From positions 1-64,000 of the forward strand of contig NZ_JACCKA010000051.1 in NCBI RefSeq assembly GCF_013425525.1: DNA of 64,000 bases, in the 5' to 3' direction. Positions 1-64,000 of the stretch are shown here, piece after piece. The DNA is from Luteimonas salinisoli (GTDB lineage: Bacteria > Pseudomonadota > Gammaproteobacteria > Xanthomonadales > Xanthomonadaceae). The notes beneath the pieces were generated by a model. It worked only from the letters and a program-made list of their open reading frames with translations, did not search any database and had not been told where the DNA came from. Position numbers and translations under genes: made by a program. Position 1 is the first letter of the stretch; the number at the start of each line of letters is the position of its first letter.

Positions 1-10
1 TTGCGGAGAG

Positions 11-378
11 CTGCACATGGATGTGCAGCGGCCCTGAGTCCGGCCATGGATGGCCGGACCGAAGGGCGGAGCAACACCCCCGGCGCGGCTCCCGCTCCGC
101 GTGGTCAACCGAAGGCGCTCTTCCAACGAACCAACTGCCAGACGCGGCTATTCATTGGCGCAGCACCGTGGCGACGGTGATGGATCCTCGCAACGGATGG
201 GACTGCCTGGCGCGGCCGGACCGAAGGGCGGAGCAACACCCCCGGCGCGGCTCACGCCCCGCGCATTCAACCGAAGGTGCTTTTTCCAAGGAGCCATCTG
301 CCAGAGGCGGCTATTTACTGGCGCAGCCCCGTGGCGACGGTGATGGATCCTCGCACTGGATGGGACTGCCTGGCGCGG
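11..378. repeat. hairpins plus 162-bp imperfect direct duplication
   Basis: No gene is supported in bases 1-392. Two near-perfect palindromes centred on GG lie at 11-28 (CTGCACAT/ATGTGCAG) and 38-59 (GTCCGGCCAT/ATGGCCGGAC). From 52 a segment of about 162 bp is followed by a diverged second copy starting at 214 and ending near 378. Both copies begin GGCCGGACCGAAGGGCGG and end in GACTGCCTGGCGCGG. Open frames across the block are by-products of the GC-rich repeat. The element lies just downstream of the DUF4105 gene, so it may act at the 3' end of that transcript. Confidence 0.7.
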
Positions 379-392
379 GAGGAGTTCGCGAC

Positions 393-1637
393 TCAGCGCG
401 GGATCGTTGCCGGACCGCGGCGGTGAGGGGAAAGCGCGGTGAAGAGGGCGAGGTGGATCGGGAGCAGCAGTGCGATCCAGTGGGCATTGCGCTGCGGCAG
501 CAGCGGAAGCCATTGCAGGAACAACGCCAGGATCGCGCCCAGCGTCACCGCCACGAGAGTCCATCCGAACAACTTCCCGGCCGGTCGCCCCCGCAGCATC
601 CTCCAACCGCCCGGCAGCAGCAGGATCGACAGCGGGTTGAGCAGCAGCAGATTGTGGTTGCTCCAGCCGAAACGGTGCGCGGTGCAGCACCAGATGAACA
701 GCATCGTCAGCCCGGCCAGCCCGGTCAGGCTCCAGAACGGCAGCGCCGCCAGCGCCAGCCGGCGCGGCGCGCGCGCGCCAGCCCAGGCCGTCGCGCCCGC
801 CGCCAGCAGGCCCCCGAGCAGCCAGGGCCACCACGGCCGCGCCGCCTCCGCCGGCTCCGGCGCCAGCCGGTGCGGCACCAGCTCCGCCTCCGCGACGACC
901 AGCGGACGCCCCCCGGCGTTGCGCACCTCGCGCAGCGCATCGGCCAGGCGCATCGGCACGAACGCGTCCTCCCACAACGAGTGCGGACGGTCGGCGGCCG
1001 GGCCCAGGCCGAGATCGAAGCCCAGCCACATCCACGACGCCGGCGAAGCCAGCCGCACCGCGTCGCTGCGGTACGTGTTGCCGCGCGAGCGCCCCTGCAA
1101 CTGCCGCCGCAGCGCACCGTCGAGCGCGGCGTCGAGCGCGTCGCGCACCCGCGTCGAACAGTTGTCGGTGAAATAGTCGTAGCGGTAGCGCGCGTTCTCC
1201 GGCAGCGCGTTGACGGCCAACGCGTCGGCGAGAGAGATGGCGCGGGCGTCGTCCAGGTCCAGCCACTGGATCGACACGCCGCGCCCGACTTCCCGGTAGT
1301 AGGCCAGATCCTCGGCCAACGGCAGCACCGCCAGACGGTAGCGCATCTCCCCGCGCACGAAGTTGCCGAGGAAGTCCGGCTCGTCCAGATCGAAGAAGCC
1401 GAAGTTGTAGGACAGCGGCTCGCCGCGCGCCGGGTCGTCGATCACGATCGCGTTGTGGCCGAAACGCTCGAAGAAGATCTCTCCCGGCAGCATCGTGATC
1501 ACGCCCACGCGCGGCGCCGCCGCGGCGGGCAGGCAGCACAGCAGCGCCACGATCAAGGCGAGCGACAGGAACGTCGCCGGCCGCGTGGACGCACCGCCGC
1601 GTCGCCCGCGGGCGCCCTGCAGCGAAGACGCGCCCAT
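393..1637 (-). CDS. DUF4105 family membrane protein
   Basis: 414-residue protein. A hydrophobic signal sequence ending near AAAAPRVG is followed by a periplasmic domain with the DUF4105 (Lnb N-terminal periplasmic) pattern: RFGHNAIVIDD, NFGFFD, YDYFTDNCSTR with its conserved Cys, and a late Asn-Thr-Tyr segment. The C-terminal 150 residues hold four or five hydrophobic segments, including HRFGWSNHNLLLLNPLSI. The family is widespread in Gram-negative bacteria; the NCSTR Cys/His arrangement resembles a papain-like peptidase fold, but no activity is established. It starts 5 bp after corC stops, so the two are probably cotranscribed. The ATG at 1637 was chosen because it directly precedes the signal peptide; longer in-frame extension runs into corC. 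Confidence 0.8.
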   Translation of the reverse strand: MGASSLQGARGRRGGASTRPATFLSLALIVALLCCLPAAAAPRVGVITMLPGEIFFERFGHNAIVIDDPARGEPLSYNFGFFDLDEPDFLGNFVRGEMRYRLAVLPLAEDLAYYREVGRGVSIQWLDLDDARAISLADALAVNALPENARYRYDYFTDNCSTRVRDALDAALDGALRRQLQGRSRGNTYRSDAVRLASPASWMWLGFDLGLGPAADRPHSLWEDAFVPMRLADALREVRNAGGRPLVVAEAELVPHRLAPEPAEAARPWWPWLLGGLLAAGATAWAGARAPRRLALAALPFWSLTGLAGLTMLFIWCCTAHRFGWSNHNLLLLNPLSILLLPGGWRMLRGRPAGKLFGWTLVAVTLGAILALFLQWLPLLPQRNAHWIALLLPIHLALFTALSPHRRGPATIPR

Positions 1638-1642
1638 CGGGC

Positions 1643-2518
1643 TCAGGCGTCCTGCAGGTCGGTGTGCACGCTCACATGCAGCGCATGCAGGCGGCGCGAA
1701 TCCGCGCGCGCCACGCGGAAGCCGAAGCGGCCGAGGGTGAGCTCCTCGCCGGCCTCCGGCAGGTGCCCGATCGCCGCGGTGACCAGGCCGCCGATGGTGT
1801 CGTACTCGTCGTCGTCGAAATCGGCGCCGAAGCGTTCGTTGAAATCCTCGATCGGGGTCAACGCGTTCACCAGGTACTGGCCGTCGGCCTGCGCCGCGAT
1901 CAGCGCGCTGTTGTCCTCGGCCTCGTCGTACTCGTCGTCGATCTCGCCGACGATCTCCTCCAGCACGTCCTCGATGGTGATCAGCCCGGCCACGCCGCCA
2001 TACTCGTCGATCACGATCGCCATGTGATTGCGCGACTGGCGGAACTCGCGCAGCAGCACGTCCAGGCGCTTGGACTCGGGAATCAGCACCGCCGGCCGCA
2101 GCAGCTCGCGCAGGCGCACCTGGCCGCTGCGCGGCACCACCCCGCGCAGCAGGTCCTTGGCGAGCAGGATGCCGAGGATCTCGTCCTTGTCCTCGCCGTG
2201 CACCGGGAAGCGCGAATGCCCCGACTCGACCACCTGCTGCATCACCTCGACGAACGGCGCGTCGATCGGCAGCGCCACCATCTGCGAACGCGGAATCATC
2301 GCGTCGCCGACGGTCATGCCGGACACCGCCAACGCACCTTCCATCGTGCGCAGGGTGTCGGCCTCGATCAGGCCGCCGGCCTGAGCGTCGCGGAGGATCT
2401 CGACCAGGTCGTCGCGGGTGGTCGGTTCGCCGGAGATCGCCGAACTGATGCGGTCGAGCCAGCTGCGGCGTTTTTCGGGAGGTTCCTGGGAGGAGGGACG
2501 ACTGTCGTCTTCGGGCAT
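1643..2518 (-). CDS. corC: CorC/HlyC family CBS-domain protein
   Basis: 291-residue soluble protein of the CorC (YbeX) family. Features in order: acidic N terminus, a tandem CBS-domain pair (about residues 60-190, with MIPRSQMVALP, HSRFPV, LLAKDLL, VIDEYGGVAGLITIEDVLEEIVG), and a C-terminal CorC_HlyC transporter-associated domain (from about 200, with YDTIGGLV). In E. coli ybeX lies next to ybeZ and ybeY and has been linked to magnesium/cobalt efflux and ribosome maturation. Here the same set is present, but a forward gene separates corC from ybeY. The start at MPEDD fits the normal family length; in-frame translation further upstream is not family-like. Confidence 0.92.
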   Translation of the reverse strand: MPEDDSRPSSQEPPEKRRSWLDRISSAISGEPTTRDDLVEILRDAQAGGLIEADTLRTMEGALAVSGMTVGDAMIPRSQMVALPIDAPFVEVMQQVVESGHSRFPVHGEDKDEILGILLAKDLLRGVVPRSGQVRLRELLRPAVLIPESKRLDVLLREFRQSRNHMAIVIDEYGGVAGLITIEDVLEEIVGEIDDEYDEAEDNSALIAAQADGQYLVNALTPIEDFNERFGADFDDDEYDTIGGLVTAAIGHLPEAGEELTLGRFGFRVARADSRRLHALHVSVHTDLQDA

Positions 2519-2931
2519 TGCGGTTGCGGGGGCACCCTGGGGCGGGCGACGGCCGAAGTCTAGCGCGGAAACCCGCCCCGCTGTCCAGCAGCCGGATCTG
2601 GAGGCCCCGAGGGCGGGGCGCCGCGTGGCCCGAGGGTCGGGCAGCCGGCACCCCACAGCCATTCCAGCGGCCCTCGGCGGAAACCGCAGCCACAGGTGGG
2701 CGACCGCCATCAGCAGCAGGCAGATCGCCGGTATTGCGAGGAGTACGTGAGCGCAGGGCGGGCCAGGGTGCGCCGCGCGGCGCCGCGTCGGGGGATTCCG
2801 ACCGTCGATGGCGGATCTTTCCGACGGCGTTTTCGGCGTTTCGCGATGGCCGCGGCGACTCCGTCGATGCATGCTGGATTCGCGCGCGACATTCGCGCAC
2901 TACGCTGCATCGCCGCTCAAGGAGGAGCACC
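2519..2931. other. intergenic region, no gene supported
   Basis: This 413-bp stretch separates divergently transcribed corC and the secreted-protein gene at 2932. On the reverse strand it reads in frame with corC and includes a hydrophobic run (ICLLLMAVAHLWL), but no start codon with a ribosome site precedes it and corC homologues begin later. It presumably holds both promoters, though no convincing -35/-10 pair was found. A good ribosome site, GGAGGAG, lies at 2921-2927 for the forward gene. Confidence 0.5.
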
Positions 2932-3453
2932 ATGGCAACACCACGATCCATGCGTTTTTCGGGCCGGCTGGCTGCCGCCGCCTGCGGCGCGATCCTGCTG
3001 GCCTCGACGCTGCAGATCGCTGCCGCCGCCGCGAAACCGGCCTACGCCGGTCCCTACGTCGATGCCTCCGCCTACATCCATGGCGAAGACCAGATCAACG
3101 CCTGGTACGGCATGACCTGGCAGCTGAAGCGGGACTTCGACGACATCTGCGGCGACACGTTCTGCGAGGGCGAGTACACCAACACCGAGGCCCTGCGCTT
3201 CAGTTGCTCCGTGCACCGGACGAGCGGGCGGATCGGCATGTGCCTGTGGGTGTTCGCCGCCAGCGACGAGCGCATCGAGCCCTCCACCGGCAAGGTGGTG
3301 GCGCAGACGCAGGCCTGGCACTGCCGTACGCCACTGGCCCCCGGTACCACGCTGGAGGAACTGCTGGCCGCCGTGCAGGGGCGGTCGCCGCTGTACGCGC
3401 CGCTGCCGGGCGGGCGGGGCTCGATCTTCGACGGCCTGGTCGACTGCCTGTGA
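2932..3453 (+). CDS. hypothetical secreted protein
   Basis: 173-residue protein not assigned to a named family. It begins with a clear Sec signal peptide: basic RFSGR, a hydrophobic stretch AACGAILLASTLQIAAAAA, and likely cleavage before KPAYAG or at AYA-GP. The mature part carries six Cys (in CGDTFCEG, FSCS, MCLW, WHCR, VDCL), suggesting disulfides in the periplasm. The ribosome site GGAGGAG lies 5 bp before the ATG. It is transcribed opposite to corC and ybeY, converging on ybeY with a 54-bp gap, and so splits the usual ybeZ-ybeY-corC block. Function unknown. Confidence 0.75.
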   Translation: MATPRSMRFSGRLAAAACGAILLASTLQIAAAAAKPAYAGPYVDASAYIHGEDQINAWYGMTWQLKRDFDDICGDTFCEGEYTNTEALRFSCSVHRTSGRIGMCLWVFAASDERIEPSTGKVVAQTQAWHCRTPLAPGTTLEELLAAVQGRSPLYAPLPGGRGSIFDGLVDCL

Positions 3454-3507
3454 GCTTTCCGTGGGGCGGGTCCGGCCGCGGCGGACGGCGTCGCGGCCGG
3501 ACCGGGC

Positions 3508-3990
3508 TCAGGCGTCCAGGTAGGGGTCGGCGATGCCGAGCCCGGCGAGGATCTCGCGCTCGAGCTGCTCCATGCATTCCGCCTCGCGCGGGTCCTCGTG
3601 ATTCCACCCGAGCAGGTGCAGGGTGCCGTGCACGGTGAGGTGGGCATAGTGCGCCGCCGGCTGCTTGCCCTGCTGGCGCGCCTCGCGGGCCACCACCGGG
3701 GCGCAGATCACCAGGTCTCCCAGCAGCGGCAGGTGCACCCCTTCGGGCAGGCCCTCCGGCACGTCGGCCGGGAAGCTGAGGACGTTGGTGGCGTAGTCGC
3801 GTCCGCGGTAGTGGCGGTTGAGCGCGCGGCCTTCCCGGGTCCCGACCACGCGGATCGCCAGGTCCGCCTCGCGGATGCGTCCTGCGAGCGCGGCGGCCAC
3901 CCACCTGCGAAAGCTCGGCGCCGCCGGGATGCCCTTGCGCGGGACCGCGTAGCCGACGGCGACATCGAGGCGGGAAGGACCCTTGGTCAT
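3508..3990 (-). CDS. ybeY: endoribonuclease YbeY
   Basis: 160-residue metal-dependent RNase that processes the 16S rRNA 3' end and takes part in ribosome quality control. The zinc-binding family signature is complete at about residues 118-132: [15 protein letters not shown], three His spaced H-x3-H-x5-H. The upstream NVLSFPAD and LGDLVI segments are also typical. It follows ybeZ on the same strand after a 99-bp gap, which matches the conserved functional partnership of the two genes. Confidence 0.95.
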
Positions 3991-4089
3991 GGGGGAGATT
4001 GTAGATCGGCGCGGGGGAGGGCGTCCGTGGCGCCCGGCGCAGCGCCCGACGTCGCCTCGTTTGCACCGCCGCCGCGCGACCGCCCGCGT

Positions 4090-5073
4090 TCAGGCGGGGC
4101 CGGTCTGCGCGTCCTGCGCGTCGCGCTCCTCGTAGGCGCTGACGATCCGCGCCACCAGCGCGTGCCGCACCACGTCGCGGGGTTCGAAGAAGGTGAAGCT
4201 CACCCCCTCGACCTCGCGCAGCACCTCGATCGCGTCGCGCAGCCCGGACTTGACGTTGCGCGGCAGGTCGATCTGGGTCATGTCGCCGGTGACCACCGCG
4301 GTGCTGCCGAAACCGAGCCGGGTCAGGAACATCTTCATCTGCTCGATGGTGGTGTTCTGCGCCTCGTCGAGGATCACGAAGGCGTCGTTGAGCGTGCGCC
4401 CGCGCATGTAGGCCAGCGGGGCGATCTCGATCACGCTCTTCTCCAGCAGCTTGATCACTTTCTCCACGCCGAGCATCTCGTACAGCGCGTCGTACAGCGG
4501 ACGCAGGTAGGGATCCACCTTCTGGCTGAGGTCGCCGGGCAGGAAGCCGAGCTTCTCGCCGGCCTCCACCGCCGGGCGCACCAGCACCAGCCGCTGCACC
4601 TTGGATTCGTTCAGCGCTTCCACGGCCATCGCCACCGCCAGGAAGGTCTTGCCGGTACCGGCGGGGCCGACGCCGAAATTGATGTCGTGGGTGGCGATGG
4701 CGTGCAGGTACTTGGCCTGGTTGGCGCCGCGGCCACGCACGGTGCCGCGTTTCACCTTCACCGCCACTTCCTGGGGCTCGAACTCCTCCGCCACCCGCTC
4801 GATGCTGGCGCGGCTCAGCCGCACGTTGATCGCGTGGGTGTCGAGGGTCTCGGTGGCGGCCTCCTCGTACAGCGCGCGCAGCAGTTTCGCGGTCTGTTCC
4901 ACGGCATCGTCGCTGCGGCCGCTGACGCGGAACACGTTGCCGCGGTTGGCGATCTCCACGCCCAGGCGCAGCTCGATCTGGCGCAGGTGGCTGTCGAACG
5001 GGCCCGAGAGGTTGGCCAGGCGCTCGGTATCGGCGGGTTCCAGGGCGAATTCGGACACGGCAGCGGCGGACAT
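4090..5073 (-). CDS. ybeZ: PhoH-like ATPase YbeZ
   Basis: 327-residue PhoH-family P-loop ATPase. Walker A GPAGTGKT lies at residues 136-143 and Walker B VILDEAQ at about 233-239, followed by the family motif TRLGFGSTAVVTGDMTQIDL and a C-terminal arginine segment EPRDVVRHALV. The first 100 residues form the KH-like domain usual in YbeZ. The protein is a putative RNA helicase that interacts with YbeY in ribosome maturation. It is probably the first gene of a ybeZ-ybeY transcript. A 155-bp gap separates it from the end of the nitrate operon, whose transcription runs toward it. Confidence 0.94.
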   Translation of the reverse strand: MSAAAVSEFALEPADTERLANLSGPFDSHLRQIELRLGVEIANRGNVFRVSGRSDDAVEQTAKLLRALYEEAATETLDTHAINVRLSRASIERVAEEFEPQEVAVKVKRGTVRGRGANQAKYLHAIATHDINFGVGPAGTGKTFLAVAMAVEALNESKVQRLVLVRPAVEAGEKLGFLPGDLSQKVDPYLRPLYDALYEMLGVEKVIKLLEKSVIEIAPLAYMRGRTLNDAFVILDEAQNTTIEQMKMFLTRLGFGSTAVVTGDMTQIDLPRNVKSGLRDAIEVLREVEGVSFTFFEPRDVVRHALVARIVSAYEERDAQDAQTGPA

Positions 5074-5228
5074 GGCGGGGGGACGGGCGAGGGGCGCCAG
5101 AGGTTAACACCCCGCCGGCTCGGCCCTTGCGAACGCCTGCCGGCCGGTGGAGTCGTGGCGCAACGGCCCTCCGCGGTTCGCGCCGCCGGGCCCCGGCACT
5201 GCGACGGTCGCTCCCGCGACGCGGCCCC

Positions 5229-6755
5229 TCACGCCGGAACCGGGGCCGCATCCTCCCGGGAAGGGCGGCCGTTGCCGCCGGTGCAATCCGGCCCGACCGC
5301 GGGGGCGGACGCGGGCGCGCTCAGCGGTGCGGCGCCGTACCAGTGCAGCCGTTCGGCGAATGCTGCGGTCGGCCCGAGGACCAGCAACGCCGGCGACCGC
5401 ACTTCGTGGCCTGCGGCCTGTTCGACCAGTTCGGACAGAGTGCCGCAGATCACGCGCTGCTGGGGCAGGCCGCCGTTTTCCACCAGCGCGAACGGCGTCG
5501 CCGGCGACAGGCCATGGGCCACCAGGTTGCGGAGTAGTCCGGGGAGTTCGCGCGTGCCCATGTACACGGCGAGGGTCTGGCGGCCCACCGCCATCGCCTT
5601 CCAGTCCGCCGCGTCGAAGGCGGTGCGGCAATGGGCGGTGACCAGGCGCACCGATTGCGCGTGGTCGCGGTGGGTCAGGGGGATCCCGGCATGCGCGGCG
5701 CAGGCCAGCGCCGCGGTGATGCCGGGCACCACCCGGTAGGGCACGCCGTGCGCACGCAGGAACTCCAGTTCCTCGCCGCCGCGGCCGAACACGAACGGGT
5801 CGCCGCCCTTCAGACGCACGACGTGCGCGCCTGCGCGGGAGTGTTCGAGCATCAGCGCGTTGGTGCGGTCCTGCGGCACGTGCGCGCCGCCGCCCTGCTT
5901 GCCGACGTCGATGAAGCTGGCGTCGCGCCGCGCCACCTCGAGGATCGCGCGCGGACAGAGGCGGTCGAACAGGATCACGTCGGCGCTGCCCAGGGCGCGC
6001 AGCGCGTCGAGGGTCAGCAGGCCGGGGCGTCCCGGGCCGGCGCCGACCAGGGTCACGCGGCCCCGCGGCGCGGCCGCGCGCGCCGAACCCAGCGCGGCGT
6101 CGACCGCGGCCGCCGCCTCGGCGTCGCGCGCCTGTTCGAGCAGGCGCGGCACCTCGCCGTCCAGCAGCGTGTCGTAGAAGTCGCGCCGGGCCGGCATGTC
6201 CGGAAAGCGTGCGCGGATGCGCGGCCGGATCGCCTGCAGCAGCCGCGCCAGCGCGCCGAGCGACGGCTCCAGCAGCACCTCCAGCCGCGCGCGTACGCGC
6301 CGCGCCAGCATCGGTGCGGCGCCGCCCGAGGAGATCGCCACCACCAGCGGCGCGCGGTCGACGATCGCCGGCACCTGGAAGCTCGACAGCGCAGCGTCGT
6401 CGACCACGTTGACGAACAGGTTCGCGGCCTCGGCGGCCGCGGCGACGGTGCGGTTGACCGCGGCATCGTCGGTCGCCGCCACCACCAGCCGCTGGCCCAG
6501 CAGCCAGTCGGTGCGGAACGCGCCATGCAGGTGCCGGACCCGCCCCTCGTCGCGCCACCGGCACAGCGCCGGGGTGAGCGCCGGTGCGCCGACCGATAGG
6601 CAGGCGCCACTGGCCAGCAGCAGCCGGGCCTTGCGCTCGGCCACCGCGCCCCCGCCGACCAGCAGCACCGGCCGGCGGGCGAGATCGGCGAACATCGGGA
6701 ACAGGCGCGGGCCCGTTTCGTCGGCCTGCGACAGCGGCGGCCGAGTAGCGCTCAT
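5229..6755 (-). CDS. cysG: siroheme synthase CysG (trifunctional)
   Basis: 508-residue full-length CysG. Residues 18-220 are the precorrin-2 dehydrogenase/ferrochelatase half: NAD motif [19 protein letters not shown] containing the expected catalytic Asp, and [17 protein letters not shown]. Residues 232-480 are the uroporphyrinogen-III C-methyltransferase half: [41 protein letters not shown], and VENG. The protein makes siroheme for NirB, encoded in the same operon. Its ATG overlaps the narK stop by 4 bp. Oddity: the methyltransferase motif GAGPGDP reads GAGPGRP, with Arg243 replacing an Asp that is conserved and proposed as catalytic base in Salmonella CysG. About 30 extra C-terminal residues are low complexity. 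Confidence 0.93.
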
Positions 6756-8140
6756 GCGGATTCGGCCCCGGCCAGCGACGGGGATTCAGCCTCCGCGGCC
6801 GCGGGCGCCGCCCAGCGCAGCCACTGCCGGCGCAGCACGAACACCACCAGCCATGCGGCGGCCGAGATGCCGCCGAACAGGGCGAACCCCACCGAGTAGC
6901 CCCCGAACGCCTCCCGCGCCGTGCCCAGCGCCATCGGCAGGTAGAAGCCGCCGATCCCGCCGGCGGCGCCGATCACGCCCGACATCAGCCCGGTGGTTCC
7001 GGCCCAGCGCAGCGACACCAGCTGGAAGGTGGCGCCGTTGCCGATCCCGAACAGCAGGTACAGCGCCAGCAACAGGCCGATCCCCAGCTGCAAGCCCGGC
7101 TCCAGTGCGGCGAACAGCAGGTCGCAGCCGGCGATCAGCGCCAGCACCACCAGCAGCGCGCGCACGCCCGAGACCCGGTCGGCCAGCCAGCCGCCGACCG
7201 GGCGCACCAGCGCGCCGGTGAGCGCCAGCATGCCCATCCATACGCCGGCCTCGACCTGGGAAATGCCATACAGGTCGATCAGCAGCGGGCTCACGTACGA
7301 CGACATGCCGACGAAGCCGCCGAAGGTGACCGCGTACACCAGCATCACCGCCCAGGTGTCCCGACGCGCGAACACGGCCCGACAACGCGCCGGGAGCACC
7401 GCGACCATCAGCAGCGAACCGACCACCGGCAGCAGCAGCATCCCGCTCCGGCCGCCCAGGCCCAGCAGATCCGCGTCGATCGCCAGCACCAGCAGCATCA
7501 GCGCGACCAGGCTGAACCCGAACGCCGCCGCGGCGCGCAGCGCGCTGCCCGATTTCGGCGCGTGGTCGCGCCCCCACAGCAGCAGTGCCGCCGCGGCGAT
7601 GGCGAGCAGCGGCAGGGACGCCGCCATCGAGCGCTGCCAGCCGACGTATTCGGCCACGCGCGGCAGCAGGAACCCATCCATCACCGCGCCGATGTTGCCG
7701 GCCGCGGCCAGGCCCAGCACCAGCCCCTGGACGTTGGGCGGAAACCCGCTGCCGGCCATCGGCATGGCCACGGCGAAACTGGCGCCGCCCATCCCCAGCA
7801 GCACGCCGAGCACCAGCAGCAGGCTCAGCGAGGGCGTTCCCGGCATCAGCAGCAGCACCGCCGGCGGGATCGACGAGAGCAGGATGCCGACCAGCGCCAG
7901 GCTGCGGCCATCGACCGCCTGGTACAGGTTGCCGAAGGTGACCCGCAGCAGCGCCGCGGCGAGGATCGGCACCGCGGTGAGGAACGCGGTCTGCGACGGC
8001 ATCAGGCCCAGGTCGAGGGTGATCGACTGCGCCAGCGGGCCGTACATCACCCACACCGTGAAGCCGGTATCGAAGTACAGGAAGCAGGCCAGCAGCGACT
8101 TCCAGTCGCCGCTGCGCAGCTGGCGGCGCAGGGTGTTCAT
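6752..8140 (-). CDS. narK: nitrate/nitrite transporter, MFS NarK family
   Basis: 462-residue major facilitator protein with about 12 hydrophobic segments. Family marks are the N-terminal [20 protein letters not shown], the nitrate-signature-like region [19 protein letters not shown], and [12 protein letters not shown]. In the second half [15 protein letters not shown] and [16 protein letters not shown] form the second Gly-rich nitrate signature. It imports nitrate, and possibly exports nitrite, across the inner membrane. The gene overlaps ybiB and cysG by 4 bp on each side, so translation of the three is probably coupled. Assimilatory NarK/NasA-type transporters are usual in such operons. Confidence 0.92.
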
Positions 8141-9177
8141 GGGCGTGTCTCCGGGGTGGGTGCCTGTGGGCGCCGGGAGCGCGCGGCGGCGGGGGGCGGC
8201 GCGCACAGGGCGGCGACGAGATCGAGCTGGCGCCGCAGCGATGCGGGTGCCGCGGCGTTCCCGGCCAGCACCTCGCGCGTCCAGTGGGCGGTGGAAGGCG
8301 CATCGATGGCGGGTAGCGGGGCGCCGGGGTCCGCGGGGTCGCGGCCGGCTTCGGCCACCAGCGCAGCGTCCCCGTCGGCGAACCGCTCGATCGCCACCTG
8401 GCGGCGCGGGTCCGCCGCCGCCTCGCCCTCGCAGCCGCGCGCGAGCAGCACGCCCGGCGATGTCGGGACGGCGTGGCGAAGGAACAGTTCCGCCATGGCG
8501 TCCCGATACGGGGGGTGGGTGTAGTTGATCAGGCGCAGGGCCGGTGCCTGGAAGGGATCGAGCAGCTTGACCACGGTGTGCGCGCTGTTGCGCAGCCCCA
8601 TGCGCCGGCGCAGTTCCAGCAGCCGCGCCAGCGGCGGGGAGAGCACCCCGATCGGCACGAACGCCAGCCGCTGGCCGGGCCAGGATCCACCGGCGTCGCG
8701 GCCTTCGGCGAGCACCCGCGCCGCCTGCGCGATCGACGTGCAGGGGTGGACGCCGAGCGCGGCCAGCACCGAGGCGGTCGCGACCCGGCCGTAGCCGTCT
8801 TCGGGCTCGCCGTGCACCAGCACCGGGATGTCGCGGGCGGCCAGCGACAGCGCCAGCAGCGGCACCAGGTTCGGCAGCCGGCGCGCGCCGTTGTAGCTGG
8901 CGATCACCACCGGCGTGGCCGCGGCGCCTGGCGGAGGCAGCGGATCCAGCCCGGCCTGTGCGGCCTCGAGCATGCCGGCCAGTTCCCCGGCATCCTCGCC
9001 CTTGATGCGGTAGGCGATCAGCAGGGCGCCGAAATGCAGATCCTCGATGCGCCCGTCCAGCATCGCTGCGAACAGCTCGCGCGCCTGCACCCGTGGCAGC
9101 GCACGCGCGCTGCGCGCACCGCGACCGAGCTCGCGCACCAGCGCGGCGACGTCGAATCCAGCGGCCGGCGCGTTCAT
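8137..9177 (-). CDS. ybiB: YbiB/TrpD2-like glycosyltransferase-family protein
   Basis: 346-residue protein of the anthranilate phosphoribosyltransferase-like TrpD2/YbiB family. The N-terminal helical bundle (RVQARELFAAMLDGRIEDLHFGALLIAYRIKGE) is followed by the nucleotide-binding-like core (VVIASYNGARRLPNLVPLLAL, LVHGEP, LRRRMGLRNSAHTVVKLLDPF). E. coli YbiB binds nucleic acid and lacks TrpD activity; the true TrpD motifs are absent here too. Its placement between nasA and narK with 4-bp overlaps on both sides ties its expression to nitrate assimilation. What it does there is unknown. Confidence 0.85.
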   Translation of the reverse strand: MNAPAAGFDVAALVRELGRGARSARALPRVQARELFAAMLDGRIEDLHFGALLIAYRIKGEDAGELAGMLEAAQAGLDPLPPPGAAATPVVIASYNGARRLPNLVPLLALSLAARDIPVLVHGEPEDGYGRVATASVLAALGVHPCTSIAQAARVLAEGRDAGGSWPGQRLAFVPIGVLSPPLARLLELRRRMGLRNSAHTVVKLLDPFQAPALRLINYTHPPYRDAMAELFLRHAVPTSPGVLLARGCEGEAAADPRRQVAIERFADGDAALVAEAGRDPADPGAPLPAIDAPSTAHWTREVLAGNAAAPASLRRQLDLVAALCAPPPAAARSRRPQAPTPETRP

Positions 9178-11969
9178 GCCGCGCACTCGCGCTCGCGGAC
9201 CAGGCGCCGCAGCTCCGGCACGCAGGAGCCGCAGGCGGTGCCGCAGCGCAGCTCCGCCTGCAGCCCGGCGAGCGCCTCGTCGGCGGCGAGCGGATGCGCC
9301 TGCAGCCAGTCCCCGATGGCCTGCTCGCCCACGCCGATGCAGGTGCACACGGTGCGCCCGCGCGGCCTGTGCGCCTTCGGCGGGGAGCGCGAGGGCAGCA
9401 ACAGCAGGCGTCCCAGCGCACCGACCGGGACGCCGCCCTCGAGATATTCCAGCAGCCAACCGTACGCCGACACGTCGCCCGCCAGCGACAATGCGGCGAG
9501 GCGGCCGTCCTCGATCCGCAGCCGCCGGGTGGAGGCGCGGCGCGGATCGTTGTAGCTCAGCGCGCCACGGTCGATGCCGAACAGCGCCTCGATTTCGCGC
9601 ACCCGGGTGCCGTCGACGGGCGCGTGCGCGGCCACGCGCCAGGCCAGCCCGCTGCGCTCTCGGCCGAACGGCACGCAGCTGGCGTAGGCGTAGTCGGCGA
9701 ACGTCGCGCTCAGCCGCCGCTGCAGCGCCAGCCAGTCGGGGTCGCGCGGATAGCCGGCGACCACCCACTGCCACGGCAGTTCGGCGCGCAGCAGCTTGAC
9801 CGCGGTGTGCTTGAGCTCGGGCTGCCGCGACGCCGGGTCGAGCGCGGGACTGGTCAGCGCGTTGATCCCGAGCGCGGCGGCGTGGCTGCCGCGGCCGCCG
9901 ACCCATTCCTCGCCCCAATGCATCGCGGCGAACACGCTGCCCGGGCGCAGCCCTGGATCGCGGCGCACGCGCATCACCTGGCTGGCGCGGCGCGAGGTCG
10001 CGTAGACGAAATCGCCGTCGCCCACGCCGATGCGCGCAGCGTCGGCGGGGTGGAGATCGAGGGTCGGCTCCGGGGCGTGGCCGAACAACTGCGGGACCGT
10101 GCCGGTGCGGCTCATGCCGTGCCATTGGTCGCGCAGGCGGCCGCCGGTCAGGGCGAACGGATAATGGCGGTCCACCGGTTCGGCGGGTGCGCGCGGCGCC
10201 GACGCCACGAACCGCGCGCGCCCGTCCGCGGTGGCGAAGCGGCCATCCGCGTAGAGCCTGGCAAGACCTTCGCGCGCACCCTGGGGCAGCGGCCACTGCT
10301 GCGGGCCCTCGGCTTCCAGCATCGCGTAGGACAGGCCGGTGATGTCGAGATCGCGGCCGCGGGTGCTTTCCCGGTGCTCGTTCCAGACCTGTTCGGCAGA
10401 CGCGTAGGGGAACAGGCTGGGCCGGCCCGGGCGCAGGCGCGCCTCGAGCCGCACCGCCACGTCGCGGGCGATGCGCCAGTCCTCGCGCGAGTCCGCATAT
10501 CCGGGCACCGCGGCGCGGACCCGCGAGATGCGGCGCTCGGAATTGGTCACCGTGCCGTCCTTCTCGCCCCAGCCGCTGGCCGGGAGCAGCACGTCGGCGT
10601 AAGGCGCGGTGGCGGTGCCGATGTAGGCGTCCTGGACCACCACGAACTCGGCCCGCTCCAGGGCCCGGCGCACCATGCGCTGGTCGGGCAGGGACTGGGC
10701 GGGATTGGTGCAGGCGATCCACAGCGCGCGGATCTCGCCGGCGGCGGCGGCCTCGAACATCTCGACCGCGGTCCTGCCCGGTCGCGCGGGCACCGACGGC
10801 AGGCCCCACAGCGCAGCGACCTCGGCGCGGTCGCGTTCGCTGGCCAGGTCGCGGTGGGCGCTGAGCAGGTTGGCCATGCCGCCCACCTCGCGTCCGCCCA
10901 TGGCGTTGGGCTGTCCGGTCAGCGAGAACGGCCCGGCGCCGGGCCTGCCGATCTGGGCGGTGGCCAGGTGCAGATGGATCAGCGCGGCGTTCTTGTCGGT
11001 CCCGGAGCTCGACTGGTTCAGGCCCTGGCAGTACAGCGACAGCGTCGGGCCCTGCGCGAACCAGCGTGCGGCGGCGGCGATGTCGTCGCCGGGCAGTCCG
11101 CATTCGGCGGCGGCGCGGTCGACCGGCCATTGCGTCGCCAGCGCCTCGAGCTCGGCGAAGCCGCTCGTGTGGGCGGCGACATAGTCGCGCGCGACCAGGT
11201 CCTCGGCGAGCATCACCGCGAGCATGCCGAGGAACAGCGCCACATCGCTGCCCGGCGCCAGCGGCAGGTGCAGGTCGGCCCCCTCGGCGGTGTCGGTGCG
11301 GCGCGGATCGGCGACCACCAGGCGCATGCGCGGATTGCGCCGGCGCGCCTCCTCCAGCCGCCGGTACAGCACCGGATGGGCGAACGCCGGGTTGGCGCCG
11401 GCCACGAACACGGTGCCGGCGTGGTCGAGGTCGTCGTAGCAGCACGGCGGCGCGTCGGCGCCCAGCGTCCGCTTGTAGCCGGCGACCGCCGAGCTCATGC
11501 ACAGCCGCGAGTTGGTGTCGATGTTGTTGGTGCCGACCAGGCCCTTGGCGAGCTTGTTGAAGACGTAGTAGTCCTCGGTCAGCAGCTGTCCGGACACGTA
11601 GATGCCCAGCGCGTCCGGACCGTGCGCGCGGACGATCCCTTCCAGCCGCCCCGCCACCAGGTCGAGGGCCGCGTCCCAGCCGCAGGGCTGCCGCGGCCGG
11701 TCGCGCGCGGTACGCACTTCCGGGGTCGCGGCGCGCGCCTGGGCGTAGACCTCGGGTGCCGCGCTCAGGTGCAGGGTCGCGCCCTTCGAACACAGCCGTC
11801 CAAAGTTGGCCGGATGCGTTTCGTCCCCGCGCACGCCGAGGATGGCGTCGCGGCCGTCCGTACCGGGCCCGCTTTCGATCACCACGCCGCAGCCGATGCC
11901 GCAGTAGCAGCAGGTGGAGCGCGTTTCGCGCCGTTGCGTGCGGGGAGCGGGTACGGCCTCGGGCAGCAT
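9174..11969 (-). CDS. nasA: assimilatory nitrate reductase large subunit
   Basis: 931-residue molybdopterin oxidoreductase that reduces nitrate to nitrite in the cytoplasm. The N-terminal [4Fe-4S] ligands are C20-x2-C23-x3-C27 plus the later LCSKGATL Cys. The molybdopterin domains follow, with GTNNIDTNSRLCMSSAV, GQPNAMGGREVGGMANLL and the dinucleotide-binding end TSPALDP. The C terminus carries a BFD-like [2Fe-2S] domain (CTCIGVGEQ and CGTACGSCVPEL), as in Klebsiella-type NasA. No separate NasB-like flavoprotein gene is nearby, so the electron donor is not obvious. The gene lies 2 bp after nirD and overlaps ybiB by 4 bp. Confidence 0.94.
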   Translation of the reverse strand: MLPEAVPAPRTQRRETRSTCCYCGIGCGVVIESGPGTDGRDAILGVRGDETHPANFGRLCSKGATLHLSAAPEVYAQARAATPEVRTARDRPRQPCGWDAALDLVAGRLEGIVRAHGPDALGIYVSGQLLTEDYYVFNKLAKGLVGTNNIDTNSRLCMSSAVAGYKRTLGADAPPCCYDDLDHAGTVFVAGANPAFAHPVLYRRLEEARRRNPRMRLVVADPRRTDTAEGADLHLPLAPGSDVALFLGMLAVMLAEDLVARDYVAAHTSGFAELEALATQWPVDRAAAECGLPGDDIAAAARWFAQGPTLSLYCQGLNQSSSGTDKNAALIHLHLATAQIGRPGAGPFSLTGQPNAMGGREVGGMANLLSAHRDLASERDRAEVAALWGLPSVPARPGRTAVEMFEAAAAGEIRALWIACTNPAQSLPDQRMVRRALERAEFVVVQDAYIGTATAPYADVLLPASGWGEKDGTVTNSERRISRVRAAVPGYADSREDWRIARDVAVRLEARLRPGRPSLFPYASAEQVWNEHRESTRGRDLDITGLSYAMLEAEGPQQWPLPQGAREGLARLYADGRFATADGRARFVASAPRAPAEPVDRHYPFALTGGRLRDQWHGMSRTGTVPQLFGHAPEPTLDLHPADAARIGVGDGDFVYATSRRASQVMRVRRDPGLRPGSVFAAMHWGEEWVGGRGSHAAALGINALTSPALDPASRQPELKHTAVKLLRAELPWQWVVAGYPRDPDWLALQRRLSATFADYAYASCVPFGRERSGLAWRVAAHAPVDGTRVREIEALFGIDRGALSYNDPRRASTRRLRIEDGRLAALSLAGDVSAYGWLLEYLEGGVPVGALGRLLLLPSRSPPKAHRPRGRTVCTCIGVGEQAIGDWLQAHPLAADEALAGLQAELRCGTACGSCVPELRRLVRERECAA

Positions 11970-11971
11970 GC

Positions 11972-12337
11972 TCAGGCGCAGCCGGCGCGCGCAAGCGGCG
12001 CCGCGGCGGCCAGCAGCTCGTCGCGGCGCAGGTAGATGCGCCCGTCCAGCTCGCGTACCTGCAGGGTGCGGGTGCAGCCCACGTCCGGCGCCGCCGCCTG
12101 GCCGTCCTCCAGGCCGATGTCCCAGCCGTGCAGTGGGCAGGTCACGCTGCGCCCGTGCACGATTCCCTGCGACAGCGGGCCGCCGCGGTGCGGGCAGCGG
12201 TCCACCACCGCGAACACGTGGTCGTCGCCGGAGCGGAACAGGGCGATGTCCTCGCCGCCGTCGGGGCGCACGACGCGGGCGCCGAGCCGCGGGATCTCGT
12301 CGCGGCCGCAGACGGCCAGCCAGCCGTCATCCGGCAT
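11972..12337 (-). CDS. nirD: nitrite reductase small subunit NirD, Rieske type
   Basis: 121-residue NirD-like protein, partner of NirB in NADH-dependent reduction of nitrite to ammonium. It keeps the Rieske [2Fe-2S] ligands CPHRGG and CPLHGW, as Rieske-type family members do; the E. coli NirD lacks such ligands. The start overlaps the 3' end of nirB by 11 bp, and the stop lies 2 bp before the nasA ATG. The context leaves little doubt about its role. Confidence 0.9.
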   Translation of the reverse strand: MPDDGWLAVCGRDEIPRLGARVVRPDGGEDIALFRSGDDHVFAVVDRCPHRGGPLSQGIVHGRSVTCPLHGWDIGLEDGQAAAPDVGCTRTLQVRELDGRIYLRRDELLAAAAPLARAGCA

Positions 12338-14783
12338 CGGTCACCTCCTCGAGCGCGATCGGGATCGGCTGGAACTGGCGCCGGTCCACGCGCGCCGCCT
12401 CCGGCTGGTGCCAGGGATCGGGGGCATCGCGCAGTGCGTCCTGGAGCCGCGCATGCAGGGCGCGGCGGCCGTCCGCATCCTCGACCACGCGGCGCTTGCA
12501 GTAGTCCAGGCCGACGCGGGCGACGAAGTGGACGGTGCGCTCGAGGTAGTGGCCCTCCTCGCGGTACAGCTGCAGGAACGCGCCGGCGTGCTCGAGCACC
12601 TCCTCGTGCGTGGCCACCTTGCAGAAGAACTGCGCGACCTCGGTGCGGATGCCGCCGTTGCCGGCGACGTGGATCTCCCAGCCAGATTCCACCCCGATCA
12701 CGCCGACGTCCTTGATGCCCGACTCGGCGCAGTTGCGCGGGCAGCCCGAGACGGCCAGCTTGACCTTGTGCGGCGCGTACATCCGCCACAGCGCCCGTTC
12801 GAGCTCCACGCCCATGCGGGTCGAGTCCTGGGTGCCGAACCGGCACCACTCCGAGCCCACGCAGGTCTTCACCGTGCGCAGGGCCTTGGCGTAGGCGTGG
12901 CCCGAGGGCATGTCCAGGTCGCGCCAGACCGCCTCCAGGTCTTCCTTCTTCACTCCGAGCAGGTCGATGCGCTGGCCGCCGGTCACCTTCACCGCGGGGA
13001 TCCGGTATCGGTCGACCACGTCGGCGATGCGGCGCAGTTCCGCCGCGCTGGTGGTCCCGCCCCACATCCGCGGCACCACCGAGTAGGTGCGGTCCTTCTG
13101 GATGTTGGCGTGCGCGCGCTCGTTGATGAAGCGCGACTGCGGCTCGTCCCGGGCCTCGTGCGGCCAGGTGCTGGTGAGGTAGTAGTTGAGCGCCGGGCGG
13201 CAGCCGGCGCAGCCGTCGGGCGTCTTCCAGCCGAGGAACGCCATGGCCTGGCTGATCTCGACCAGGTGCTCGTCGCGGATCGCCGCGCGCACCGCCTCGT
13301 GGCCGTGCTCGGTGCACGGGCACAGCGGCTTCGTCGCCGGCGGGGCGGCATGGTCGCCGCCGAGGGTGGCGGCGAGGATCTGCTCGACCAGGCCGGTGCA
13401 CGAGCCGCACGAGCTCGACGCCTTGGTATGCCGGCGCACCTGCTCGAGGGTGGACAACCCCTCGCGCCGGACCGCAGAAACGATCGCGCCCTTGCACACG
13501 CCGTTGCAGCCGCAGACCTCGGCGTCGTCGGCCATCGCCGCCGCCCGGCCGGCGCCGCCCTGGCCGGCGTCGTCGAGGCTGGCCTCGCCGAACATCAGCA
13601 GGTCGCGGATGGCGGAGACGTCGCGGTTCTCGCGCAGCAGCTGGAAGTACCAGGCGCTGTCGGCGGTGTCGCCGTACAGGCAGGCGCCCACCAGCCTGTC
13701 GCCCCTGAGCACCAGCTTCTTGTAGACCCCGCCCTGGGGATCCGACAGGATGATCTCGTCGGTACCGTCGCCGCCGTTGAAGTCCCCGGCCGAGAACAGG
13801 TCGATGCCGGTGACCTTGAGCCTGGTCGAGACGGCCGAGCCGGCGTAGCGGCCGATGCCGTAGCGGGCGAGGTGGTTGGCGCAGACCCTGGCCTGCTCGA
13901 ACAGCGGCGCAACCAGCCCGTAGGCGATGCCGCGGTGGCTGGCGCATTCGCCGATCGCGTACACCCGCGGGTCGTAGGTCATCATGGTGTCGTCGACCAC
14001 GACGCCGCGGTCGCAGTGCAGCCCGGCGCTCTCGGCCAGCGCGGTGTTGGGGCGGATGCCGATGGCCATCACCACCAGCTCGGCGGGGATCTCGGTGCCG
14101 TCGTCGAAACGCACCGCCGCGACCCGGCCGGCGGCGTCGCCGAGCAGTGCGTCGGTCTTGCGCGACATCTCGAAGCCGATGCCGCGCCGTTCCAGCGAGG
14201 CCTTCAGCAGGCCGGCCGCGGTCGCGTCGAGCTGGCGCTCCATCAGCGTGTCGAGCAGGTGCACCACGGTCACGTCCATGCCGCGGCGCTTGAGCCCGTT
14301 GGCGGCTTCCAGGCCCAGCAGGCCGCCGCCGATGACCACGGCGTGGCGGTGTGCGGCGGTGGCCCGGATCATCGCCTCGGTGTCGGCGATGTCGCGATAG
14401 CCCAGTACGCCGTCGAGGTCGCGGCCGGGGATGGGCAGGAGGAAGGGATTGGAGCCGGTGGCCAGCAGCAGGCGGTCGTAGCCGACCCGGGTGCCGTCTG
14501 CGGCGATCACCTCGCGTCTGGCGCGGTCGATGCGGACGACCTCGCGGCCGGCGTGCAGGGTGATGCCGTTGTCTCGGTACCACGACCAGTCGTTGAGAAC
14601 GATCTCCTCGAGCGTCTGTTCGCCGGCCAGGACCGGCGAGAGCAGGATGCGGTTGTAGTTGGGATGGGGCTCGGCGCCGAACACGGTGATGTCGTAGAGA
14701 TCCGGCGCGAGCACCAGCAGTTCCTCCAGGGTGCGAACCCCGGCCATGCCGTTGCCGACCACCACCAGCGAGGGCTTCTTCAT
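12327..14783 (-). CDS. nirB: NADH-dependent nitrite reductase large subunit NirB
   Basis: About 818 residues. Order of domains: FAD/NAD oxidoreductase (VVVGNGMAGVRTLEEL at the start, VVIGGGLLGLEAANGLK in the NAD domain), two BFD-like [2Fe-2S] modules (VCGCNGVCKGAI with SSCGSCTGLV; LCPCTEHGHE with GCAGCRPALNYY), the ferredoxin-like sulfite/nitrite reductase domain, and the siroheme-[4Fe-4S] ligands TCVGSEWCRFG and SGCPRNCAESG. It reduces nitrite to ammonium in the cytoplasm. The ATG at 14783 (MKKPSL) begins right before the FAD motif; ATG at 14795 is an alternative. It is the first gene of the nitrate operon, about 135 nt downstream of the predicted sigma-54 start point. Confidence 0.93.
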   Translation of the reverse strand: MKKPSLVVVGNGMAGVRTLEELLVLAPDLYDITVFGAEPHPNYNRILLSPVLAGEQTLEEIVLNDWSWYRDNGITLHAGREVVRIDRARREVIAADGTRVGYDRLLLATGSNPFLLPIPGRDLDGVLGYRDIADTEAMIRATAAHRHAVVIGGGLLGLEAANGLKRRGMDVTVVHLLDTLMERQLDATAAGLLKASLERRGIGFEMSRKTDALLGDAAGRVAAVRFDDGTEIPAELVVMAIGIRPNTALAESAGLHCDRGVVVDDTMMTYDPRVYAIGECASHRGIAYGLVAPLFEQARVCANHLARYGIGRYAGSAVSTRLKVTGIDLFSAGDFNGGDGTDEIILSDPQGGVYKKLVLRGDRLVGACLYGDTADSAWYFQLLRENRDVSAIRDLLMFGEASLDDAGQGGAGRAAAMADDAEVCGCNGVCKGAIVSAVRREGLSTLEQVRRHTKASSSCGSCTGLVEQILAATLGGDHAAPPATKPLCPCTEHGHEAVRAAIRDEHLVEISQAMAFLGWKTPDGCAGCRPALNYYLTSTWPHEARDEPQSRFINERAHANIQKDRTYSVVPRMWGGTTSAAELRRIADVVDRYRIPAVKVTGGQRIDLLGVKKEDLEAVWRDLDMPSGHAYAKALRTVKTCVGSEWCRFGTQDSTRMGVELERALWRMYAPHKVKLAVSGCPRNCAESGIKDVGVIGVESGWEIHVAGNGGIRTEVAQFFCKVATHEEVLEHAGAFLQLYREEGHYLERTVHFVARVGLDYCKRRVVEDADGRRALHARLQDALRDAPDPWHQPEAARVDRRQFQPIPIALEEVTDAG

Positions 14784-14927
14784 CGGCCGACCCATCCGCG
14801 GAGGGCTGGCGGCGGCGGGACGGATGGCCCTCGAGATTCCGCCGTCGCTGCCCCGCGGCGCCTGCATCGGGTGCGTGCGTTCGAGGGCATGGGGGCCTCC
14901 ATTGATTGCGGACTCGTCAACTGCCCA

Positions 14928-14943
14928 CGCAAGCGGCGTGCCA
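14928..14943 (-). promoter_or_regulatory. sigma-54 promoter of the nitrate assimilation operon
   Basis: On the reverse strand the sequence reads TGGCACGCCGCTTGCG, an exact match to TGGCAC-N5-TTGC. The GG (-24) and GC (-12) pairs have the required 10-bp spacing. It points toward nirB, with the predicted start near 14917. Sigma-54 promoters need a remote activator, and an NtrC-type site lies about 100 bp upstream. Confidence 0.8.
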
Positions 14944-15013
14944 AGTGCGGCTTATGTAAGTTGTTGTTTTAACTGCGAAAGTATCAAATGAAACCGGTTC
15001 TGCGCATCGGTAT

Positions 15014-15050
15014 GGTGCGGCGCAGCACCATCGTGGTGCGACGCAGCACC
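15014..15050. promoter_or_regulatory. NtrC-type enhancer, tandem half sites
   Basis: The central site GCACC-ATCGT-GGTGC (15025-15039) matches the NtrC consensus core GCACC-N5-GGTGC. It is flanked by GGTGC at 15014-15018 and GCACC at 15046-15050. Equivalent half sites repeat every 21 bp, two helical turns, so oligomers could bind on one DNA face. The block lies roughly 100-130 bp upstream of the predicted nirB start point, a usual enhancer distance. Confidence 0.7.
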
Positions 15051-15101
15051 GCAAGGTTGGGGGGTGGCCCGGGCTGCCTCGACGGCAGCGCGGTTGCAAA
15101 G

Positions 15102-15119
15102 TAATTAAATGATGAATTA
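15102..15119. promoter_or_regulatory. AT-rich inverted repeat before tetR, possible operator
   Basis: TAATT (15102-15106) and AATTA (15115-15119) form an inverted repeat around an 8-bp centre in an otherwise GC-rich context, 13 bp before the tetR ATG. TetR regulators often bind such palindromes in their own promoters. This is inference from position only. Confidence 0.4.
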
Positions 15120-15131
15120 AATTTACGCCCC

Positions 15132-15821
15132 ATGGACTCCACTCCGAAAAAGCCCGCACGCCGCGCGCGCCACGGGGCCGCGCGCCGCGCTCCCGGGCGC
15201 CCCGCCGGCGAGGCGCCGGACCTGCGCGAGCGGCTGCTCGATGCCGCGCTCGCCTGCTACGTCCGGCGCGGGATCGCGGGGACGTCGGCGCGCGACATCG
15301 CCGCCGAAGCCGACGTCACCCCGGCCTTGCTGCACTACTACTTCGGCGATGCCGCGCGCCTGCGCGAGGCGGTGATCGAGCAGCGCCTGCTGCCCGTCTT
15401 CGCGGGCGTGCGGGCGCGGGTGGCGGAGGCGGCCGGGGAGGACCTGGCCACCCTGGTCGCCGGCTTCGTCGACGCCGTCTGTCGCGGGGTCGAGGCGCAT
15501 CCCTGGTTCCCGGCCCTGTGGGTCCGCGAGGTGGTCAGCGAGGGCGGCGCGTTGCGGGACCTGCTGGTCACCCGAGTCGCGCCGGAGATGGCGCACCTGC
15601 TGGCCGCGCGCTTCGCACAGGCGCAGGCCGCGGGCCGGCTCAATGCGGATCTGGACCCGCGCCTGCTGATGGTCTCGCTGGTGGGCCTGACCCTGTTTCC
15701 CGCCGCCGGGGCACCGATCTGGCGGCAGCTGTTCGATGCCGACGATCTCGGCATGGACGACGTGCGCAGGCATGCGCTGGCGCTGCTGGACCGCGGACTG
15801 GAGCTCGGAAATGGCGAATGA
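15132..15821 (+). CDS. TetR family regulator of the adjacent exporter
   Basis: 229-residue TetR protein. The basic N terminus is followed by the helix-turn-helix (about residues 33-75: RERLLDAALACYVRRGIAGTSARDIAAEADV, then LLHYYFGD). The C-terminal ligand domain resembles the CecR/YbiH type (HPWFPALWVREV). In E. coli, CecR controls ybhG-ybhF-ybhS-ybhR, an exporter of the same make-up as the next three genes. The stop overlaps the following gene by 11 bp. It likely represses the operon, including itself. Confidence 0.88.
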   Translation: MDSTPKKPARRARHGAARRAPGRPAGEAPDLRERLLDAALACYVRRGIAGTSARDIAAEADVTPALLHYYFGDAARLREAVIEQRLLPVFAGVRARVAEAAGEDLATLVAGFVDAVCRGVEAHPWFPALWVREVVSEGGALRDLLVTRVAPEMAHLLAARFAQAQAAGRLNADLDPRLLMVSLVGLTLFPAAGAPIWRQLFDADDLGMDDVRRHALALLDRGLELGNGE

Positions 15822-16779
15822 ATCGATGCGCCGGGCGGCGGCGCTGGGGATGTGCGTGCTGGCGGCGCTCGCCGGCTGTCGCGACGACGCGCCGCGCGCT
15901 CTCGGCACGCTCGAATACGACCGCATCACCCTGCCGGCGCCGGCAGCCGAACGCATCGTCTCGATCGAGGTGCGCGAAGGCCAGCGGGTGGAGGCCGGAG
16001 AAGCCCTGCTCACCCTGGAACGCAGCCGCGGCGACGCCCGCCTGCAGGCCGGCCTGGCCGAGGCGGAACGCCAGCGAGACGCTCTGGCCGAACTGCGCGC
16101 CGGAGCGCGCCGCGAGGACGTCGACCAGGCGCGCGCCAATCTCGACGCCGCGCGGGCGCAGGCCCGCGATGCGCGCGCCTACCATGCCCGCCTGCAGCCG
16201 CTGGCCCGCCGGCAACTGGTCGCCGCGGCCGATCTCGATCGCGCCCGCGCCGCCGCCGGCCTGGCCGACGCCCAGGTCGCCGCCGCCGCCGCCGAGCTCG
16301 AGGAACTGCGCAACGGCGTCCGCCCGGAGCGGATCGCGCAGGCGGAAGCGGCGCTGCGCGCGGCCGAGGCGCAGGCGCGGGTGGAGCAATTGACCTCGGA
16401 GCGACTGGCCGTGGTGGCGCCGCGCGCCGGGCGCGTGGACAGCCTGCCGTACCGGCTGGGCGACGAGGCGCCGGCCGGTGCGCCGCTGGCGGTGCTGCTG
16501 GTCGGCGATGCGCCGTACGCGCGGATCCACGTTCCCGAGCCGATCCGCGCCGGGGTGGCGGTCGGCGATGCCGCGCGCGTGTTCGTCGCCGACGCCGAGC
16601 GCGCCTATCCGGGCCGCGTGCGCATGATCCGCAGCGAGCCGGCGTTCACGCCGTACTACGCTCTCACCGGCGAGGACGCGGCGCGGCTGAGCTACCTCGC
16701 CGAGGTGCAGCTGGACGACGCGGCGGCGGAGCTGCCGGCGGGGCTGCCGGTGCGGGTGGAGTTCGATGACCGCGACTGA
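15811..16779 (+). CDS. HlyD-family periplasmic adaptor lipoprotein (YbhG-like)
   Basis: 322-residue membrane fusion protein. The N terminus ends in the lipobox LAGC, so the mature protein is probably lipid-anchored in the periplasm. It has the half-lipoyl motif VREGQRVEAGEALLTLE, a long Ala/Arg-rich coiled-coil hairpin (about residues 70-180), and the second half-lipoyl and beta-barrel region (VVAPRAGRVDSLPYRLGDEAPAG). ATG 15826 is a possible start that would give a shorter signal peptide. It bridges the ABC permease to the outer parts of an efflux system. An outer-membrane factor is not encoded here. Confidence 0.88.
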   Translation: MANESMRRAAALGMCVLAALAGCRDDAPRALGTLEYDRITLPAPAAERIVSIEVREGQRVEAGEALLTLERSRGDARLQAGLAEAERQRDALAELRAGARREDVDQARANLDAARAQARDARAYHARLQPLARRQLVAAADLDRARAAAGLADAQVAAAAAELEELRNGVRPERIAQAEAALRAAEAQARVEQLTSERLAVVAPRAGRVDSLPYRLGDEAPAGAPLAVLLVGDAPYARIHVPEPIRAGVAVGDAARVFVADAERAYPGRVRMIRSEPAFTPYYALTGEDAARLSYLAEVQLDDAAAELPAGLPVRVEFDDRD

Positions 16780-17788
16780 CGCCCCCGAAGCGGAGGCCGG
16801 CGCGCAGCGCGCCGGTGCGATCGCCGCGGCGGATGCCCGGCCGCAGGACGACGTCGCGATCCGCGCCCGCGGGCTGACCCGGCGCTTCGGGGACCTGGTC
16901 GCCGTCGACGACGTCGACCTCACGGTGCCCACCGCGCACGTCTACGGATTTCTCGGCCCGAACGGCTCCGGCAAGTCGACCACCATCCGCATGCTCTGCG
17001 GGCTGCTCACGCCGAGCGCCGGCGAGATCGAGGTGCTCGGCCTGCGCGTGCCCGAACAGGCCGAGCGGTTGCGCCGGCGCATCGGCTACATGACCCAGCG
17101 GTTCTCGCTGTTCGACGACCTTTCCGTGCGCGAGAATCTCGAGTTCCTGGCGGCGGTGCAGGACATTCCCGGCCCTGCGGCACGGCGGCGCATCGATGCG
17201 CTGATCGGGCAGTACCGCTTCGACGACCGCCAGAAGCAGCTCGCCGGCACCCTGAGCGGCGGCCAGAAACAGCGCCTGGCCCTGGCCGGTGCGGTGATCC
17301 ACGAGCCCGAACTGCTGTTCCTGGACGAGCCCACCAGCGCGGTCGATCCGGAGTCGCGGCGCGATTTCTGGGAGACCCTGTTCGACCTGGCGGATGCCGG
17401 CACCACCATCCTGGTCTCGACGCACTACATGGACGAGGCCGAGCGCTGCCACCGCATCGCCATCCTCGACCGCGGCGCGCTGGTCGCCGACGGCACGCCG
17501 GTGGAGCTGACCGCGCAACTGGAGGGGCGCAGCGTGGTGGTGACGGCGGAGCAGCCGCGGCGCGCGCAGCAGGCCCTGGTCGCGGTGTCCGGCGTGCTCA
17601 GCGTGGCGCAGATCGGCAACGACCTGCGGGTGCTCGCCGACGCCGACGGCGACCTCGCGCAGCGGATCGAGGACGCGCTCGCGCAAGCCGGGTTGCATGC
17701 CGGGGTCTCGGCCTCGCAGCCGAACCTCGAGGACGTGTTCGTCGCCGCCACCCGCGGCCGTGCGCGCCGCGCCGGGGCGTCCGGATGA
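16766..17788 (+). CDS. ABC transporter ATP-binding protein (YbhF-like)
   Basis: 340-residue single ABC ATPase. Walker A is GPNGSGKST, the Q-loop TQRFSLFDDLS, the signature LSGGQKQR, Walker B LLFLDEPTS and the H-loop STHYMDEAERC. A C-terminal 90-residue regulatory tail follows (VVVTAEQPRRAQQ to LEDVFV), typical of ABC-2 exporters. E. coli YbhF is a double ATPase; this is the single-domain form. The start overlaps the adaptor gene by 14 bp. Confidence 0.92.
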   Translation: MTATDAPEAEAGAQRAGAIAAADARPQDDVAIRARGLTRRFGDLVAVDDVDLTVPTAHVYGFLGPNGSGKSTTIRMLCGLLTPSAGEIEVLGLRVPEQAERLRRRIGYMTQRFSLFDDLSVRENLEFLAAVQDIPGPAARRRIDALIGQYRFDDRQKQLAGTLSGGQKQRLALAGAVIHEPELLFLDEPTSAVDPESRRDFWETLFDLADAGTTILVSTHYMDEAERCHRIAILDRGALVADGTPVELTAQLEGRSVVVTAEQPRRAQQALVAVSGVLSVAQIGNDLRVLADADGDLAQRIEDALAQAGLHAGVSASQPNLEDVFVAATRGRARRAGASG

Positions 17789-17804
17789 ATGCCCGGGGCG
17801 CGCC

Positions 17805-18908
17805 ATGAACCTGCGGCGCATGTTCGCGATCGTGCTCAAGGAGCTGCGGCAGATGCGCCGCGACCGCATCACCCTGGCGATGATCGTCGGTATCCCGGTG
17901 ATGCAGCTGGTGCTGTTCGGCTATGCGATCAATCTCAATCTGCGCGGCCTCGACGCCGGCATCGCCGACCAGGCCGCGACCTCGGCATCGCGCGCGGCGG
18001 TCATGGACATGGTCGCCACCGGGGTGATCGCGCCGTCGCTGGTGGCGCAGACGCCGCAGCAGCTGATGGACGCGCTGCGCCGCGGCGAGATCAGCGTCGG
18101 GGTCGTGATCCCGCCGGACTTCGAGCGGCGCCTGGACGAGGGACGCGAGGCGGTGCAGGTGCTGGTCGATGGCACCGACACGGTGGTGCAGAGCGCGGCG
18201 ATCCAGCTGGCGCAACTGCCGCTCGGCGCCGCCCCCCCCGGTGCCCGGCCGCCGCCGGCCGCCGGCAGCGGCCGGATCAGCGTGGTGGCCTTCTACAACC
18301 CGGAGCGCCGCTCGGCGGTGAACATCGTGCCCGGGCTGATCGGCGTGATCCTGACCATGACCATGGTGCTGTTCACCGCGGTGGCGATCGTGCGCGAGCG
18401 CGAGCGCGGCAACATGGAGCTGCTGATCGCCACCCCGCTCAGCCGCTCGGAGCTGATGGTCGGCAAGGTGCTGCCGTATGCGGCGATCGGCCTGGTGCAG
18501 ACTTCGGTGGTGCTGCTGCTCGGCCTGTGGCTGTTCCAGGTGCCGATCCGCGGCAGCGCGCTCGACGTCTATCTGGCGGCGGTGCTGCTGATCCTGGCCA
18601 ACCTCACCCTCGGCCTGCTGATCAGCACCCGCGCGCAGTCGCAGTTCCAGGCGATGCAGATGACGTTCTTCGTCTTCCTGCCGTCGATCCTGCTGTCCGG
18701 CTTCATGTTTCCCTTCGCCGGCATGCCGCGGGTGGTGCAGTGGGCCGCCGAGCTGCTGCCGCTGACGCATTTCCTGCGCCTGATCCGCGGCGTGATGCTG
18801 CGCGGCGCCGGCCTTTGGGAACTGTGGCCGGAAGTGCTGGCGCTGGTGGTCTTCACCGCGCTGATGATGACCGCGGCGATCCTTCGCTTCCGCAAGAGGC
18901 TGGATTGA
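17805..18908 (+). CDS. ABC-2 type permease (YbhR/YbhS-like)
   Basis: 367-residue inner-membrane permease. A first membrane helix (LAMIVGIPVMQLVLFGYAIN) is followed by a periplasmic loop of about 170 residues and five more helices with the ABC-2 motifs REREGNMELLIATPLSR-like (RERGNMELLIATPLSRSE) and PSILLSGFMFPFAGMP. Only one permease is present, while E. coli has two, so the transporter is probably a homodimer. Its substrate is unknown; relatives export drugs or cations. Confidence 0.9.
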   Translation: MNLRRMFAIVLKELRQMRRDRITLAMIVGIPVMQLVLFGYAINLNLRGLDAGIADQAATSASRAAVMDMVATGVIAPSLVAQTPQQLMDALRRGEISVGVVIPPDFERRLDEGREAVQVLVDGTDTVVQSAAIQLAQLPLGAAPPGARPPPAAGSGRISVVAFYNPERRSAVNIVPGLIGVILTMTMVLFTAVAIVRERERGNMELLIATPLSRSELMVGKVLPYAAIGLVQTSVVLLLGLWLFQVPIRGSALDVYLAAVLLILANLTLGLLISTRAQSQFQAMQMTFFVFLPSILLSGFMFPFAGMPRVVQWAAELLPLTHFLRLIRGVMLRGAGLWELWPEVLALVVFTALMMTAAILRFRKRLD

Positions 18909-18959
18909 CCGCCCCCGGCGGCGCGCCCATCGGTGCGACCGCCGTCGCCGGGGCAGGGA

Positions 18960-19877
18960 TCATGCGGGTGCCGCGCCGGCGCGGGAAGTGAGGCGGGCGG
19001 GCGCCAGGCCCGGCAGCGTGGCGCGGAACAGCCATTCGCCCGGGCACGGGTCGGGATCGTGCGGCGGGGCCGGGTCGGCGATGGCGTCGAGACGCAGGCC
19101 GTGGCCGCGCATCGACGCCGGCAGCGCCGCCGGCGCGCAGCCCCAGAGGAACGGTTCGCCGCGCCGCCGCAGCCAGTGCCGCAGCCACGGCCGCTGCCCG
19201 CGGAAGCCCGGCGCGCCGCCGGCGCCGGTCTCCATCGCCGTGGCGATGACGGTGGCGGGCGTGGAAAGCGCAGCCGCCAGTCCGCCGAACAGCGCCTGCA
19301 GCGAGGGCGGCGGCAAGTACATCAGCAGGCCTTCGGCGACGACCACGCTGGGCGCATGGCGATCGAACCCCGCGGCGCCGGCGAGCAGTCCGGGCAGGGC
19401 CTGCGTTCGCAGATCGGCCTCGACCAGGCCGAGGCGCGAATGCTCCAGCCCGAGCCGCCGCAGCGCGCGGCGCTTGGCCCGCTGATGGACGGCGAGATCG
19501 ATCTCGATCGCCCGCAGCCGCGGAACCGTCCGCACCAGTCCCGCCGCCAGCGCGTCGAACCCGGCGCCGAGCACGATCAGCTGGGATGCGCCGGCATCGG
19601 TCCGCGCCTGCACCCATGCGCGGATGCGGCGCTTGCGCCAGCGGTAGTGGGCGGCGATGCCGGGCAGCACCAGCGCCTGCGCGCAGCGCAGCAGCGCGCG
19701 GCCGCCGCGGCGATCGAGCAGGCGCAGCAGGCGCCGGCCGGCAGCCCCGGACTCCTCCAGGCAGGCACGGGCCAGCCGGGCCGACAGCTGCTGCCCGAGG
19801 CCGGCCGCGTCGGCGTCCAGCAGCGTGCCGGCCGCGACCGCCATCGCGGTCGAGATGCGTCGCGCGCGCTGCTCCAT
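18960..19877 (-). CDS. SAM-dependent methyltransferase, leucine carboxyl methyltransferase-like
   Basis: 305-residue class I methyltransferase of the LCM/PPM1-like type common in actinobacteria and proteobacteria. The SAM-binding motif is LIVLGAGFDALAAGL (about residues 99-113), followed by AIEIDLAVHQRAKR and the later VVAEGLLMYLPP. It lies 4 bp after the FAD oxidase gene on the same strand, so the pair forms an operon. The substrate is not known, and a polyketide-, lipid- or small-molecule-modifying role is only a guess. Confidence 0.85.
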   Translation of the reverse strand: MEQRARRISTAMAVAAGTLLDADAAGLGQQLSARLARACLEESGAAGRRLLRLLDRRGGRALLRCAQALVLPGIAAHYRWRKRRIRAWVQARTDAGASQLIVLGAGFDALAAGLVRTVPRLRAIEIDLAVHQRAKRRALRRLGLEHSRLGLVEADLRTQALPGLLAGAAGFDRHAPSVVVAEGLLMYLPPPSLQALFGGLAAALSTPATVIATAMETGAGGAPGFRGQRPWLRHWLRRRGEPFLWGCAPAALPASMRGHGLRLDAIADPAPPHDPDPCPGEWLFRATLPGLAPARLTSRAGAAPA

Positions 19878-19881
19878 CGCC

Positions 19882-21300
19882 TCATCCTTCCTCGAACATG
19901 GCGCGGTGGTGGCGATACCAGTCGCTGGACCAGCGGCCGTCGGGATCGAACGCGCGCTTGGCGCGCAGGAATTCCGCGAACCGCGGGTGCGCGGCCTCGA
20001 CCTGCGTGCGCGTCGCCCAGCGGTGATAGGTGAGGTAGTAGCTGCCGCCGCGCTCGACGGCGTCGTCGATCAGGGCGCGGAACGCCGCGCGCGCGGCGGC
20101 GATGCCGGCCGGGTCGTGACGGACGTGCAGGTTGAGGACCACGCAGGCCCACGGTTCGCGCGCCCAGGCCAGCATGCTGGCGGTGTCGCGCTCGATCAGC
20201 CGCACGGTGCCGTAGATCGGCTGCGCGCGGTGCCGGCGCAGGCTGTCGGCGGCGGCGGCGAGGAACCCGGCCAGCGCTGCGCGCGGCACGTACAACTCGG
20301 TGATCATTTCCGATCCGCGGTGGCCTGCCGAGGCGTCGATGGCGTCGTGGTAGCCGCCCAGATCGAGGCCGATCTGCTGGGCGTCGGAGTCGTAGCGCTG
20401 GCCATCGGTCGCCAGGTAGAACGTGGCGTATTCGTCGAACGCCAGCGCCGGATCGGTATGCGCCAGATGCAGCAGCCGGGCGACGTCCTCGCGATGGAGC
20501 TGCCGCTGCGGCGAATCGGCGGCGGTGCCCGCCACCGGCCGGTAGCAGGAGAGGATGCCGAGATCGAGGAAATCGTCGCCGCCGGGATCGACCGAAAACT
20601 GGAAATCGCCGTAGGTGCAGCCCGCGGCGATCGCGGCCTCGAAATCTCCGGCCAGGCGCGCCGCCCGCGTCAGCCGGACCTCGCGTCGCAGCGTGCGTCG
20701 CCGGACCAGGCGCAGGGTCAGCCGCAGCACCAGCCCGAACAGGCCGTAGCCGCCGGCCACCAGCGCGAACAGTTCGGGGTTCTCGTGCCGGCTGGCGGTG
20801 GACAGCCGTCCCTGGCCGTCCAGCAGTTCGATCGATTCGACGTCGTCCACGAACGGCACGAAGGCCAGCCCGCGGCCGTGGATGTTGGACGCCAGCGCGC
20901 CGCCCAGACTGAAATCGTCGGCGCCGGTCTGCTTCTGGCGGATGGTCCAGCCGGCGCGGTTGCCGGGATAGCGCGCCAGCCACTGCAGCAGCGCCGGCCA
21001 GCGGATGCCGGCCTCGACCGTGATCAGCCCGCGCTGGGGATCGAAGCCGACCACCCGGTCGAGGCCGGAGGTATCGAGCATGCATCCGCTCGACAGGAAC
21101 TGCTGGCCCCCCATGGCGTGGCGCGCGCCGATCGCCGCGAGAGGCCGGCCGCGCCTCGCGCAATCCTGCACGCAGCGGATCGCGGCCAGGAGCGAGGGCG
21201 GCCGCAGCACCGTGCCGGCCGGGGTCGGGTTCAGGCGCGAATGCACGTCGTTGAGCACTTGCCGGGCAGGGGCGGGGCGGGCTGGACAGATCGCGGGCAT
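19882..21300 (-). CDS. FAD-linked oxidase/dehydrogenase, VAO/PCMH type
   Basis: 472-residue flavoprotein. The PCMH FAD-binding domain covers about residues 25-200: VLRPPSLLAAIRCVQDCARR, AIGARHAMGGQQF, GSGG-like ADDFSLGGALASNIHGRG and AGGYGLFGLVLRLTL. The C-terminal substrate domain ends in YYLTYHRWATRTQVEAAHP and KRAFDPDGRWSSDWY. It resembles sugar-lactone and decaprenylphosphoryl-ribose oxidases in outline, but the substrate cannot be read from sequence. It forms a two-gene unit with the methyltransferase and is divergent from the XRE regulator. Confidence 0.85.
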   Translation of the reverse strand: MPAICPARPAPARQVLNDVHSRLNPTPAGTVLRPPSLLAAIRCVQDCARRGRPLAAIGARHAMGGQQFLSSGCMLDTSGLDRVVGFDPQRGLITVEAGIRWPALLQWLARYPGNRAGWTIRQKQTGADDFSLGGALASNIHGRGLAFVPFVDDVESIELLDGQGRLSTASRHENPELFALVAGGYGLFGLVLRLTLRLVRRRTLRREVRLTRAARLAGDFEAAIAAGCTYGDFQFSVDPGGDDFLDLGILSCYRPVAGTAADSPQRQLHREDVARLLHLAHTDPALAFDEYATFYLATDGQRYDSDAQQIGLDLGGYHDAIDASAGHRGSEMITELYVPRAALAGFLAAAADSLRRHRAQPIYGTVRLIERDTASMLAWAREPWACVVLNLHVRHDPAGIAAARAAFRALIDDAVERGGSYYLTYHRWATRTQVEAAHPRFAEFLRAKRAFDPDGRWSSDWYRHHRAMFEEG

Positions 21301-21340
21301 CTGGGCGGTGCCGGAAGGGGAGACGGCGCTACCGTGAGGA

Positions 21341-21383
21341 CGGGTATCGAAATCCGCAATCGAAATTCATCGGGTATCGGAAT
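21341..21383. promoter_or_regulatory. 13-bp direct repeat, 30-bp spacing, possible operator
   Basis: CGGGTATCGAAAT at 21341-21353 recurs as CGGGTATCGGAAT at 21371-21383, almost three helical turns apart. The stretch between is AT-rich. The repeat lies between the divergent FAD oxidase and XRE regulator genes, so it could be the regulator's binding site. If so, the regulator's start at 21423 is more likely than ATG 21384, which directly abuts the second repeat. Confidence 0.45.
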
Positions 21384-21422
21384 ATGATCCCAGGCAGACC
21401 CCTGGACGAGACCTCGAACCGC

Positions 21423-22169
21423 ATGGGAGACACCGAGCGCCTGCTCGCCGCGCTCAAGCGCACGCTCAAGCAGCGGGGAATGCGCTACGCCGACCTGGCC
21501 GAGGCGCTGGGGGTGTCCGAGCCGACCGTCAAGCGGATGCTGTCGCAGGGCAGGATCGACCTGGCCCGGCTGGAGCGGATCTGCACGGCGCTGGACCTGG
21601 ACTTCTTCGAGCTGGCCCGGATCGCCCGCGGCGCCCGCGACCTGCGCGGCCGGCTGAGCTTGCGCCAGGAGCAGGCGCTGGCGGAGCAGCCGCAGCTGAT
21701 GATCGTGTTCCACCTGCTCTGCCAGGACTGGACGGTGGCGCGGATCCGCGGCGAGTTCGGCCTCGATGCGCCGCGGATGGTGCGGCTGCTGGCGCAGCTC
21801 GACCGCCTGCGCCTGGTCGAGCTGCTGCCGGGCGATCGCGTCCGGCTGCGGGCGCCGCGCGATTTCGCCTGGCGCGAGGACGGCCCGGTGCGCGCGCGCT
21901 TCCTGCACCAGGCCAGCCAGGAATTCCTGCGCGATGGCTTCGAGGGGCGGGACGCGCTGCTCAGCCTGGAGATCCGCGAGCTGGGCGACGCCTCGGTGGC
22001 GATGCTCCGGCGCCGGCTGGAGCGGCTCGTGGCCGAGTTCGGCGAGTGTGCGGACCTCGACGTCGGCCTGCCCCCACAGCGCCGGCGCAGCGTCGGCCTG
22101 CTGGTGGCGATGCGCCCGTGGGTGTTTTCGCTGCTCGACTCCCTGCGTGCCGGGCAGAAAAACCCGTAG
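21423..22169 (+). CDS. XRE family helix-turn-helix regulator
   Basis: About 248 residues. A Cro/CI-type helix-turn-helix occupies residues 3-62 (RYADLAEALGVSEPTVKRML, then ICTALDLDFFELARIA). The following 180 residues resemble the C-terminal part of YdaS/XRE-type regulators with a second winged-helix-like segment (LIVFHLLCQDWTVARIRGEFG-like) and an amphipathic tail. It is divergent from the FAD oxidase/methyltransferase pair and is a candidate regulator of them. An alternative ATG 39 bp upstream would add 13 residues. Confidence 0.82.
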   Translation: MGDTERLLAALKRTLKQRGMRYADLAEALGVSEPTVKRMLSQGRIDLARLERICTALDLDFFELARIARGARDLRGRLSLRQEQALAEQPQLMIVFHLLCQDWTVARIRGEFGLDAPRMVRLLAQLDRLRLVELLPGDRVRLRAPRDFAWREDGPVRARFLHQASQEFLRDGFEGRDALLSLEIRELGDASVAMLRRRLERLVAEFGECADLDVGLPPQRRRSVGLLVAMRPWVFSLLDSLRAGQKNP

Positions 22170-22341
22170 AGGGTGGGCGGGCCAGCGCCGCGGGTACCAC
22201 GGAGGGGCCCGCGGCCTTCGCGGCCATGGGCCGCTCCTATAGGAGCGGCCAGCGGCGTGGCCCTGCAGAGACGTGCCATGCCCGCGAAAGCCGGTGCGGT
22301 TGGAAACGGCCCGGGGATCGCCACAACCTCGTCGCCCCCCC
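22170..22341. repeat. degenerate palindromic repeat fragments
   Basis: This stretch after the XRE gene has no coding support. Bases 22202-22240 match the right half of the 108-bp repeat seen at 34082 and 52397 (GCGGCCTTCGCGGCCATGGGCCGCTCCTAT). The following AGGAGCGGCC and GCCATGCCCGCGAAAGCCGG look like a diverged left half in the same family. Confidence 0.6.
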
Positions 22342-22795
22342 GTAGAGCCGAGCTTGCTCGGCTGCGCGGTCTCCGAAGCCGAAAGCAGCGGAGCAAGCTC
22401 CGCTCTACGAGAAGGCGGACGGCTCCCGTCGGGGGCGGGCGGCCACCGTCGCGGTCTCCGGAGCCCCCTGTAGAGCCGAGCTTGCTCGGCTGCGCGGTCT
22501 CCGAAGCCGAAAGCAGCGGAGCAAGCTCCGCTCTACGAGAAGGCGGACGGCTCCCGTCGGGGGCGGGCGGCCACCGTCGCGGTCTCCGGAGCCCCCTGTA
22601 GAGCCGAGCTTGCTCGGCTGCGCGGTCTCCGAAGCCGAAAGCAGCGGAGCAAGCTCCGCTCTACGAGAAGGCGGACGGCCCCCGTCGGGGGCGGGCGGCC
22701 ACCGTCGCGGTCTCCGGAGCCCCCTGTAGAGCCGAGCTTGCTCGGCTGCGCGGTCTCCGAAGCCCGGAGCAGCGGAGCAAGCTCCGCTCTACGGA
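22342..22795. repeat. 128-bp tandem array of palindromic 67-bp elements
   Basis: Four copies of a 67-bp element start at 22342, 22470, 22598 and 22726, exactly 128 bp apart. Each begins GTAGAGCCGAGCTTGCTCGG and ends CAGCGGAGCAAGCTCCGCTCTAC (outer 20 bases as given here in part), so each can fold as two hairpins and a larger one. Copies are separated by a 61-bp spacer that is nearly identical between units. The last copy has a changed centre and ends at miaB, supplying its stop codon. A lone inverted copy of the element lies at 29493-29559. Confidence 0.85.
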
Positions 22796-24225
22796 GGGGT
22801 CGTCGCCAGCCGTCCGCGCAGCGAGTTGCTCATCGCCTCGGTGATCGTCACGTCGACGAACTGTCCGACCAGCCGCGGGTGGCCCGGGAAGTTCACCGAG
22901 CGCATGTTCTCGGTCTTGCCGGTCAGCTCGTTCGGATCCTTCCGCGACGGACCTTCCACCAGCACCGACTGCACGCTGCCGACCATCGCTTCGCTGAGGC
23001 GCCGTGCGTTGACGTTGATGGCGGCCTGCAGGCGTTCCAGGCGCGCGTGCTTCTCTGCCGAGGGGGTCGTATCTTCAAGATCGGCGGCCGGCGTGCCGGG
23101 GCGGCGCGAGTAGATGAAGGAGAAGCTCTGGTCGAAGCCGACGTCCTCGATCAGCTTCATGGTCTTCTCGAAATCGGCGGCGGTCTCGCCCGGGAAACCG
23201 ACGATGAAGTCCGAGGAGATCGAGATGTCGGGACGCACCGCGCGCAGCCTGCGGATCTTCTGCTTGAACTCGAGCGCGGTGTAGCCGCGCTTCATCGCCG
23301 CCAGGATCCGGTCGCTGCCCGACTGCACCGGCAGGTGCAGGTAGTTCGCCAGCTGCGGCACGTCGCGATAGGCGTCCACCAGCGAGTCGGAGAACTCCAG
23401 CGGGTGCGAGGTGGTGAAGCGGATCCGGTCGATGCCGTCGATCTCGGCGATGGTGCGGATCAGCAGGCCGAGATCGGCGTGGTGCTGCTCGTCCGGGCCG
23501 AGGTCTTCGCCCGCCGCGCCGCTCATCGGGCCGCGGTAGGCGTTGACGTTCTGGCCCAGCAGGTTGACCTCGCGCACGCCCTGCGCCGCCAGCCGCACCA
23601 CCTCCAGCAGCACGTCTTCGAACGGCCGGCTGACCTCCTCGCCGCGGGTATAGGGCACCACGCAGAAGCTGCAGTACTTGCTGCATCCCTCCATGATCGA
23701 GACGAAGGCGCTGGGGCCCTCGGCGCGCGGCTCGGGCAGGCGGTCGAACTTCTCGATCTCCGGGAAGCTGATGTCGATCTGCGGTGCGCCGGTCCCGCGC
23801 CTGGCGCGGATCAGCTCCGGCAGCCGGTGCAGGGTCTGCGGGCCGAACACCAGGTCGACGTAGGGCGCGCGCTTGACGATCGCCGCGCCCTCCTGCGACG
23901 CGACGCAGCCGCCGACGCCGATCAGCACCGGCCTGCCGCCCTGCTTGAGCGCCTTCCAGCGCCCCAACTGGCTGAACACCTTTTCCTGGGCCTTTTCGCG
24001 GATCGAGCAGGTATTGACCAGCACCACGTCGGCCTCGGCGACGTCGTCGGTCAGCTCCAGGCCATCGCTGGCCGCCAGCACGTCGGCCATCCTGGCCGAG
24101 TCGTACTCGTTCATCTGGCAGCCGTGGGTCTGGATGAAGAGCTTGCCGCGGGCCGGCAGGCCGCCGGCCGGTTCGGGGCGGGGATCGGCGGCGGGCACAG
24201 GCGGGGTGGTCGTGGTGGCGGTCAT
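22789..24225 (-). CDS. miaB: tRNA-2-methylthio-N6-dimethylallyladenosine synthase MiaB
   Basis: 478-residue radical SAM methylthiotransferase that modifies A37 of tRNAs reading UNN codons. The N-terminal MTTase domain carries [13 protein letters not shown] and NTCSIREKA and a third Cys in GVGGCVA. The radical SAM triad is CSKYCSFC, followed by [13 protein letters not shown] domain ends the protein ([25 protein letters not shown]-region). The TAG stop lies inside the terminal palindrome of the neighbouring repeat, so the last residues (TTPP) come from the junction. It is not next to ybeZ as in E. coli. Confidence 0.95.
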
Positions 24226-24352
24226 GGCGTGTCCGGGGCGCGGCGGTGATTCCGGGCCGGAAGGTGTCGGAGGGCGGAACAGTGTAATCGGTCACGGACC
24301 CTTGGCGATCAAGGACTTGGCAAGGCCGCGGAATCGGAGGACACTTCGCACG

Positions 24353-25288
24353 ATGAAGGGGGCCTGGGGATCGATCGTCGTCGTGTTGTGCGTGCTTGCG
24401 TCCGTTCCGGCCGCGGCGGGCACCCTGTATCGCTGCGACAGCGGCGACGGCGTGCCGCAGTACGTGAGCAAGCGCGTCGCCGGAGCCAGCTGCACGGTGA
24501 TCAGCAGCTACCGTCCCGAACCCAGCCGCCCGCGGCCCGCAGCCGCGCCGGCCGCCGCCGGCAGCGTCACCACCAGCAACCGCGTCGAGGGCTCGCCGGC
24601 GACGATCAACGCCAACGCTCCGGCGACTTTCATGGGGCAGGGCGCCACTGCGCCCGCGCCGGCAGCGACGCCTGCCTCCACGAGCCGGCCGCGGACCCGC
24701 CACGTCCAGGGCCAGGTCTACTCCTACATCAAGGACGGGGTGCGCCACTACACCAGCCGCGCGCCGAGCGGCGGGTCCGGCGCAAGCGCCGTGCGCACCA
24801 TCCGCTACAGCTTCATGGAGACCTGCTACGCCTGCGGCGCCAGCCCGGGCGTCAGCTTCGGGACCGTGCGCCTGAACACGGACGCCTACCGCGACGAGAT
24901 CCGCGCCGCGGCGCAGCGTTTCGGCGTCGAGGAGGCGGTGGTGCGGGCGATCATCCACGCCGAGTCCGCCTTCAACCCCACCGCGCTGTCCCGGGTCGGG
25001 GCGCAGGGCCTGATGCAGCTGATGCCCGCCACCGCGCAGCGCTTCGGGGTCGGCAATCCTTTCGATCCCGGACAGAACATCCTCGGCGGCGTCGAGTACC
25101 TGGCGTGGCTCCTCAAGCGCTTCAACGGCGACCTGACCCTGGCCGCCGCCGGGTACAACGCCGGCGAAGGCGCCGTGGATCGCCACGGCGGGGTGCCCCC
25201 GTACAGCGAGACCCGGCGCTACGTCGAGCGGGTGGGCGTCCTGGCCGAGCGCTACCGCGGCCACCTGGCCAGCAATACCGCGCCCTGA
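24353..25288 (+). CDS. secreted lytic transglycosylase, SLT domain
   Basis: 311-residue periplasmic protein. A Sec signal peptide (VVVLCVLASVPAAAG) is followed by a DUF4124-like segment (TLYRCDSGDGVPQYVS), a Pro/Ala-rich linker, a second such repeat (GQVYSYIKDGVRHYTSRA), and a C-terminal SLT domain from about residue 175. Glu204 in HAESAFNPTALS is the expected catalytic residue; GAQGLMQLMPATA and AAGYNAGEGAV are the other SLT motifs. It cleaves peptidoglycan to anhydromuropeptides. Divergent from miaB, with a ribosome site CGGAGG upstream. Confidence 0.92.
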   Translation: MKGAWGSIVVVLCVLASVPAAAGTLYRCDSGDGVPQYVSKRVAGASCTVISSYRPEPSRPRPAAAPAAAGSVTTSNRVEGSPATINANAPATFMGQGATAPAPAATPASTSRPRTRHVQGQVYSYIKDGVRHYTSRAPSGGSGASAVRTIRYSFMETCYACGASPGVSFGTVRLNTDAYRDEIRAAAQRFGVEEAVVRAIIHAESAFNPTALSRVGAQGLMQLMPATAQRFGVGNPFDPGQNILGGVEYLAWLLKRFNGDLTLAAAGYNAGEGAVDRHGGVPPYSETRRYVERVGVLAERYRGHLASNTAP

Positions 25289-25311
25289 AGCCGCGCGCGG
25301 CTGTCAAGACG

Positions 25312-25341
25312 TTGTCGGCCGATTCAGCGTTCCGTTACACT
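25312..25341 (+). promoter_or_regulatory. predicted sigma-70 promoter of petABC
   Basis: TTGTCG (25312-25317) and TACACT (25336-25341) are separated by 18 bp and lie about 90 bp before the petA start, in the only non-coding gap upstream of the bc1 operon. Confidence 0.45.
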
Positions 25342-25431
25342 TTACCGTCTTTGCGGGCCGCTTCCGGCGACGGGAGCCGGCGCGCGGCAGCCAGAATTCA
25401 GTAGCTACCGAACAGGTTTGCGGAGTGCAGG

Positions 25432-26070
25432 ATGGGCAATGAAGCGGTGATCGATCCCGCCGGCGGCGAGGATTCGGTCAATACGGGGCGGCGCCGGTTC
25501 CTGACCGCGAGCACGGCCGTGGTCGGCGCGGTGGGCGCCGGCGTGGCGGCCATCCCGTTCATCAAGTCGTGGAACCCCAGCGCGCGGGCGCTGCTCGCCG
25601 GCGCGCCGGTGACGGTGGACATCAGCGCCCTGCAGGAGGGCCAGCGCCTGGTGGTGGAATGGCGCGGCCAGCCGATCTGGATCGTCAAGCGCTCGAAGGC
25701 GATCCTCGAGGCGCTGCCGACCCTGGACGACCAGCTGCGCGACCCGGACTCGGAGAACAGCGACCAGCAGCCCGACTACGTGCGCGAGGCCAACCCGGAA
25801 CTGCGCTCGATCCGCCCGGAGATCTCGGTGCTGGTGGGGCTGTGCACCCACCTGGGCTGCTCGCCGGAGATGGTCGCGGAGATCCGCCCGGAGCCTTTCG
25901 ACGCCAACTGGAAGGGCGGCTACTTCTGCCCGTGCCACAAGTCCAAGTTCGACATGGCCGGCCGGGTCTACGCGGGCGTTCCGGCGCCCACCAACCTGGT
26001 GGTCCCGCCGCATCACTACGCCGATGACAACACCATCGTCGTCGGCCTCGATCCCGAGGGGGCCGCATAA
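25432..26070 (+). CDS. petA: cytochrome bc1 Rieske iron-sulfur subunit
   Basis: 212-residue Rieske protein. The twin-arginine signal RRRFLT (residues 20-25) and a membrane helix (TAVVGAVGAGVAAIPFI) anchor it in the inner membrane. The [2Fe-2S] ligands are C138 and H140 in CTHLGC, and C166 and H169 in CPCHKS, with disulfide partners C143 and C168. It takes the first electron from quinol at the Qo site. It is the first gene of petABC and its stop codon directly touches the petB ATG. Confidence 0.96.
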   Translation: MGNEAVIDPAGGEDSVNTGRRRFLTASTAVVGAVGAGVAAIPFIKSWNPSARALLAGAPVTVDISALQEGQRLVVEWRGQPIWIVKRSKAILEALPTLDDQLRDPDSENSDQQPDYVREANPELRSIRPEISVLVGLCTHLGCSPEMVAEIRPEPFDANWKGGYFCPCHKSKFDMAGRVYAGVPAPTNLVVPPHHYADDNTIVVGLDPEGAA

Positions 26071-27360
26071 ATGGCGAACGTCGACGACAAGATGGCCGCT
26101 CCGAACGATCCGGCCACCGGCGTCATCGCCGCCTTCCGGACCTGGTTCGACGACCGCACCCCGGGGCTGATGCCGGCGTACCGCAAGCACATGACGGAGT
26201 ACTTCGCGCCGAAGAACTTCAACGTCTGGTACTACTTCGGCTCGCTGGCGCTGCTGGTGCTGGTCAACCAGATCGTCACCGGCATCTTCCTGACGATGCA
26301 CTACAAGCCGTCGGCCGCCGAGGCGTTCTCGTCGATCGAGTACATCATGCGCGACGTGGAGTGGGGCTGGCTGATCCGCTACATGCACTCCACCGGCGCG
26401 TCGCTGTTCTTCATCGTCGTCTATCTGCACATGTTCCGCGGGCTGATGTACGGCAGCTACCAGAAGCCGCGCGAACTGGTGTGGATCCTCGGCATGCTGA
26501 TCTACCTGGTGCTGATGGCCGAGGCCTTCCTGGGCTACGTGCTGCCCTGGGGGCAGATGTCGTTCTGGGGCGCGAAGGTGATCATCTCGCTGTTCGGCGC
26601 GATCCCGGTGATCGGCAACGGCCTGACCGAGTGGATCATGGGCGACTTCCTGCCCGGCGACGCCACCGTCAACCGGTTCTTCGCGCTGCACGTGATCGCG
26701 CTGCCGCTGGTGCTGCTGCTGCTGGTGGTGCTGCACCTGGGGGCGCTGCACGAGGTCGGTTCCAACAATCCCGACGGCGTGGACATCAAGAAGGGCCCGA
26801 AGGGCAACCGCTGGTCCGCCAAGGCCCCGCTCGATTCCATTCCGTTCCATCCGTACTACACGGTCAAGGACCTGGTGGGCGTGGGCTTCCTGCTGATCCT
26901 GGCCGCCTTCATCATCTTCTTCACCCCGGAGATGGGCGGCTGGTTCCTCGAGCACGACAACTTCATCGAGGCCAACCCGCTGGTCACCCCCGAGCACATC
27001 AAGCCGGTCTGGTACTACACCCCGTACTACGCGATGCTGCGGGTGGTGCCGGACAAGCTCGGCGGCGTGCTGGTGATGTTCGGCGCGATCGCGATCCTCT
27101 TCGCGGTGCCGTGGCTCGATCGCGCCAAGGTCAAGTCCTACCGCTACCGCGGGATGCTGTCGAAGGTGCTGCTGGGGCTGTTCGCGATCAGCTTCATCTG
27201 GCTGGGCAAGATCGGCGCCGGTCCGGGCACCGACCCGGTCGAGACCATCGTCGGCCGCTTCCTGACCTTCTACTACTTCGCCTTCTTCATCGCGATGCCG
27301 TTGTGGACCAAGATCGACAGCACCAAGCCTGTGCCGGAGCGGGTGACGACACATGACTAA
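26071..27360 (+). CDS. petB: cytochrome bc1 cytochrome b subunit
   Basis: 429-residue integral membrane protein with about eight helices. Haem-ligand His pairs lie in the second and fourth helices (RYMHSTGASLFFIVVYLHMFRG and FFALHVIALPLVLLLLVVLHLGALH). The Qo region LPWGQMSFWGAKVI is conserved. The Qo motif reads PVWY instead of PEWY; this variant is known in several beta- and gammaproteobacterial enzymes and does not suggest loss of function. It forms the quinol oxidation and reduction sites. Confidence 0.96.
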   Translation: MANVDDKMAAPNDPATGVIAAFRTWFDDRTPGLMPAYRKHMTEYFAPKNFNVWYYFGSLALLVLVNQIVTGIFLTMHYKPSAAEAFSSIEYIMRDVEWGWLIRYMHSTGASLFFIVVYLHMFRGLMYGSYQKPRELVWILGMLIYLVLMAEAFLGYVLPWGQMSFWGAKVIISLFGAIPVIGNGLTEWIMGDFLPGDATVNRFFALHVIALPLVLLLLVVLHLGALHEVGSNNPDGVDIKKGPKGNRWSAKAPLDSIPFHPYYTVKDLVGVGFLLILAAFIIFFTPEMGGWFLEHDNFIEANPLVTPEHIKPVWYYTPYYAMLRVVPDKLGGVLVMFGAIAILFAVPWLDRAKVKSYRYRGMLSKVLLGLFAISFIWLGKIGAGPGTDPVETIVGRFLTFYYFAFFIAMPLWTKIDSTKPVPERVTTHD

Positions 27361-28156
27361 GGGTCCGGGAATGGGGAATCGGGAATCGGGAATCGTGAAG
27401 CGCCGGTATCAGCGCCTGGTCCGCAATGCGGCCGCGCTCGCCGGGGGGCTGCTGCTGTCCTTCTCCGCGCTTGCCGCGGATCCGGGCACCGCGTTGCAGC
27501 AGTCGGGCACCGACCTGGCCGACCGCGCCTCGCTGCAGCGCGGCGCCCGGCTGTTCATGAATTACTGCGCCGGCTGCCACTCGCTCAAGTACCTGCGCTA
27601 TTCGCGCATGGCCGACGACCTCGGGCTCAGCGAAGAGGAGGTCATGGAGAACCTCAACTTCACCGGCGCCGACTTCGGCGAGCACATCGTCTCGGCGATG
27701 CCGGCTGCGAACGCCGAGGACTGGTTCGGCGTCGCGCCGCCCGACCTGTCGCTGGTGGTGCGCACCAAGGCCGGCGGTCCGGACTGGGTCTACACGTTCC
27801 TCAAGTCCTTCTACCAGGACGAGGCGAGCACGATGGGCTGGAACAACACCCTGTTCCCCGACGTTTCGATGCCGAACCCGCTGTGGGAGATGCAGGGGCT
27901 GCAGCATCCGGTCCTCGGTGCGGCCGACGAGATCGGCCAGCCCACGATCGAGCGCCTGGAACTGGCTCGCCCCGGCACCCAGGACGCCGCGGAGTTCGAC
28001 CGCACCGTCCGCGATATCACCGCATTTCTCGAGTACGCCGCCGAACCGGCCGCGCTCAAGCGCCAGGGCATCGGCGTCTGGGTGATCCTGTTCCTGGCGT
28101 TCTTCACGTTCCTCGCCTGGCTGTTGAAGAAGGAGTACTGGCGCGACGTGCACTAG
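27353..28156 (+). CDS. petC: cytochrome bc1 cytochrome c1 subunit
   Basis: Cytochrome c1, 267 residues from ATG 27353, which overlaps petB by 8 bp. The haem-binding motif is CAGCH in NYCAGCHSLKYLRYSRM; the distal Met ligand is probably in VSAMPAAN or SMPNPLW. A C-terminal helix (IGVWVILFLAFFTFLAWLLKKEYW) anchors it. A GTG at 27395 would give a standard short signal peptide (KRRYQRLVRNAAALAGG) and would place four GGGAATC-like heptamers (27367-27394) outside the coding region. Because 28 bp is not a multiple of three, copy-number change would disrupt translation from the ATG but not from the GTG. The GTG may be the true start. Confidence 0.93.
   Translation: MTKGPGMGNRESGIVKRRYQRLVRNAAALAGGLLLSFSALAADPGTALQQSGTDLADRASLQRGARLFMNYCAGCHSLKYLRYSRMADDLGLSEEEVMENLNFTGADFGEHIVSAMPAANAEDWFGVAPPDLSLVVRTKAGGPDWVYTFLKSFYQDEASTMGWNNTLFPDVSMPNPLWEMQGLQHPVLGAADEIGQPTIERLELARPGTQDAAEFDRTVRDITAFLEYAAEPAALKRQGIGVWVILFLAFFTFLAWLLKKEYWRDVH
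27367..27394 (+). repeat. four tandem GGGAATS heptamers
   Basis: GGGAATG followed by three GGGAATC units runs directly up to GTG 27395. The heptamers sit at the petB-petC junction, where a ribosome site would be expected. GGGA in the repeat could serve as a weak ribosome-binding sequence. Confidence 0.85.
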
Positions 28157-28172
28157 GCGGACCCTCCGCACG

Positions 28173-28199
28173 AGCCCGGCCGCACAAGCCGGGCTTTTT
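28173..28199 (+). terminator. rho-independent terminator after petC
   Basis: AGCCCGGC (28173-28180) pairs with GCCGGGCT (28188-28195) around a 7-base loop and is followed by a T run. It lies 16 bp past the petC stop and ends the petABC transcript. Confidence 0.88.
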
Positions 28200-28326
28200 G
28201 CAGATCAGGCCGGCGCAGACCGGCCGGTGGCAGCCGTGAGGGGACGGCTCGGGAACCGGGGCGACCGTCCGCAGTGGGCGGGCGGCGTCGATGCAGCCGG
28301 CGGTATCCGGCTGTGGGAGAGTGCCG

Positions 28327-28965
28327 ATGATGGCCGCGAGTCCGCGTATGCGTAATGCCCTGACCCTGTTCTCATCCGTCGATGACGTGCTGTGCCACCG
28401 CGTCCGCCTGGTCCTGGCGGCCAAGGGCGTCACCTACGACCTGATCGCGGTGGATCCGCAGAATCCGCCCGAGGACCTGCTCGACCTCAACCCCTACCAC
28501 TCGGTGCCCACCCTGGTCGAGCGCGACCTGGTGCTCTACGCCGCGTCGGTGGTCTGCGAATACCTCGACGAGCGCTACCCGCATCCGCCGCTGATGCCGG
28601 TCGACCCGCTCTCCCGCGCGCGCCTGCGCCTGGCCATGCTCCGGCTGGAGCACGACTGGGTGCCGCAGATCCAGGCGATCCAACTGGGCAACAAGCAGCA
28701 GGCCGAGGCCGGGCGCAAACGGCTCCGCGAGCTGCTCACCGCCTCGGTTCCGCTGTTCAAGGCGAGCAAGTTCTTCCTCAGCGCCGAGATGAGCCTGGCC
28801 GACTGCGCCATGGCGCCGATCATCTGGCGGCTGCAGGCGCTGGACGTGCCGCTGCCGAAGGACGGCAAGGCGATCGAGGACTACGGCAACCGGATCTTCC
28901 GCGGGCCCGGATTCGTGCGCAGCCTGACGCCGCAGGAGAAGAACCTGCGCGAGCTTCCGGAATGA
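28327..28965 (+). CDS. sspA: stringent starvation protein A
   Basis: 212-residue GST-fold protein that binds RNA polymerase. The thioredoxin-like N domain has TLFSSVDDVLCHRVRLVL, NPYHSVPTLVERDL and YLDERYPHPPLMP. The helical C domain follows from about residue 95. SspA members lack the catalytic Cys/Ser function of true GSTs. Starts at 28327, 28330 and 28348 are all in frame; GGGAGAG at 28314-28320 favours one of the first two. It is followed by sspB, as in many gammaproteobacteria. Confidence 0.92.
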   Translation: MMAASPRMRNALTLFSSVDDVLCHRVRLVLAAKGVTYDLIAVDPQNPPEDLLDLNPYHSVPTLVERDLVLYAASVVCEYLDERYPHPPLMPVDPLSRARLRLAMLRLEHDWVPQIQAIQLGNKQQAEAGRKRLRELLTASVPLFKASKFFLSAEMSLADCAMAPIIWRLQALDVPLPKDGKAIEDYGNRIFRGPGFVRSLTPQEKNLRELPE

Positions 28966-29010
28966 GCGCGCCGCGCTGGCCCGGCGCCGCGATGGCGGTA
29001 CACTGAGGGC

Positions 29011-29457
29011 ATGCCCGAGACCGCCGCGCCCGGCATGACCAGTCACCGCCCGTACCTGCTGCGGGCGCTGTACGAGTGGATCGCCGACAACGGCATGACC
29101 CCGCACATCCTGGTCGACGCCGAGCAGCCGGGGGTGCGGGTGCCGACCCACGCGGTGAAGGAAGGGCGGGTGGTGCTCAACATCGCCGAGCGCGCGGTGA
29201 CCCGCCTGGAGATGGACAACGGCGGGGTGCGCTTCACCGCGCGCTTCGGCGGGGTCAGCCATCCGGTCGAGGTGCCGGTCGGGGCCGTACTGGCGATCTA
29301 CGCGCGCGAGACCGGCCACGGCATGGTCCTGCCGGAAGACGTCGGCGGCGGGCCCGGCCCCGGCCCGGACGACGATCCGTCCGCCGCGGCCGACCCTCCG
29401 GCCGAGGACGAGGCGCCGGCACCGAAGCGCGGCGCGCACCTGCGGGTGGTGAAGTAG
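29011..29457 (+). CDS. sspB: ClpXP protease specificity-enhancing factor SspB
   Basis: 148-residue adaptor that delivers SsrA-tagged proteins to ClpXP. The folded domain covers about residues 9-110 (RPYLLRALYEWIADNGMTPH, VNIAERAVTRLEMDN-like, GHGMVLPED). An acidic Pro/Asp-rich linker leads to the short C-terminal ClpX-binding tail GAHLRVVK. An internal ATG at 29035 is an alternative start. It lies 45 bp after sspA and is probably cotranscribed. Confidence 0.93.
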   Translation: MPETAAPGMTSHRPYLLRALYEWIADNGMTPHILVDAEQPGVRVPTHAVKEGRVVLNIAERAVTRLEMDNGGVRFTARFGGVSHPVEVPVGAVLAIYARETGHGMVLPEDVGGGPGPGPDDDPSAAADPPAEDEAPAPKRGAHLRVVK

Positions 29458-29492
29458 GCCCGGTGACCGCAGCGCCGGTCCAGCCTGCCGCC

Positions 29493-29559
29493 GTAGAGCG
29501 GAGCTTGCTCCGCTGCTCCCGGCTCCGGAGCCCGCGCAGCCGAGCAAGCTCGGCTCTAC
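29493..29559. repeat. single 67-bp palindromic element
   Basis: A copy of the element forming the array at 22342, in inverse orientation: it opens GTAGAGCGGAGCTTGCTCCG and closes in GCCGAGCAAGCTCGGCTCTAC. It lies between sspB and the convergent DUF3301 gene, where it may act as a transcript end. Bases 29560-29628 hold no further recognised feature. Confidence 0.82.
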
Positions 29560-29628
29560 GAGCCGCGGCGCGGTGCTCCGGCCTGTCGACGCGCGGTAGG
29601 CGGGGCGGGGACGGCAGCCGCCGACCTC

Positions 29629-29952
29629 TCAGCGCAGGTCGCGCTCCGATGCCCGCACCGGTCCGCTGAACGACACCAGCGTATCGCCGTGCAGCACCAG
29701 TCGGCCGACGTGGCGTTCGGTGCCATCCTCGGAGTATTCGAAGCGGAAGCTGCGCTCGAATCCCAGGCGACCATCGTCGCCGCGGCGCAGCCGCAGTCCG
29801 GCGGCGTGCACGGTCTGGTCGAGCCACTGCACCCCGGCGGCGCGACAGGCCTGGCGGCCGATCCGTTCGGCGCGCTCGGCGGCGCCGCGCGCCGCGCTCC
29901 AGAAGGCGAATGCCGCGGCGCCGGCGATCATCACGAGCACTAGATCGAACAT
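29629..29952 (-). CDS. DUF3301 family small membrane protein
   Basis: 107-residue protein. An N-terminal membrane helix (DLVLVMIAGAAAFAFWSAA) is followed by the DUF3301 pattern RIGRQACRAAGVQWLDQTV and RSFRFEYSEDGTERHVGRLVLHG. The family is common in gammaproteobacteria and its function is unknown. It is divergent from the FHA gene with a 75-bp gap. Confidence 0.82.
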   Translation of the reverse strand: MFDLVLVMIAGAAAFAFWSAARGAAERAERIGRQACRAAGVQWLDQTVHAAGLRLRRGDDGRLGFERSFRFEYSEDGTERHVGRLVLHGDTLVSFSGPVRASERDLR

Positions 29953-30027
29953 GTGTGTAATGTGGCGCCCGCGTCGGCCCCGGGCAAGGCCCGCAGCGCC
30001 GCCCGCCAGGCCAGTCCGGAGCCGCCG

Positions 30028-30843
30028 ATGAGCGCCCAGTCCCTCAAACTCGTGTTCCCCGGTGGCGAGCACCCCCAGGTGCTGCTCGGCCCCGGGGTCA
30101 GCCGGATCGGTTCCGATCCGCATGCCAACATCGTGCTCGATCGTCCAGGCGTGCTGCCCAGCCACTTCGAACTGCAGGTCGGCGCCCATGGCGTGACCCT
30201 GAAGGTGCCCGAGGGGATCGCCGTGCGGGTCAACGGACGCATGGTCTACGGCGTGCTCGCGCTGCGCCCCGGCGACGTGGTCGGCTTCGAGCAGGTGCAG
30301 GCGCGGCTGGTCTCGATGGAGGCCGCCGGCGCGGTGCCGGCCGCGCCGGATGGCGCACCGGCCAACGACAGCGCACCGGCCAACGACGATGCCGACGCCA
30401 CCGCCGTGCGCCCGGCGCTGCCGCGCTACGTACTGCGCGGCGTTTCCGGCCGCGCCTTCGGCCGCAGCTATCCGCTGGTCGGCATCACCGTGGTCGGGCG
30501 TGCCGCCGAGTGCACCCTGCGATTCGAGGAGTCCGGGCTGTCGCGCTCGCACGCGCGGCTCTCGCCGGCCGCCGACGGCATCGAGATCCAGGATCTCGGC
30601 TCGAGCAACGGCAGCTTCCTCAACGGCCGGCGCGTGCAGATGGCGCTGGCGCGCGCCGGCGACGAGATCGGCTTCGATCAGCTGCGTTTCCGGCTGATCG
30701 CCCCGGGCCAGGTGCAGCCGGTGCAGGTGCATGCGCGCTCGGTGGCGGACGTCCACCCGCGGAGCGGGCCCTGGCTGCGCATCGGCCTGGCGGCCGTCGC
30801 GCTGCTGGCGGTCGCGGCGGTGCTGGCGCTGCTGCTGCGCTAG
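30028..30843 (+). CDS. membrane-anchored protein with two FHA domains
   Basis: 271 residues. A first, degenerate FHA-like domain (about 1-95, SRIGSDPHANIVLDRPGVLPSHF) and a canonical FHA domain (about 133-225: VVGRAAECTLRF, GLSRSHARLSP, DLGSSNGSFLNGRRV) are followed by a C-terminal membrane helix (RIGLAAVALLAVAAVLALLL). FHA domains bind phosphothreonine, so it may recruit a kinase target to the membrane; no Ser/Thr kinase gene is in this window. Its stop overlaps the convergent nadC stop by 2 bp. Confidence 0.85.
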   Translation: MSAQSLKLVFPGGEHPQVLLGPGVSRIGSDPHANIVLDRPGVLPSHFELQVGAHGVTLKVPEGIAVRVNGRMVYGVLALRPGDVVGFEQVQARLVSMEAAGAVPAAPDGAPANDSAPANDDADATAVRPALPRYVLRGVSGRAFGRSYPLVGITVVGRAAECTLRFEESGLSRSHARLSPAADGIEIQDLGSSNGSFLNGRRVQMALARAGDEIGFDQLRFRLIAPGQVQPVQVHARSVADVHPRSGPWLRIGLAAVALLAVAAVLALLLR

Positions 30844-31712
30844 CCGGTCCGGCCCGGCGGCCCCAGCTTCAGCGACAGGTCGATCGCGCGCACGTGCTTG
30901 GTCAGCGCGCCGATCGAGATGCAGTCCACGCCGTCGGCGGCGATCGCGCGCACGCCTTCCAGGTCCACGCCGCCGGAAACTTCCAGCGGCACCCGCGCCG
31001 CGCCTGCGGCGGCCGCGATCCGCACCGCCTCGCGCCGCGTCTGCGCATCGAAGTCGTCGATCAGGATGCGGTCGCAACCGGCCGCCAGCGCTTCGCGCAG
31101 CTGCTCTAGCGTCTCCACCTCGACGATCAGCGGCAGCGACGGCTGTTGCGCGCGCGCCGCGGCGATCGCCGTGGTCACCGAACCGGCCACGCGCACGTGG
31201 TTCTCCTTGAGCATCACCGCATCGAACAGGCCGATGCGGTGGTTGACGCCGCCGCCCACGCGCACTGCGTACTTCTGCGCCAGGCGCAGCCCCGGCAGGG
31301 TCTTGCGGGTGTCGAGGATCCGCGCCCCGGTGCCGCGCACCGCGTCGACGTAGTCGCGGGTGGCGGTTGCGGTGCCGCTGAGGGTCTGGATGAAGTTGAG
31401 CGAGGCGCGCTCGGCGCTCACCAGGGCGCGGGCGCGGCCGGACAGTTCGGCCAGCACCGTGCCCGCGGCGACCCGGTCGCCTTCGGCCACGTGCCAGTCG
31501 ATGCGCACGTCGGGATCGAGTGCGCGGTGGCAGGCGTCGAACCAGGGCCGCCCGCACACCACCGCCTCTTCCTTGCACAGCAGCCGGGCGCAGTCGCCGG
31601 TGTCCGGCAGCAGTGCGGCGGTAACGTCGCCGCTGCCGAGGTCCTCGGCGAGCGCACGGGCGACGTCGGCCTCGACGCTCGCTGCCGGCGGCGGCGCGAT
31701 GACGGGATCCAC
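30840..31712 (-). CDS. nadC: nicotinate-nucleotide pyrophosphorylase
   Basis: 290-residue quinolinate phosphoribosyltransferase, the third step of de novo NAD synthesis. Conserved parts are EDLGSGDVTAALLP, LSGTATATRDYVDAV, ILDTRKTLPGLR, KYAVRVGGGVNHRIGLFDAVMLKENH and EVSGGVDLEGVRAIAADGVDCISIGALT. The start is a GTG at 31712. It ends tail-to-tail with the FHA gene. The Trm112-like gene lies upstream on the same strand after an 8-bp gap. Confidence 0.95.
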   Translation of the reverse strand: MDPVIAPPPAASVEADVARALAEDLGSGDVTAALLPDTGDCARLLCKEEAVVCGRPWFDACHRALDPDVRIDWHVAEGDRVAAGTVLAELSGRARALVSAERASLNFIQTLSGTATATRDYVDAVRGTGARILDTRKTLPGLRLAQKYAVRVGGGVNHRIGLFDAVMLKENHVRVAGSVTTAIAAARAQQPSLPLIVEVETLEQLREALAAGCDRILIDDFDAQTRREAVRIAAAAGAARVPLEVSGGVDLEGVRAIAADGVDCISIGALTKHVRAIDLSLKLGPPGRTG

Positions 31713-31720
31713 CGGCGGAC

Positions 31721-31987
31721 TCAGGAAGGGAAGCCGTCGACCTGCGCGGTGGCGATGCCTTCCTCCACCAGCAGCACGGGGATGCCGCCGTCGACGCGAT
31801 AGACGCGCTTGCGGTCGCGGGTGACCAGCGCCTCCTGCAGCGCCTCGGCCTGGGGGCCGCCGTCGGTGCGCTGCACGGTGCCCGCGGCGATGGCGCGGTT
31901 GACCGCCTCCAGCCCGGCCTTGTCGAGCAGCGCCAGGGGTTGCCGGGATTCGGGGCAGACGAGGATGTCGAGGAGCTTGCGGTCCAT
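31721..31987 (-). CDS. Trm112/YcaR family small protein
   Basis: 88 residues with the family pattern LLDILVCPESRQPLALLD at the N terminus and RVYRVDGGIPVLLVEEG toward the end. Only one Cys remains, so zinc binding as in archaeal and eukaryotic Trm112 is unlikely. Bacterial YcaR-like proteins are often encoded next to lpxK/kdsB; here the partner is nadC. Confidence 0.85.
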   Translation of the reverse strand: MDRKLLDILVCPESRQPLALLDKAGLEAVNRAIAAGTVQRTDGGPQAEALQEALVTRDRKRVYRVDGGIPVLLVEEGIATAQVDGFPS

Positions 31988-32134
31988 CGAGGGGCGGATC
32001 CGGGATGCGGGAGTTCGCCGAAAGCGTAGCACCTCGGTGTCGCCGCAGCGCGGCAGTGGTCGGCGAGGTCGGCCGGCGCCGGCCCTCGATCCGGAATCCC
32101 GGCTAAAATACGCCTTTAGCGCCCGGGGACGACC

Positions 32135-32674
32135 ATGCCAGCCACGCCAGCCAATCCCGCAGCGCCGCTCGTCGGCATCGTGATGGGCTCGCGTTCGGAC
32201 TGGGACACGATGCAGCACGCCGCCGAGCGCCTCGACGCGCTGGGCGTGCCGCACGAGGTGCGGGTGGTGTCGGCGCACCGCACTCCCGATGTCATGTTCG
32301 AGTACGCGGCATCGGCCGGGCAGCGCGGGCTGCGCGCGATCATCGCCGGCGCCGGCGGCGCGGCGCACCTGCCGGGCATGCTGGCTGCCAAGACCGCGGT
32401 GCCGGTGCTGGGCGTGCCGGTGCAGTCGAAGGCGCTCAACGGCCTCGACTCGCTGCTCTCCATCGTGCAGATGCCGGCCGGGATCCCGGTGGCGACCTTC
32501 GCGATCGGCCGCGCCGGCGCGGCCAATGCCGCGCTGTTCGCCGCAGCGCTGCTGGCGGCCGATCATGGCGACATCGCCGCGGCGCTGGCGGCGTTCCGCC
32601 AGCGCCAGACCGAGGCGGTGGCCGGCGACGACGACCCGCGCCAGCCGCCGGCCGCGAGCGGACTGCACGCGTGA
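32135..32674 (+). CDS. purE: N5-CAIR mutase PurE
   Basis: 179-residue class I PurE that converts N5-CAIR to CAIR in purine synthesis. Motifs: [48 protein letters not shown] and [23 protein letters not shown]. The stop overlaps the GTG start of purK, so the two are translationally coupled. A TAAAAT at 32104-32109 could be the -10 box; no clear -35 was seen. Confidence 0.95.
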
Positions 32675-34059
32675 CGACAGTCGGGATTCTGGGCGGTGGC
32701 CAGCTGGCGCGCATGCTGGCGCTCGCTGGCGCACCGCTGGGCCTGCGCTTCCTGGTGATGGACACCTCGGCCGAGGCCTGCGCCGGGCAGTTCGCGCCGC
32801 TGCTGGTCGGCGACTACCGCGACGAGGCGGCGCTGGCCGACTTCGCCGCGCGCGTGGACGTGGTCACGTTCGATTTCGAGAACGTGCCGGCCGAATCCGC
32901 GCGCTGGCTGAGCGACCGCGTACCGGTCTTCCCGAATCCGGGGGCGCTGGGCGTGGCCCAGGACCGGCTTGCGGAGAAGTCGCTGTTCCGCGAACTGGGC
33001 ATCCCGGTGCCGCCTTTCGCCGACGTCGCCTCGCGGCAGGAGCTGGATGCCGCGCTGGCGCAGATCGGCGCACCCTGCATTCTCAAGACCCGCCGCCTGG
33101 GCTATGACGGCAAGGGACAGTTCCGCCTGAGGCCGCTATCGGGGGACGAGGCAGCAGCGGGCGGGGCGGCCGCAGGCCGGATGCCGGGGGCCGACGCGGA
33201 CACCCGCGGTGTCGCGACTTCCGTCGCTCCCGCGGAAGGTCCCGAATCTCGCAGCGGGCACGTGGGAGCGACGCAAGGTCTCGAACCCGCCGGCAGGACC
33301 GTGGGAGCGACCGAAGGCACGACGTATGCCGAGGCGTCCGCCGGAGCCGGAACAGCGGCGACGGCCATGCCCGCGCCGGTACAGCAGGTCGCGGATGCGG
33401 CATGGGCCGCGCTGGGGTCGCAGGCCGGGCGGGTCGGCCTGATCCTCGAGTCGTTCGTGCCGTTCGACCGCGAGCTGAGCGTGGTGGCGATGCGCGGCCG
33501 CGACGGCGGGTTCCATGCCTGGCCGCTCACCGAGAACTGGCACGTCGACGGCGTGCTGTCGGCCAGTCTGGCGCCGGCGCGGGTCGACCGGGCGCTGGTC
33601 GAGACCGCGCACGGTCACGCGCGACGCCTGGCCGACGCACTGGACTACGTCGGCGTGTTCGCGCTGGAGCTGTTCTGCCGCGACGGCGAACTGCTGGCCA
33701 ACGAACTGGCGCCGCGCGTGCACAACTCCGGGCACTGGACCATCGAGGGGGCCGAGACCTCGCAGTTCGAGAACCACCTGCGCGCGGTGCTCGGACTGGC
33801 CCCCGGCGCGACCGCCATGCGCGGCCACGCCTGCATGCTGAACTGGATCGGCGAACTGCCGGATCCCGGCCCGGTGCTGGCCGAGCCGGGCGGTCACTGG
33901 CACGACTACGGCAAGTCGCCGCGCCCGGGCCGCAAGGTCGGCCACGCCACGCTGCGGGCGGAGACGCCCGAGACCCTGGCGGCCGCGCTGCAGCGCGTCG
34001 GCGACGCGCTCGGGCGGCAGGCACAGGTCGCACCGGTCGTCGCCGCCCTGCGCGGCTGA
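32671..34059 (+). CDS. purK: N5-CAIR synthase PurK with in-frame repeat insertion
   Basis: 462-residue ATP-grasp enzyme that makes N5-CAIR from AIR, ATP and bicarbonate. N-terminal motif [16 protein letters not shown]-grasp parts [17 protein letters not shown] and [20 protein letters not shown], and the C-terminal [26 protein letters not shown] are intact. The usual length is about 360-390. Residues about 157-232 form an extra, low-complexity Gly/Ala/Thr-rich loop between two ATP-grasp strands. Its DNA contains intergenic-type repeats (GTGGGAGCGAC at 33262 and 33301, inverse at 33223). Start codon is GTG, overlapping purE. Confidence 0.93.
33223..33311. repeat. repeat element inside purK
   Basis: GTGGGAGCGAC occurs at 33262-33272 and 33301-33311, 39 bp apart, and its reverse complement core GTCGCTCCC lies at 33223-33231. 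Each direct copy is followed by CGAAGG or GCAAGG. This style of GTGGGAGCGAC repeat is common between genes in xanthomonads; here it is translated in frame inside purK. Confidence 0.75.
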
Positions 34060-34081
34060 TCCAGGCGCCAGCGCCTCCCTT

Positions 34082-34189
34082 GTAGGAGCGTGCCACGCAC
34101 GCGAACGCCGGCGCGGTCGGACACGCCCGGAATTGCCGCCCACTCGGCCGGGGCCGCCCGCGGCCTTCGCGGCCATGGGCCGCTCCTAC
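34082..34189. repeat. 108-bp palindromic repeat, copy 1
   Basis: The element opens GTAGGAGCGTGCCACGCACG and ends GGCCGCTCCTAC, so the ends are inverted repeats; internal GCGCG and CGCGGCCTTCGCGGCC hairpins are present. It has the same length and end structure as the element at 52397-52504. Its right end overlaps the stop codon of the dismutase-like gene. Confidence 0.82.
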
Positions 34190-34770
34190 AGGCGCGAGGC
34201 GACGAATTCCCAGTCGACCAGCTTCCAGAACGCCTCCAGGTACTTGCCGCGGTTCTCGCCGTAGTCGGGCAGGTAGGCGTGTTCCCACAGGCAGCAGGCC
34301 AGCAGCGGCGTGTCGGGGCCGGTCAGCGGCGTGACCGCGTGCGGGGTCACCGCGATCGCCAGGCGGCCGTCGTCGCGGCGCAGCAGCCACGCCCAGCCGG
34401 AGCCGAATCCGCGCAGCGCCGCCTCGTCGAACTGCGTACGGAACGCGTCCACGCTCCCGAACGCCGTCGCCAGCGCCTCCGCCAGCCGGCCCTCGGGCTC
34501 GCCGCCGCCGCCGGCCGCGGCGGGTTTCAGGCAGCGCCAGTAGAGCCCGGTGCTCCAGGCCTGGGCCGCGTGTTCGGCCATCGCCCCCTGGGCCTTGCGT
34601 ACGATCTCCTCCAGCGCGAGTTCGGCGAAGGCGGTACCGGCGATCATGGCGTTGAGAGCATCGACGTGGGCGCGGTGGTGGCCGGCGTGATGTCGCTCCA
34701 CGGCATCCCCGGAAAGATGCGGCTCCAGCGCGGTACGGTCGTAGGGCAGGGCGGGCAGGTCGATGGGCAT
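34186..34770 (-). CDS. Fe/Mn superoxide dismutase homologue with substituted metal ligands
   Basis: 194 residues from ATG 34770 (GTG 34776 would add two). The whole length follows the Fe/Mn dismutase fold (LPALPYDRTALEPHLSGD, FGSGWAWLLRRDDG, WEHAYLPDYGENRGKYLEAFWKLVDWEFV). Of the four metal ligands, His18 (LEPH) and His164 (WEHAY) remain. The second His of AAQVWNHTFYW is Thr74 (AAQAWSTGLYW), and the Asp of DVWEH is Cys160 (CLWEH). The active-site Tyr of HHxxYV is also His. Normal dismutase activity is therefore doubtful. The TAG stop lies in the adjacent repeat. Confidence 0.88.
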   Translation of the reverse strand: MPIDLPALPYDRTALEPHLSGDAVERHHAGHHRAHVDALNAMIAGTAFAELALEEIVRKAQGAMAEHAAQAWSTGLYWRCLKPAAAGGGGEPEGRLAEALATAFGSVDAFRTQFDEAALRGFGSGWAWLLRRDDGRLAIAVTPHAVTPLTGPDTPLLACCLWEHAYLPDYGENRGKYLEAFWKLVDWEFVASRL

Positions 34771-34917
34771 TGGCACCGGGTCGGAGTGGCGGCCGCGGCC
34801 CGGGAGAGGGCGCCCAGGACGCGCGAAGCCTTACAATCGGCGATTCTAACCCCCACGTCCGCCGCCGGCCTTCGCGCGATCTTCGCGCGCGGCGCGGGCA
34901 TCGAAGGAGCACGCGAG

Positions 34918-35235
34918 ATGGTCATGCAGCGGATCCAGGCCGAGGTCGAGAACCACCCGATCGTCCTGTTCATGAAGGGCACGCCGCAGTTTCCGATGTG
35001 CGGCTTTTCGAGCCGCACGGTCAAGGTACTCAAGGATGCGGGGGTCGCCGACCTGCGCACGGTCAACGTGCTGGAGGAGCCGGAGGTCCGCGCCAACCTG
35101 CCGCGCTATTCCAACTGGCCGACCTTCCCGCAGCTGTTCATCAACGGCGAACTGATCGGCGGCTGCGACATCGCCGTCGAACTGCACGAATCGGGCGAGC
35201 TGGCGAGGATGGTCGCGGAAGCGCAGAAGGCGTGA
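34918..35235 (+). CDS. grxD: monothiol glutaredoxin, Grx4 family
   Basis: 105 residues with the monothiol active site CGFS (Cys28 in PQFPMCGFSSRTVKVL), glutathione-binding WPTFPQLFINGELIGGCDI, and no N-terminal extension. Grx4 proteins carry and transfer [2Fe-2S] clusters. GGAGCACGCGAG precedes the ATG. Its stop overlaps the GTG of the following SDR gene. In many gammaproteobacteria grxD lies near a superoxide dismutase gene, as here. Confidence 0.95.
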   Translation: MVMQRIQAEVENHPIVLFMKGTPQFPMCGFSSRTVKVLKDAGVADLRTVNVLEEPEVRANLPRYSNWPTFPQLFINGELIGGCDIAVELHESGELARMVAEAQKA

Positions 35236-36035
35236 ATGCGGCGACCTTCCCTCCGAGCAGTCCCGGCCAGGGGCCGGCCGCGGCGCGGCTCGACGGCCGG
35301 GTGGTGCTGGTGGCGGGCGCGCACGGCGGCCTCGGCCAGGCCGCGTCGCTGGCCTGCGCGCGCGCAGGCGCCCGCCTCGTGTTGCTGGGACGGAGAATCC
35401 CCAAACTCAACCGCCTGCTCGATGCGATCGAGCGCGAAGCGGGCGAGGCGCTGCTGTATCCGCTCGATCTGGAAGGCGCCGGCCCCGACGATTACGCCGA
35501 GCTCGCCCGACGCGTCGAGTCCGGCTTCGGCCGGCTCGACGGCCTGCTGCACTGCGCCGCCGACTTCGGCGGCCTGACTCCGCTCGAGCACACCGACCCG
35601 GCGGCGTTCGCGCGCGCCATCCACGTCGACCTGACCGCGCGCTGGTGGCTCACCCAGGCCTGCCTGCCGCTGCTGCGGCGCGCGGCGGACGGCGCGGTGG
35701 TATTCGTGGTCGACGATGCCGACGCCACCGGCCAGGCCTACTGGGGCGGCTACGGCATCGCCCAGTCGGGACTGCATGCGATGGTGCGGATGCTGCATGC
35801 CGAACTGGCCTCTTCCCCGGTGCGGGTCTGTGGCCTGCAGCCAGGGCCGATGCGCACGCCGCTGCTCGCGCGCGCGTACGTCGAGCGCGAACGCGCCGCG
35901 GCCTGCGAGCCGGAGCGCTACGCGGGCGCTTGTGTGACATTGCTGTCGGCGGCCGGCTCTGCGCGCCGCGGCGAGGTCTGGCGACCCGGGCCCGACGCCT
36001 GCGGGATCGACCTGCCGATCGTGGCCGAGCGATGA
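35232..36035 (+). CDS. SDR-fold protein (YciK-like) lacking the catalytic Lys
   Basis: 267 residues from GTG 35232, overlapping grxD by 4 bp. The nucleotide-binding motif VLVAGAHGGLGQAASL is present, and the order of elements matches YciK. The catalytic YxxxK reads Y174GIAQ178, so Lys is Gln. The usual Ser of TSSSVG is replaced by an Asp-rich VVDDADATG. The NAG motif is HCAADFG. The loss of both catalytic residues suggests a non-enzymatic or altered role. Translationally coupled to grxD and the MarC gene. Confidence 0.82.
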   Translation: MNAATFPPSSPGQGPAAARLDGRVVLVAGAHGGLGQAASLACARAGARLVLLGRRIPKLNRLLDAIEREAGEALLYPLDLEGAGPDDYAELARRVESGFGRLDGLLHCAADFGGLTPLEHTDPAAFARAIHVDLTARWWLTQACLPLLRRAADGAVVFVVDDADATGQAYWGGYGIAQSGLHAMVRMLHAELASSPVRVCGLQPGPMRTPLLARAYVERERAAACEPERYAGACVTLLSAAGSARRGEVWRPGPDACGIDLPIVAER

Positions 36036-36628
36036 CCATCGCCTCCGCGGCACTGCTGCTGTTCCTGATCCTCGATCCGCTCGGCAACGTCCCGGTGTTC
36101 CTGGGCATGCTGCGGCGCCTGCCGCCGCGGCGGCAGCGCATCGTGCTGGCGCGCGAACTGCTGATCGCCCTGGCGGTGCTGATGCTGTTCCTGTGGGTCG
36201 GCAAGTACGTGCTGGAGCTGATGCACCTGCGCCAGGAATCGGTGTCGATCGCCGGCGGCATCGTGCTGTTCCTGATCGGATTGCGGATGATCTTTCCGCC
36301 GCCGCAGGGGCTGATGGGCGAACTGCCGGAGGGCGAGCCGTTCATCGTGCCGATGGCCATTCCCCTGGTCGCCGGCCCGTCGGGCATGGCGGCGGTGATG
36401 CTGATGGGCAGCAGCGAGCCGGAGCGGCTGGGCGAGTGGAGCCTGGCGCTGCTGCTCGCCTGGGCGGCCACCGCCGCGATCCTGTTCTCCTCCACCTGGC
36501 TGTACCGCCTGCTCGGCATGCGCGCCCTGACCGCGATGGAGCGGCTGATGGGGATGCTGCTGGTGGCGATCTCGGTGCAGATGCTGCTGGACGGCGTGGC
36601 CGGCTACCTGGGGTTGACCCCAGGCTGA
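36032..36628 (+). CDS. MarC/YhgN family integral membrane protein
   Basis: 198 residues with six hydrophobic segments and MarC motifs LFLILDPLGNVPVFLGML, SIAGGIVLFLIGLRMI and VPMAIPLVAGPSGMAAVMLM. The family's transport function is not established. The ATG overlaps the SDR stop by 4 bp. It ends the grxD-SDR-marC unit. Confidence 0.9.
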   Translation: MTIASAALLLFLILDPLGNVPVFLGMLRRLPPRRQRIVLARELLIALAVLMLFLWVGKYVLELMHLRQESVSIAGGIVLFLIGLRMIFPPPQGLMGELPEGEPFIVPMAIPLVAGPSGMAAVMLMGSSEPERLGEWSLALLLAWAATAAILFSSTWLYRLLGMRALTAMERLMGMLLVAISVQMLLDGVAGYLGLTPG

Positions 36629-36723
36629 GGCGGCCGCGCGGCCCCAGATGACAAGCACTTAGCCAACCTTGCTGAGGCGGCGGATAAAAGCCTGGCGGGA
36701 CAGGGGCTTGCGTGGTTCCGCGA

Positions 36724-36757
36724 CTGTCATTTTGCTGTCATCCGTGACGGCTATCGT
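36724..36757 (+). promoter_or_regulatory. Pho box and -10 of the Oar-like receptor gene
   Basis: CTGTCAT (36724-36730), TTTG, CTGTCAT (36735-36741) is the two-repeat PhoB box with its 11-bp period. TATCGT (36752-36757), 10 bp after the second repeat, is placed as the -10 box is in PhoB-activated promoters, where the Pho box replaces the -35. The receptor start lies 140 bp further on. Phosphate limitation is therefore the predicted inducing signal. Confidence 0.72.
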
Positions 36758-36896
36758 GTTAATCTGTTGTTAACCGCAGCGCACCTGTTCGCGCCCGGCC
36801 GGGGCTCCGACACCTTCGCAGCAAATCTTCGCATTCCGAAAAACGACCATGCGCACGTCACGCGTGGTCATCACCCACGTATCGAGGCTATCGACA

Positions 36897-39800
36897 ATGA
36901 CTCACAAGCACCGCGTCCGACTCTCCAGGCTCTCGCTCGGTCTGATCGTCGCGCTCGCCGCAGCGCCGGCGTTCTCGCAGAGCACCTCCGCCGGTGTCGG
37001 CGGTCAGGTCGTCGGCTCCGACGGCCAGCCGGTCGCGGGCGCGGAGGTCACGATCGTGCATACGGAATCGGGCACGGTGAACCGCACCACCACGGACGCG
37101 AACGGCCGCTACAACGCCCGCGGCCTGCGCGTCGGCGGTCCGTACACCATCACCATCAACAAGGCCGGCACCGGCACGGATACCGAGGACAACGTCTATC
37201 TCGCCCTGAACCAGACCGCCCAGGTCAACTCGCAGCTGAGCGGCGACATCGCCACGCTCGAGTCGGTGCAGGCGATCGGCTACGCCGGCGGCTCCGAGAT
37301 CTTCAGCGCCACCAAGATGGGCACCGGCACCAGCCTGAGCCTGCAGCAGATCGAGGCGCTGCCGTCGATCCAGCGCAACATCCAGGACTACATGCGCATG
37401 GATCCGCGCATCGCCCAGACCGACAAGGGCCGCGGCGAGATCTCCGCCGCCGGCCAGAACACCCGCTACAACGTGATCCAGATCGACGGCGTCCGCACCA
37501 ACGACCCGTTCGGCCTCGAGGCCAATAACCTGCCGACACTGCGCCAGCCGGTCTCCATGGACGCGATCGAGGCGATCGACATCGACCTGTCCAATTACGA
37601 CGCTTCCATCACCGGCGGCACCGGCGCGGTGGTGAACGCGGTGACCAAGTCGGGCACCAACGAGTTCTCCGGTTCGGCCTACTACGTCTATCGCGACCAG
37701 GACTGGGTGCGCGACAACGACGACGGTTCGCCGTTCGGCGGCTTCATCGACGAGGAGACCTACGGCGCCACGTTCGGCGGTCCGATCATCAAGGACAAGC
37801 TGTTCTTCTTCGTCAACTACGAGAAGTTCACCCGTTCGGCGCCGGGCCCGTCGTTCGGCCCCGAAGGCTCGTCCGCATCCAACATCGTCGACGGGGTGAC
37901 CAACGAGGACATCGCCGAGGCGCAGCAGATCGCGCGCGACGTCTACGGCGTGGACATCGGCGGGTATTCGGTGCCCGAAGGCCTGACCACCGACGTCGAG
38001 GAGTACGCCGCCAAGATCGACTGGAACATCAGCGACAACCACCGCGCCTCGCTGCGTTACAGCAAGCTGGAGCAGAGCGACGCCAATCTGCCGGGCCTCG
38101 GCGCCAACCAGGTCTCGCTCAACAGCTACTGGTACTCGCACGAGAAGACGTTCGAGAGCCTGGTGGCCCAGGTGTTCAGCGACTGGACCGACAGCTTCGC
38201 CACCGAGTTCAAGCTCTCGACCCGCGACTATCTCGCCGTGCGCAACCCCCTCGGCGACCGCATGCCGCAGATCCGCATCGGTCTGGGGGACCCCAATCCG
38301 GCCGATTCCGACCTGCCCGGCACCGGCCCGTTCCTCAACTTCGGCACCGAGCAGTTCACCCATATCAACCGGGTCGAGACCGAGCAGCTGTCCGCCTACG
38401 GCGCCGGCATCTTCTACTTCGGCGACCATACGCTCAAGGCCGGCTTCGACTGGGAGCGCAACGACATCTTCAACCTGTTCGGGCGCGACCTGTTCGGCAG
38501 CTACACCTTCGCCAGCCTGGACCATTTCCGCAACGGCGAGTACGCCACCTACAGCTCGCGCAGGCCGCAGCCCGGCGAGTCGTTCGAGAGCATCGCCGCC
38601 AACTACGAACAGGAGAACCTCGGCCTGTTCGTGCAGGACACCTGGGCGCCGACCTACAACCTGACCCTGAACTTCGGCCTTCGCGTCGACATCCCGAAGA
38701 TCGACGACGTGCCGCTGTACAACCCGATCGTCCAGCAGGCCTACGGACTCGACAACACCGCCACCATCGACGGCAACGAGCTTTGGCAGCCGCGCTTCGG
38801 CTTCAACTACACCTTCGACAGCGATCGCCCGACCCAGCTGCGCGGCGGCATCGGCCTGTTCCAGGGCGCCGCGGCCAACGTCTGGATCAGCAACTCGTTC
38901 CAGAACTCCGGCTACACGCCGCAGATCTACGGCATCGACGTCGGCCGGCTCGGCCCGGACGACCCGTCGCGTGAGTTCTTCTGGTCGGAGTACCCGATCA
39001 CCATGGATCCCGACAGCCAGCCGACGCCGGACAGCGACCAGCAGATGGTCGTCGCGCTGATGGATCCGGACATGGAGCAGCCGTCGTCGTGGAAGGCCAA
39101 CCTGGCCTTCGACCACGAACTGCCCTGGTACGGCATCGTCGCCTCGGCCGAGCTGCTGCTGACGAAGGTCGAGACCGCGCTGCACTACGAGATCCTGGGT
39201 CTGGGCGATCCGACCGCGATCGGTCCCGACGGCCGGCTGATGTACTACTGCGATCCGTCCGTCGCCAACGGTTCGCGCTGCAACAGCGACGTCGCCATCG
39301 AGCGCGCGGTCGCCGAGCTCGAGGCTGCCGGCGCGCTTCCGGCCGGGCTGTCCAACATCTCCGGCCTCGGCAACGACAACGTCATCTACCTGCGTCCGAC
39401 CAACAAGGGCGGCAGCCAGCAGCTGACGCTGAGCCTGACCAAACCGATGACCGAGAACTGGTCGTGGATGGCGGCGTACACCAAGACCAGCGCGGAGGAC
39501 GTCAATCCTCTGACCTCGTCGCAGGCCCATTCGAACTGGGACGGCCGCGCGATCTTCAATCCCAACGAGCCGACCGCCGACACCTCCAATTACGAGATCA
39601 GCGACCGCTTCACCGCGGCCCTGACCTGGCAGCGCGCGTTCTTCGGCGACTATCGCACCACCGCCACGGTGGTGTACGAAGGCCGCACCGGACGCCCGTA
39701 CAGCTGGACGTACCTCAACGACGCCAACGGCGACGGCGAGATCAACGACCTGTTCTACGTGCCCGCCGGCTTCGGCGACGTTGAGTTCACCGGCGGTGCG

Positions 39801-40193
39801 GCGATGGAGCAGGCCTTCTTCGAGTGGCTCAGCGAGCACCCGGAACTGATGGCGCAGCAGGGCGGCGTGGTGGAGCGCAACAGCGAGCGTTCGTCCTGGG
39901 TCAACAACTTCGATATCCGCATCAGCCAGGAACTGCCCGGGTTCTTCGACGGGCACAAGTCGGAGCTGTGGCTGGACATCCTCAACGTCGGCAACATGAT
40001 CGACAAGGACTGGGGCCAGATCAACGAGATCGGCTTCCCGTTCGGTCGCCGCGTCGCGCGGATGAACGGCATCAACGAGCAGGGCCAGTACATCTACGAC
40101 TTCAACCCGAACGGCGTCTTCAGCGAGAGGCTGTACGACAACACCGGGCAGTCGCGCTGGGCCCTGCAGCTGGGCTTCCGCTACAAGTTCTGA
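36897..40193 (+). CDS. Oar-like TonB-dependent outer-membrane receptor
   Basis: About 1098 residues. A signal peptide (SLGLIVALAAAPAFSQ) is followed by a carboxypeptidase-regulatory-like domain (about 30-100, VVGSDGQPVAGAEVTIV, TDANGRYNARGLRVGGPYT), then the plug (about 120-240, RNIQDYMRMDPRI, DGVRTNDPFGLEANN, GGTGAVVNAVTKSGTNEFSGSAYY) and a large beta-barrel ending in the outer-membrane signal FRYKF. It belongs to the Oar family of TonB-dependent transporters; the substrate is unknown. ATG 36849 would add 16 residues before the signal peptide. GAGG precedes 36897. The Pho box upstream links it to phosphate starvation. Confidence 0.9.
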   Translation: MTHKHRVRLSRLSLGLIVALAAAPAFSQSTSAGVGGQVVGSDGQPVAGAEVTIVHTESGTVNRTTTDANGRYNARGLRVGGPYTITINKAGTGTDTEDNVYLALNQTAQVNSQLSGDIATLESVQAIGYAGGSEIFSATKMGTGTSLSLQQIEALPSIQRNIQDYMRMDPRIAQTDKGRGEISAAGQNTRYNVIQIDGVRTNDPFGLEANNLPTLRQPVSMDAIEAIDIDLSNYDASITGGTGAVVNAVTKSGTNEFSGSAYYVYRDQDWVRDNDDGSPFGGFIDEETYGATFGGPIIKDKLFFFVNYEKFTRSAPGPSFGPEGSSASNIVDGVTNEDIAEAQQIARDVYGVDIGGYSVPEGLTTDVEEYAAKIDWNISDNHRASLRYSKLEQSDANLPGLGANQVSLNSYWYSHEKTFESLVAQVFSDWTDSFATEFKLSTRDYLAVRNPLGDRMPQIRIGLGDPNPADSDLPGTGPFLNFGTEQFTHINRVETEQLSAYGAGIFYFGDHTLKAGFDWERNDIFNLFGRDLFGSYTFASLDHFRNGEYATYSSRRPQPGESFESIAANYEQENLGLFVQDTWAPTYNLTLNFGLRVDIPKIDDVPLYNPIVQQAYGLDNTATIDGNELWQPRFGFNYTFDSDRPTQLRGGIGLFQGAAANVWISNSFQNSGYTPQIYGIDVGRLGPDDPSREFFWSEYPITMDPDSQPTPDSDQQMVVALMDPDMEQPSSWKANLAFDHELPWYGIVASAELLLTKVETALHYEILGLGDPTAIGPDGRLMYYCDPSVANGSRCNSDVAIERAVAELEAAGALPAGLSNISGLGNDNVIYLRPTNKGGSQQLTLSLTKPMTENWSWMAAYTKTSAEDVNPLTSSQAHSNWDGRAIFNPNEPTADTSNYEISDRFTAALTWQRAFFGDYRTTATVVYEGRTGRPYSWTYLNDANGDGEINDLFYVPAGFGDVEFTGGAAMEQAFFEWLSEHPELMAQQGGVVERNSERSSWVNNFDIRISQELPGFFDGHKSELWLDILNVGNMIDKDWGQINEIGFPFGRRVARMNGINEQGQYIYDFNPNGVFSERLYDNTGQSRWALQLGFRYKF

Positions 40194-40217
40194 TCCTCCG
40201 GGATCTGGCTGCACCAC

Positions 40218-40253
40218 AAACGGCCGGGGGCGACCCCGGCCGTTTCCTTTTCC
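40218..40253 (+). terminator. rho-independent terminator after the receptor gene
   Basis: AAACGGCCGGGG (40218-40229) and CCCCGGCCGTTT (40234-40245) form a perfect 12-bp stem with a GCGA loop. CCTTTTCC follows. It lies 24 bp past the receptor stop. Confidence 0.88.
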
Positions 40254-40302
40254 GGCCGGCGCTGCGCTACAGTGCCGCCCCCGACTGAAAACGACCACGG
40301 AC

Positions 40303-41691
40303 ATGACGGAAACGAGCAGGGCATCGAGGGCGATGCCGGTGGTGAACGCGCGGATCTACCCGCGTGGCGGCCTGGACGTACTCTCGCGCGAGGAAGTCGC
40401 GCGACTCAAGGACGCCACCCACGGCGGCATGCACGACCTGCTGCGCCGCTGCGCGCTGGCGGTACTGACCAGCGGCAGCGCCTCGGACGACCCGCGCGCG
40501 GCGCAGGAGCTGTACTCCGACTTCGACATCCAGGTGCTGCAGCGCGACCGCGGCATCCGCATCGAGCTGGTCAACGCGCCGGCGATGGCCTTCGTCGACG
40601 GCAGGATCATCACCGGCATCGCCGAGCTGCTGTTCGCCGTGGTCCGCGACCTGGCCTATACCGCGATCGAGCTCGGTCCCGAGTATGCGGTCGACCTGGA
40701 GTCGTCGGCCGGCATCACCGACGCGGTGTTCGGGCTGCTGCGCAACGCCCGCATCCTGCGCCCTGCCGACCCCAACCTTGTGGTGTGCTGGGGCGGGCAC
40801 TCGATCAACCGCGACGAGTACGACTACACCAAGCTGGTCGGCTACGAGCTCGGCCTGCGCGGGCTGGACATCTGCACCGGCTGCGGCCCGGGGGCGATGA
40901 AGGGTCCGATGAAGGGCGCGGCCGTGGCCCATGCCAAACAGCGCCTGGACCGCTCGCGCTACATCGGCGTCACCGAGCCGGGCATCATCGCCGCCGAGTC
41001 GCCCAACCCGATCGTCAATCACCTGGTGATCATGCCGGACATCGAGAAGCGGCTCGAGGCATTCGTACGGATCGGCCACGGCATCATCGTGTTCCCGGGC
41101 GGCGTGGGCACCGCCGAGGAGATCCTGTACCTGCTCGGGCTGCTGCTGCGCGAGGAGAACGCGGCGCTGCCGTTCCCGCTGATCCTGACCGGCCCCACCG
41201 CCTCGGCACCGTACTTCGAGCAGATCGACCGGTTCCTGCGCCTGACCCTGGGCGAGGCCGCGACCTCGCGCTACGAGATCATCATCGCCGAGCCGGACAA
41301 GGTCGCCCGGCGCATGGCCGAGGGGGTCGAGCGGGTGCGCGAGCACCGCCTGGCCCAGCAGGACGCGTTCTTCTTCAACTGGTCGCTGCACGTGCCGCTG
41401 GAGTTCCAGCAGCCGTTCGTGCCCACCCACGAGGCGATGGCGGCGCTGGACCTCCACCACGGCCGCAAACCGCACCAGCTGGCCGCGGACCTGCGCCGGG
41501 CGTTCTCCGGCATCGTCGCCGGCAACGTCAAGGAAGACGGCATGCGCCGGGTCGAGGAGTTCGGGCCGTTCCAGATCCACGGCGACACCGACATGATGGA
41601 GGCGCTGGACGCGCTGCTGCGCGCCTTCGTGCAGCAGCGGCGGATGAAGATCTCCGGCCAGTACCGGCCCTGCTACGAAGTGCGGGCCTGA
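40303..41691 (+). CDS. ppnN: nucleotide 5'-monophosphate nucleosidase PpnN
   Basis: 462-residue PpnN/YgdH protein of the LOG-like Rossmann family that cleaves ribose-5-phosphate from purine and pyrimidine mononucleotides; E. coli PpnN is stimulated by (p)ppGpp. The N-terminal DUF4478-like and C-terminal DUF3412-like parts flank the core with CTGCGPGAMKGPMKGAAV, VFPGGVGTAEEILYLLG and FVPTHEAM. Single gene between a terminator and the pilin operon. Confidence 0.93.
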   Translation: MTETSRASRAMPVVNARIYPRGGLDVLSREEVARLKDATHGGMHDLLRRCALAVLTSGSASDDPRAAQELYSDFDIQVLQRDRGIRIELVNAPAMAFVDGRIITGIAELLFAVVRDLAYTAIELGPEYAVDLESSAGITDAVFGLLRNARILRPADPNLVVCWGGHSINRDEYDYTKLVGYELGLRGLDICTGCGPGAMKGPMKGAAVAHAKQRLDRSRYIGVTEPGIIAAESPNPIVNHLVIMPDIEKRLEAFVRIGHGIIVFPGGVGTAEEILYLLGLLLREENAALPFPLILTGPTASAPYFEQIDRFLRLTLGEAATSRYEIIIAEPDKVARRMAEGVERVREHRLAQQDAFFFNWSLHVPLEFQQPFVPTHEAMAALDLHHGRKPHQLAADLRRAFSGIVAGNVKEDGMRRVEEFGPFQIHGDTDMMEALDALLRAFVQQRRMKISGQYRPCYEVRA

Positions 41692-41809
41692 AGACCGGTC
41701 CGGCCGCGCGCGGAGCCGGGCAGGCGCCCGCTCCGCCCGCGACCACGGTCACGCCCGCGGCGCCGCGATTGCGCTCGTCGGGCCAGACGACCGCCTGTCC
41801 CCGGCGAGG

Positions 41810-41837
41810 TTGCAACCACGCTCGCGCCGATTAGGCT
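41810..41837 (+). promoter_or_regulatory. predicted sigma-70 promoter of the pilin operon
   Basis: TTGCAA (41810-41815) and TAGGCT (41832-41837) with a 16-bp spacer lie 39 bp before fimT. No sigma-54 element (GG-N10-GC) was found here. Confidence 0.4.
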
Positions 41838-41876
41838 ACCTGCGCGCCCGTCCACGCGGGCAGGGGAGAGGATCGG

Positions 41877-42404
41877 ATGCGCCAACGGGGGTTCACGCTG
41901 GTCGAGTTGATGGTGACGGTCGCCATCGTCGCCATCCTGCTGGCGGTGGGGCTGCCGAGCTTCCAGGGCTCGATGCGCTCCAACCGGGTCGCGACCGCCA
42001 CCAACGAGCTGGTCGCGGCGCTGTCGCTGGCGCGCTCCGAGGCGCTGCGCAGCCCCGGCGGGGCGTTCGTCTGCACCACCGAGGACGGGGTCGACTGCGG
42101 CGGCGGCTGGGCCGACGGCTGGATGGTCGTGCTGGACTACGATGGCAACGAGCTCCCCGGCGGCGCCAACGACCGGGTGATGCGCTACGTCGCCGGCAAC
42201 GACAAGCTCGAGATCGTGGCCGACTCGGCGGGCGGCGCCACCTACGAGAACATGATCCGTTTCGACTCCCGCGGCCGCACCGTCGACCATGCGGTCGAGC
42301 TCGAACTCCAGCCCGCCGACTGCCCCTCGGGGCACGAACTGGTCCGCACCATCGACATCACCCCAACCGGGCAGGTCAAGACGAGGAAGAGCGCATGCAC
42401 CTGA
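41877..42404 (+). CDS. fimT: GspH/FimT family minor pseudopilin
   Basis: 175 residues. The type III signal RQRGFTLVELMVTVAIVAIL has the prepilin peptidase site G-F and Glu at +5, followed by the hydrophobic stalk. The C-terminal GspH domain includes NELVAALSLARSEAL and FDSRGRTVDH. It is processed by PilD and takes part in priming pilus assembly. First gene of fimT-pilV-pilW-pilX-pilY1-pilE; GGGGAGAG lies upstream. Overlaps pilV by 10 bp. Confidence 0.92.
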   Translation: MRQRGFTLVELMVTVAIVAILLAVGLPSFQGSMRSNRVATATNELVAALSLARSEALRSPGGAFVCTTEDGVDCGGGWADGWMVVLDYDGNELPGGANDRVMRYVAGNDKLEIVADSAGGATYENMIRFDSRGRTVDHAVELELQPADCPSGHELVRTIDITPTGQVKTRKSACT

Positions 42405-42898
42405 ACGTCATCCGCCGCGGCGGTTCCGGCGCGCGCAACGGCCAAGCCGGCTTCAGCATGATCGAGGTGATGGTGGCGCTGCTGATCCTGGCGCTGGGGC
42501 TGCTCGGTTTCGCCCTGCTGCAGACGCTCAACCTGCGCTATACCCAGAGCGCCGACTACCGCACCCGCGCCACCAACCTGGCCTACGAGCTGCTCGACCA
42601 GATGCGAGTCAACAGCCTGTCGGCGGCGGAATTTCCGTCGGCCAGTTTCGACCCCGGCGAGGTCGACGACCCCCCCCCCGGCGGCTGCCCACGCGTGACC
42701 GCCGACCGGATGCCGGTGGTCAGCGACGATGGAGTGATCGCGCGCTGGCAGTGCCAGGTGGTGCATGCGCTCGGCGAGCACGCCAGTGCGGTGGTCGCCT
42801 ACGACGCGGCCAGCGGCCTGGCCAGCGTGCAGATCACCTGGGGCGAACGCTTCACCGCCGACCCGCAGACCACGTTCGAGGTGGAGACCTTCCTGTGA
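42395..42898 (+). CDS. pilV: type IV pilus minor pilin PilV
   Basis: 167 residues. The prepilin site QAGFSMIEVMVALLILALGLLG is followed by the PilV pattern ALLQTLNLRYTQSADYRTRATNLAYELLDQMR. The remainder is a small globular domain with one Cys pair (GGCPRV, WQCQV). It is part of the minor-pilin tip complex. The stop overlaps the GTG of pilW. Confidence 0.92.
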   Translation: MHLNVIRRGGSGARNGQAGFSMIEVMVALLILALGLLGFALLQTLNLRYTQSADYRTRATNLAYELLDQMRVNSLSAAEFPSASFDPGEVDDPPPGGCPRVTADRMPVVSDDGVIARWQCQVVHALGEHASAVVAYDAASGLASVQITWGERFTADPQTTFEVETFL

Positions 42899-44061
42899 CG
42901 ACGCATCGGCACCACATGCAGGGCCTGTCGCTGATCGAGATCATGATCGCGCTGCTGATCGGCAGCATCCTGATCCTCGGGCTGGTGCAGGTCTTCGCCG
43001 CCTCGCGCACCGCCTACCAGATGTCCGAGGGCATGGCGCGGGTGCAGGAGAACGCGCGCTTCGCGCTCGACTTCATCCAGCGCGACCTGCGCATGGCCGG
43101 GCATTTCGGCTGCATCAACGACCAGTCGCACCTGCAGGTGGCGGGGGCGATGCGCACCCATTTCGGCGCCCCGGGGGTGTTCGACCCGCTCAACTTCACC
43201 GTCTCGGTCGCCGGTTACGAGGCGCCCGGCACCGCGCCGGGCAGCACCGTGCAGGTGGAGGCCGAACCTGCACTCGGCACACTGCCGGGGGCGCTCGGCA
43301 CGCTGGACCCCGCCCCGCTGCCGGGCAGCGACGTGCTGGTGCTGCGCTACCTGAGCAGCATGGGCGTGCCGGTCACCAATATCGTCGACATCGGCTCGAC
43401 CGAGGAAGTGACGGTGCCGGCCGGCATCGACGGCGTGCGCTGGAGGCCGATGACCCAGGGCGGGCGTACCGAGCCCGGCATCTACGGCGTGGCCGACTGC
43501 AGCTACGTCGACGTGTTCGAAGGCACCGTCGCGGCGGTGGGCGCCGACATGGTGATCACGGTGGAGCAGCCCGGCGCCTCGCAGGACACCGACCTGGCCG
43601 GGCGCTACACCCCGCACCCATCGGGCCAGACCGTGCTCTATCGCGGCGAGTCGCTGGTCTACTACGTCGGCGTGGGGACCGGCGGCGGGCCGGCGCTGCA
43701 TCGGGCCTACTACGACACCACTTTGGCGGAGTACGTCGAGGAGGAACTGGTGGAAGGCATCGCCAGCCTGCAGGTGATCTACGGGCTGGACCGGGAGGCC
43801 GATCTGGCGAACAACCCGCCGACCGGATACATCGACGAAATCGACGTGGCGCAGGCGGCATGGGGCGAGACGACCTGGCGCCGGGTCGGCATGGTGCAGG
43901 TGGGCCTGATGGCCGTCAGCCCGAGCCGCGCCGCCGCCGAACAGGCCGACAGCCGGCAGGTACTGGGCGTGGACTTCACCCCTCCCGCGGCGAACGACGG
44001 CATGTACCGCAGCGGCTACGAATCCAGCGTCGCGCTGCGCAACCGCCTGTACGGCAACTGA
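42895..44061 (+). CDS. pilW: type IV pilus minor pilin PilW
   Basis: 388 residues from GTG 42895 (ATG 42916 is possible). The prepilin signal is MQGLSLIEIMIALLIGSILI with leucine after the cleaved Gly. The PilW domain has NARFALDFIQRDLRMAGHFGCI and, late in the protein, LVEGIASLQVIYGLD and RRVGMVQVGLMAVSP. It is a large minor pilin that interacts with PilX and PilY1 at the pilus tip. Confidence 0.92.
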   Translation: MTTHRHHMQGLSLIEIMIALLIGSILILGLVQVFAASRTAYQMSEGMARVQENARFALDFIQRDLRMAGHFGCINDQSHLQVAGAMRTHFGAPGVFDPLNFTVSVAGYEAPGTAPGSTVQVEAEPALGTLPGALGTLDPAPLPGSDVLVLRYLSSMGVPVTNIVDIGSTEEVTVPAGIDGVRWRPMTQGGRTEPGIYGVADCSYVDVFEGTVAAVGADMVITVEQPGASQDTDLAGRYTPHPSGQTVLYRGESLVYYVGVGTGGGPALHRAYYDTTLAEYVEEELVEGIASLQVIYGLDREADLANNPPTGYIDEIDVAQAAWGETTWRRVGMVQVGLMAVSPSRAAAEQADSRQVLGVDFTPPAANDGMYRSGYESSVALRNRLYGN

Positions 44062-44072
44062 GGAAGGACGCG

Positions 44073-44612
44073 ATGAATCGCCCGGTTTTCGCCCCCCGTC
44101 ACGGCAGCGCGCGCGCGCAGTCCGGCGCAGTGCTCTACATCGCCCTGATCATGCTGGTGCTGCTGGCGCTGATCGGCATCGTCGGCATGCAGGTCGCAGG
44201 CATGCAGGAGCGCATGTCCGCCAACTACCGCGCGGTCAACATCGCGTTCCAGAATGCCGAGGGCGTCGCCCGCCAGACGGAGTGCGCGATCGAGGACCTG
44301 GTCAACCGCACGGTCACCGCCGGCTGCGCTCCGGTCAACCCGAGCCAGGTCTGCGACGACGGCTTCGACCCGCTGGAGTGGGCCAGCGAGCGCGACATGA
44401 ACGAGGTGACCACCATCAACACCCGCCTGATCGGCCCCTGCATCAGCGGCAACACCTCGCTCGACATGGGCCGGCCGGTCAACGAGGACCCGAACCCGAT
44501 CTACCAGATCACCGCCTTCGCCACCGACGAGGCCGACCTCGACCCGCTCGTCGGCAATCCGCGTCCCGAGGCCTCCTCGGCGGCCGCGATCGACACCATC
44601 TTCAGGCCCTGA
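44073..44612 (+). CDS. pilX: type IV pilus minor pilin PilX
   Basis: 179 residues. N-terminal ARAQSGAVLYIALIMLVLLALIG matches PilX, which has an atypical prepilin signal with Ala/Val after the Gly. VAGMQERMSANYRAVNIAFQNAEGVAR is the family signature. Four Cys follow. GAGGAAGG at 44060-44067 is the ribosome site. Located 11 bp after pilW and before pilY1. Confidence 0.9.
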   Translation: MNRPVFAPRHGSARAQSGAVLYIALIMLVLLALIGIVGMQVAGMQERMSANYRAVNIAFQNAEGVARQTECAIEDLVNRTVTAGCAPVNPSQVCDDGFDPLEWASERDMNEVTTINTRLIGPCISGNTSLDMGRPVNEDPNPIYQITAFATDEADLDPLVGNPRPEASSAAAIDTIFRP

Positions 44613-44623
44613 GGACCGCGACC

Positions 44624-47600
44624 ATGGCTTCCCGTCGCACCAAGCTCGTTACTCTCGCCGCCATCGCCTCGCTGGGCGCGGCGGGCTATTTCATCTATTC
44701 GGTCTTCGCGATCCAGGGTCAGGGCGTGCTGGCGCAGGCGCCGCTCAACAACCAGGTGCAGATCCCCCCGGCCTTCGTCATGGCGGTGGACGACTCCGGT
44801 TCGATGACCTTCCACAACCAGTTTCCCGGCGCGGACGGCTATGCCTGCTGGCATCAGACCGGTCGCAGCTTCTTCAGCTCGGCGGGGGTGCTGCGGACCA
44901 GCGGCACCTCGTGCCGCTATGCCTATTCCTATGCGGGCCCGCGCATCGGCGATACGTACTACGGCATTCCCCCGGTGGACAACTACGGTTTCGCGCGCTC
45001 GTCCGATTTCAATCCCGCGTACTTCAACCCGACCCTCCGGTACCAGCCGTGGCTGGATGCCGAGGGCAATCCATTCCCGGCGCCCGGGATCCCCAATACC
45101 CGGGTCGACCCGCGGCAGACGGCGACGATCCCGCTGGCCAGCTGGGTGGCCGAAACCGACGGACGTTCCCGGTTCCAGGCCTATACCAACATGCACCTGC
45201 CCCAGGGCACGCAGTACCGGCTGGTCGGCAACAACTGCGGCGGGCTCGCCGGCGGCGGCAACCAGTGGCGGGAAGTGACCGATTCCGACGGGCATACGAT
45301 GAGCGGCAACTGCGCCATGTACGTGCGCTACTGGCCGGCCACCTTCTACCTGCGCTGGACCTCCGGCACCGACCCCTGGCCGCAGATGGCGGGCACGCCG
45401 AACGTCTACAACGCGACTACGGCGCCGCGCACCCGCATCGACGATGCCTGCGGTACCGGATGCCACTTGTGGCGCTACCAGATTCAGCCCAACACCGATG
45501 CGCACCGGAATTTCGCCAACTGGTTCACCTTCTACGGCAACCGCAACCGCTCGATGATCGCCGGCATGACGCGCTCCATGGCGACCGTCAACAACATGCG
45601 CGTGGGCTATTTCACCATCAACAGCCACGGCAGCTACGACCAGCCGCTGACCAACAACGGCGAGCGGGTGTTCATGCGCGACATGGGCGACGGCACCGAC
45701 CGTACGGCCCTGTATGCCGACATGATCGCCCTCGACGCGAACGGCAGTACGCCCAACCGGCAGGCGGTGAACGCCGCCGGTCAGCAGTTCATGCGCACCG
45801 ACGACCAGCGCGGCGGCGCGCCGGTGCAGCTCTCCTGCCAGCGCAACGCGCTGATGCTGTTCACCGACGGCTACAGCAACCAGAACGGGCCCACCGTCGG
45901 CAACGTCGACGGCACGATGGGCGTGCCGTTCCAGGACGGCCACGACGACACCATGGCGGACATCGCCACCCAGTTCTACCTGGACGATGGCGGCGCCTCG
46001 CCGATCCGCCCGGACCTGCCGGCCGGCAGGGTGCCGGTTTCCTCGACCTGCCCGAGCACCAATCCCAAGGTCAACTGCCAGGACAACCTCCACGTCAATT
46101 TCTACGGGGTGACGCTGGGCGGGCGCGGCAACCTGTTCGATCCCGACGACGACACCCAGGACCCGTACACCGACACCGCCATCTACAACAACTGGCCGAC
46201 CCGCCAGAACGACAACCGCAGCACGATCGACGACATCTGGCACGCCACGGTCAACACCCGCGGCGAGTACGTCAATGCCCGTACCCCGGCCGATATCGCC
46301 GACGCCATGCGGCGCATCCTGGCGTCGGTCAGCACCGGGCAGTCGCCTTCCGGCAGCATCGCGCTGACCGGTGCGCGAATCGGCACCGGGTCGCTCTCGG
46401 TGCAGCCGGAATATGCGATCGAGAACGACGGAACCGACTGGTTCAGCAAGCTCACCGCGCGCACGCTGGAATTCAATCCGGTCACCCGCGAGGTCGAAGA
46501 CGAGCTGGCATGGGAGGCCTCGTCGAGCCTGCTGGTGCAGGGACATGCGGGCCGGCGGATCTGGGTCGGCCGCAACACCGGGGCCGTCGCCTTCAACGAG
46601 ACCAATGTCGGAGTGGAGGAGCTGTGCAACAGCCCCAGTGCCGGCATGTCGCGCTGCAATCCCTACTCGTCCCATTTCGGTACCGGTACCGGCCAGATCG
46701 ATGTCACCGAAGCGCAGGTCTTCCAGTACTTGCGCGGCGATCCGATGATGGAGATGGGGAACGGCGGCAAGCTGCGCGACCGCGGCTCGCTGCTCGGCGA
46801 CATCATCAATTCCACGCCGGTGGTCAGCGCGCCGACCGACGACTACGGCTATCGCTCGCTCTCGGTCAGCTCGCTGGCCACGAGCTACGCCAGCTACCTC
46901 AACACCAAGCGCACCGACCACCAGGTGATGGTCTACGTGGGCGCCAACGACGGCATGCTGCACGCTTTCGAGGGCGGTCTCTCCGATGGCGACACCGACG
47001 CCACCGATGGCGGCACCGAGCGCTTCGCCTACATCCCGCAGGCGGTGCTCGGGCACATGGGCAACCTGCTGCTGCCCTACGACCCCGAGGACGGGGTCGA
47101 CCAGCGGTTCCAGCACCGCTACTTCGTCGACGGCCCGATCACCGTCGGCGACGCGCACTACTCCGGCGGATGGAAGTCGGTGCTGGTGGGCACCACCGGC
47201 GCCGGCGGCCGCAGCGTGTTCGCGCTCAACGTGACCGCGCCGGCCAACGGCAGCGCGTTCACCTCGGGAGCGCGGCTCTGGGAGATCAACGACGTCAATA
47301 CCGCGCTGCACGCCAACGTGCGCAACAACATCGGCCACGTGCTCGGCAAGCCGGTGATCGTGCCGTTCAGGACCGCCGCCGGGACGACCAGCTTCAAGGC
47401 GATCTTCGGCAACGGCTACAACAGCGCCAACGGCAAGGCCGTGCTGTTCGTGGTCGATATCGGCACCGGGACGCCCGCCATCCGCATGATCGAGGCGGAG
47501 GAGTCGAGCCCGACGGCCGGCAGGAATGGCCTGGGGAACCTGGTGGTCGTCGACCTCTGGGGCGGCACGGGCCTGACCAGCAGGAGGCGCGACGGCTTCG

Positions 47601-48439
47601 CCGACACCGTCTATGCAGCGGACCAGCGCGGAGCGGTGTGGAAGTTCGACCTGCGCAACGATCTGCCGTCGTCGACGAACACCCTCGGCTCGATCGATAC
47701 CCCGCTGTTCACCACGCGTGAGCATACGGAGGATGGCGAGACCTGGCGCCAGCCCATCCTCGGCGGACTGACCGCCGCGGCAGGCCCCGGCGGCGGCGTG
47801 ATGCTGTTCTTCGGGACCGGCAGCTTCTCCTTCGTCAACGATCCAGTCGACACCAGGGTGCAGTCGATCTACGGCGTGCTGGACAGGGGTGTCGGTACCA
47901 CGCTCACCCGCGCCAACCTGCTGGAGCAGACCGTGGGTACGGCAGCGGGCGACGGGTCGCGCGAAGTGTCGCGCAATACCCTCGGCTCCACCGACCGGGG
48001 TTGGTACGCGGACCTGCCCGCCGGCGAGCGCGCGGTCGGCTATCCGCGCGTCGAGAGCGGCATCGTGTTCATTCCGACGTATACGCCTTCGCCCGGGACG
48101 GAAGGCGGCTGTTCGACCGAAGGCTTCAACTCCCTGTTCGGCCTCAACGCGCTCAGCGGCGCCGCGGCGCTGTCCAATGTGCGCAGCGGCGCGCCGGACG
48201 GCGATTCGTTCGAGGAGGGCACCGGCGCGATCGCCCTGGATACGGGCGGTTCGGCGCCGGTCAAGGATGTCGAGGTCATGACGACGCCGCGGATTCCGCC
48301 GCTCGCCGCAGGCTCGGATCCGGACGATCTCGACGCCGCGCTCGAAGCGCAGTGCGACATGATCGTGCAGGTGGCCGGTGCCGCCCCGCTATACCTGCCG
48401 CGCGCCTGCGGCCGCCAGTCCTGGCGCCAGATCCAATGA
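44624..48439 (+). CDS. pilY1: type IV pilus tip adhesin PilY1
   Basis: 1271-residue secreted tip protein. An N-terminal hydrophobic signal (LVTLAAIASLGAAGYFIYSVFA) leads to a von Willebrand A-like region starting FVMAVDDSGSM with a MIDAS-type DxSxS and a later ALMLFTDGYSN. Many Cys lie in the N-terminal half. The C-terminal PilY1 beta-propeller (from about residue 720) has MVYVGANDGMLHAFEGG, a calcium-loop-like DGDTDATDGG, and VMLFFGTGSF. PilY1 controls extension and retraction, adhesion and mechanosensing. Stop overlaps an ATG of the next gene. Confidence 0.94.
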   Translation: MASRRTKLVTLAAIASLGAAGYFIYSVFAIQGQGVLAQAPLNNQVQIPPAFVMAVDDSGSMTFHNQFPGADGYACWHQTGRSFFSSAGVLRTSGTSCRYAYSYAGPRIGDTYYGIPPVDNYGFARSSDFNPAYFNPTLRYQPWLDAEGNPFPAPGIPNTRVDPRQTATIPLASWVAETDGRSRFQAYTNMHLPQGTQYRLVGNNCGGLAGGGNQWREVTDSDGHTMSGNCAMYVRYWPATFYLRWTSGTDPWPQMAGTPNVYNATTAPRTRIDDACGTGCHLWRYQIQPNTDAHRNFANWFTFYGNRNRSMIAGMTRSMATVNNMRVGYFTINSHGSYDQPLTNNGERVFMRDMGDGTDRTALYADMIALDANGSTPNRQAVNAAGQQFMRTDDQRGGAPVQLSCQRNALMLFTDGYSNQNGPTVGNVDGTMGVPFQDGHDDTMADIATQFYLDDGGASPIRPDLPAGRVPVSSTCPSTNPKVNCQDNLHVNFYGVTLGGRGNLFDPDDDTQDPYTDTAIYNNWPTRQNDNRSTIDDIWHATVNTRGEYVNARTPADIADAMRRILASVSTGQSPSGSIALTGARIGTGSLSVQPEYAIENDGTDWFSKLTARTLEFNPVTREVEDELAWEASSSLLVQGHAGRRIWVGRNTGAVAFNETNVGVEELCNSPSAGMSRCNPYSSHFGTGTGQIDVTEAQVFQYLRGDPMMEMGNGGKLRDRGSLLGDIINSTPVVSAPTDDYGYRSLSVSSLATSYASYLNTKRTDHQVMVYVGANDGMLHAFEGGLSDGDTDATDGGTERFAYIPQAVLGHMGNLLLPYDPEDGVDQRFQHRYFVDGPITVGDAHYSGGWKSVLVGTTGAGGRSVFALNVTAPANGSAFTSGARLWEINDVNTALHANVRNNIGHVLGKPVIVPFRTAAGTTSFKAIFGNGYNSANGKAVLFVVDIGTGTPAIRMIEAEESSPTAGRNGLGNLVVVDLWGGTGLTSRRRDGFADTVYAADQRGAVWKFDLRNDLPSSTNTLGSIDTPLFTTREHTEDGETWRQPILGGLTAAAGPGGGVMLFFGTGSFSFVNDPVDTRVQSIYGVLDRGVGTTLTRANLLEQTVGTAAGDGSREVSRNTLGSTDRGWYADLPAGERAVGYPRVESGIVFIPTYTPSPGTEGGCSTEGFNSLFGLNALSGAAALSNVRSGAPDGDSFEEGTGAIALDTGGSAPVKDVEVMTTPRIPPLAAGSDPDDLDAALEAQCDMIVQVAGAAPLYLPRACGRQSWRQIQ

Positions 48440-48453
48440 CTAGGGGAATCGCG

Positions 48454-48927
48454 ATGGACGTCGCCTGCAAGGGCATGGGGAACGGACGCGGCCGCACGCT
48501 GCGGCGGCCGCGCGGCTTCACGCTGATCGAGCTGATGGTGGTGGTGGCGATCGTCGCGATCCTGGCGGCCATCGCCTACCCCTCCTACCAGGAGCAGGTG
48601 CGCAAGTCGCGGCGTGGGCAGGCCAAGGTCGACATGGTCGAGCTGGCGCAGCGGGCCGAGCGCTTCCATTCGGTCAACAACACCTACGCCGGGTTCAAGG
48701 GCAGCTTGGCGACCGGGGACTTCACGTCGCCGAGAGGCGGCGGCACCGTGTTCTACGATCTCGACGTGCCGATTGAGAGCTCGACGGCTTTTACCATCAC
48801 GGCGACTCCCAAGTCGGGAACGCCGCAGGCGGTCGACCGGTGCGGCATCCTCACCATCAACGCCGCCGGCACCCGCACCCATTCCCAGGGCACGGACGAC
48901 GAATGCCAGTTCGGCAGTCTTCCCTGA
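48454..48927 (+). CDS. pilE: type IV pilin-like minor pilin PilE
   Basis: 157 residues from ATG 48454, which has AGGGGA 7 bp upstream; ATG 48436 overlaps the pilY1 stop and would add six residues. The prepilin signal RRPRGFTLIELMVVVAIVAIL has the G-F site and Glu+5. The family pattern AAIAYPSYQEQVRKSRRGQAKVDMVELAQRAERF and the C-terminal Cys pair (DRCGIL, DECQFG) are present. The last gene of the cluster. Confidence 0.92.
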   Translation: MDVACKGMGNGRGRTLRRPRGFTLIELMVVVAIVAILAAIAYPSYQEQVRKSRRGQAKVDMVELAQRAERFHSVNNTYAGFKGSLATGDFTSPRGGGTVFYDLDVPIESSTAFTITATPKSGTPQAVDRCGILTINAAGTRTHSQGTDDECQFGSLP

Positions 48928-48944
48928 GCCGCTGCCCGGAACGA

Positions 48945-48972
48945 AAAAGCCGCGGAGCAATCCGCGGCTTTT
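48945..48972. terminator. bidirectional terminator between pilE and tRNA-Asn
   Basis: AAAAGCCGCGGA (48945-48956) and TCCGCGGCTTTT (48961-48972) form a 12-bp stem with a GCAA loop. T runs are present on both strands, so it can end the pilin operon (+) and the tRNA-Asn transcript (-), whose 3' end lies 8 bp away. Confidence 0.88.
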
Positions 48973-48979
48973 CTATGTC

Positions 48980-49056
48980 TGGCGCCCGAAGTTGGACTCG
49001 AACCAACGACCCCCTGATTAACAGTCAAGTGCTCTAACCAGCTGAGCTATTCGGGC
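48980..49056 (-). tRNA. tRNA-Asn (GTT)
   Basis: 77 nt including an encoded CCA. On the reverse strand the acceptor stem is GCCCGAA with TTCGGGC, the D arm is AGCTCAGCTGGTTAGAGC, and the anticodon loop CTGTTAA carries GTT. The T arm contains GGTTCGAGTCC. The discriminator base is G. Confidence 0.95.
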
Positions 49057-49412
49057 GGGGACGGACATTTTAGTGGCTTGGCGGCCCCGGTCAAGGAGAC
49101 GCCGGCGCGCGCCACCGGGGGGCTTCACGTCCCACCGGGCGCTGGGTCGCTTCGCAGCCCCGGCCGGGCCCCCGGGCGGCGATTCACATTTCGACGGCCC
49201 GGCGGGCCCGAGGCACTGGCGGCCGCTCCAAGGCGTGGCTGCGGCAGGGAGGCCAACTGCCGCACGCCGCCTCGTCCCCGGCAGGCAATCCCGTCGGTCT
49301 CGACAAGGCGCCGATCGGCCGCCATTCGGCGCGAAGAGGTCCGCCCGCAGAACGTGCGGTCGCCTGCCATGAGAGGCCGGCTGGGCCCGCCAACCGTTGT
49401 GCGCGGCGGACT
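49057..49412. other. intergenic region, tRNA promoter only
   Basis: Apart from the tRNA-Asn promoter, this 356-bp GC-rich stretch between the tRNA and the second FimT-like gene shows no recognised gene, terminator or repeat. Frames open here on both strands but lack start signals and family resemblance. Confidence 0.5.
49067..49094 (-). promoter_or_regulatory. predicted promoter of tRNA-Asn
   Basis: On the reverse strand TTGACC (49094-49089) and TAAAAT (49072-49067) are spaced by 16 bp. The -10 box lies 10 bp before the mature tRNA 5' end. It is among the best sigma-70 matches in the window. Confidence 0.7.
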
Positions 49413-49943
49413 TCAGGCCCCGGGACACCGCGTGGGGCGCGCCGGCCGCTCGCTGCGCACGCGGCCCAGGTTGCTGACGATCACCTTGCCGGCCAGTCCG
49501 CCCTCGCTGCACACCGCCACGCTGAAGTTGGTGCCGAGGCTGCGGCCGTCGGGCCGGTAGCGGACGAAATGGCGGCTCGACCGCAGTCCCAGGTGGCGGG
49601 CCGCACCCCGCGGCGCGTCGCTGGCGCGAAGGATCTGCTCGGGATGGTCCGGCTGGCGGTCGCCGTCGGGGTCGCGGAAGACCATCCAACCCTCGCGCCA
49701 GTCGCGGTCGTTGCGGCAGCGCAGCTGCGCCGTGCGCGGGCACACCACCACGTCGGCGCGGCCGGCGATCGCGCTGCTCCGCGCCATCGCCAGGTCGGCG
49801 CCGATCAGGTGCAGCGCGGTGGCGACGCGGTGCCGCTGCAGCGCATCGCCGAAGGCCGGCAGTCCGAAGGCCAGGGCGAGGGCGACGATGGCCAGCCCGG
49901 TCATCGCCTCGATCAGGGTGAATCCAGCATGCTTGCGGGTCAT
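49413..49943 (-). CDS. GspH/FimT family pseudopilin, second copy
   Basis: 176 residues. The type III signal [22 protein letters not shown] has the G-F cleavage site and Glu+5. The GspH domain pattern includes [37 protein letters not shown] and FRYRPDGRS-like [11 protein letters not shown], with Cys pair [10 protein letters not shown]. It stands alone, without other pil genes, between tRNA-Asn and uvrB. It is related in form to the fimT at 41877 but diverged in sequence. Confidence 0.88.
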
Positions 49944-50274
49944 TGGCGGCGTCCTTGCCGAAGAGCGGAGGGTAGTGTCGATCGGCGCGGCCCTGGCGTC
50001 CGTCGGCGCATCCGGGCAGGGGGGTAGGAATTCGCCGGCTTTTCGCGTCGGCGCATGGCGGCCGCGCCGCGCCGCGGGCAACCGGATCCGCGGACGGCGC
50101 TTGCCGGCCCGTTCTCCTCTCCGGGGACCTGCCGCGCCACCTCGCGAAGGCGCGATCCAGGAACCTGCGGACGTCGGCCGGGGGCCCACCTTCCCGGCTG
50201 GCCGTTGCGCCACGCTCACCTTGGCGGTCCCGCCAGCGACTAGACTGGGCGATTCATTCGCGCCCCCACGACCG

Positions 50275-52308
50275 ATGACCGATCAGGCTGCCGAACCCCG
50301 CTTCCGCCTCGTGGCCCCGTACACCCCTGCCGGCGACCAGCCGCCCGCGATCTCGCGCCTGATCGAAGGTTTCGAGTCCGGACTGGCCAGGCAGACCCTG
50401 CTCGGCGTCACCGGCTCCGGCAAGACCTACACCATCGCCAACGTGATCCAGGCGGTGCAGAAGCCGACCCTGGTGATGGCGCCGAACAAGACCCTGGCCG
50501 CGCAGCTGTACGGCGAGTTCAAGGCCTTCTTCCCGGACAACGCCGTCGAGTACTTCGTCAGCTACTACGACTACTATCAGCCCGAGGCCTACGTGCCGTC
50601 CTCGGACACCTACATCGAGAAGGACAGCTCGATCAACGACCACATCGAGCAGATGCGGCTGGCGGCGACCAAGGCGCTGCTGTCGCGGCCGGATGCCATC
50701 ATCGTGGCGACGGTGTCGGCGATCTACGGCCTGGGCGACCCGGAGGACTACCTGAAGTTGCGGCTGATCCTGGCCCGCGGCGAGCGCATTGAGCAGCGCG
50801 CGCTGATCCGCCACCTCACCGAGCTGCAGTACACCCGCAACGACGCCGAGCTGCGCCGCGGCACCTACCGGGTGCGCGGCGAGGTGATCGACGTGCATCC
50901 GGCCGAGTCGGACGCCGAGGCGCTGCGCATCGAGCTGTTCGACGGCGAGATCGAGAACCTCAGCCTGTTCGACCCGCTCACCGGTGAGGTGCAGCGCAAG
51001 GTGCCGCGCCATACCGTCTACCCCAAGACCCACTACGCCAGCACCCGCGAGAGCGTGCTCAAGGCGGTGGAGACGATCAAGGTCGAGCTGAAGGAGCGCC
51101 TGGAGCAGCTGTACGCGCAGAACAAGCTGGTCGAAGCCCAGCGCCTGGCGCAGCGCACCCAGTTCGACCTGGAGATGATGGCCGAAGTGGGGTTCTGCAA
51201 CGGCATCGAGAACTACTCGCGGCACATGACCCGCCGCCTGCCCGGCGAGCCGCCGCCGACCCTGTTCGACTACCTGCCGCCGGACGCCCTGCTGGTGGTC
51301 GACGAGTCGCACGTCACCGTCCCGCAGATCGGCGCGATGTACAAGGGCGACCGCTCGCGCAAGGAGACGCTGGTGGAGTTCGGTTTCCGGCTGCCGTCGG
51401 CGCTGGACAACCGGCCGCTGCGCTTCGAGGAATGGGAGGAGCGCTCGCCGCGCACCATCTTCGTCTCGGCCACCCCGGGACAATACGAGCTGCGCGAATC
51501 CGAGGGCGAGGTGGTGGAGCTGGTGGTGCGGCCGACCGGGCTGATCGACCCGGAGGTGGAGATCCGGCCGGTCGCCACCCAGGTCGACGACGTGCTCGGC
51601 GAGATCAATGCGCGAGTGGCGATGGGCGATCGGGTACTGATCACGACGCTGACCAAGCGCATGGCCGAGAACCTCACCGAGTACCTGGGCGAACACGGCG
51701 TGCGGGTACGCTATCTGCACTCGGACATCGATACCGTCGAGCGCGTGGAGATCATCCGCGACCTGCGCCTGGGCAACTTCGACGTGCTGGTCGGGATCAA
51801 CCTGCTGCGCGAGGGGCTGGACATGCCCGAGGTGTCGCTGGTGGCGATCCTCGACGCCGACAAGGAGGGCTTCCTGCGCTCCAGCGGTTCTCTGATCCAG
51901 ACCATCGGCCGCGCCGCGCGCAACCTGCGCGGCAAGGCGATCCTGTACGCCGACCGGGTGACGCGCTCGATGCAGGCCGCGCTGGACGAGACCGACCGCC
52001 GCCGCCAGAAGCAGGTGGAGTACAACGCGGAGCACGGCATCACCCCGAAGTCGGTGGCGCGGGCGATCGTCGACATCATGGAGGGCGCGCGCCCCGAGCC
52101 GGCGCTGGAGAAGCGCGGCCGCGGCAGGTCGCGCAAGGTCGCCGAGGAGGCCGAAGACTATGCCGCGCTGGATCCGGCGCAGCTGGCCTCCCGGCTCAAG
52201 GCCCTGGAGCAGCGGATGTACCAGCACGCCCGCGACCTGGAGTTCGAGGAGGCGGCGCAGGTCCGCGACCGCATCCGCAAGCTGAAGGAAGCGGCGCTGG
52301 TCGGGTGA
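50275..52308 (+). CDS. uvrB: excinuclease ABC subunit UvrB
   Basis: 677-residue nucleotide-excision-repair helicase that loads with UvrA and recruits UvrC. Walker A GVTGSGKT is at residues 44-51, the damage-probing beta-hairpin [12 protein letters not shown] at about 97-108, DESH is the motif II, and VSATPGQYE and the helicase domain 2 motif QTIGRAARN follow. The UvrB/UvrC-interacting coiled coil ends the protein ([24 protein letters not shown]). No clear LexA box was seen upstream. Confidence 0.97.
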
Positions 52309-52396
52309 CCGGCAATCGCCCGCCGGCAACGGACGGACTGCGAAGACCACCCCACGGGGCACCCTGGCCCGCAGCCCGTAAGGAGCCGCCGCCCCT

Positions 52397-52504
52397 GTAG
52401 GAGCGCGCCATGCGCGCGAAGGCCGGCGGGGTGGGCAATGCCCGGAATCACCGCCAACCCGGCCGGAGCCTCCCGCGGCTTTCGCGGCCATGGGCCGCTC
52501 CTAC
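52397..52504. repeat. 108-bp palindromic repeat, copy 2
   Basis: It opens GTAGGAGCGCGCCATGCGCG and ends GGCCGCTCCTAC, with the same length and end structure as the copy at 34082-34189. It lies 89 bp past the uvrB stop, in the 333-bp gap before tRNA-Val. Nothing else is seen in the gap except the tRNA promoter and a leader hairpin. Confidence 0.82.
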
Positions 52505-52578
52505 GGGTCCGCCGCCGCCGGGGTTGTCGGGGGGCGGTCGAGCCGTTCCTCGCAGGGGCGGGGGAGGACCCCTCCAGG

Positions 52579-52607
52579 TTGTCGCGGGTCGGGTAGCGGG
52601 GTAGAAT
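52579..52607 (+). promoter_or_regulatory. predicted promoter of tRNA-Val
   Basis: TTGTCG (52579-52584) and TAGAAT (52602-52607) have an ideal 17-bp spacer. The start would be near 52614, about 28 bp before the tRNA. The leader contains an inverted repeat CCCTGCGCG/CGCGCAGGG. Confidence 0.68.
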
Positions 52608-52641
52608 TCGCGGCCCTGCGCGGAGCTTCGCGCAGGGCATC

Positions 52642-52716
52642 GGGCGGTTAGCTCAGCGGTAGAGCACTACCTTGACATGGTAGGGGTCACAGGTTCGAAC
52701 CCTGTACCGCCCACCA
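52642..52716 (+). tRNA. tRNA-Val (GAC)
   Basis: 75 nt with an encoded CCA. Acceptor stem GGGCGGT pairs with ACCGCCC; the D arm is GCTCAGCGGTAGAGC; the anticodon stem CTACC/GGTAG encloses TTGACAT with anticodon GAC; the T arm is ACAGGTTCGAACCCTGT. Discriminator base A. Confidence 0.95.
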
Positions 52717-52807
52717 CCGCGATGCGGTGGACTCCTGCACGGCGCGGCCTCACGGCGGCGCCGTTTGCATTTCGGCCCGGGCCGGCACAGGACGGGCAGA
52801 GCCGGGA

Positions 52808-55800
52808 TCAGCGCCCCGCGCCGCGTCGGGCCAGCCGCTCGGCGAACTCCTCCAGGGCCTGCTCCAGCTCCAGCTCGCGCTGGCTCATGCGCGCGCCGGC
52901 GGTCTTCTTGCGCTCGCGCAGGGTGGCGGCGATGTTGCCGAGCACCGCCTGCAGCTGGGCGTGATCGTCCAGCGCCTCCAGCAGGGGCTGCACCGCGTCC
53001 CTCAGGCCGGCGCGCACGCCCTCGACGATCTCGACCGCCCCGGAGGCTGCGGGTTCGGCCTGCATGCGCTGCGGCGGCTCCTGTTGCTGCGGGGCGGCGA
53101 TGCGTTCCAGCGCGGCGATCGCCGCCGTCCAGCGCGGATCGTCGCCGTCCGCGGCGCCGTCCTCCGACCGTACCCCGAGGTCCCTCACGCCCTCCACCAG
53201 GTCGGCCAGCTGCGCCACCACCCGTCCACCGACATCGGCCTCTGCGCCGCCCATGGCGCGGTTGCGCTGGAAGTCGCGCTTGATCCGCGCCCAGCGTTCG
53301 GCCTGTTCGGCGGTCATCGCGCCGCGCAGTTCGGCGAGCTTGAGCAGGTTCTCCTCGGCGCCCGAGGTCAGCATCTGCGCCTCGCCGATGTAGTGGTCGT
53401 GCAGCAGCTGCTGCAGCTCGTCCTCGTTCATCGCCGCCGAGACCTTCTCGGCCAGCTTGTTCATGTTGCGGTAGCTGCCCTGCAGCCGGAACGCCGGCTC
53501 GGCGCGGTAGGCGTCGGCCTGGGCGGCGCTGGCGATGTACTGCTGGTTGACCCGGTAGACCACGTCGCGCACCCGCACCAGGCGCTGCAGGGTGCCGACG
53601 ATCTCGTTGGCTTCCGCGGCGCCGTAGGCGTGGCTGAAGTCGTTGTCCGAGACCTCGCGGCCCAGCGCTCTGTCGACGAAGCGGTAGAGGTCGCCGAGGT
53701 CGCGGGTGGCCAGGGGCGCCAGCACCGGACTCGAGGTCAGGCTGTTCTCGATGTAGCTGAGGACGAAGGCCTCCTCCATGCCGCCGAGCACGTCGCCGAG
53801 GTTGTAGATGTCGGCGCGGTTGGCGAGCATGTCCGGGATCCGGAACATTTCACCCGACTCGGTGTACGGGTTGCCGGCCATCACCACGCAGAACTTCTTG
53901 CCGCGCATGTCGTAGGTGCGGGTGCGCCCGCGCCACACGCCCTCGATGCGGCGGGTGCCGTCGCACAGCGAGATGAACTTCTGCAGGAACTCCGGATGGG
54001 TGTGCTGGATGTCGTCGACGTACAGCATCACGTTGTTGCCCATCTCCAGCGCCAGGTTGAGCTTCTCCAGCTCCTGGCGCGAGGTCGCGTCCGGCGCCTG
54101 GGCCGGGTCCAGCGAGCGCACTTCGTGGCCGAGCGCCGGCCCGTTGATCTTCATGAAGACCAGCCCCAGCCGGTGCGCCACGTATTCCATCAGCGTGGTC
54201 TTTCCGTAGCCGGGCGGCGAGATCATCATCAGCAGGCCGGACAGGTCGCTGCGGCGGTCGTCGCCGGCCGCGCCCATTTGCTTGGCGAGGTTGTCGCCGA
54301 TCACCGGCAGGTAGGCGTCGTTGATCAGCCGATTGCGTACGAACGAGGTCAGCGGCCGAGGCTTGAACTCCTCCAGCCGCATCCGCGCGCGCTCGCGGGC
54401 GACGACCTCCTGGCGCAGCGCCTGGAAGCGGCGCACGCCTTCTACGAAACCGGCATGCGCGGCGAGTCGGGCGCCGAACTCGTCGATGCCCAGGACCATC
54501 GCGCCATCGTCGATGCGCGGATGGTCGCCGAGCAGGCCGTCGACGCGCACCCGCAGATCGGTCGCGTCGATCCGGTGGGGCAGGTCGTCGCCGGCCAGCA
54601 GCAGTGCGACGGCCTCGTCGGCGTAGTCCGCCAGCGGCGCGAACTCCGGGTCGGCGGCCAGCGCGCGCAGCCAGTCGGCGGCCAGGGCCCAGCGCGGCGC
54701 CAGGCGTTCGCCCAGACCCGCCAGGGTGGAGACGAAACCGTCCCAGGCATGGGCCGCCGCGAGCTTCCGCTGCAAGCCGTCGAGCAGGCTGCGGCCGTAC
54801 TGGCTGATCGCGAAGCGGGGCTCGGGTTCGGCGAGCTCGGCGACCAGGTAGGCGGCGGCGCGCGCGCACAGCGCCGGATCGACCGGCAGCGGATGCGTCT
54901 CCAGGAAGGCGCCCGCAGCCTCCGCGATCTCGCGCTGCAATGCGAGCAGGCCGGCGTCGCTGTCCAGCAGCCGGCGGATGTCGCTGGCGGTCCGCGCCCG
55001 CGCCGGCCACTGCGCCGGATCGGGTTCGCGCCGCACCTGCGACCAGAACACCAGCGCCAGCGCGCGCACGTCGGCGGCATGGGCCAGGGTGCCCGCGCTG
55101 TCCTGCAGCGGCACCAGCGCCGCGAGGATGCGGCCGGCGTCGTGGTCGTGGATGCCGCGCTCGTAGCCGTCCCGGTAGCGCGGCGCGGCGAACTCGCGTA
55201 CCGCGCGGTCGAGTTCTGCGGGTTGCTTGACCAGCGCGCGCAGGCGTTGCGGCTCCAGGCCGTCGCGGCGCTCGCGTGCCGCCTCCAGCATCCGCGCGGC
55301 CAGGTACTCGCCGCGGTACACCTGCGGCGATTCCGATTCCAGCGCCACCTGCCAGTACTCGCGCAGCGCCTCCAGTCCTTCGTCCTTCAGCGGCTCGAAG
55401 TAGTCGGTGCCGGTGAGGTGGACGCTGAGGCCGTCGCCCCTCGGCAGGAGGGTGAGGTCCAGCTCCTGGGTGTTGACGCTGAAGCGGTGGCGCGGGCCGA
55501 GGCGGACGATGCTGCCGCCGTCCTCGAACAGGTCGCTGCGGTCGCGCTGGCCGCGCACCGCGGTGTCGCGCGCGGCCTTCAGCCTGGCCTCGACGTCGTC
55601 GGCGCGGACGTTGTCGTGCAGTTCGCGCAACCGTGCGGCCAGCTCGCGCAGCTTCAGGATCAGCGGATCGCCGGCGAAGAAGGCGTTGAGCGCGTCGGCG
55701 CCTTCCAGGCGGGCGGTGCGGCGGTCGAGGCCGTCGAGGATGCGCATCGCCGCATCGGCCACCGCCTGCGCCTTGCGCTGGCGTTCGTCGACGAGCGCCT

Positions 55801-58123
55801 GGCGGTGGGCATCGAACGCCTCCAGCATTTCCTCGCGCTTGGCGAGGATGTCGCCCAGGAACTGCTCGTGTTCGCCGAAGCGGCTTTCCAGCTCCTCCAG
55901 CTGGACCAGCAGGCGGGAGAGCTGCTCGTCGCAGCGCTCCGGGTCGGTGGCCGCGGCCAGGGCGCTGGCGATGCTCTGCCCGAACAGGGTGAACTGGGCG
56001 CCGAACTGCGCGACCATCTCGGCCGACCCCATGCCGCGGCGGCGCTGCTCCAGCCGCGCCTTGGCCTGGTTGAGTTTCGCGTAGACCGCTGAGATCGCCT
56101 CCACGATCGCGGTGCGCTGCAGCGCATCCTCCACCGGCAGCGACGCCATCAGCCCGGACAGGGTATCGAGCTCGCCGGCCATGTCCTGCATGCCCTGCAG
56201 CGGCGCGCGCAGCCCGGCGGTGCTGGTCGCCTCCGCGCCCTCGGCGTCGAACGCCGCCAGCCGCTCCAGGAACGGCGCCAGCGCGTTCTCGCCCGCCAGG
56301 AAGCGGCCGGTCGCCAGGCCGACGCGCTCGTGCGCCTGCTCCAGCTCGGCCGCCATCGCGTCGATGCGCTCGACGTCGACGTAGCGGTACTCGCGAATCG
56401 TCAGCAGGCGGCCGCGCTGCGCCGACAGCGCGCCCAGCGCGGCGACGAACTCGTCGATCCCGGTCCAGTCGTCCGGGCGCATGCCCGCCAGCAGCTCGCG
56501 GTGGCGGGTCTCGGCCGCGGCCATGGCGCGCGCCGACTCGGCGCGGATGTTCTCGACCTTCTCGAACTCGTCCAGGACCGACTCGCCGGTCGCGGCGATC
56601 CCGTGCAGCAGCGGCCCGACCTCGCCGCATTCGCGATCCTCGATCCAGTGGTGCAGGTCGAACAGGCGGCGGGTGTTGCGGGTCAGCAGCTCGTAGCGCT
56701 GCATCGAGACCGACTCGGCCTCGATCTCGCGCGTCAGGCTCATCAGGTCGGAGATGCCGCGGACCAGTTCGGCATTGCCGATGCGGCCGATGAAGCCTTC
56801 CCCCACCGGCTGCGCGGCGGCGTGCTCCTCGCTCTGGAACGGCGTCTGCCACACCTGCATCGGGTGGATGCGCGTGGGCTCGTCGCTCTCGGTGCTGAAG
56901 ATCACCATGCGCCCGTCGTCGAAGCGCGCATAGCCGTGGCCGAAGATCGGCGTGGTCAGGCGCCGCTCGATCATGTTGTAGGTGAACAGCGCGGTGCGGC
57001 CGCCCTCGGGCTCGTAGAAGACGTACAGCACGTCCTCGCCGTTGGGCGAGCGGATCGCGCGCTTGAAGCGCATGCCGGCCATCGATTGCTCGAAGGCACG
57101 GGTGTCGCCGCTGGGCAGGTAGTAGCCGCCGGGGAAGATGATGCCGTGGTCTTCTGGCAGCTGGATGCAGGCCTGGCCGATCGCGTCGATGCGCAGCACC
57201 GACTGGTCGAGGGTATTGAACACCAGGTAGCGCCAGTGTTCCTCGCGGTAGGGGCGCACCTTGAGCAGGATCAGGCTGCCCAGGCGCGCGAACTCGATCT
57301 GCGCATCGTCGAGCGACTGGGTCCGATCCTGCACCGGCTCGCTGTAGACGCCGAGCCCGACCTCGCTGTTGTTCTCCACCTTGACGGTCAGGTCGCCGCC
57401 GAGGGTCTCCACGAACACGGTGTCGAGGATGTTGACGTGCGGGTGGCGGCCGTTGACCGTCATCTCGCGGGTGGTCGGGGTCCACTCGAAATCGTAGGGC
57501 GCGGGCAGGGCGACGTCGCGCTCGCCGCGGTTGTCGATGTAGCGCACCTCGTTGCCGCCGCCCGATACCGCCCAGCGGAACACGCGTACGTCCTCGATCC
57601 GCTCGCCGATCTGGAACACCGCGAACACGCGATCCTCGCGCGACGACAGCTGCAGCAGGCGGGTGCCCTTGTAGTAGGCGTACAGCTCGCGAAAGTCGCG
57701 CTGGAACTCCGGCGCGGCGAGGAAGCTGCCGGCGTGATCGACCGGTGCGACCTCGTAGCCTTCGCCGGTGCGCTCGAGTCGATACAGCGAGAATACGTCC
57801 TCGACCGCGGTCTCGCTGCGCAAGCCGATGAAGACGTTGTATCCGAACAGCAGCAGCGGACCGACCTGGACGATGTCGCGGGCCACGCAGTTGTTCTCGG
57901 TGCGTACGCGCACCCGCCCGACCACCTCCATCCGGCTGCTGCCGAACTGCTCCAGTCGTCGCTGATTCAGCGCCTCGGCGAGGCCGCGCAGGCGCTGGCC
58001 CTGGTCGAGCAGGCGGCGGTGCAGCACCTCGTAGGCGCCGCCTTCGGCGACGGCGCGGTCCACCGCCCGACCGTCGTCGTGAGCGGGGGAGTCGTCGTGG
58101 GTCTCGGGAGCGTTCTCAGCCAT
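52808..58123 (-). CDS. giant AAA+ ATPase, DUF3686/DNA repair ATPase-like
   Basis: 1771-residue protein. The N-terminal 450 residues are rich in beta-strands and resemble a repeated propeller-like domain (FSLYRLERTGEGYEVAPVDHAG; DVLYVFYEPEGGRTALFTYNMIERR). About residues 480-900 are long charged helices with coiled-coil character. The AAA+ domain is near the C terminus: Walker A PPGYGKTT (about 1304-1311), Walker B VMLYVDDIQHTH (about 1363), sensor 1 VMAGNPYTESGE and IPDMLANRADIYNLGD, similar to MoxR-like ATPases. A final 250-residue helical tail follows. It lies 125 bp after the flotillin gene. Databases call such proteins DNA repair ATPase, but neighbours suggest a membrane-stress role. Confidence 0.85.
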   Translation of the reverse strand: MAENAPETHDDSPAHDDGRAVDRAVAEGGAYEVLHRRLLDQGQRLRGLAEALNQRRLEQFGSSRMEVVGRVRVRTENNCVARDIVQVGPLLLFGYNVFIGLRSETAVEDVFSLYRLERTGEGYEVAPVDHAGSFLAAPEFQRDFRELYAYYKGTRLLQLSSREDRVFAVFQIGERIEDVRVFRWAVSGGGNEVRYIDNRGERDVALPAPYDFEWTPTTREMTVNGRHPHVNILDTVFVETLGGDLTVKVENNSEVGLGVYSEPVQDRTQSLDDAQIEFARLGSLILLKVRPYREEHWRYLVFNTLDQSVLRIDAIGQACIQLPEDHGIIFPGGYYLPSGDTRAFEQSMAGMRFKRAIRSPNGEDVLYVFYEPEGGRTALFTYNMIERRLTTPIFGHGYARFDDGRMVIFSTESDEPTRIHPMQVWQTPFQSEEHAAAQPVGEGFIGRIGNAELVRGISDLMSLTREIEAESVSMQRYELLTRNTRRLFDLHHWIEDRECGEVGPLLHGIAATGESVLDEFEKVENIRAESARAMAAAETRHRELLAGMRPDDWTGIDEFVAALGALSAQRGRLLTIREYRYVDVERIDAMAAELEQAHERVGLATGRFLAGENALAPFLERLAAFDAEGAEATSTAGLRAPLQGMQDMAGELDTLSGLMASLPVEDALQRTAIVEAISAVYAKLNQAKARLEQRRRGMGSAEMVAQFGAQFTLFGQSIASALAAATDPERCDEQLSRLLVQLEELESRFGEHEQFLGDILAKREEMLEAFDAHRQALVDERQRKAQAVADAAMRILDGLDRRTARLEGADALNAFFAGDPLILKLRELAARLRELHDNVRADDVEARLKAARDTAVRGQRDRSDLFEDGGSIVRLGPRHRFSVNTQELDLTLLPRGDGLSVHLTGTDYFEPLKDEGLEALREYWQVALESESPQVYRGEYLAARMLEAARERRDGLEPQRLRALVKQPAELDRAVREFAAPRYRDGYERGIHDHDAGRILAALVPLQDSAGTLAHAADVRALALVFWSQVRREPDPAQWPARARTASDIRRLLDSDAGLLALQREIAEAAGAFLETHPLPVDPALCARAAAYLVAELAEPEPRFAISQYGRSLLDGLQRKLAAAHAWDGFVSTLAGLGERLAPRWALAADWLRALAADPEFAPLADYADEAVALLLAGDDLPHRIDATDLRVRVDGLLGDHPRIDDGAMVLGIDEFGARLAAHAGFVEGVRRFQALRQEVVARERARMRLEEFKPRPLTSFVRNRLINDAYLPVIGDNLAKQMGAAGDDRRSDLSGLLMMISPPGYGKTTLMEYVAHRLGLVFMKINGPALGHEVRSLDPAQAPDATSRQELEKLNLALEMGNNVMLYVDDIQHTHPEFLQKFISLCDGTRRIEGVWRGRTRTYDMRGKKFCVVMAGNPYTESGEMFRIPDMLANRADIYNLGDVLGGMEEAFVLSYIENSLTSSPVLAPLATRDLGDLYRFVDRALGREVSDNDFSHAYGAAEANEIVGTLQRLVRVRDVVYRVNQQYIASAAQADAYRAEPAFRLQGSYRNMNKLAEKVSAAMNEDELQQLLHDHYIGEAQMLTSGAEENLLKLAELRGAMTAEQAERWARIKRDFQRNRAMGGAEADVGGRVVAQLADLVEGVRDLGVRSEDGAADGDDPRWTAAIAALERIAAPQQQEPPQRMQAEPAASGAVEIVEGVRAGLRDAVQPLLEALDDHAQLQAVLGNIAATLRERKKTAGARMSQRELELEQALEEFAERLARRGAGR

Positions 58124-58185
58124 GCTTCATCCTGCCCGCCACCCGGGGCGGTCGAGCGGCGAGCCAGGGCCCGCCGTGCATCCAT

Positions 58186-58239
58186 GTGATCCGGCAGCCG
58201 CCGGATCACGCGAAGCCCCGGCCGCCGTGGCGCCGGGGC
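58186..58239. repeat. two hairpins between flotillin and ATPase genes
   Basis: GTGATCCGGC (58186-58195) and GCCGGATCAC (58200-58209) form a perfect 10-bp stem with an AGCC loop. GCCCCGGC (58215-58222) and GCCGGGGC (58232-58239) form a second stem. There is no T run, so they may tune mRNA processing between the two genes and are not a typical terminator. Confidence 0.6.
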
Positions 58240-58248
58240 CGGCGGCGG

Positions 58249-60252
58249 TCAGCCGTCGGCGCGCGGCGCGGGCGCAGCCTTGTCGCCGGCGGCGGCCTCG
58301 GCCGCCAGCGGCATCAGCCGCTTCAGCATGTCCTGCACCAGCGGGCTCTTGCCGGCCACGCCCTCGATCGCCTTGCCCACCGACAGCGCCTTGGCGAAAG
58401 AGTTGAAGAACTCGCCCTCGCCGCCGACGATGTCGATCTTCGCCTTGCTGAGCGCCGAGGCCAGCACCTCGGCCTGCTCCCGGGCGATGTCCTTGCCGGC
58501 CTCGATCGAGGCGATCGCCTGCTCGAAGCTCTTCTCGAGCTGCATGCGGAACTCCTCGTGCTCGCGCGCCTTGTCGCCGAGCTGCTCCAGCGCGCCGAAC
58601 TTGTCGGTCAGGCCCTCGGCCTCGGAGCGGAACTTCTCGCGCAGCACCTCGGCCTCGGCCAGGCCGACGTCGCGAGCCGCCTTGGCCTTGGCCACGGCCA
58701 GCGACTCCTCGCCGCGCGCCTGGGCGGTGAGCTTCTCCTCCAGGACCTTGGCATCCGCCAGGCCCTGGTCCTGCCGGCCGCGGGCCTCGGCGGTCATCTT
58801 CTCGGCCACGACCTTGGCCTCGGCCAGGCCTTCCTTCTCCATCGCCGCCGCGGTGATCTCGCGCACCCGCGCATCGGCCAGGCCCGGCGCGGCGCGCTCG
58901 GCCTCGGTGCCCTCGGCCAGCTTCTTCTGCGCCTCGGCCTTCTTCGCGGCAGCCTCCAGCTCGGCCTGGGCGATGGTGGTCAGCTCCACCGCCTTGTGCC
59001 TGGACGCGGTCTCCTCGGCCTCGGCCTGCTTGACCTGCCGCACCAGTTCCTCCTCCGCCTGCGCCTGGGCGTTGAGGATCGCCACCTGCTTGAGGCGGTC
59101 GGCTTCGGAGACCTCGCGAACCTCCTTGATGCGCTCCTCTTCCTGGGCGACGGATTTCTCCACCACGATGCGCTCGCGGATGACGTTGGCGATCTCCTTG
59201 CGCTGCTCCTCCAGCGCCTTTTCCTTCTCGATCCGCTGCAGCTCGACCTCGCGCTCGCGCGAGACGATCTCCAGATCGCGCGCGCGCGAGACCTTCTCCA
59301 CCTCGATCACCACCGCGCGCTGGCGGTTCTGCTGCGCCACCTCGACCTCGCGCTGGCGGTTCTCCTCGCGGATGTCGATCTGCTCCTGGGTCTGGATGCG
59401 GGCGTGCTCAGCCTTGAGCCGCTCCTCCTCGCGCACCTTCTCGGTCTCGGCCTCCTCGCGCGCCCGGATGGTCTCGATCTCGCGCTTCTGCCGCGCCTCG
59501 GCGTCGGCCTGCTGGCGCTCCAGCGCCAGCATCGCCTCGCGGGTCTCGACGTTCTTCTTGGTGATCGCCAGCTCCTCGTTGCGCGAGAGCTCGTTGGTGA
59601 TCACGTTCTGCGCCGCGGTCAGTTCGGTGATCTTGCGGATGCCCTCGGCGTCGAGGATGTTGGACGGGTCGAGCGAGTGCTTGGGCGTCTGCTCCAGGTA
59701 GTCGATCGCCACGTCCTCGAGCACATAGCCGTTGAGGTCGTTGCCGATCACCTCGACGATGCGGTCGCGGAAGTCCTGGCGGTTCTCGAACAGCTTGACG
59801 AAGTCGATCTGCTTGCCGACCGTCTTCAGCGCCTCGGAGAACTTGGCGTTGAACAGCTCGTTGACCGCGCCCTTCTCCGAGGCGCGGTCGACGCCGATCG
59901 CCTTGGCGACCTTGAGCACGTCCTGCGGCGTTTCGTTGACGCGCAGGTAGAAGGCGACGGTGATGTCGGCGCGCATGTTGTCGCGGCAGATCAACCCGTC
60001 CTTGCCCCGCCGATCCACCTCGAGGGTGATCAGCGAGATCTTCATGAACTCCTTCTTGTAGATGATCGGGTAGACCAGCGCACCGGTGAAATGCACTTTC
60101 GGCGTGGCCGACAGGTCGTTGACGATCAGCGCGGTGCCCTGAGGCACCTTGATGTAGAAGGCCTTGAACATCACGAACAGGCCCAGGATCACCACCACGA
60201 GGACGCCGATCCCCAGCAGGAACGGCATCAGCAGTGCGAGGTCGAGAGTCAT
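58249..60252 (-). CDS. yqiK: flotillin family protein (YqiK-like)
   Basis: 667-residue flotillin. An N-terminal membrane helix (FLLGIGVLVVVILGLFVMF) is followed by an SPFH/band-7 domain (about 35-200: FYIKVPQGTALIVND, RDNMRADITVAFYLRVNETP, YVLEDVAIDYLEQTPKHSLDP). About residues 220-590 are Glu/Ala/Arg-rich coiled coil, then a short C-terminal domain ending in Ala/Pro-rich tail. YqiK forms membrane microdomain scaffolds in E. coli, encoded with yqiJ. The yqiJ-like gene lies just upstream with a 66-bp gap. Confidence 0.92.
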   Translation of the reverse strand: MTLDLALLMPFLLGIGVLVVVILGLFVMFKAFYIKVPQGTALIVNDLSATPKVHFTGALVYPIIYKKEFMKISLITLEVDRRGKDGLICRDNMRADITVAFYLRVNETPQDVLKVAKAIGVDRASEKGAVNELFNAKFSEALKTVGKQIDFVKLFENRQDFRDRIVEVIGNDLNGYVLEDVAIDYLEQTPKHSLDPSNILDAEGIRKITELTAAQNVITNELSRNEELAITKKNVETREAMLALERQQADAEARQKREIETIRAREEAETEKVREEERLKAEHARIQTQEQIDIREENRQREVEVAQQNRQRAVVIEVEKVSRARDLEIVSREREVELQRIEKEKALEEQRKEIANVIRERIVVEKSVAQEEERIKEVREVSEADRLKQVAILNAQAQAEEELVRQVKQAEAEETASRHKAVELTTIAQAELEAAAKKAEAQKKLAEGTEAERAAPGLADARVREITAAAMEKEGLAEAKVVAEKMTAEARGRQDQGLADAKVLEEKLTAQARGEESLAVAKAKAARDVGLAEAEVLREKFRSEAEGLTDKFGALEQLGDKAREHEEFRMQLEKSFEQAIASIEAGKDIAREQAEVLASALSKAKIDIVGGEGEFFNSFAKALSVGKAIEGVAGKSPLVQDMLKRLMPLAAEAAAGDKAAPAPRADG

Positions 60253-60318
60253 CGGTCCATCTCCATATGAAGAACAGTGAGCGGGTACGGCGCGCCATCG
60301 GCGGCCGGTGAACGGCCG

Positions 60319-60957
60319 CTAGCGGCCGTGGAATTCGTCCTCGCCGACCACCCGGTAGGCGTTGTCCGGTTCGAGGTACTCGAGCAGCACTACGCGGTCG
60401 CCGCGGTGGAAGCCGCCTTCGCGGTCGCTGCGCACCTGCAGGATCAGGCCTGCGCCGCCGTCCTCGACGGTGGCCTGGCCGCCGGTGGCGGTGACGGCAG
60501 GGCTGCGCACGGTGGCCGCCATACCGATGACCGAGCGTTGCGCCTGTGGCGCCAGCCGGGCGAGGAAGTGGCGGATCGGACGCAGCGCCTGCCCGGCCCC
60601 CAGCACCCCGGCCACGAACGCGACCAGCAGCACCACCGCGCCGAGCGGAAAGCGGAGCAAGGTAGAGCCGAGATGCCGCAGCAGCAGGTAGTCGGCGAAA
60701 TAGCTGACAAGCCAGGCAATGAAGGCGAGCAGGGTGAGGACCAGCATCAGCGGCAGGCCGCCGAGCCCGAACTTCATCATCACCGCGGTCAGGCCCTGCG
60801 GCTCCATGCCGTCGATGTCGGGCAGCGCCCAGCCGTCCAGGGCTTCGCTCTGGAAGATCCCCAGGGCTGCCAGCAGCCACAGCGCCACCATGACCCCAAG
60901 CGCGAGGCTGAAGACCACGGTCGGGAACGAAAGCGCGATGCGTAGAAACTCTTCCAT
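60319..60957 (-). CDS. YqiJ-like membrane protein with C-terminal OB-fold
   Basis: 212 residues. Three hydrophobic helices (VVFSLALGVMVALWLLAAL; GLPLMLVLTLLAFIAWLVSY; FPLGAVVLLVAFVAGVLG) are followed by a soluble OB-fold/NfeD-like domain (IGMAATVRSPAVTATGGQATVE, VVLLEYLEPDNAYRVV). NfeD-type proteins pair with SPFH proteins and assist their membrane assembly. It is in an operon with the flotillin downstream and PspA upstream. Confidence 0.87.
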   Translation of the reverse strand: MEEFLRIALSFPTVVFSLALGVMVALWLLAALGIFQSEALDGWALPDIDGMEPQGLTAVMMKFGLGGLPLMLVLTLLAFIAWLVSYFADYLLLRHLGSTLLRFPLGAVVLLVAFVAGVLGAGQALRPIRHFLARLAPQAQRSVIGMAATVRSPAVTATGGQATVEDGGAGLILQVRSDREGGFHRGDRVVLLEYLEPDNAYRVVGEDEFHGR

Positions 60958-60993
60958 TGCCTCCCCCTGGCCCGTCCGGGCCACCCCCGCCGG

Positions 60994-61074
60994 GCGCCTT
61001 GGCGCCCGGCTCGACATTCGGCGCCTTGGCGCCCGGCCCGACGTTCGGCGCCCTGGCGCCCGGCCCATCATGGA
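60994..61074. repeat. three 27-bp tandem palindromic repeats
   Basis: GCGCCTTGGCGCCCGGC-type units start at 60994, 61021 and 61048, exactly 27 bp apart. Each contains the near-palindrome GGCGCC-TT-GGCGCC (third copy CT in the centre). They fill the 161-bp gap between the pspA stop and the yqiJ start and would form stacked hairpins in the mRNA. Confidence 0.82.
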
Positions 61075-61118
61075 CGCCGGCGGGCGTCCGGCTCAATCAC
61101 GCGGCACGTGAACGCCGG

Positions 61119-61814
61119 TCAGTCCGCCTGCTGGCGGCTCTTCAGCCGATCGAGCACCGACTCCGCGCTTGCCGCATCGGCGAGGATGCCGGCGTCGCGC
61201 AACTTGGCGTCGACGACGTCCGTGCCTTCGTCGCGCGCCAGCTCCGACGCCGCCTCCATGCGCGCGCCGCGCTCGGCCTGGCGCTTCTTGACTCGCTCCA
61301 GCGAGTCCACCGCAGTCTGCAGGCGCGACTGCGAGCCGCTGTAGCGGTGCGCCACCGTGGCCTGGGCGCGCTGCACGCTCTCCGTGGCCTTGACCGTGTC
61401 GACCTGCTGCTTGAGCCGCCGGATGTTGCTCTCGGCCTGGCTGATCGCCTTGCGCAGGTCCGCCACGCTGGCCTGGAACTGCCCGACCTGCTGGCGCTCG
61501 CCGTCGCGCACCTGCTCCATCGCGGCGATCTTGCCGGCCACCTCCCGGGCGAGATTCTCGTCGCCACCATCGAGTGCCTTGATGGCATAGGCCTCGTACT
61601 CGCCGACCTTCTTCTCGGACTCGGCCAGCCTGGCCTCGGACAACTTCAGCTTGGCCATGATCTCGGCCAGCGCTTCCTTGGACCGGCGCAGCTCGTTGTC
61701 GGAGTCGCGGATCTCCTGGTCGAGAATGCGCAGGGCCTGGCCGTCGACCACCGCCTCGCCCATCTCGTTGGCGCCGCCGCGCAGGGCGGTCAGCAACTTG
61801 CTCCAGATGTTCAT
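61119..61814 (-). CDS. PspA/IM30 family protein (YjfJ-like)
   Basis: 231 residues, almost all helical coiled coil. The N terminus MNIWSKLLTALRGGANEMGEAVVD resembles YjfJ; the following segments ALRILDQEIRDSDNELRRSKEAL, NIRRLKQQVDTVKATESVQRAQATV and a short C-terminal helix after GTDVVDAKLRDAGI match the ESCRT-III-like PspA fold. Such proteins bind and repair stressed membranes. It lies 23 bp after the DUF2170 gene, as yjfJ follows yjfI in E. coli. Confidence 0.9.
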   Translation of the reverse strand: MNIWSKLLTALRGGANEMGEAVVDGQALRILDQEIRDSDNELRRSKEALAEIMAKLKLSEARLAESEKKVGEYEAYAIKALDGGDENLAREVAGKIAAMEQVRDGERQQVGQFQASVADLRKAISQAESNIRRLKQQVDTVKATESVQRAQATVAHRYSGSQSRLQTAVDSLERVKKRQAERGARMEAASELARDEGTDVVDAKLRDAGILADAASAESVLDRLKSRQQAD

Positions 61815-61837
61815 GTCCTGTCTCCTCGCCGGGCCGC

Positions 61838-62452
61838 TCAGGCGGCCGCCTTCAGGTGGGATTCGTACGCCTCGGTGGCCTTGATCACGTTGTCGGCCAG
61901 GCTCTCGATCTCGAAGGCCACGTTCGACAGGGAGGAGCGGGCATCCAGCGCGCCGAACATGATGTAGGCCGCTTCCCCGCCCATCTGTTCGATGCCGATG
62001 GTCGAGAGCGGGAACATCTTGTGGGTGCGCAGCACTTCCTCGTTGAACGCCGCCGCGTCGCCGACCTGCGAGACCGGCCACAGCAGCGCCTCGACCACGA
62101 TCTGCTCGCCGACCACCGCCAGGAACAGCGGAAGATCGCCGTAGTCGCGCATCACCAGGTGCAGGCTCTGGTCGGCGCCGTCGAGCAACTCGGCGCTCAC
62201 CGCGCCTGCGCTGAACTGTTCGGTGGCCGACAGCGCCTCGTACAGCGCCCGGGTGGTCCATACCTTCTGTTCGCTCATCTGCCTCTCCCTCGGGTTGGGC
62301 GCCGGGCCCCGCGGCTGGCGCATGCGTCGCTCGACTGCCGCGAGTTCGTCGGCGAACTCGGGCAGGATCCACAGCTCCTTCTTCACCAGGCCCTGCTCGC
62401 GCAGGCGCTCGCGGTGGCGGCGCTGGTAATAGGCGGAGGTTCTGCGTTCCAT
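61838..62452 (-). CDS. DUF2170 (YjfI-like) protein with predicted DNA-binding N terminus
   Basis: 204 residues from ATG 62452. The C-terminal 140 residues are DUF2170 (YjfI), VWTTRALYEALSATEQF to ADNVIKATEAYESHLKA. The N-terminal 50 residues read RTSAYYQRRHRERLREQG then VKKELWILPEFADELAAVERR, a pattern like MazE-like/DUF3018 ribbon-helix-helix proteins (helix, strand, helix). Such a fold would suit binding to the palindromes just upstream. No ribosome site precedes 62452 and the predicted start point is only a few bases upstream, so the mRNA may be leaderless. GTG 62473 and ATG 62470 are in-frame alternatives lying in an operator. Confidence 0.82.
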   Translation of the reverse strand: MERRTSAYYQRRHRERLREQGLVKKELWILPEFADELAAVERRMRQPRGPAPNPRERQMSEQKVWTTRALYEALSATEQFSAGAVSAELLDGADQSLHLVMRDYGDLPLFLAVVGEQIVVEALLWPVSQVGDAAAFNEEVLRTHKMFPLSTIGIEQMGGEAAYIMFGALDARSSLSNVAFEIESLADNVIKATEAYESHLKAAA

Positions 62453-62460
62453 GAGTCGCA

Positions 62461-62526
62461 GCTTAATCATCACATGTGATCGGTGTCAATAGATCACATG
62501 TGATTTTTTCAAGAGTCACATGTAAC
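62461..62526 (-). promoter_or_regulatory. promoter and three palindromic operators of the DUF2170-pspA operon
   Basis: ATCACATGTGAT occurs at 62469-62480 and 62493-62504, 24 bp apart, and a close relative GTCACATGTAAC at 62515-62526, 22 bp further. On the reverse strand TTGACA (62489-62484) is a perfect -35 box; 17 bp later TTAAGC (62466-62461) is a weak -10. The first operator lies in the spacer, so a bound repressor would block polymerase. A fourth, half-matching site (CATGTGAT, 62831-62838) lies upstream of the TerB-like gene. Confidence 0.72.
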
Positions 62527-62537
62527 GGGTCGAATGG

Positions 62538-62780
62538 CTATTCGATGCCGTGCTGGCGGCGGGCCTGGGCGATGCGCTCCGCCACGTCCGGCGTCACCCC
62601 GGCCTGCTCGGCGCGCCGGAAGACGTTGTCGAGCACGCGCTTCTCGTCCTCGTCGACGCGGGCGTCGCGCAGCGCCAGATCGAGCAGCCGCTGGAGTTCG
62701 GTCGCGTCCATGCGGCCGTCGTCGGTGAACACCGGGATGGCGCCGAGGGCGATGTCGAGGTGGCTGTGTCCGGTGTTCAT
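62538..62780 (-). CDS. small acidic TerB-like helical protein
   Basis: 80 residues: a short N terminus, then PVFTDDGRMDATELQRLLDLALRDARVDEDEKRVLDNVFRRAEQ. The acidic helix-rich pattern with a repeated D-x-x-x-E spacing resembles one half of TerB/tellurite-resistance-type domains; an EF-hand reading was considered but the loop is incomplete. It is upstream of the DUF2170 gene on the same strand, with the operators between. It may be a single-gene unit of the same regulon. Confidence 0.65.
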   Translation of the reverse strand: MNTGHSHLDIALGAIPVFTDDGRMDATELQRLLDLALRDARVDEDEKRVLDNVFRRAEQAGVTPDVAERIAQARRQHGIE

Positions 62781-62972
62781 GATGATTCCCTTCGTGTCTG
62801 GCCGTGCCGGCCGGTAGGCCATGTTAAACCCATGTGATGGCCACGGTCGTCGTCGGCGGCCTGCGATGGTGCCGCCGGGTTCGCGGCGGCGGTCTGCCGT
62901 GCCCCCGGCGTTTCACCGCACCTTGTGGCGAGCTGCGCTATCACCACCATAACGAACCGGCGCGGAGAGGCC

Positions 62973-64000
62973 ATGCATGAGCCGACGGATCTGAAGTTCG
63001 AGCCCTATCGGGGGCCGGCCGGGGGCTGGGGCTCGGTGCATTCGCTGCTGCGCTTCGGCACCGGCAGCCAGGTGCCGACGGTGGAGGCGATGCGGCAGCT
63101 GGCCCGCCAGAACAAGGCCGACGGCTTCATGTGCGTCAGTTGCGCCTGGGCGAAGCCTAAGGATCCGCATGCCTTCGAGTTCTGCGAAAACGGCGCCAAG
63201 GCCACGTTCTGGGAGCTGGACCAGGGACGGGTCGGCGCCGATTTCTTCGCCCGCCATCCGGTGTCCGAACTGCTGCAGTGGCCGGACTTCGACCTCGAGC
63301 GCAAGGGGCGGCTGACCGAACCGCTGCGCTACGACCGCGACAGCGACCGCTACGTGCCGATCGCCTGGGAGGAGGCCTTCGCCACCATCGGCCGCGAACT
63401 GCGCGCGCTGGACCCGGCCGGCGTGGTGTTCTATGCCTCCGGGCGCGCGTCCCTGGAGACGTCGTACATGTACGCGCTGCTGGCGCGCCTGTACGGCAAC
63501 AACAATCTGCCCGACAGCTCCAACATGTGCCACGAAAGCACGTCGGTGGGGCTGCCGCGCAGCATCGGGGTGCCGGTGGGTACGGTGCTGCTGGAGGACT
63601 TCGAGGCGACCGACTGCATCCTCTCTTTCGGCCAGAACGTCGGCACCAACGCGCCGCGGATGCTGCACCAGCTACAGGAGGCGAGCCGGCGCGGCGTGCC
63701 GATCCTGACCTTCAACCCGCTGCGCGAGCGCGGCTGGGAGCGCTTCATCAATCCGCAGGAGCCGGTGCCGATGGCGACCGGCACCTCGACCCGGATCAGT
63801 TCCGGCTACCACCAGGTGCGGGCAGGGGGCGACCTGGCGCTGGTCCAGGGGCTGTGCAAGGCGCTGCTGGAGGCAGACGACGCGGCCCAGCGCGATGGCG
63901 CGGCACGCGTGCTCGACGTCGACTTCATCGCCGTCCATACCCGCGGGTTCGAGGATTTCGCAGCGTCGCTTCGCGCCACCGGCTGGGACGAGATCGAGCG
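62973..64000 (+). CDS. YdeP-like FdhF family molybdopterin oxidoreductase, partial
   Basis: Open at the window edge; 342 residues are visible. The start ATG 62973 has GGAGAGG 3 bp upstream. Features: FEPYRGPAGGWGSVHSLL, FMCVSCAWAKPKDP and FEFCENGAKATFWE as in YdeP-type enzymes, then the molybdopterin domain with FYASGRASLETSYMYALLARLYG, NNLPDSSNMCHESTSVG and FGQNVGTNAPRML. YdeP is linked to acid resistance in E. coli; its substrate is not known. It is divergent from the TerB-like gene. Confidence 0.88.
   Translation, partial: MHEPTDLKFEPYRGPAGGWGSVHSLLRFGTGSQVPTVEAMRQLARQNKADGFMCVSCAWAKPKDPHAFEFCENGAKATFWELDQGRVGADFFARHPVSELLQWPDFDLERKGRLTEPLRYDRDSDRYVPIAWEEAFATIGRELRALDPAGVVFYASGRASLETSYMYALLARLYGNNNLPDSSNMCHESTSVGLPRSIGVPVGTVLLEDFEATDCILSFGQNVGTNAPRMLHQLQEASRRGVPILTFNPLRERGWERFINPQEPVPMATGTSTRISSGYHQVRAGGDLALVQGLCKALLEADDAAQRDGAARVLDVDFIAVHTRGFEDFAASLRATGWDEIE

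Follow-up and report, generated by a model that had tools for sequence, protein, structure and literature searches.

The window analysed here is a stretch of 64,000 nucleotides from Luteimonas salinisoli (assembly GCF_013425525.1, contig NZ_JACCKA010000051.1). A preliminary description claimed six reverse-strand genes near its right end, and all six open reading frames are present, closely spaced on the minus strand. Five of them, namely bacA (DUF2170), pspA, a YqiJ-like gene, a flotillin-like gene and the gene for an AAA+ ATPase of 1771 aa, make up a bac-type PSP operon, which the TerB-like gene precedes. The genes and the predicted control features are as follows:

52808..58123, minus strand: AAA+ ATPase, 1771 aa (DUF3686, DUF7902, AAA+ module at about residues 1215-1680; Pfam), the BacE/PA3728 counterpart by position
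58249..60252, minus strand: band-7/flotillin-like protein, 667 aa, the BacD counterpart by position
60319..60957, minus strand: YqiJ-like membrane protein, likely start M39 of ORF 60319-61071
61119..61814, minus strand: PspA (BacB counterpart), 231 aa, by PspA_IM30 match
61838..62452, minus strand: bacA long form, 204 aa (N-terminal module of about residues 1-46, linker, DUF2170), by NCBIfam BacA and codon constraint
61838..62278, minus strand: predicted short BacA of 146 aa, begun at an internal ATG and consisting of DUF2170 only
62282..62291, minus strand: GAGGGAGAGG, an internal Shine-Dalgarno-like stretch ahead of the short-form ATG; with a score of 4 it is weak in the window
62460..62465, minus strand: predicted -10 hexamer TAAGCT, by consensus register; 7 nt separate it from the long ATG
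62470..62479, no strand: predicted operator palindrome 1, TCACATGTGA, by motif comparison
62484..62489, minus strand: predicted -35 hexamer TTGACA, by consensus register; the spacer of 18 contains operator 1
62494..62503, no strand: predicted operator palindrome 2, TCACATGTGA, by motif comparison
62516..62525, no strand: predicted operator palindrome 3, TTACATGTGA (minus-strand reading), by motif comparison
62538..62780, minus strand: TerB/EF-hand-like small protein, 80 aa from ATG 62780 (94-aa ORF 62538-62822)

The predicted promoter and operators (62460-62525) part the TerB-like gene from the other five, so the six genes are probably not a single transcription unit.

The labels DUF2170, PspA and AAA+ ATPase stand on the window proteins themselves. 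BacA matches DUF2170 (E=4e-50) and all of the NCBIfam BacA model (1e-105, model positions 1-206), and its gene adjoins pspA as a DUF2170 (CesT/Tir-like) gene. PspA gives the single PspA_IM30 match in the genome (E=1.8e-49, scored on a slightly short ORF), and the ATPase matches DUF3686 (E=6e-206), DUF7902 (1e-23) and AAA_5 (6e-6). The flotillin and YqiJ labels, in contrast, are weak on the window proteins alone. The flotillin-like window protein has no Band_7 match, one of seven aligned homologues has one (5e-6), and no relative emerged when solved structures were searched with a profile of this family. The YqiJ-like protein scores under the cut-off against PF21001 (YqiJ_N; E=0.66), a model that four of 16 homologues match (best 7e-5); its start probably lies 38 codons inside the listed ORF, at a methionine (M39) invariant in the 16 sequences. 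The TerB/EF-hand-like protein has no real match of its own. Of 12 family members, seven reach TerB with E-values of 1 or less (best 0.004) and five an EF-hand pair, which scores better (best 2.5e-4).

We compared gene neighbourhoods in two samples of ATPase loci: 80 named loci, taken as the best of at least 571 and with Pseudomonas strongly represented, and seven loci from an even phylum sample. In the best 80 of at least 571 loci, the ATPase is preceded on its own strand by a flotillin gene 77 times and by a YqiJ gene 74 times. Where the contig reaches at least 8 kb upstream (72 of the 80), each occurs in 71 loci and PspA stands beside the ATPase in 53. The phylum sample contains flotillin and YqiJ in 7/7 loci each and lacks PspA beside the ATPase in 5/7. 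Clustering of the ATPase with flotillin and YqiJ is therefore far beyond chance, and its linkage is stronger to these two than to PspA. The TerB/EF-hand-like family appears in 23 of the best 80 of at least 571 loci, at three differing positions around the operon.

Could the ATPase be a DNA-repair protein with incidental neighbours? The label is the Pfam description of DUF3686. It would fit a uvrB gene that adjoins the ATPase in the window, downstream and convergent, and the weak RuvB scores of the AAA+ module, for which Foldseek places RuvB chains first by E-value at a lower TM-score. The 71/72 linkage to flotillin and YqiJ among the best 80 of at least 571 loci makes this reading highly improbable. 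Furthermore, uvrB has no homologue across 87 loci, and the sole DNA-repair gene among nine Pfam-scanned representatives of the 25 commonest neighbour families in those best 80 of at least 571 loci is RecJ, found in 16 of the 80 at 2-9 kb past the ATPase. The neighbourhood comparison proposed in the preliminary description thus finds the ATPase family in the company of flotillin and YqiJ and less often of PspA, and does not refute that description. A gene for a UPF1-type helicase also recurs near the ATPase in seven of the best 80 of at least 571 loci.

The ATPase had also been called MoxR-like, which fold comparison favours in part. The ten top VIA-align matches of the AAA+ module are CbbQ/NorQ structures (Z 14.8-16.6), led by 6l1q (Z 16.6, rmsd 3.4, 240 aligned) and 9qh9 (Z 16.5, rmsd 3.8, 241 aligned). 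ClpA and dynein come next at Z 14.2, which leaves CbbQ/NorQ a margin of 0.6 to 2.4, but lower MoxR matches tie with them and the Foldseek E-values favour RuvB. Among the matches listed by VIA-align, the MoxR-class CbbQ/NorQ proteins are thus the closest folds, although the window module shares 13-15% identity with them and is the C-terminal portion of a protein of 1771 aa that also carries DUF3686 and DUF7902. An alignment of 88 ATPases shows identity in 88 of 88 at Walker A K1308/T1309, Walker B D1370-D1371, N1418, R1436 and R1552. The P. aeruginosa counterpart PA3728 has been entered as an "ATPase" (PMC8190622).

The envelope-stress and membrane-scaffold reading of the preliminary description is well supported, and the same gene set is already in print (PMC11237479; PMC10948618). 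Its further proposal was a membrane-repair machine in which the ATPase would remodel PspA or flotillin assemblies, comparable to Vps4 acting on ESCRT-III. We give this an even chance, and it is compatible with the autorepressor model developed below. The invariant AAA+ motifs, the MoxR-class fold and the linkage to flotillin/YqiJ (71/72) and PspA (53/72) among the best 80 of at least 571 loci are consistent with such a machine, and Ravi et al. suggest ESCRT-like assembly roles (PMC11237479). However, PspA is missing beside the ATPase in 19/72 of those loci and 5/7 of the phylum sample and is therefore no obligate ATPase partner. Remodelling of PspA is the weaker half of the proposal because linkage is stronger to flotillin/YqiJ; the most likely substrate of the ATPase, as judged from gene linkage, would be the flotillin/YqiJ scaffold, plus PspA where present.

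BacA carries an N-terminal module of about 60 aa that is conserved, with residues invariant across 40 BacA sequences, and absent from the crystallised protein. The module is under codon constraint, as indicated by its differences at codon positions 1/2/3 (0.29/0.17/0.56, against 0.51/0.54/0.62 in the linker). Window and crystallised BacA share 58% identity over 140 columns, and the crystallised chain (8q8o) spans the same part as the predicted short form. A single-chain model of BacA gives the module a pLDDT of 56-74, with low-confidence helices at 6-19 and 31-45, and Foldseek ranks BacA itself, type-III chaperones and YbjN-like proteins highest for the BacA model. The module bears a weak likeness, below cut-off, to the plasmid repression protein UrfF (best E 1.7e-4, with 31 of 40 sequences at 1 or below) and to MazE-like antitoxins (best E 0.0098, with 21 of 40 at 1 or below). 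Against the RHH/MazE-like family PF11455 the window module scores 13.5 bits with a cut-off of 22 (best E 0.0098).

We also identified a palindrome, TYACATGTRA, concentrated at bacA promoters. The comparison set held 56 loci with full-length bacA, with long starts chosen by script as the ATG (or GTG/TTG) closest to the alignment start, and 32 loci without full-length BacA. One locus (L046) was omitted from the BacA set, its match beginning only at residue 44, and another (L015) had a BacA-like match of 19 bits, under threshold. The 11,200 bases upstream of the 56 bacA genes contain 92 copies of the palindrome, and the other 1,390,015 bases of those loci contain two. It is present in 51/56 bacA operons and in none of the 32 loci that lack full-length BacA. 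In 24 of these 32 the sequence upstream of the ATPase reaches 8 kb or more; contig ends shorten the other eight (L014, L020, L068, L076, L079, L085, L086 and L088). Its core, ACATGT, occurs at least twice in 50/56 operons, against three for the runner-up among the 64 six-base palindromes. Spacings are 13 or 21-24 bp, with single exceptions of 14, 16, 17, 29 and 92. In an independent class sample of 369 genomes, the tandem motif accompanies 7/8 loci with the N-terminal module (the window's own being one) and 0/22 with DUF2170 alone.

In L106 the module is present and the motif absent, L097 has its sites at -147 and -55, and the operators of five Gilliamella/Frischella loci are set back to -45 to -87, so that a leader is likely there. 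Three loci with a diverged module (L052, L059 and L066) also have a diverged operator, and their promoters account for six of the seven TTTCATGTAA/TTACATGAAA sites found among the 56 loci. All three TYACATGTRA copies of the window's genome are located at the bacA promoter. Predicted single-target control is clear only for some genomes, because others have extra motif copies (1 to 10 copies each, with 0 to 5 for a reversed-pattern control).

The palindromes could instead be read by another regulator, CRP/Vfr-like or a separate repressor, with BacA working through protein contacts only, as the resemblance of its DUF2170 domain to the protein-contact regulators ExsC and YbjN (PMC10948618) would suggest. 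We consider this improbable: the motif tracks the BacA module across genera and disappears with it, and operator and module diverge jointly. A search of the 56 operons for the CRP-type site TGTGA-N6-TCACA returned no perfect match, four with one mismatch and ten with two.

The promoter also keeps a shared register. In 41/56 operons, 6-7 nt separate the end of a TAnnnT hexamer from the long ATG, and a hexamer end falls in that zone in 46/56, against 2-6/56 in each of seven shifted zones. This register predicts that long BacA is translated from a leaderless mRNA. A generic promoter scan of 52600-63100 found none, and a free sigma-70 search gave a mean best score of 8.18 against 7.68 in shuffles; we left the latter out as evidence and used the shared register alone. 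For P. aeruginosa, a sigma-54 site has been proposed at the bac promoter (Wallart et al., PMC10948618). A sigma-54-dependent promoter, for which that sequence-based published proposal speaks (PMC10948618; PMC2587700), is very unlikely in the operons compared here, which have the sigma-70 register in common and come from species other than P. aeruginosa. Best matches to the sigma-54 element TGGCAYRNNNNTTGCW in the 56 upstream regions were scattered, with two mismatches in one region, three in 17, four in 35 and five in three.

A second start signal lies within bacA. An internal ATG is found within the linker in 53/56 operons (three loci are without one), and a Shine-Dalgarno match of at least 5 precedes 41 of these 53 starts, compared with 134 of 4047 ATGs inside neighbouring genes of the operons; the score uses the best ATG of the linker, a choice that favours bacA. 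This combination predicts a second, short BacA.

We therefore propose, with a probability of roughly 0.7, that BacA is an autorepressor of a bac-type PSP operon, acting at its own operators, made as a leaderless long form and an internal-start short form, and tuned by PspA. Long BacA would occupy two or three tandem TYACATGTRA operators via its N-terminal module and block the sigma-70-type promoter, with a transcript start at or adjoining the long ATG that would yield the leaderless form. The internal Shine-Dalgarno start would give the second, DUF2170-only BacA. The DUF2170 domain, which has a type-III-chaperone fold, may bind PspA, whose state (free or membrane-assembled) would set the amount of long BacA on the DNA. 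Envelope damage would lift repression, so that PspA, the flotillin/YqiJ scaffold and the ATPase rise together, and the ATPase could then remodel that scaffold, and PspA where present. A more elaborate form of this model, in which bacA is a two-protein switch of leaderless long autorepressor and short PspA-binding DUF2170 chaperone, with mixed dimers and PspA occupancy setting repression, falls somewhat short of even odds.

Autorepression by BacA would explain the 6.1- to 13.5-fold rise of BacB-F in a P. aeruginosa bacA mutant (PMC10948618), a puzzle in that the studied DUF2170 part has no described DNA-binding domain. The conserved module, the putative operators, the promoter register and the internal start signal offer a simple, testable account of operon control. 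The crystal structure and gene model in use would then represent just part of the regulator. A BacA-BacB interaction has been computed at 0.981 (PMC13092808), and PA3728-PA3732 increase in phage infection (PMC12041424); a log2 change of -1.05 for PA3732 in a temperature comparison counts against the model (PMC4957987). Lowered rhamnolipids and swarming in bacA mutants are a separate observation, which autorepression alone is insufficient to explain. The bacA promoter is reporter-ready for finding what the membrane-stress system senses, and the linkage counts move the likely ATPase partner from PspA toward flotillin/YqiJ.

The gene set is already published, and its predicted control (BacA module, operators, promoter register and starts) is new here. 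In the openly accessible main texts searched, we found no operator, module or pair of starts, no co-mention of PspA, flotillin and DUF3686, no mention of DUF3686 itself, and no "ttacatgt" with "phage shock"; DUF2170 does appear, in three papers. The closest system is the bacABCDEF cluster of P. aeruginosa (Mace, 2008, PMC2587700; Wallart, 2024, PMC10948618), in which DUF2170 BacA is followed by the PspA-like BacB, as in the window, and the six genes are cotranscribed by RT-PCR (PMC10948618). Its published BacA is the 16-kDa, 139-residue DUF2170 part, whereas long BacA in the window adds the N-terminal module, and its proposed sigma-54 promoter differs from the sigma-70-type register of our loci. 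Word searches of the available text of both papers returned no N-terminal module, operator or second start. A further difference is that we recognised no PLD gene next to the ATPase in the window. Ravi (2024) described the same gene set, a CesT/Tir-PspA, band-7, YqiJ and AAA+ group, with an ATPase fused to a coiled coil and beta-propeller (PMC11237479). The gene set corresponds to that of the window, with the flotillin and YqiJ labels weak as noted, and the ATPase architecture is probably alike, the window ATPase having DUF3686 and AAA+ matches. Word searches of the available main text of that paper found no operators, palindromes, autoregulation, rhomboid or TerB partner.

The canonical Psp system (pspF-pspABC) and the window operon have PspA in common as effector of an envelope-stress operon. 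The window pspA sits between bacA and the YqiJ-like gene, with no pspB, pspC or pspF beside it, and the single PspC match of the genome lies on contig C69. The canonical system uses the PspF activator on a sigma-54 promoter, whereas the window operon has a proposed autorepressor on a sigma-70-type promoter. If true, the two-protein switch would put a repressor in the place that the PspF activator holds in the canonical system, and its range would extend across gamma- and betaproteobacteria plus one record titled Deltaproteobacteria.

All six minus-strand genes that the preliminary description had placed at 52808–62780 and interpreted as an envelope-stress cluster were found there. Three of their labels were borne out by Pfam and NCBIfam: PspA (PspA_IM30), DUF2170 (as BacA) and AAA+ (DUF3686 and AAA in the 1771-amino acid protein). 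The flotillin and YqiJ labels held through homologues but not from the window proteins by themselves. The smallest gene is a member of a TerB/EF-hand-like family that profiles pick up only weakly. In the genome (4.52 Mb in 95 contigs), DUF3686, BacA and PspA_IM30 have one match each, and all three lie within the cluster.

49711–52308, + strand: uvrB, downstream of the ATPase gene
52642–52716, + strand: tRNA-Val gene, also downstream of the ATPase gene and on the opposite strand
52808–62780, − strand: six-gene cluster
62470, 62494 and 62516: three palindrome copies upstream of bacA
62538–62780, − strand: TerB/EF-hand-like gene
62925–64000, + strand: molybdopterin oxidoreductase gene, divergent and upstream of the TerB-like gene

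We compared the window proteins with the 80 best named loci out of at least 571 and with loci from 299 genomes sampled evenly across the phylum, 8 of which (including the window's) encode the ATPase, leaving 7 for comparison. The palindrome TYACATGTRA is concentrated upstream of bacA across a set of 56 bacA operons (53 from the best 80, the window's own and 2 from the phylum-wide set). There are 92 copies in the 11,200 bases upstream of bacA versus 2 in the remaining 1,390,015 bases of these loci; 51 of the 56 operons carry the palindrome and 53 its core, ACATGT. It was found in none of the 32 loci without full-length BacA, 24 of which have 8 kb or more of sequence before the ATPase gene. Copies are spaced by 21–24 bp in 42 gaps and by 13 bp in 10, and ACATGT is doubled in 50 operons versus 3 for the next commonest of the 64 six-base palindromes. 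An independent class sample had the tandem motif in 7 of 8 loci with the BacA N-terminal module (one being the window's) versus 0 of 22 with DUF2170 alone. All three copies in the window's genome lie upstream of this bacA gene. The 14 genomes searched hold 1 to 10 copies each, versus 0 to 5 for a reversed control pattern, so further targets are possible in some of them.

The module that accompanies the operator, at the N-terminus of BacA, spans approximately 46 conserved residues; R14, R16, G21, K24, K25, W28, P31, L37, E41 and R45 do not vary across 40 sequences. Constraint at its codon positions 1 and 2 is about equal to that of DUF2170 and unlike that of the linker. The module is missing from the crystallized chain 8q8o (profile positions 63–205), and its likeness to UrfF and MazE-like proteins falls below cut-offs. 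A diverged module in loci L052, L059 and L066, which may be one lineage, accompanies a diverged operator (6 copies at their promoters, 1 elsewhere in the 56 loci). A further locus, L106, has a related module, and the motif was not found there. The simplest reading of these sequence patterns is that the module would bind the palindromes.

The operators also overlap a putative promoter. In the 39 operons with 21–24 bp spacing, TTGA columns stand at a fixed distance from the gene-proximal operator (34, 27, 20 and 30 of 39), followed by 17 bp containing the operator and then by TA...T (33, 33 and 31 of 39). In 41 of the 56 operons a TAnnnT hexamer ends 6–7 nt ahead of the long ATG, and in 46 one ends 4–10 nt ahead of it, versus 2–6 in seven shifted zones, a placement that predicts a transcript start at or adjoining the long ATG. 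Operators are farther upstream in Gilliamella and Frischella. A sigma-54 site has been proposed for the P. aeruginosa bac operon (PMC10948618).

Of the 56 operons, 6 have a Shine-Dalgarno match of at least 4 at the long start. An in-frame ATG lies within the variable linker in 53, and 41 of these have a match of at least 5 (scoring the best of the linker's ATGs); the corresponding figures are 134 of 4047 for internal ATGs in neighboring operon genes and 4 of 192 for other ATGs within bacA. In each of six further loci (L100–L105), the operators are in tandem and the internal start scores a match of at least 5. The predicted short product has the same extent as the published BacA; PA3732 was given as 16 kDa in 2008 (PMC2587700). 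We give slightly less than an even chance to bacA encoding two proteins, a long repressor and a short DUF2170 form, an estimate lowered a little because the score for the linker is that of its best ATG and because the window's internal start has a match of only 4.

Long BacA probably represses its own operon via tandem operators over the promoter. Its DUF2170 domain would bind PspA, and membrane stress engaging PspA would alter BacA availability and lift repression. The sequences and their linkage are observations of this analysis, and the published record contributes derepression (BacB-F rose 6.1- to 13.5-fold in a P. aeruginosa bacA mutant; PMC10948618), cotranscription and a computed BacA-BacB contact (probability 0.981; PMC13092808). 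Our inferences concern DNA binding by BacA, its occurrence in two forms, the direction in which PspA affects repression and the action of the ATPase.

Conservation around the ATPase gene differs among its neighbors. Upstream and on the same strand, flotillin was present in 77 of the best 80 named loci (out of at least 571) and 7/7 phylum loci, YqiJ in 74/80 and 7/7, PspA in 55/80 and 2/7, and BacA in 54/80 and 2/7. Among the 72 of the best 80 with at least 8 kb upstream, the counts were 71, 71, 53 and 53, respectively. Flotillin lies within 700 bp of the ATPase gene in 74 of the best 80, a few loci having inserted genes. Locus L083 (Methyloprofundus), with neither flotillin nor YqiJ in 9.9 kb upstream, is the sole such case among the 72. 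Members of the TerB-like family are present in 23 of the best 80: in 15 the gene sits between those for flotillin and the ATPase, in 5 it follows the ATPase gene and in 3 (L098, L066 and L034) it precedes bacA. Of these 23 loci, 22 belong to the 54 BacA-bearing loci; the remaining one, L020, is a short contig. After the ATPase gene, 24 of the best 80 have a PLD-like gene and 20 a same-strand rhomboid-family gene (14 with BacA), such as the membrane protease at L049:14893–15477 (PF01694, E=1.8e-16). No uvrB counterpart was found in the 87 compared loci (80 named, the best of at least 571).

The AAA+ catalytic residues are identical in 88/88 ATPases. In a structure model of the domain (mean pLDDT 78.7), VIA-align placed CbbQ and NorQ nearest; Foldseek ranked RuvB chains first by E-value but with lower TM-scores. 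A relative of the ATPase in locus L013 (4916–10051, − strand) has an in-frame TGA close to the N-terminus of an otherwise open frame. Glucose, succinate and fumarate each supported good growth of a P. aeruginosa pa3728 insertion mutant that had served as an unrelated control (PMC12599236), so the ATPase is dispensable for ordinary growth in that species. The preliminary description had envisaged a membrane-repair machine with the ATPase remodeling PspA or flotillin; by gene linkage, flotillin/YqiJ is the better-supported partner for such a presumed action.

As far as our literature searches show, the predicted control architecture (operator, module, promoter and two starts) is undescribed. Ravi et al. 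(2024; PMC11237479) mention neither TerB nor rhomboid in their main text. The cluster itself is a member of a known operon type: Ravi et al. list the same gene set, PLD gene included, and in P. aeruginosa bacA-F are cotranscribed (PMC10948618) and PA3728–PA3732 are raised by phage infection (PMC12041424).
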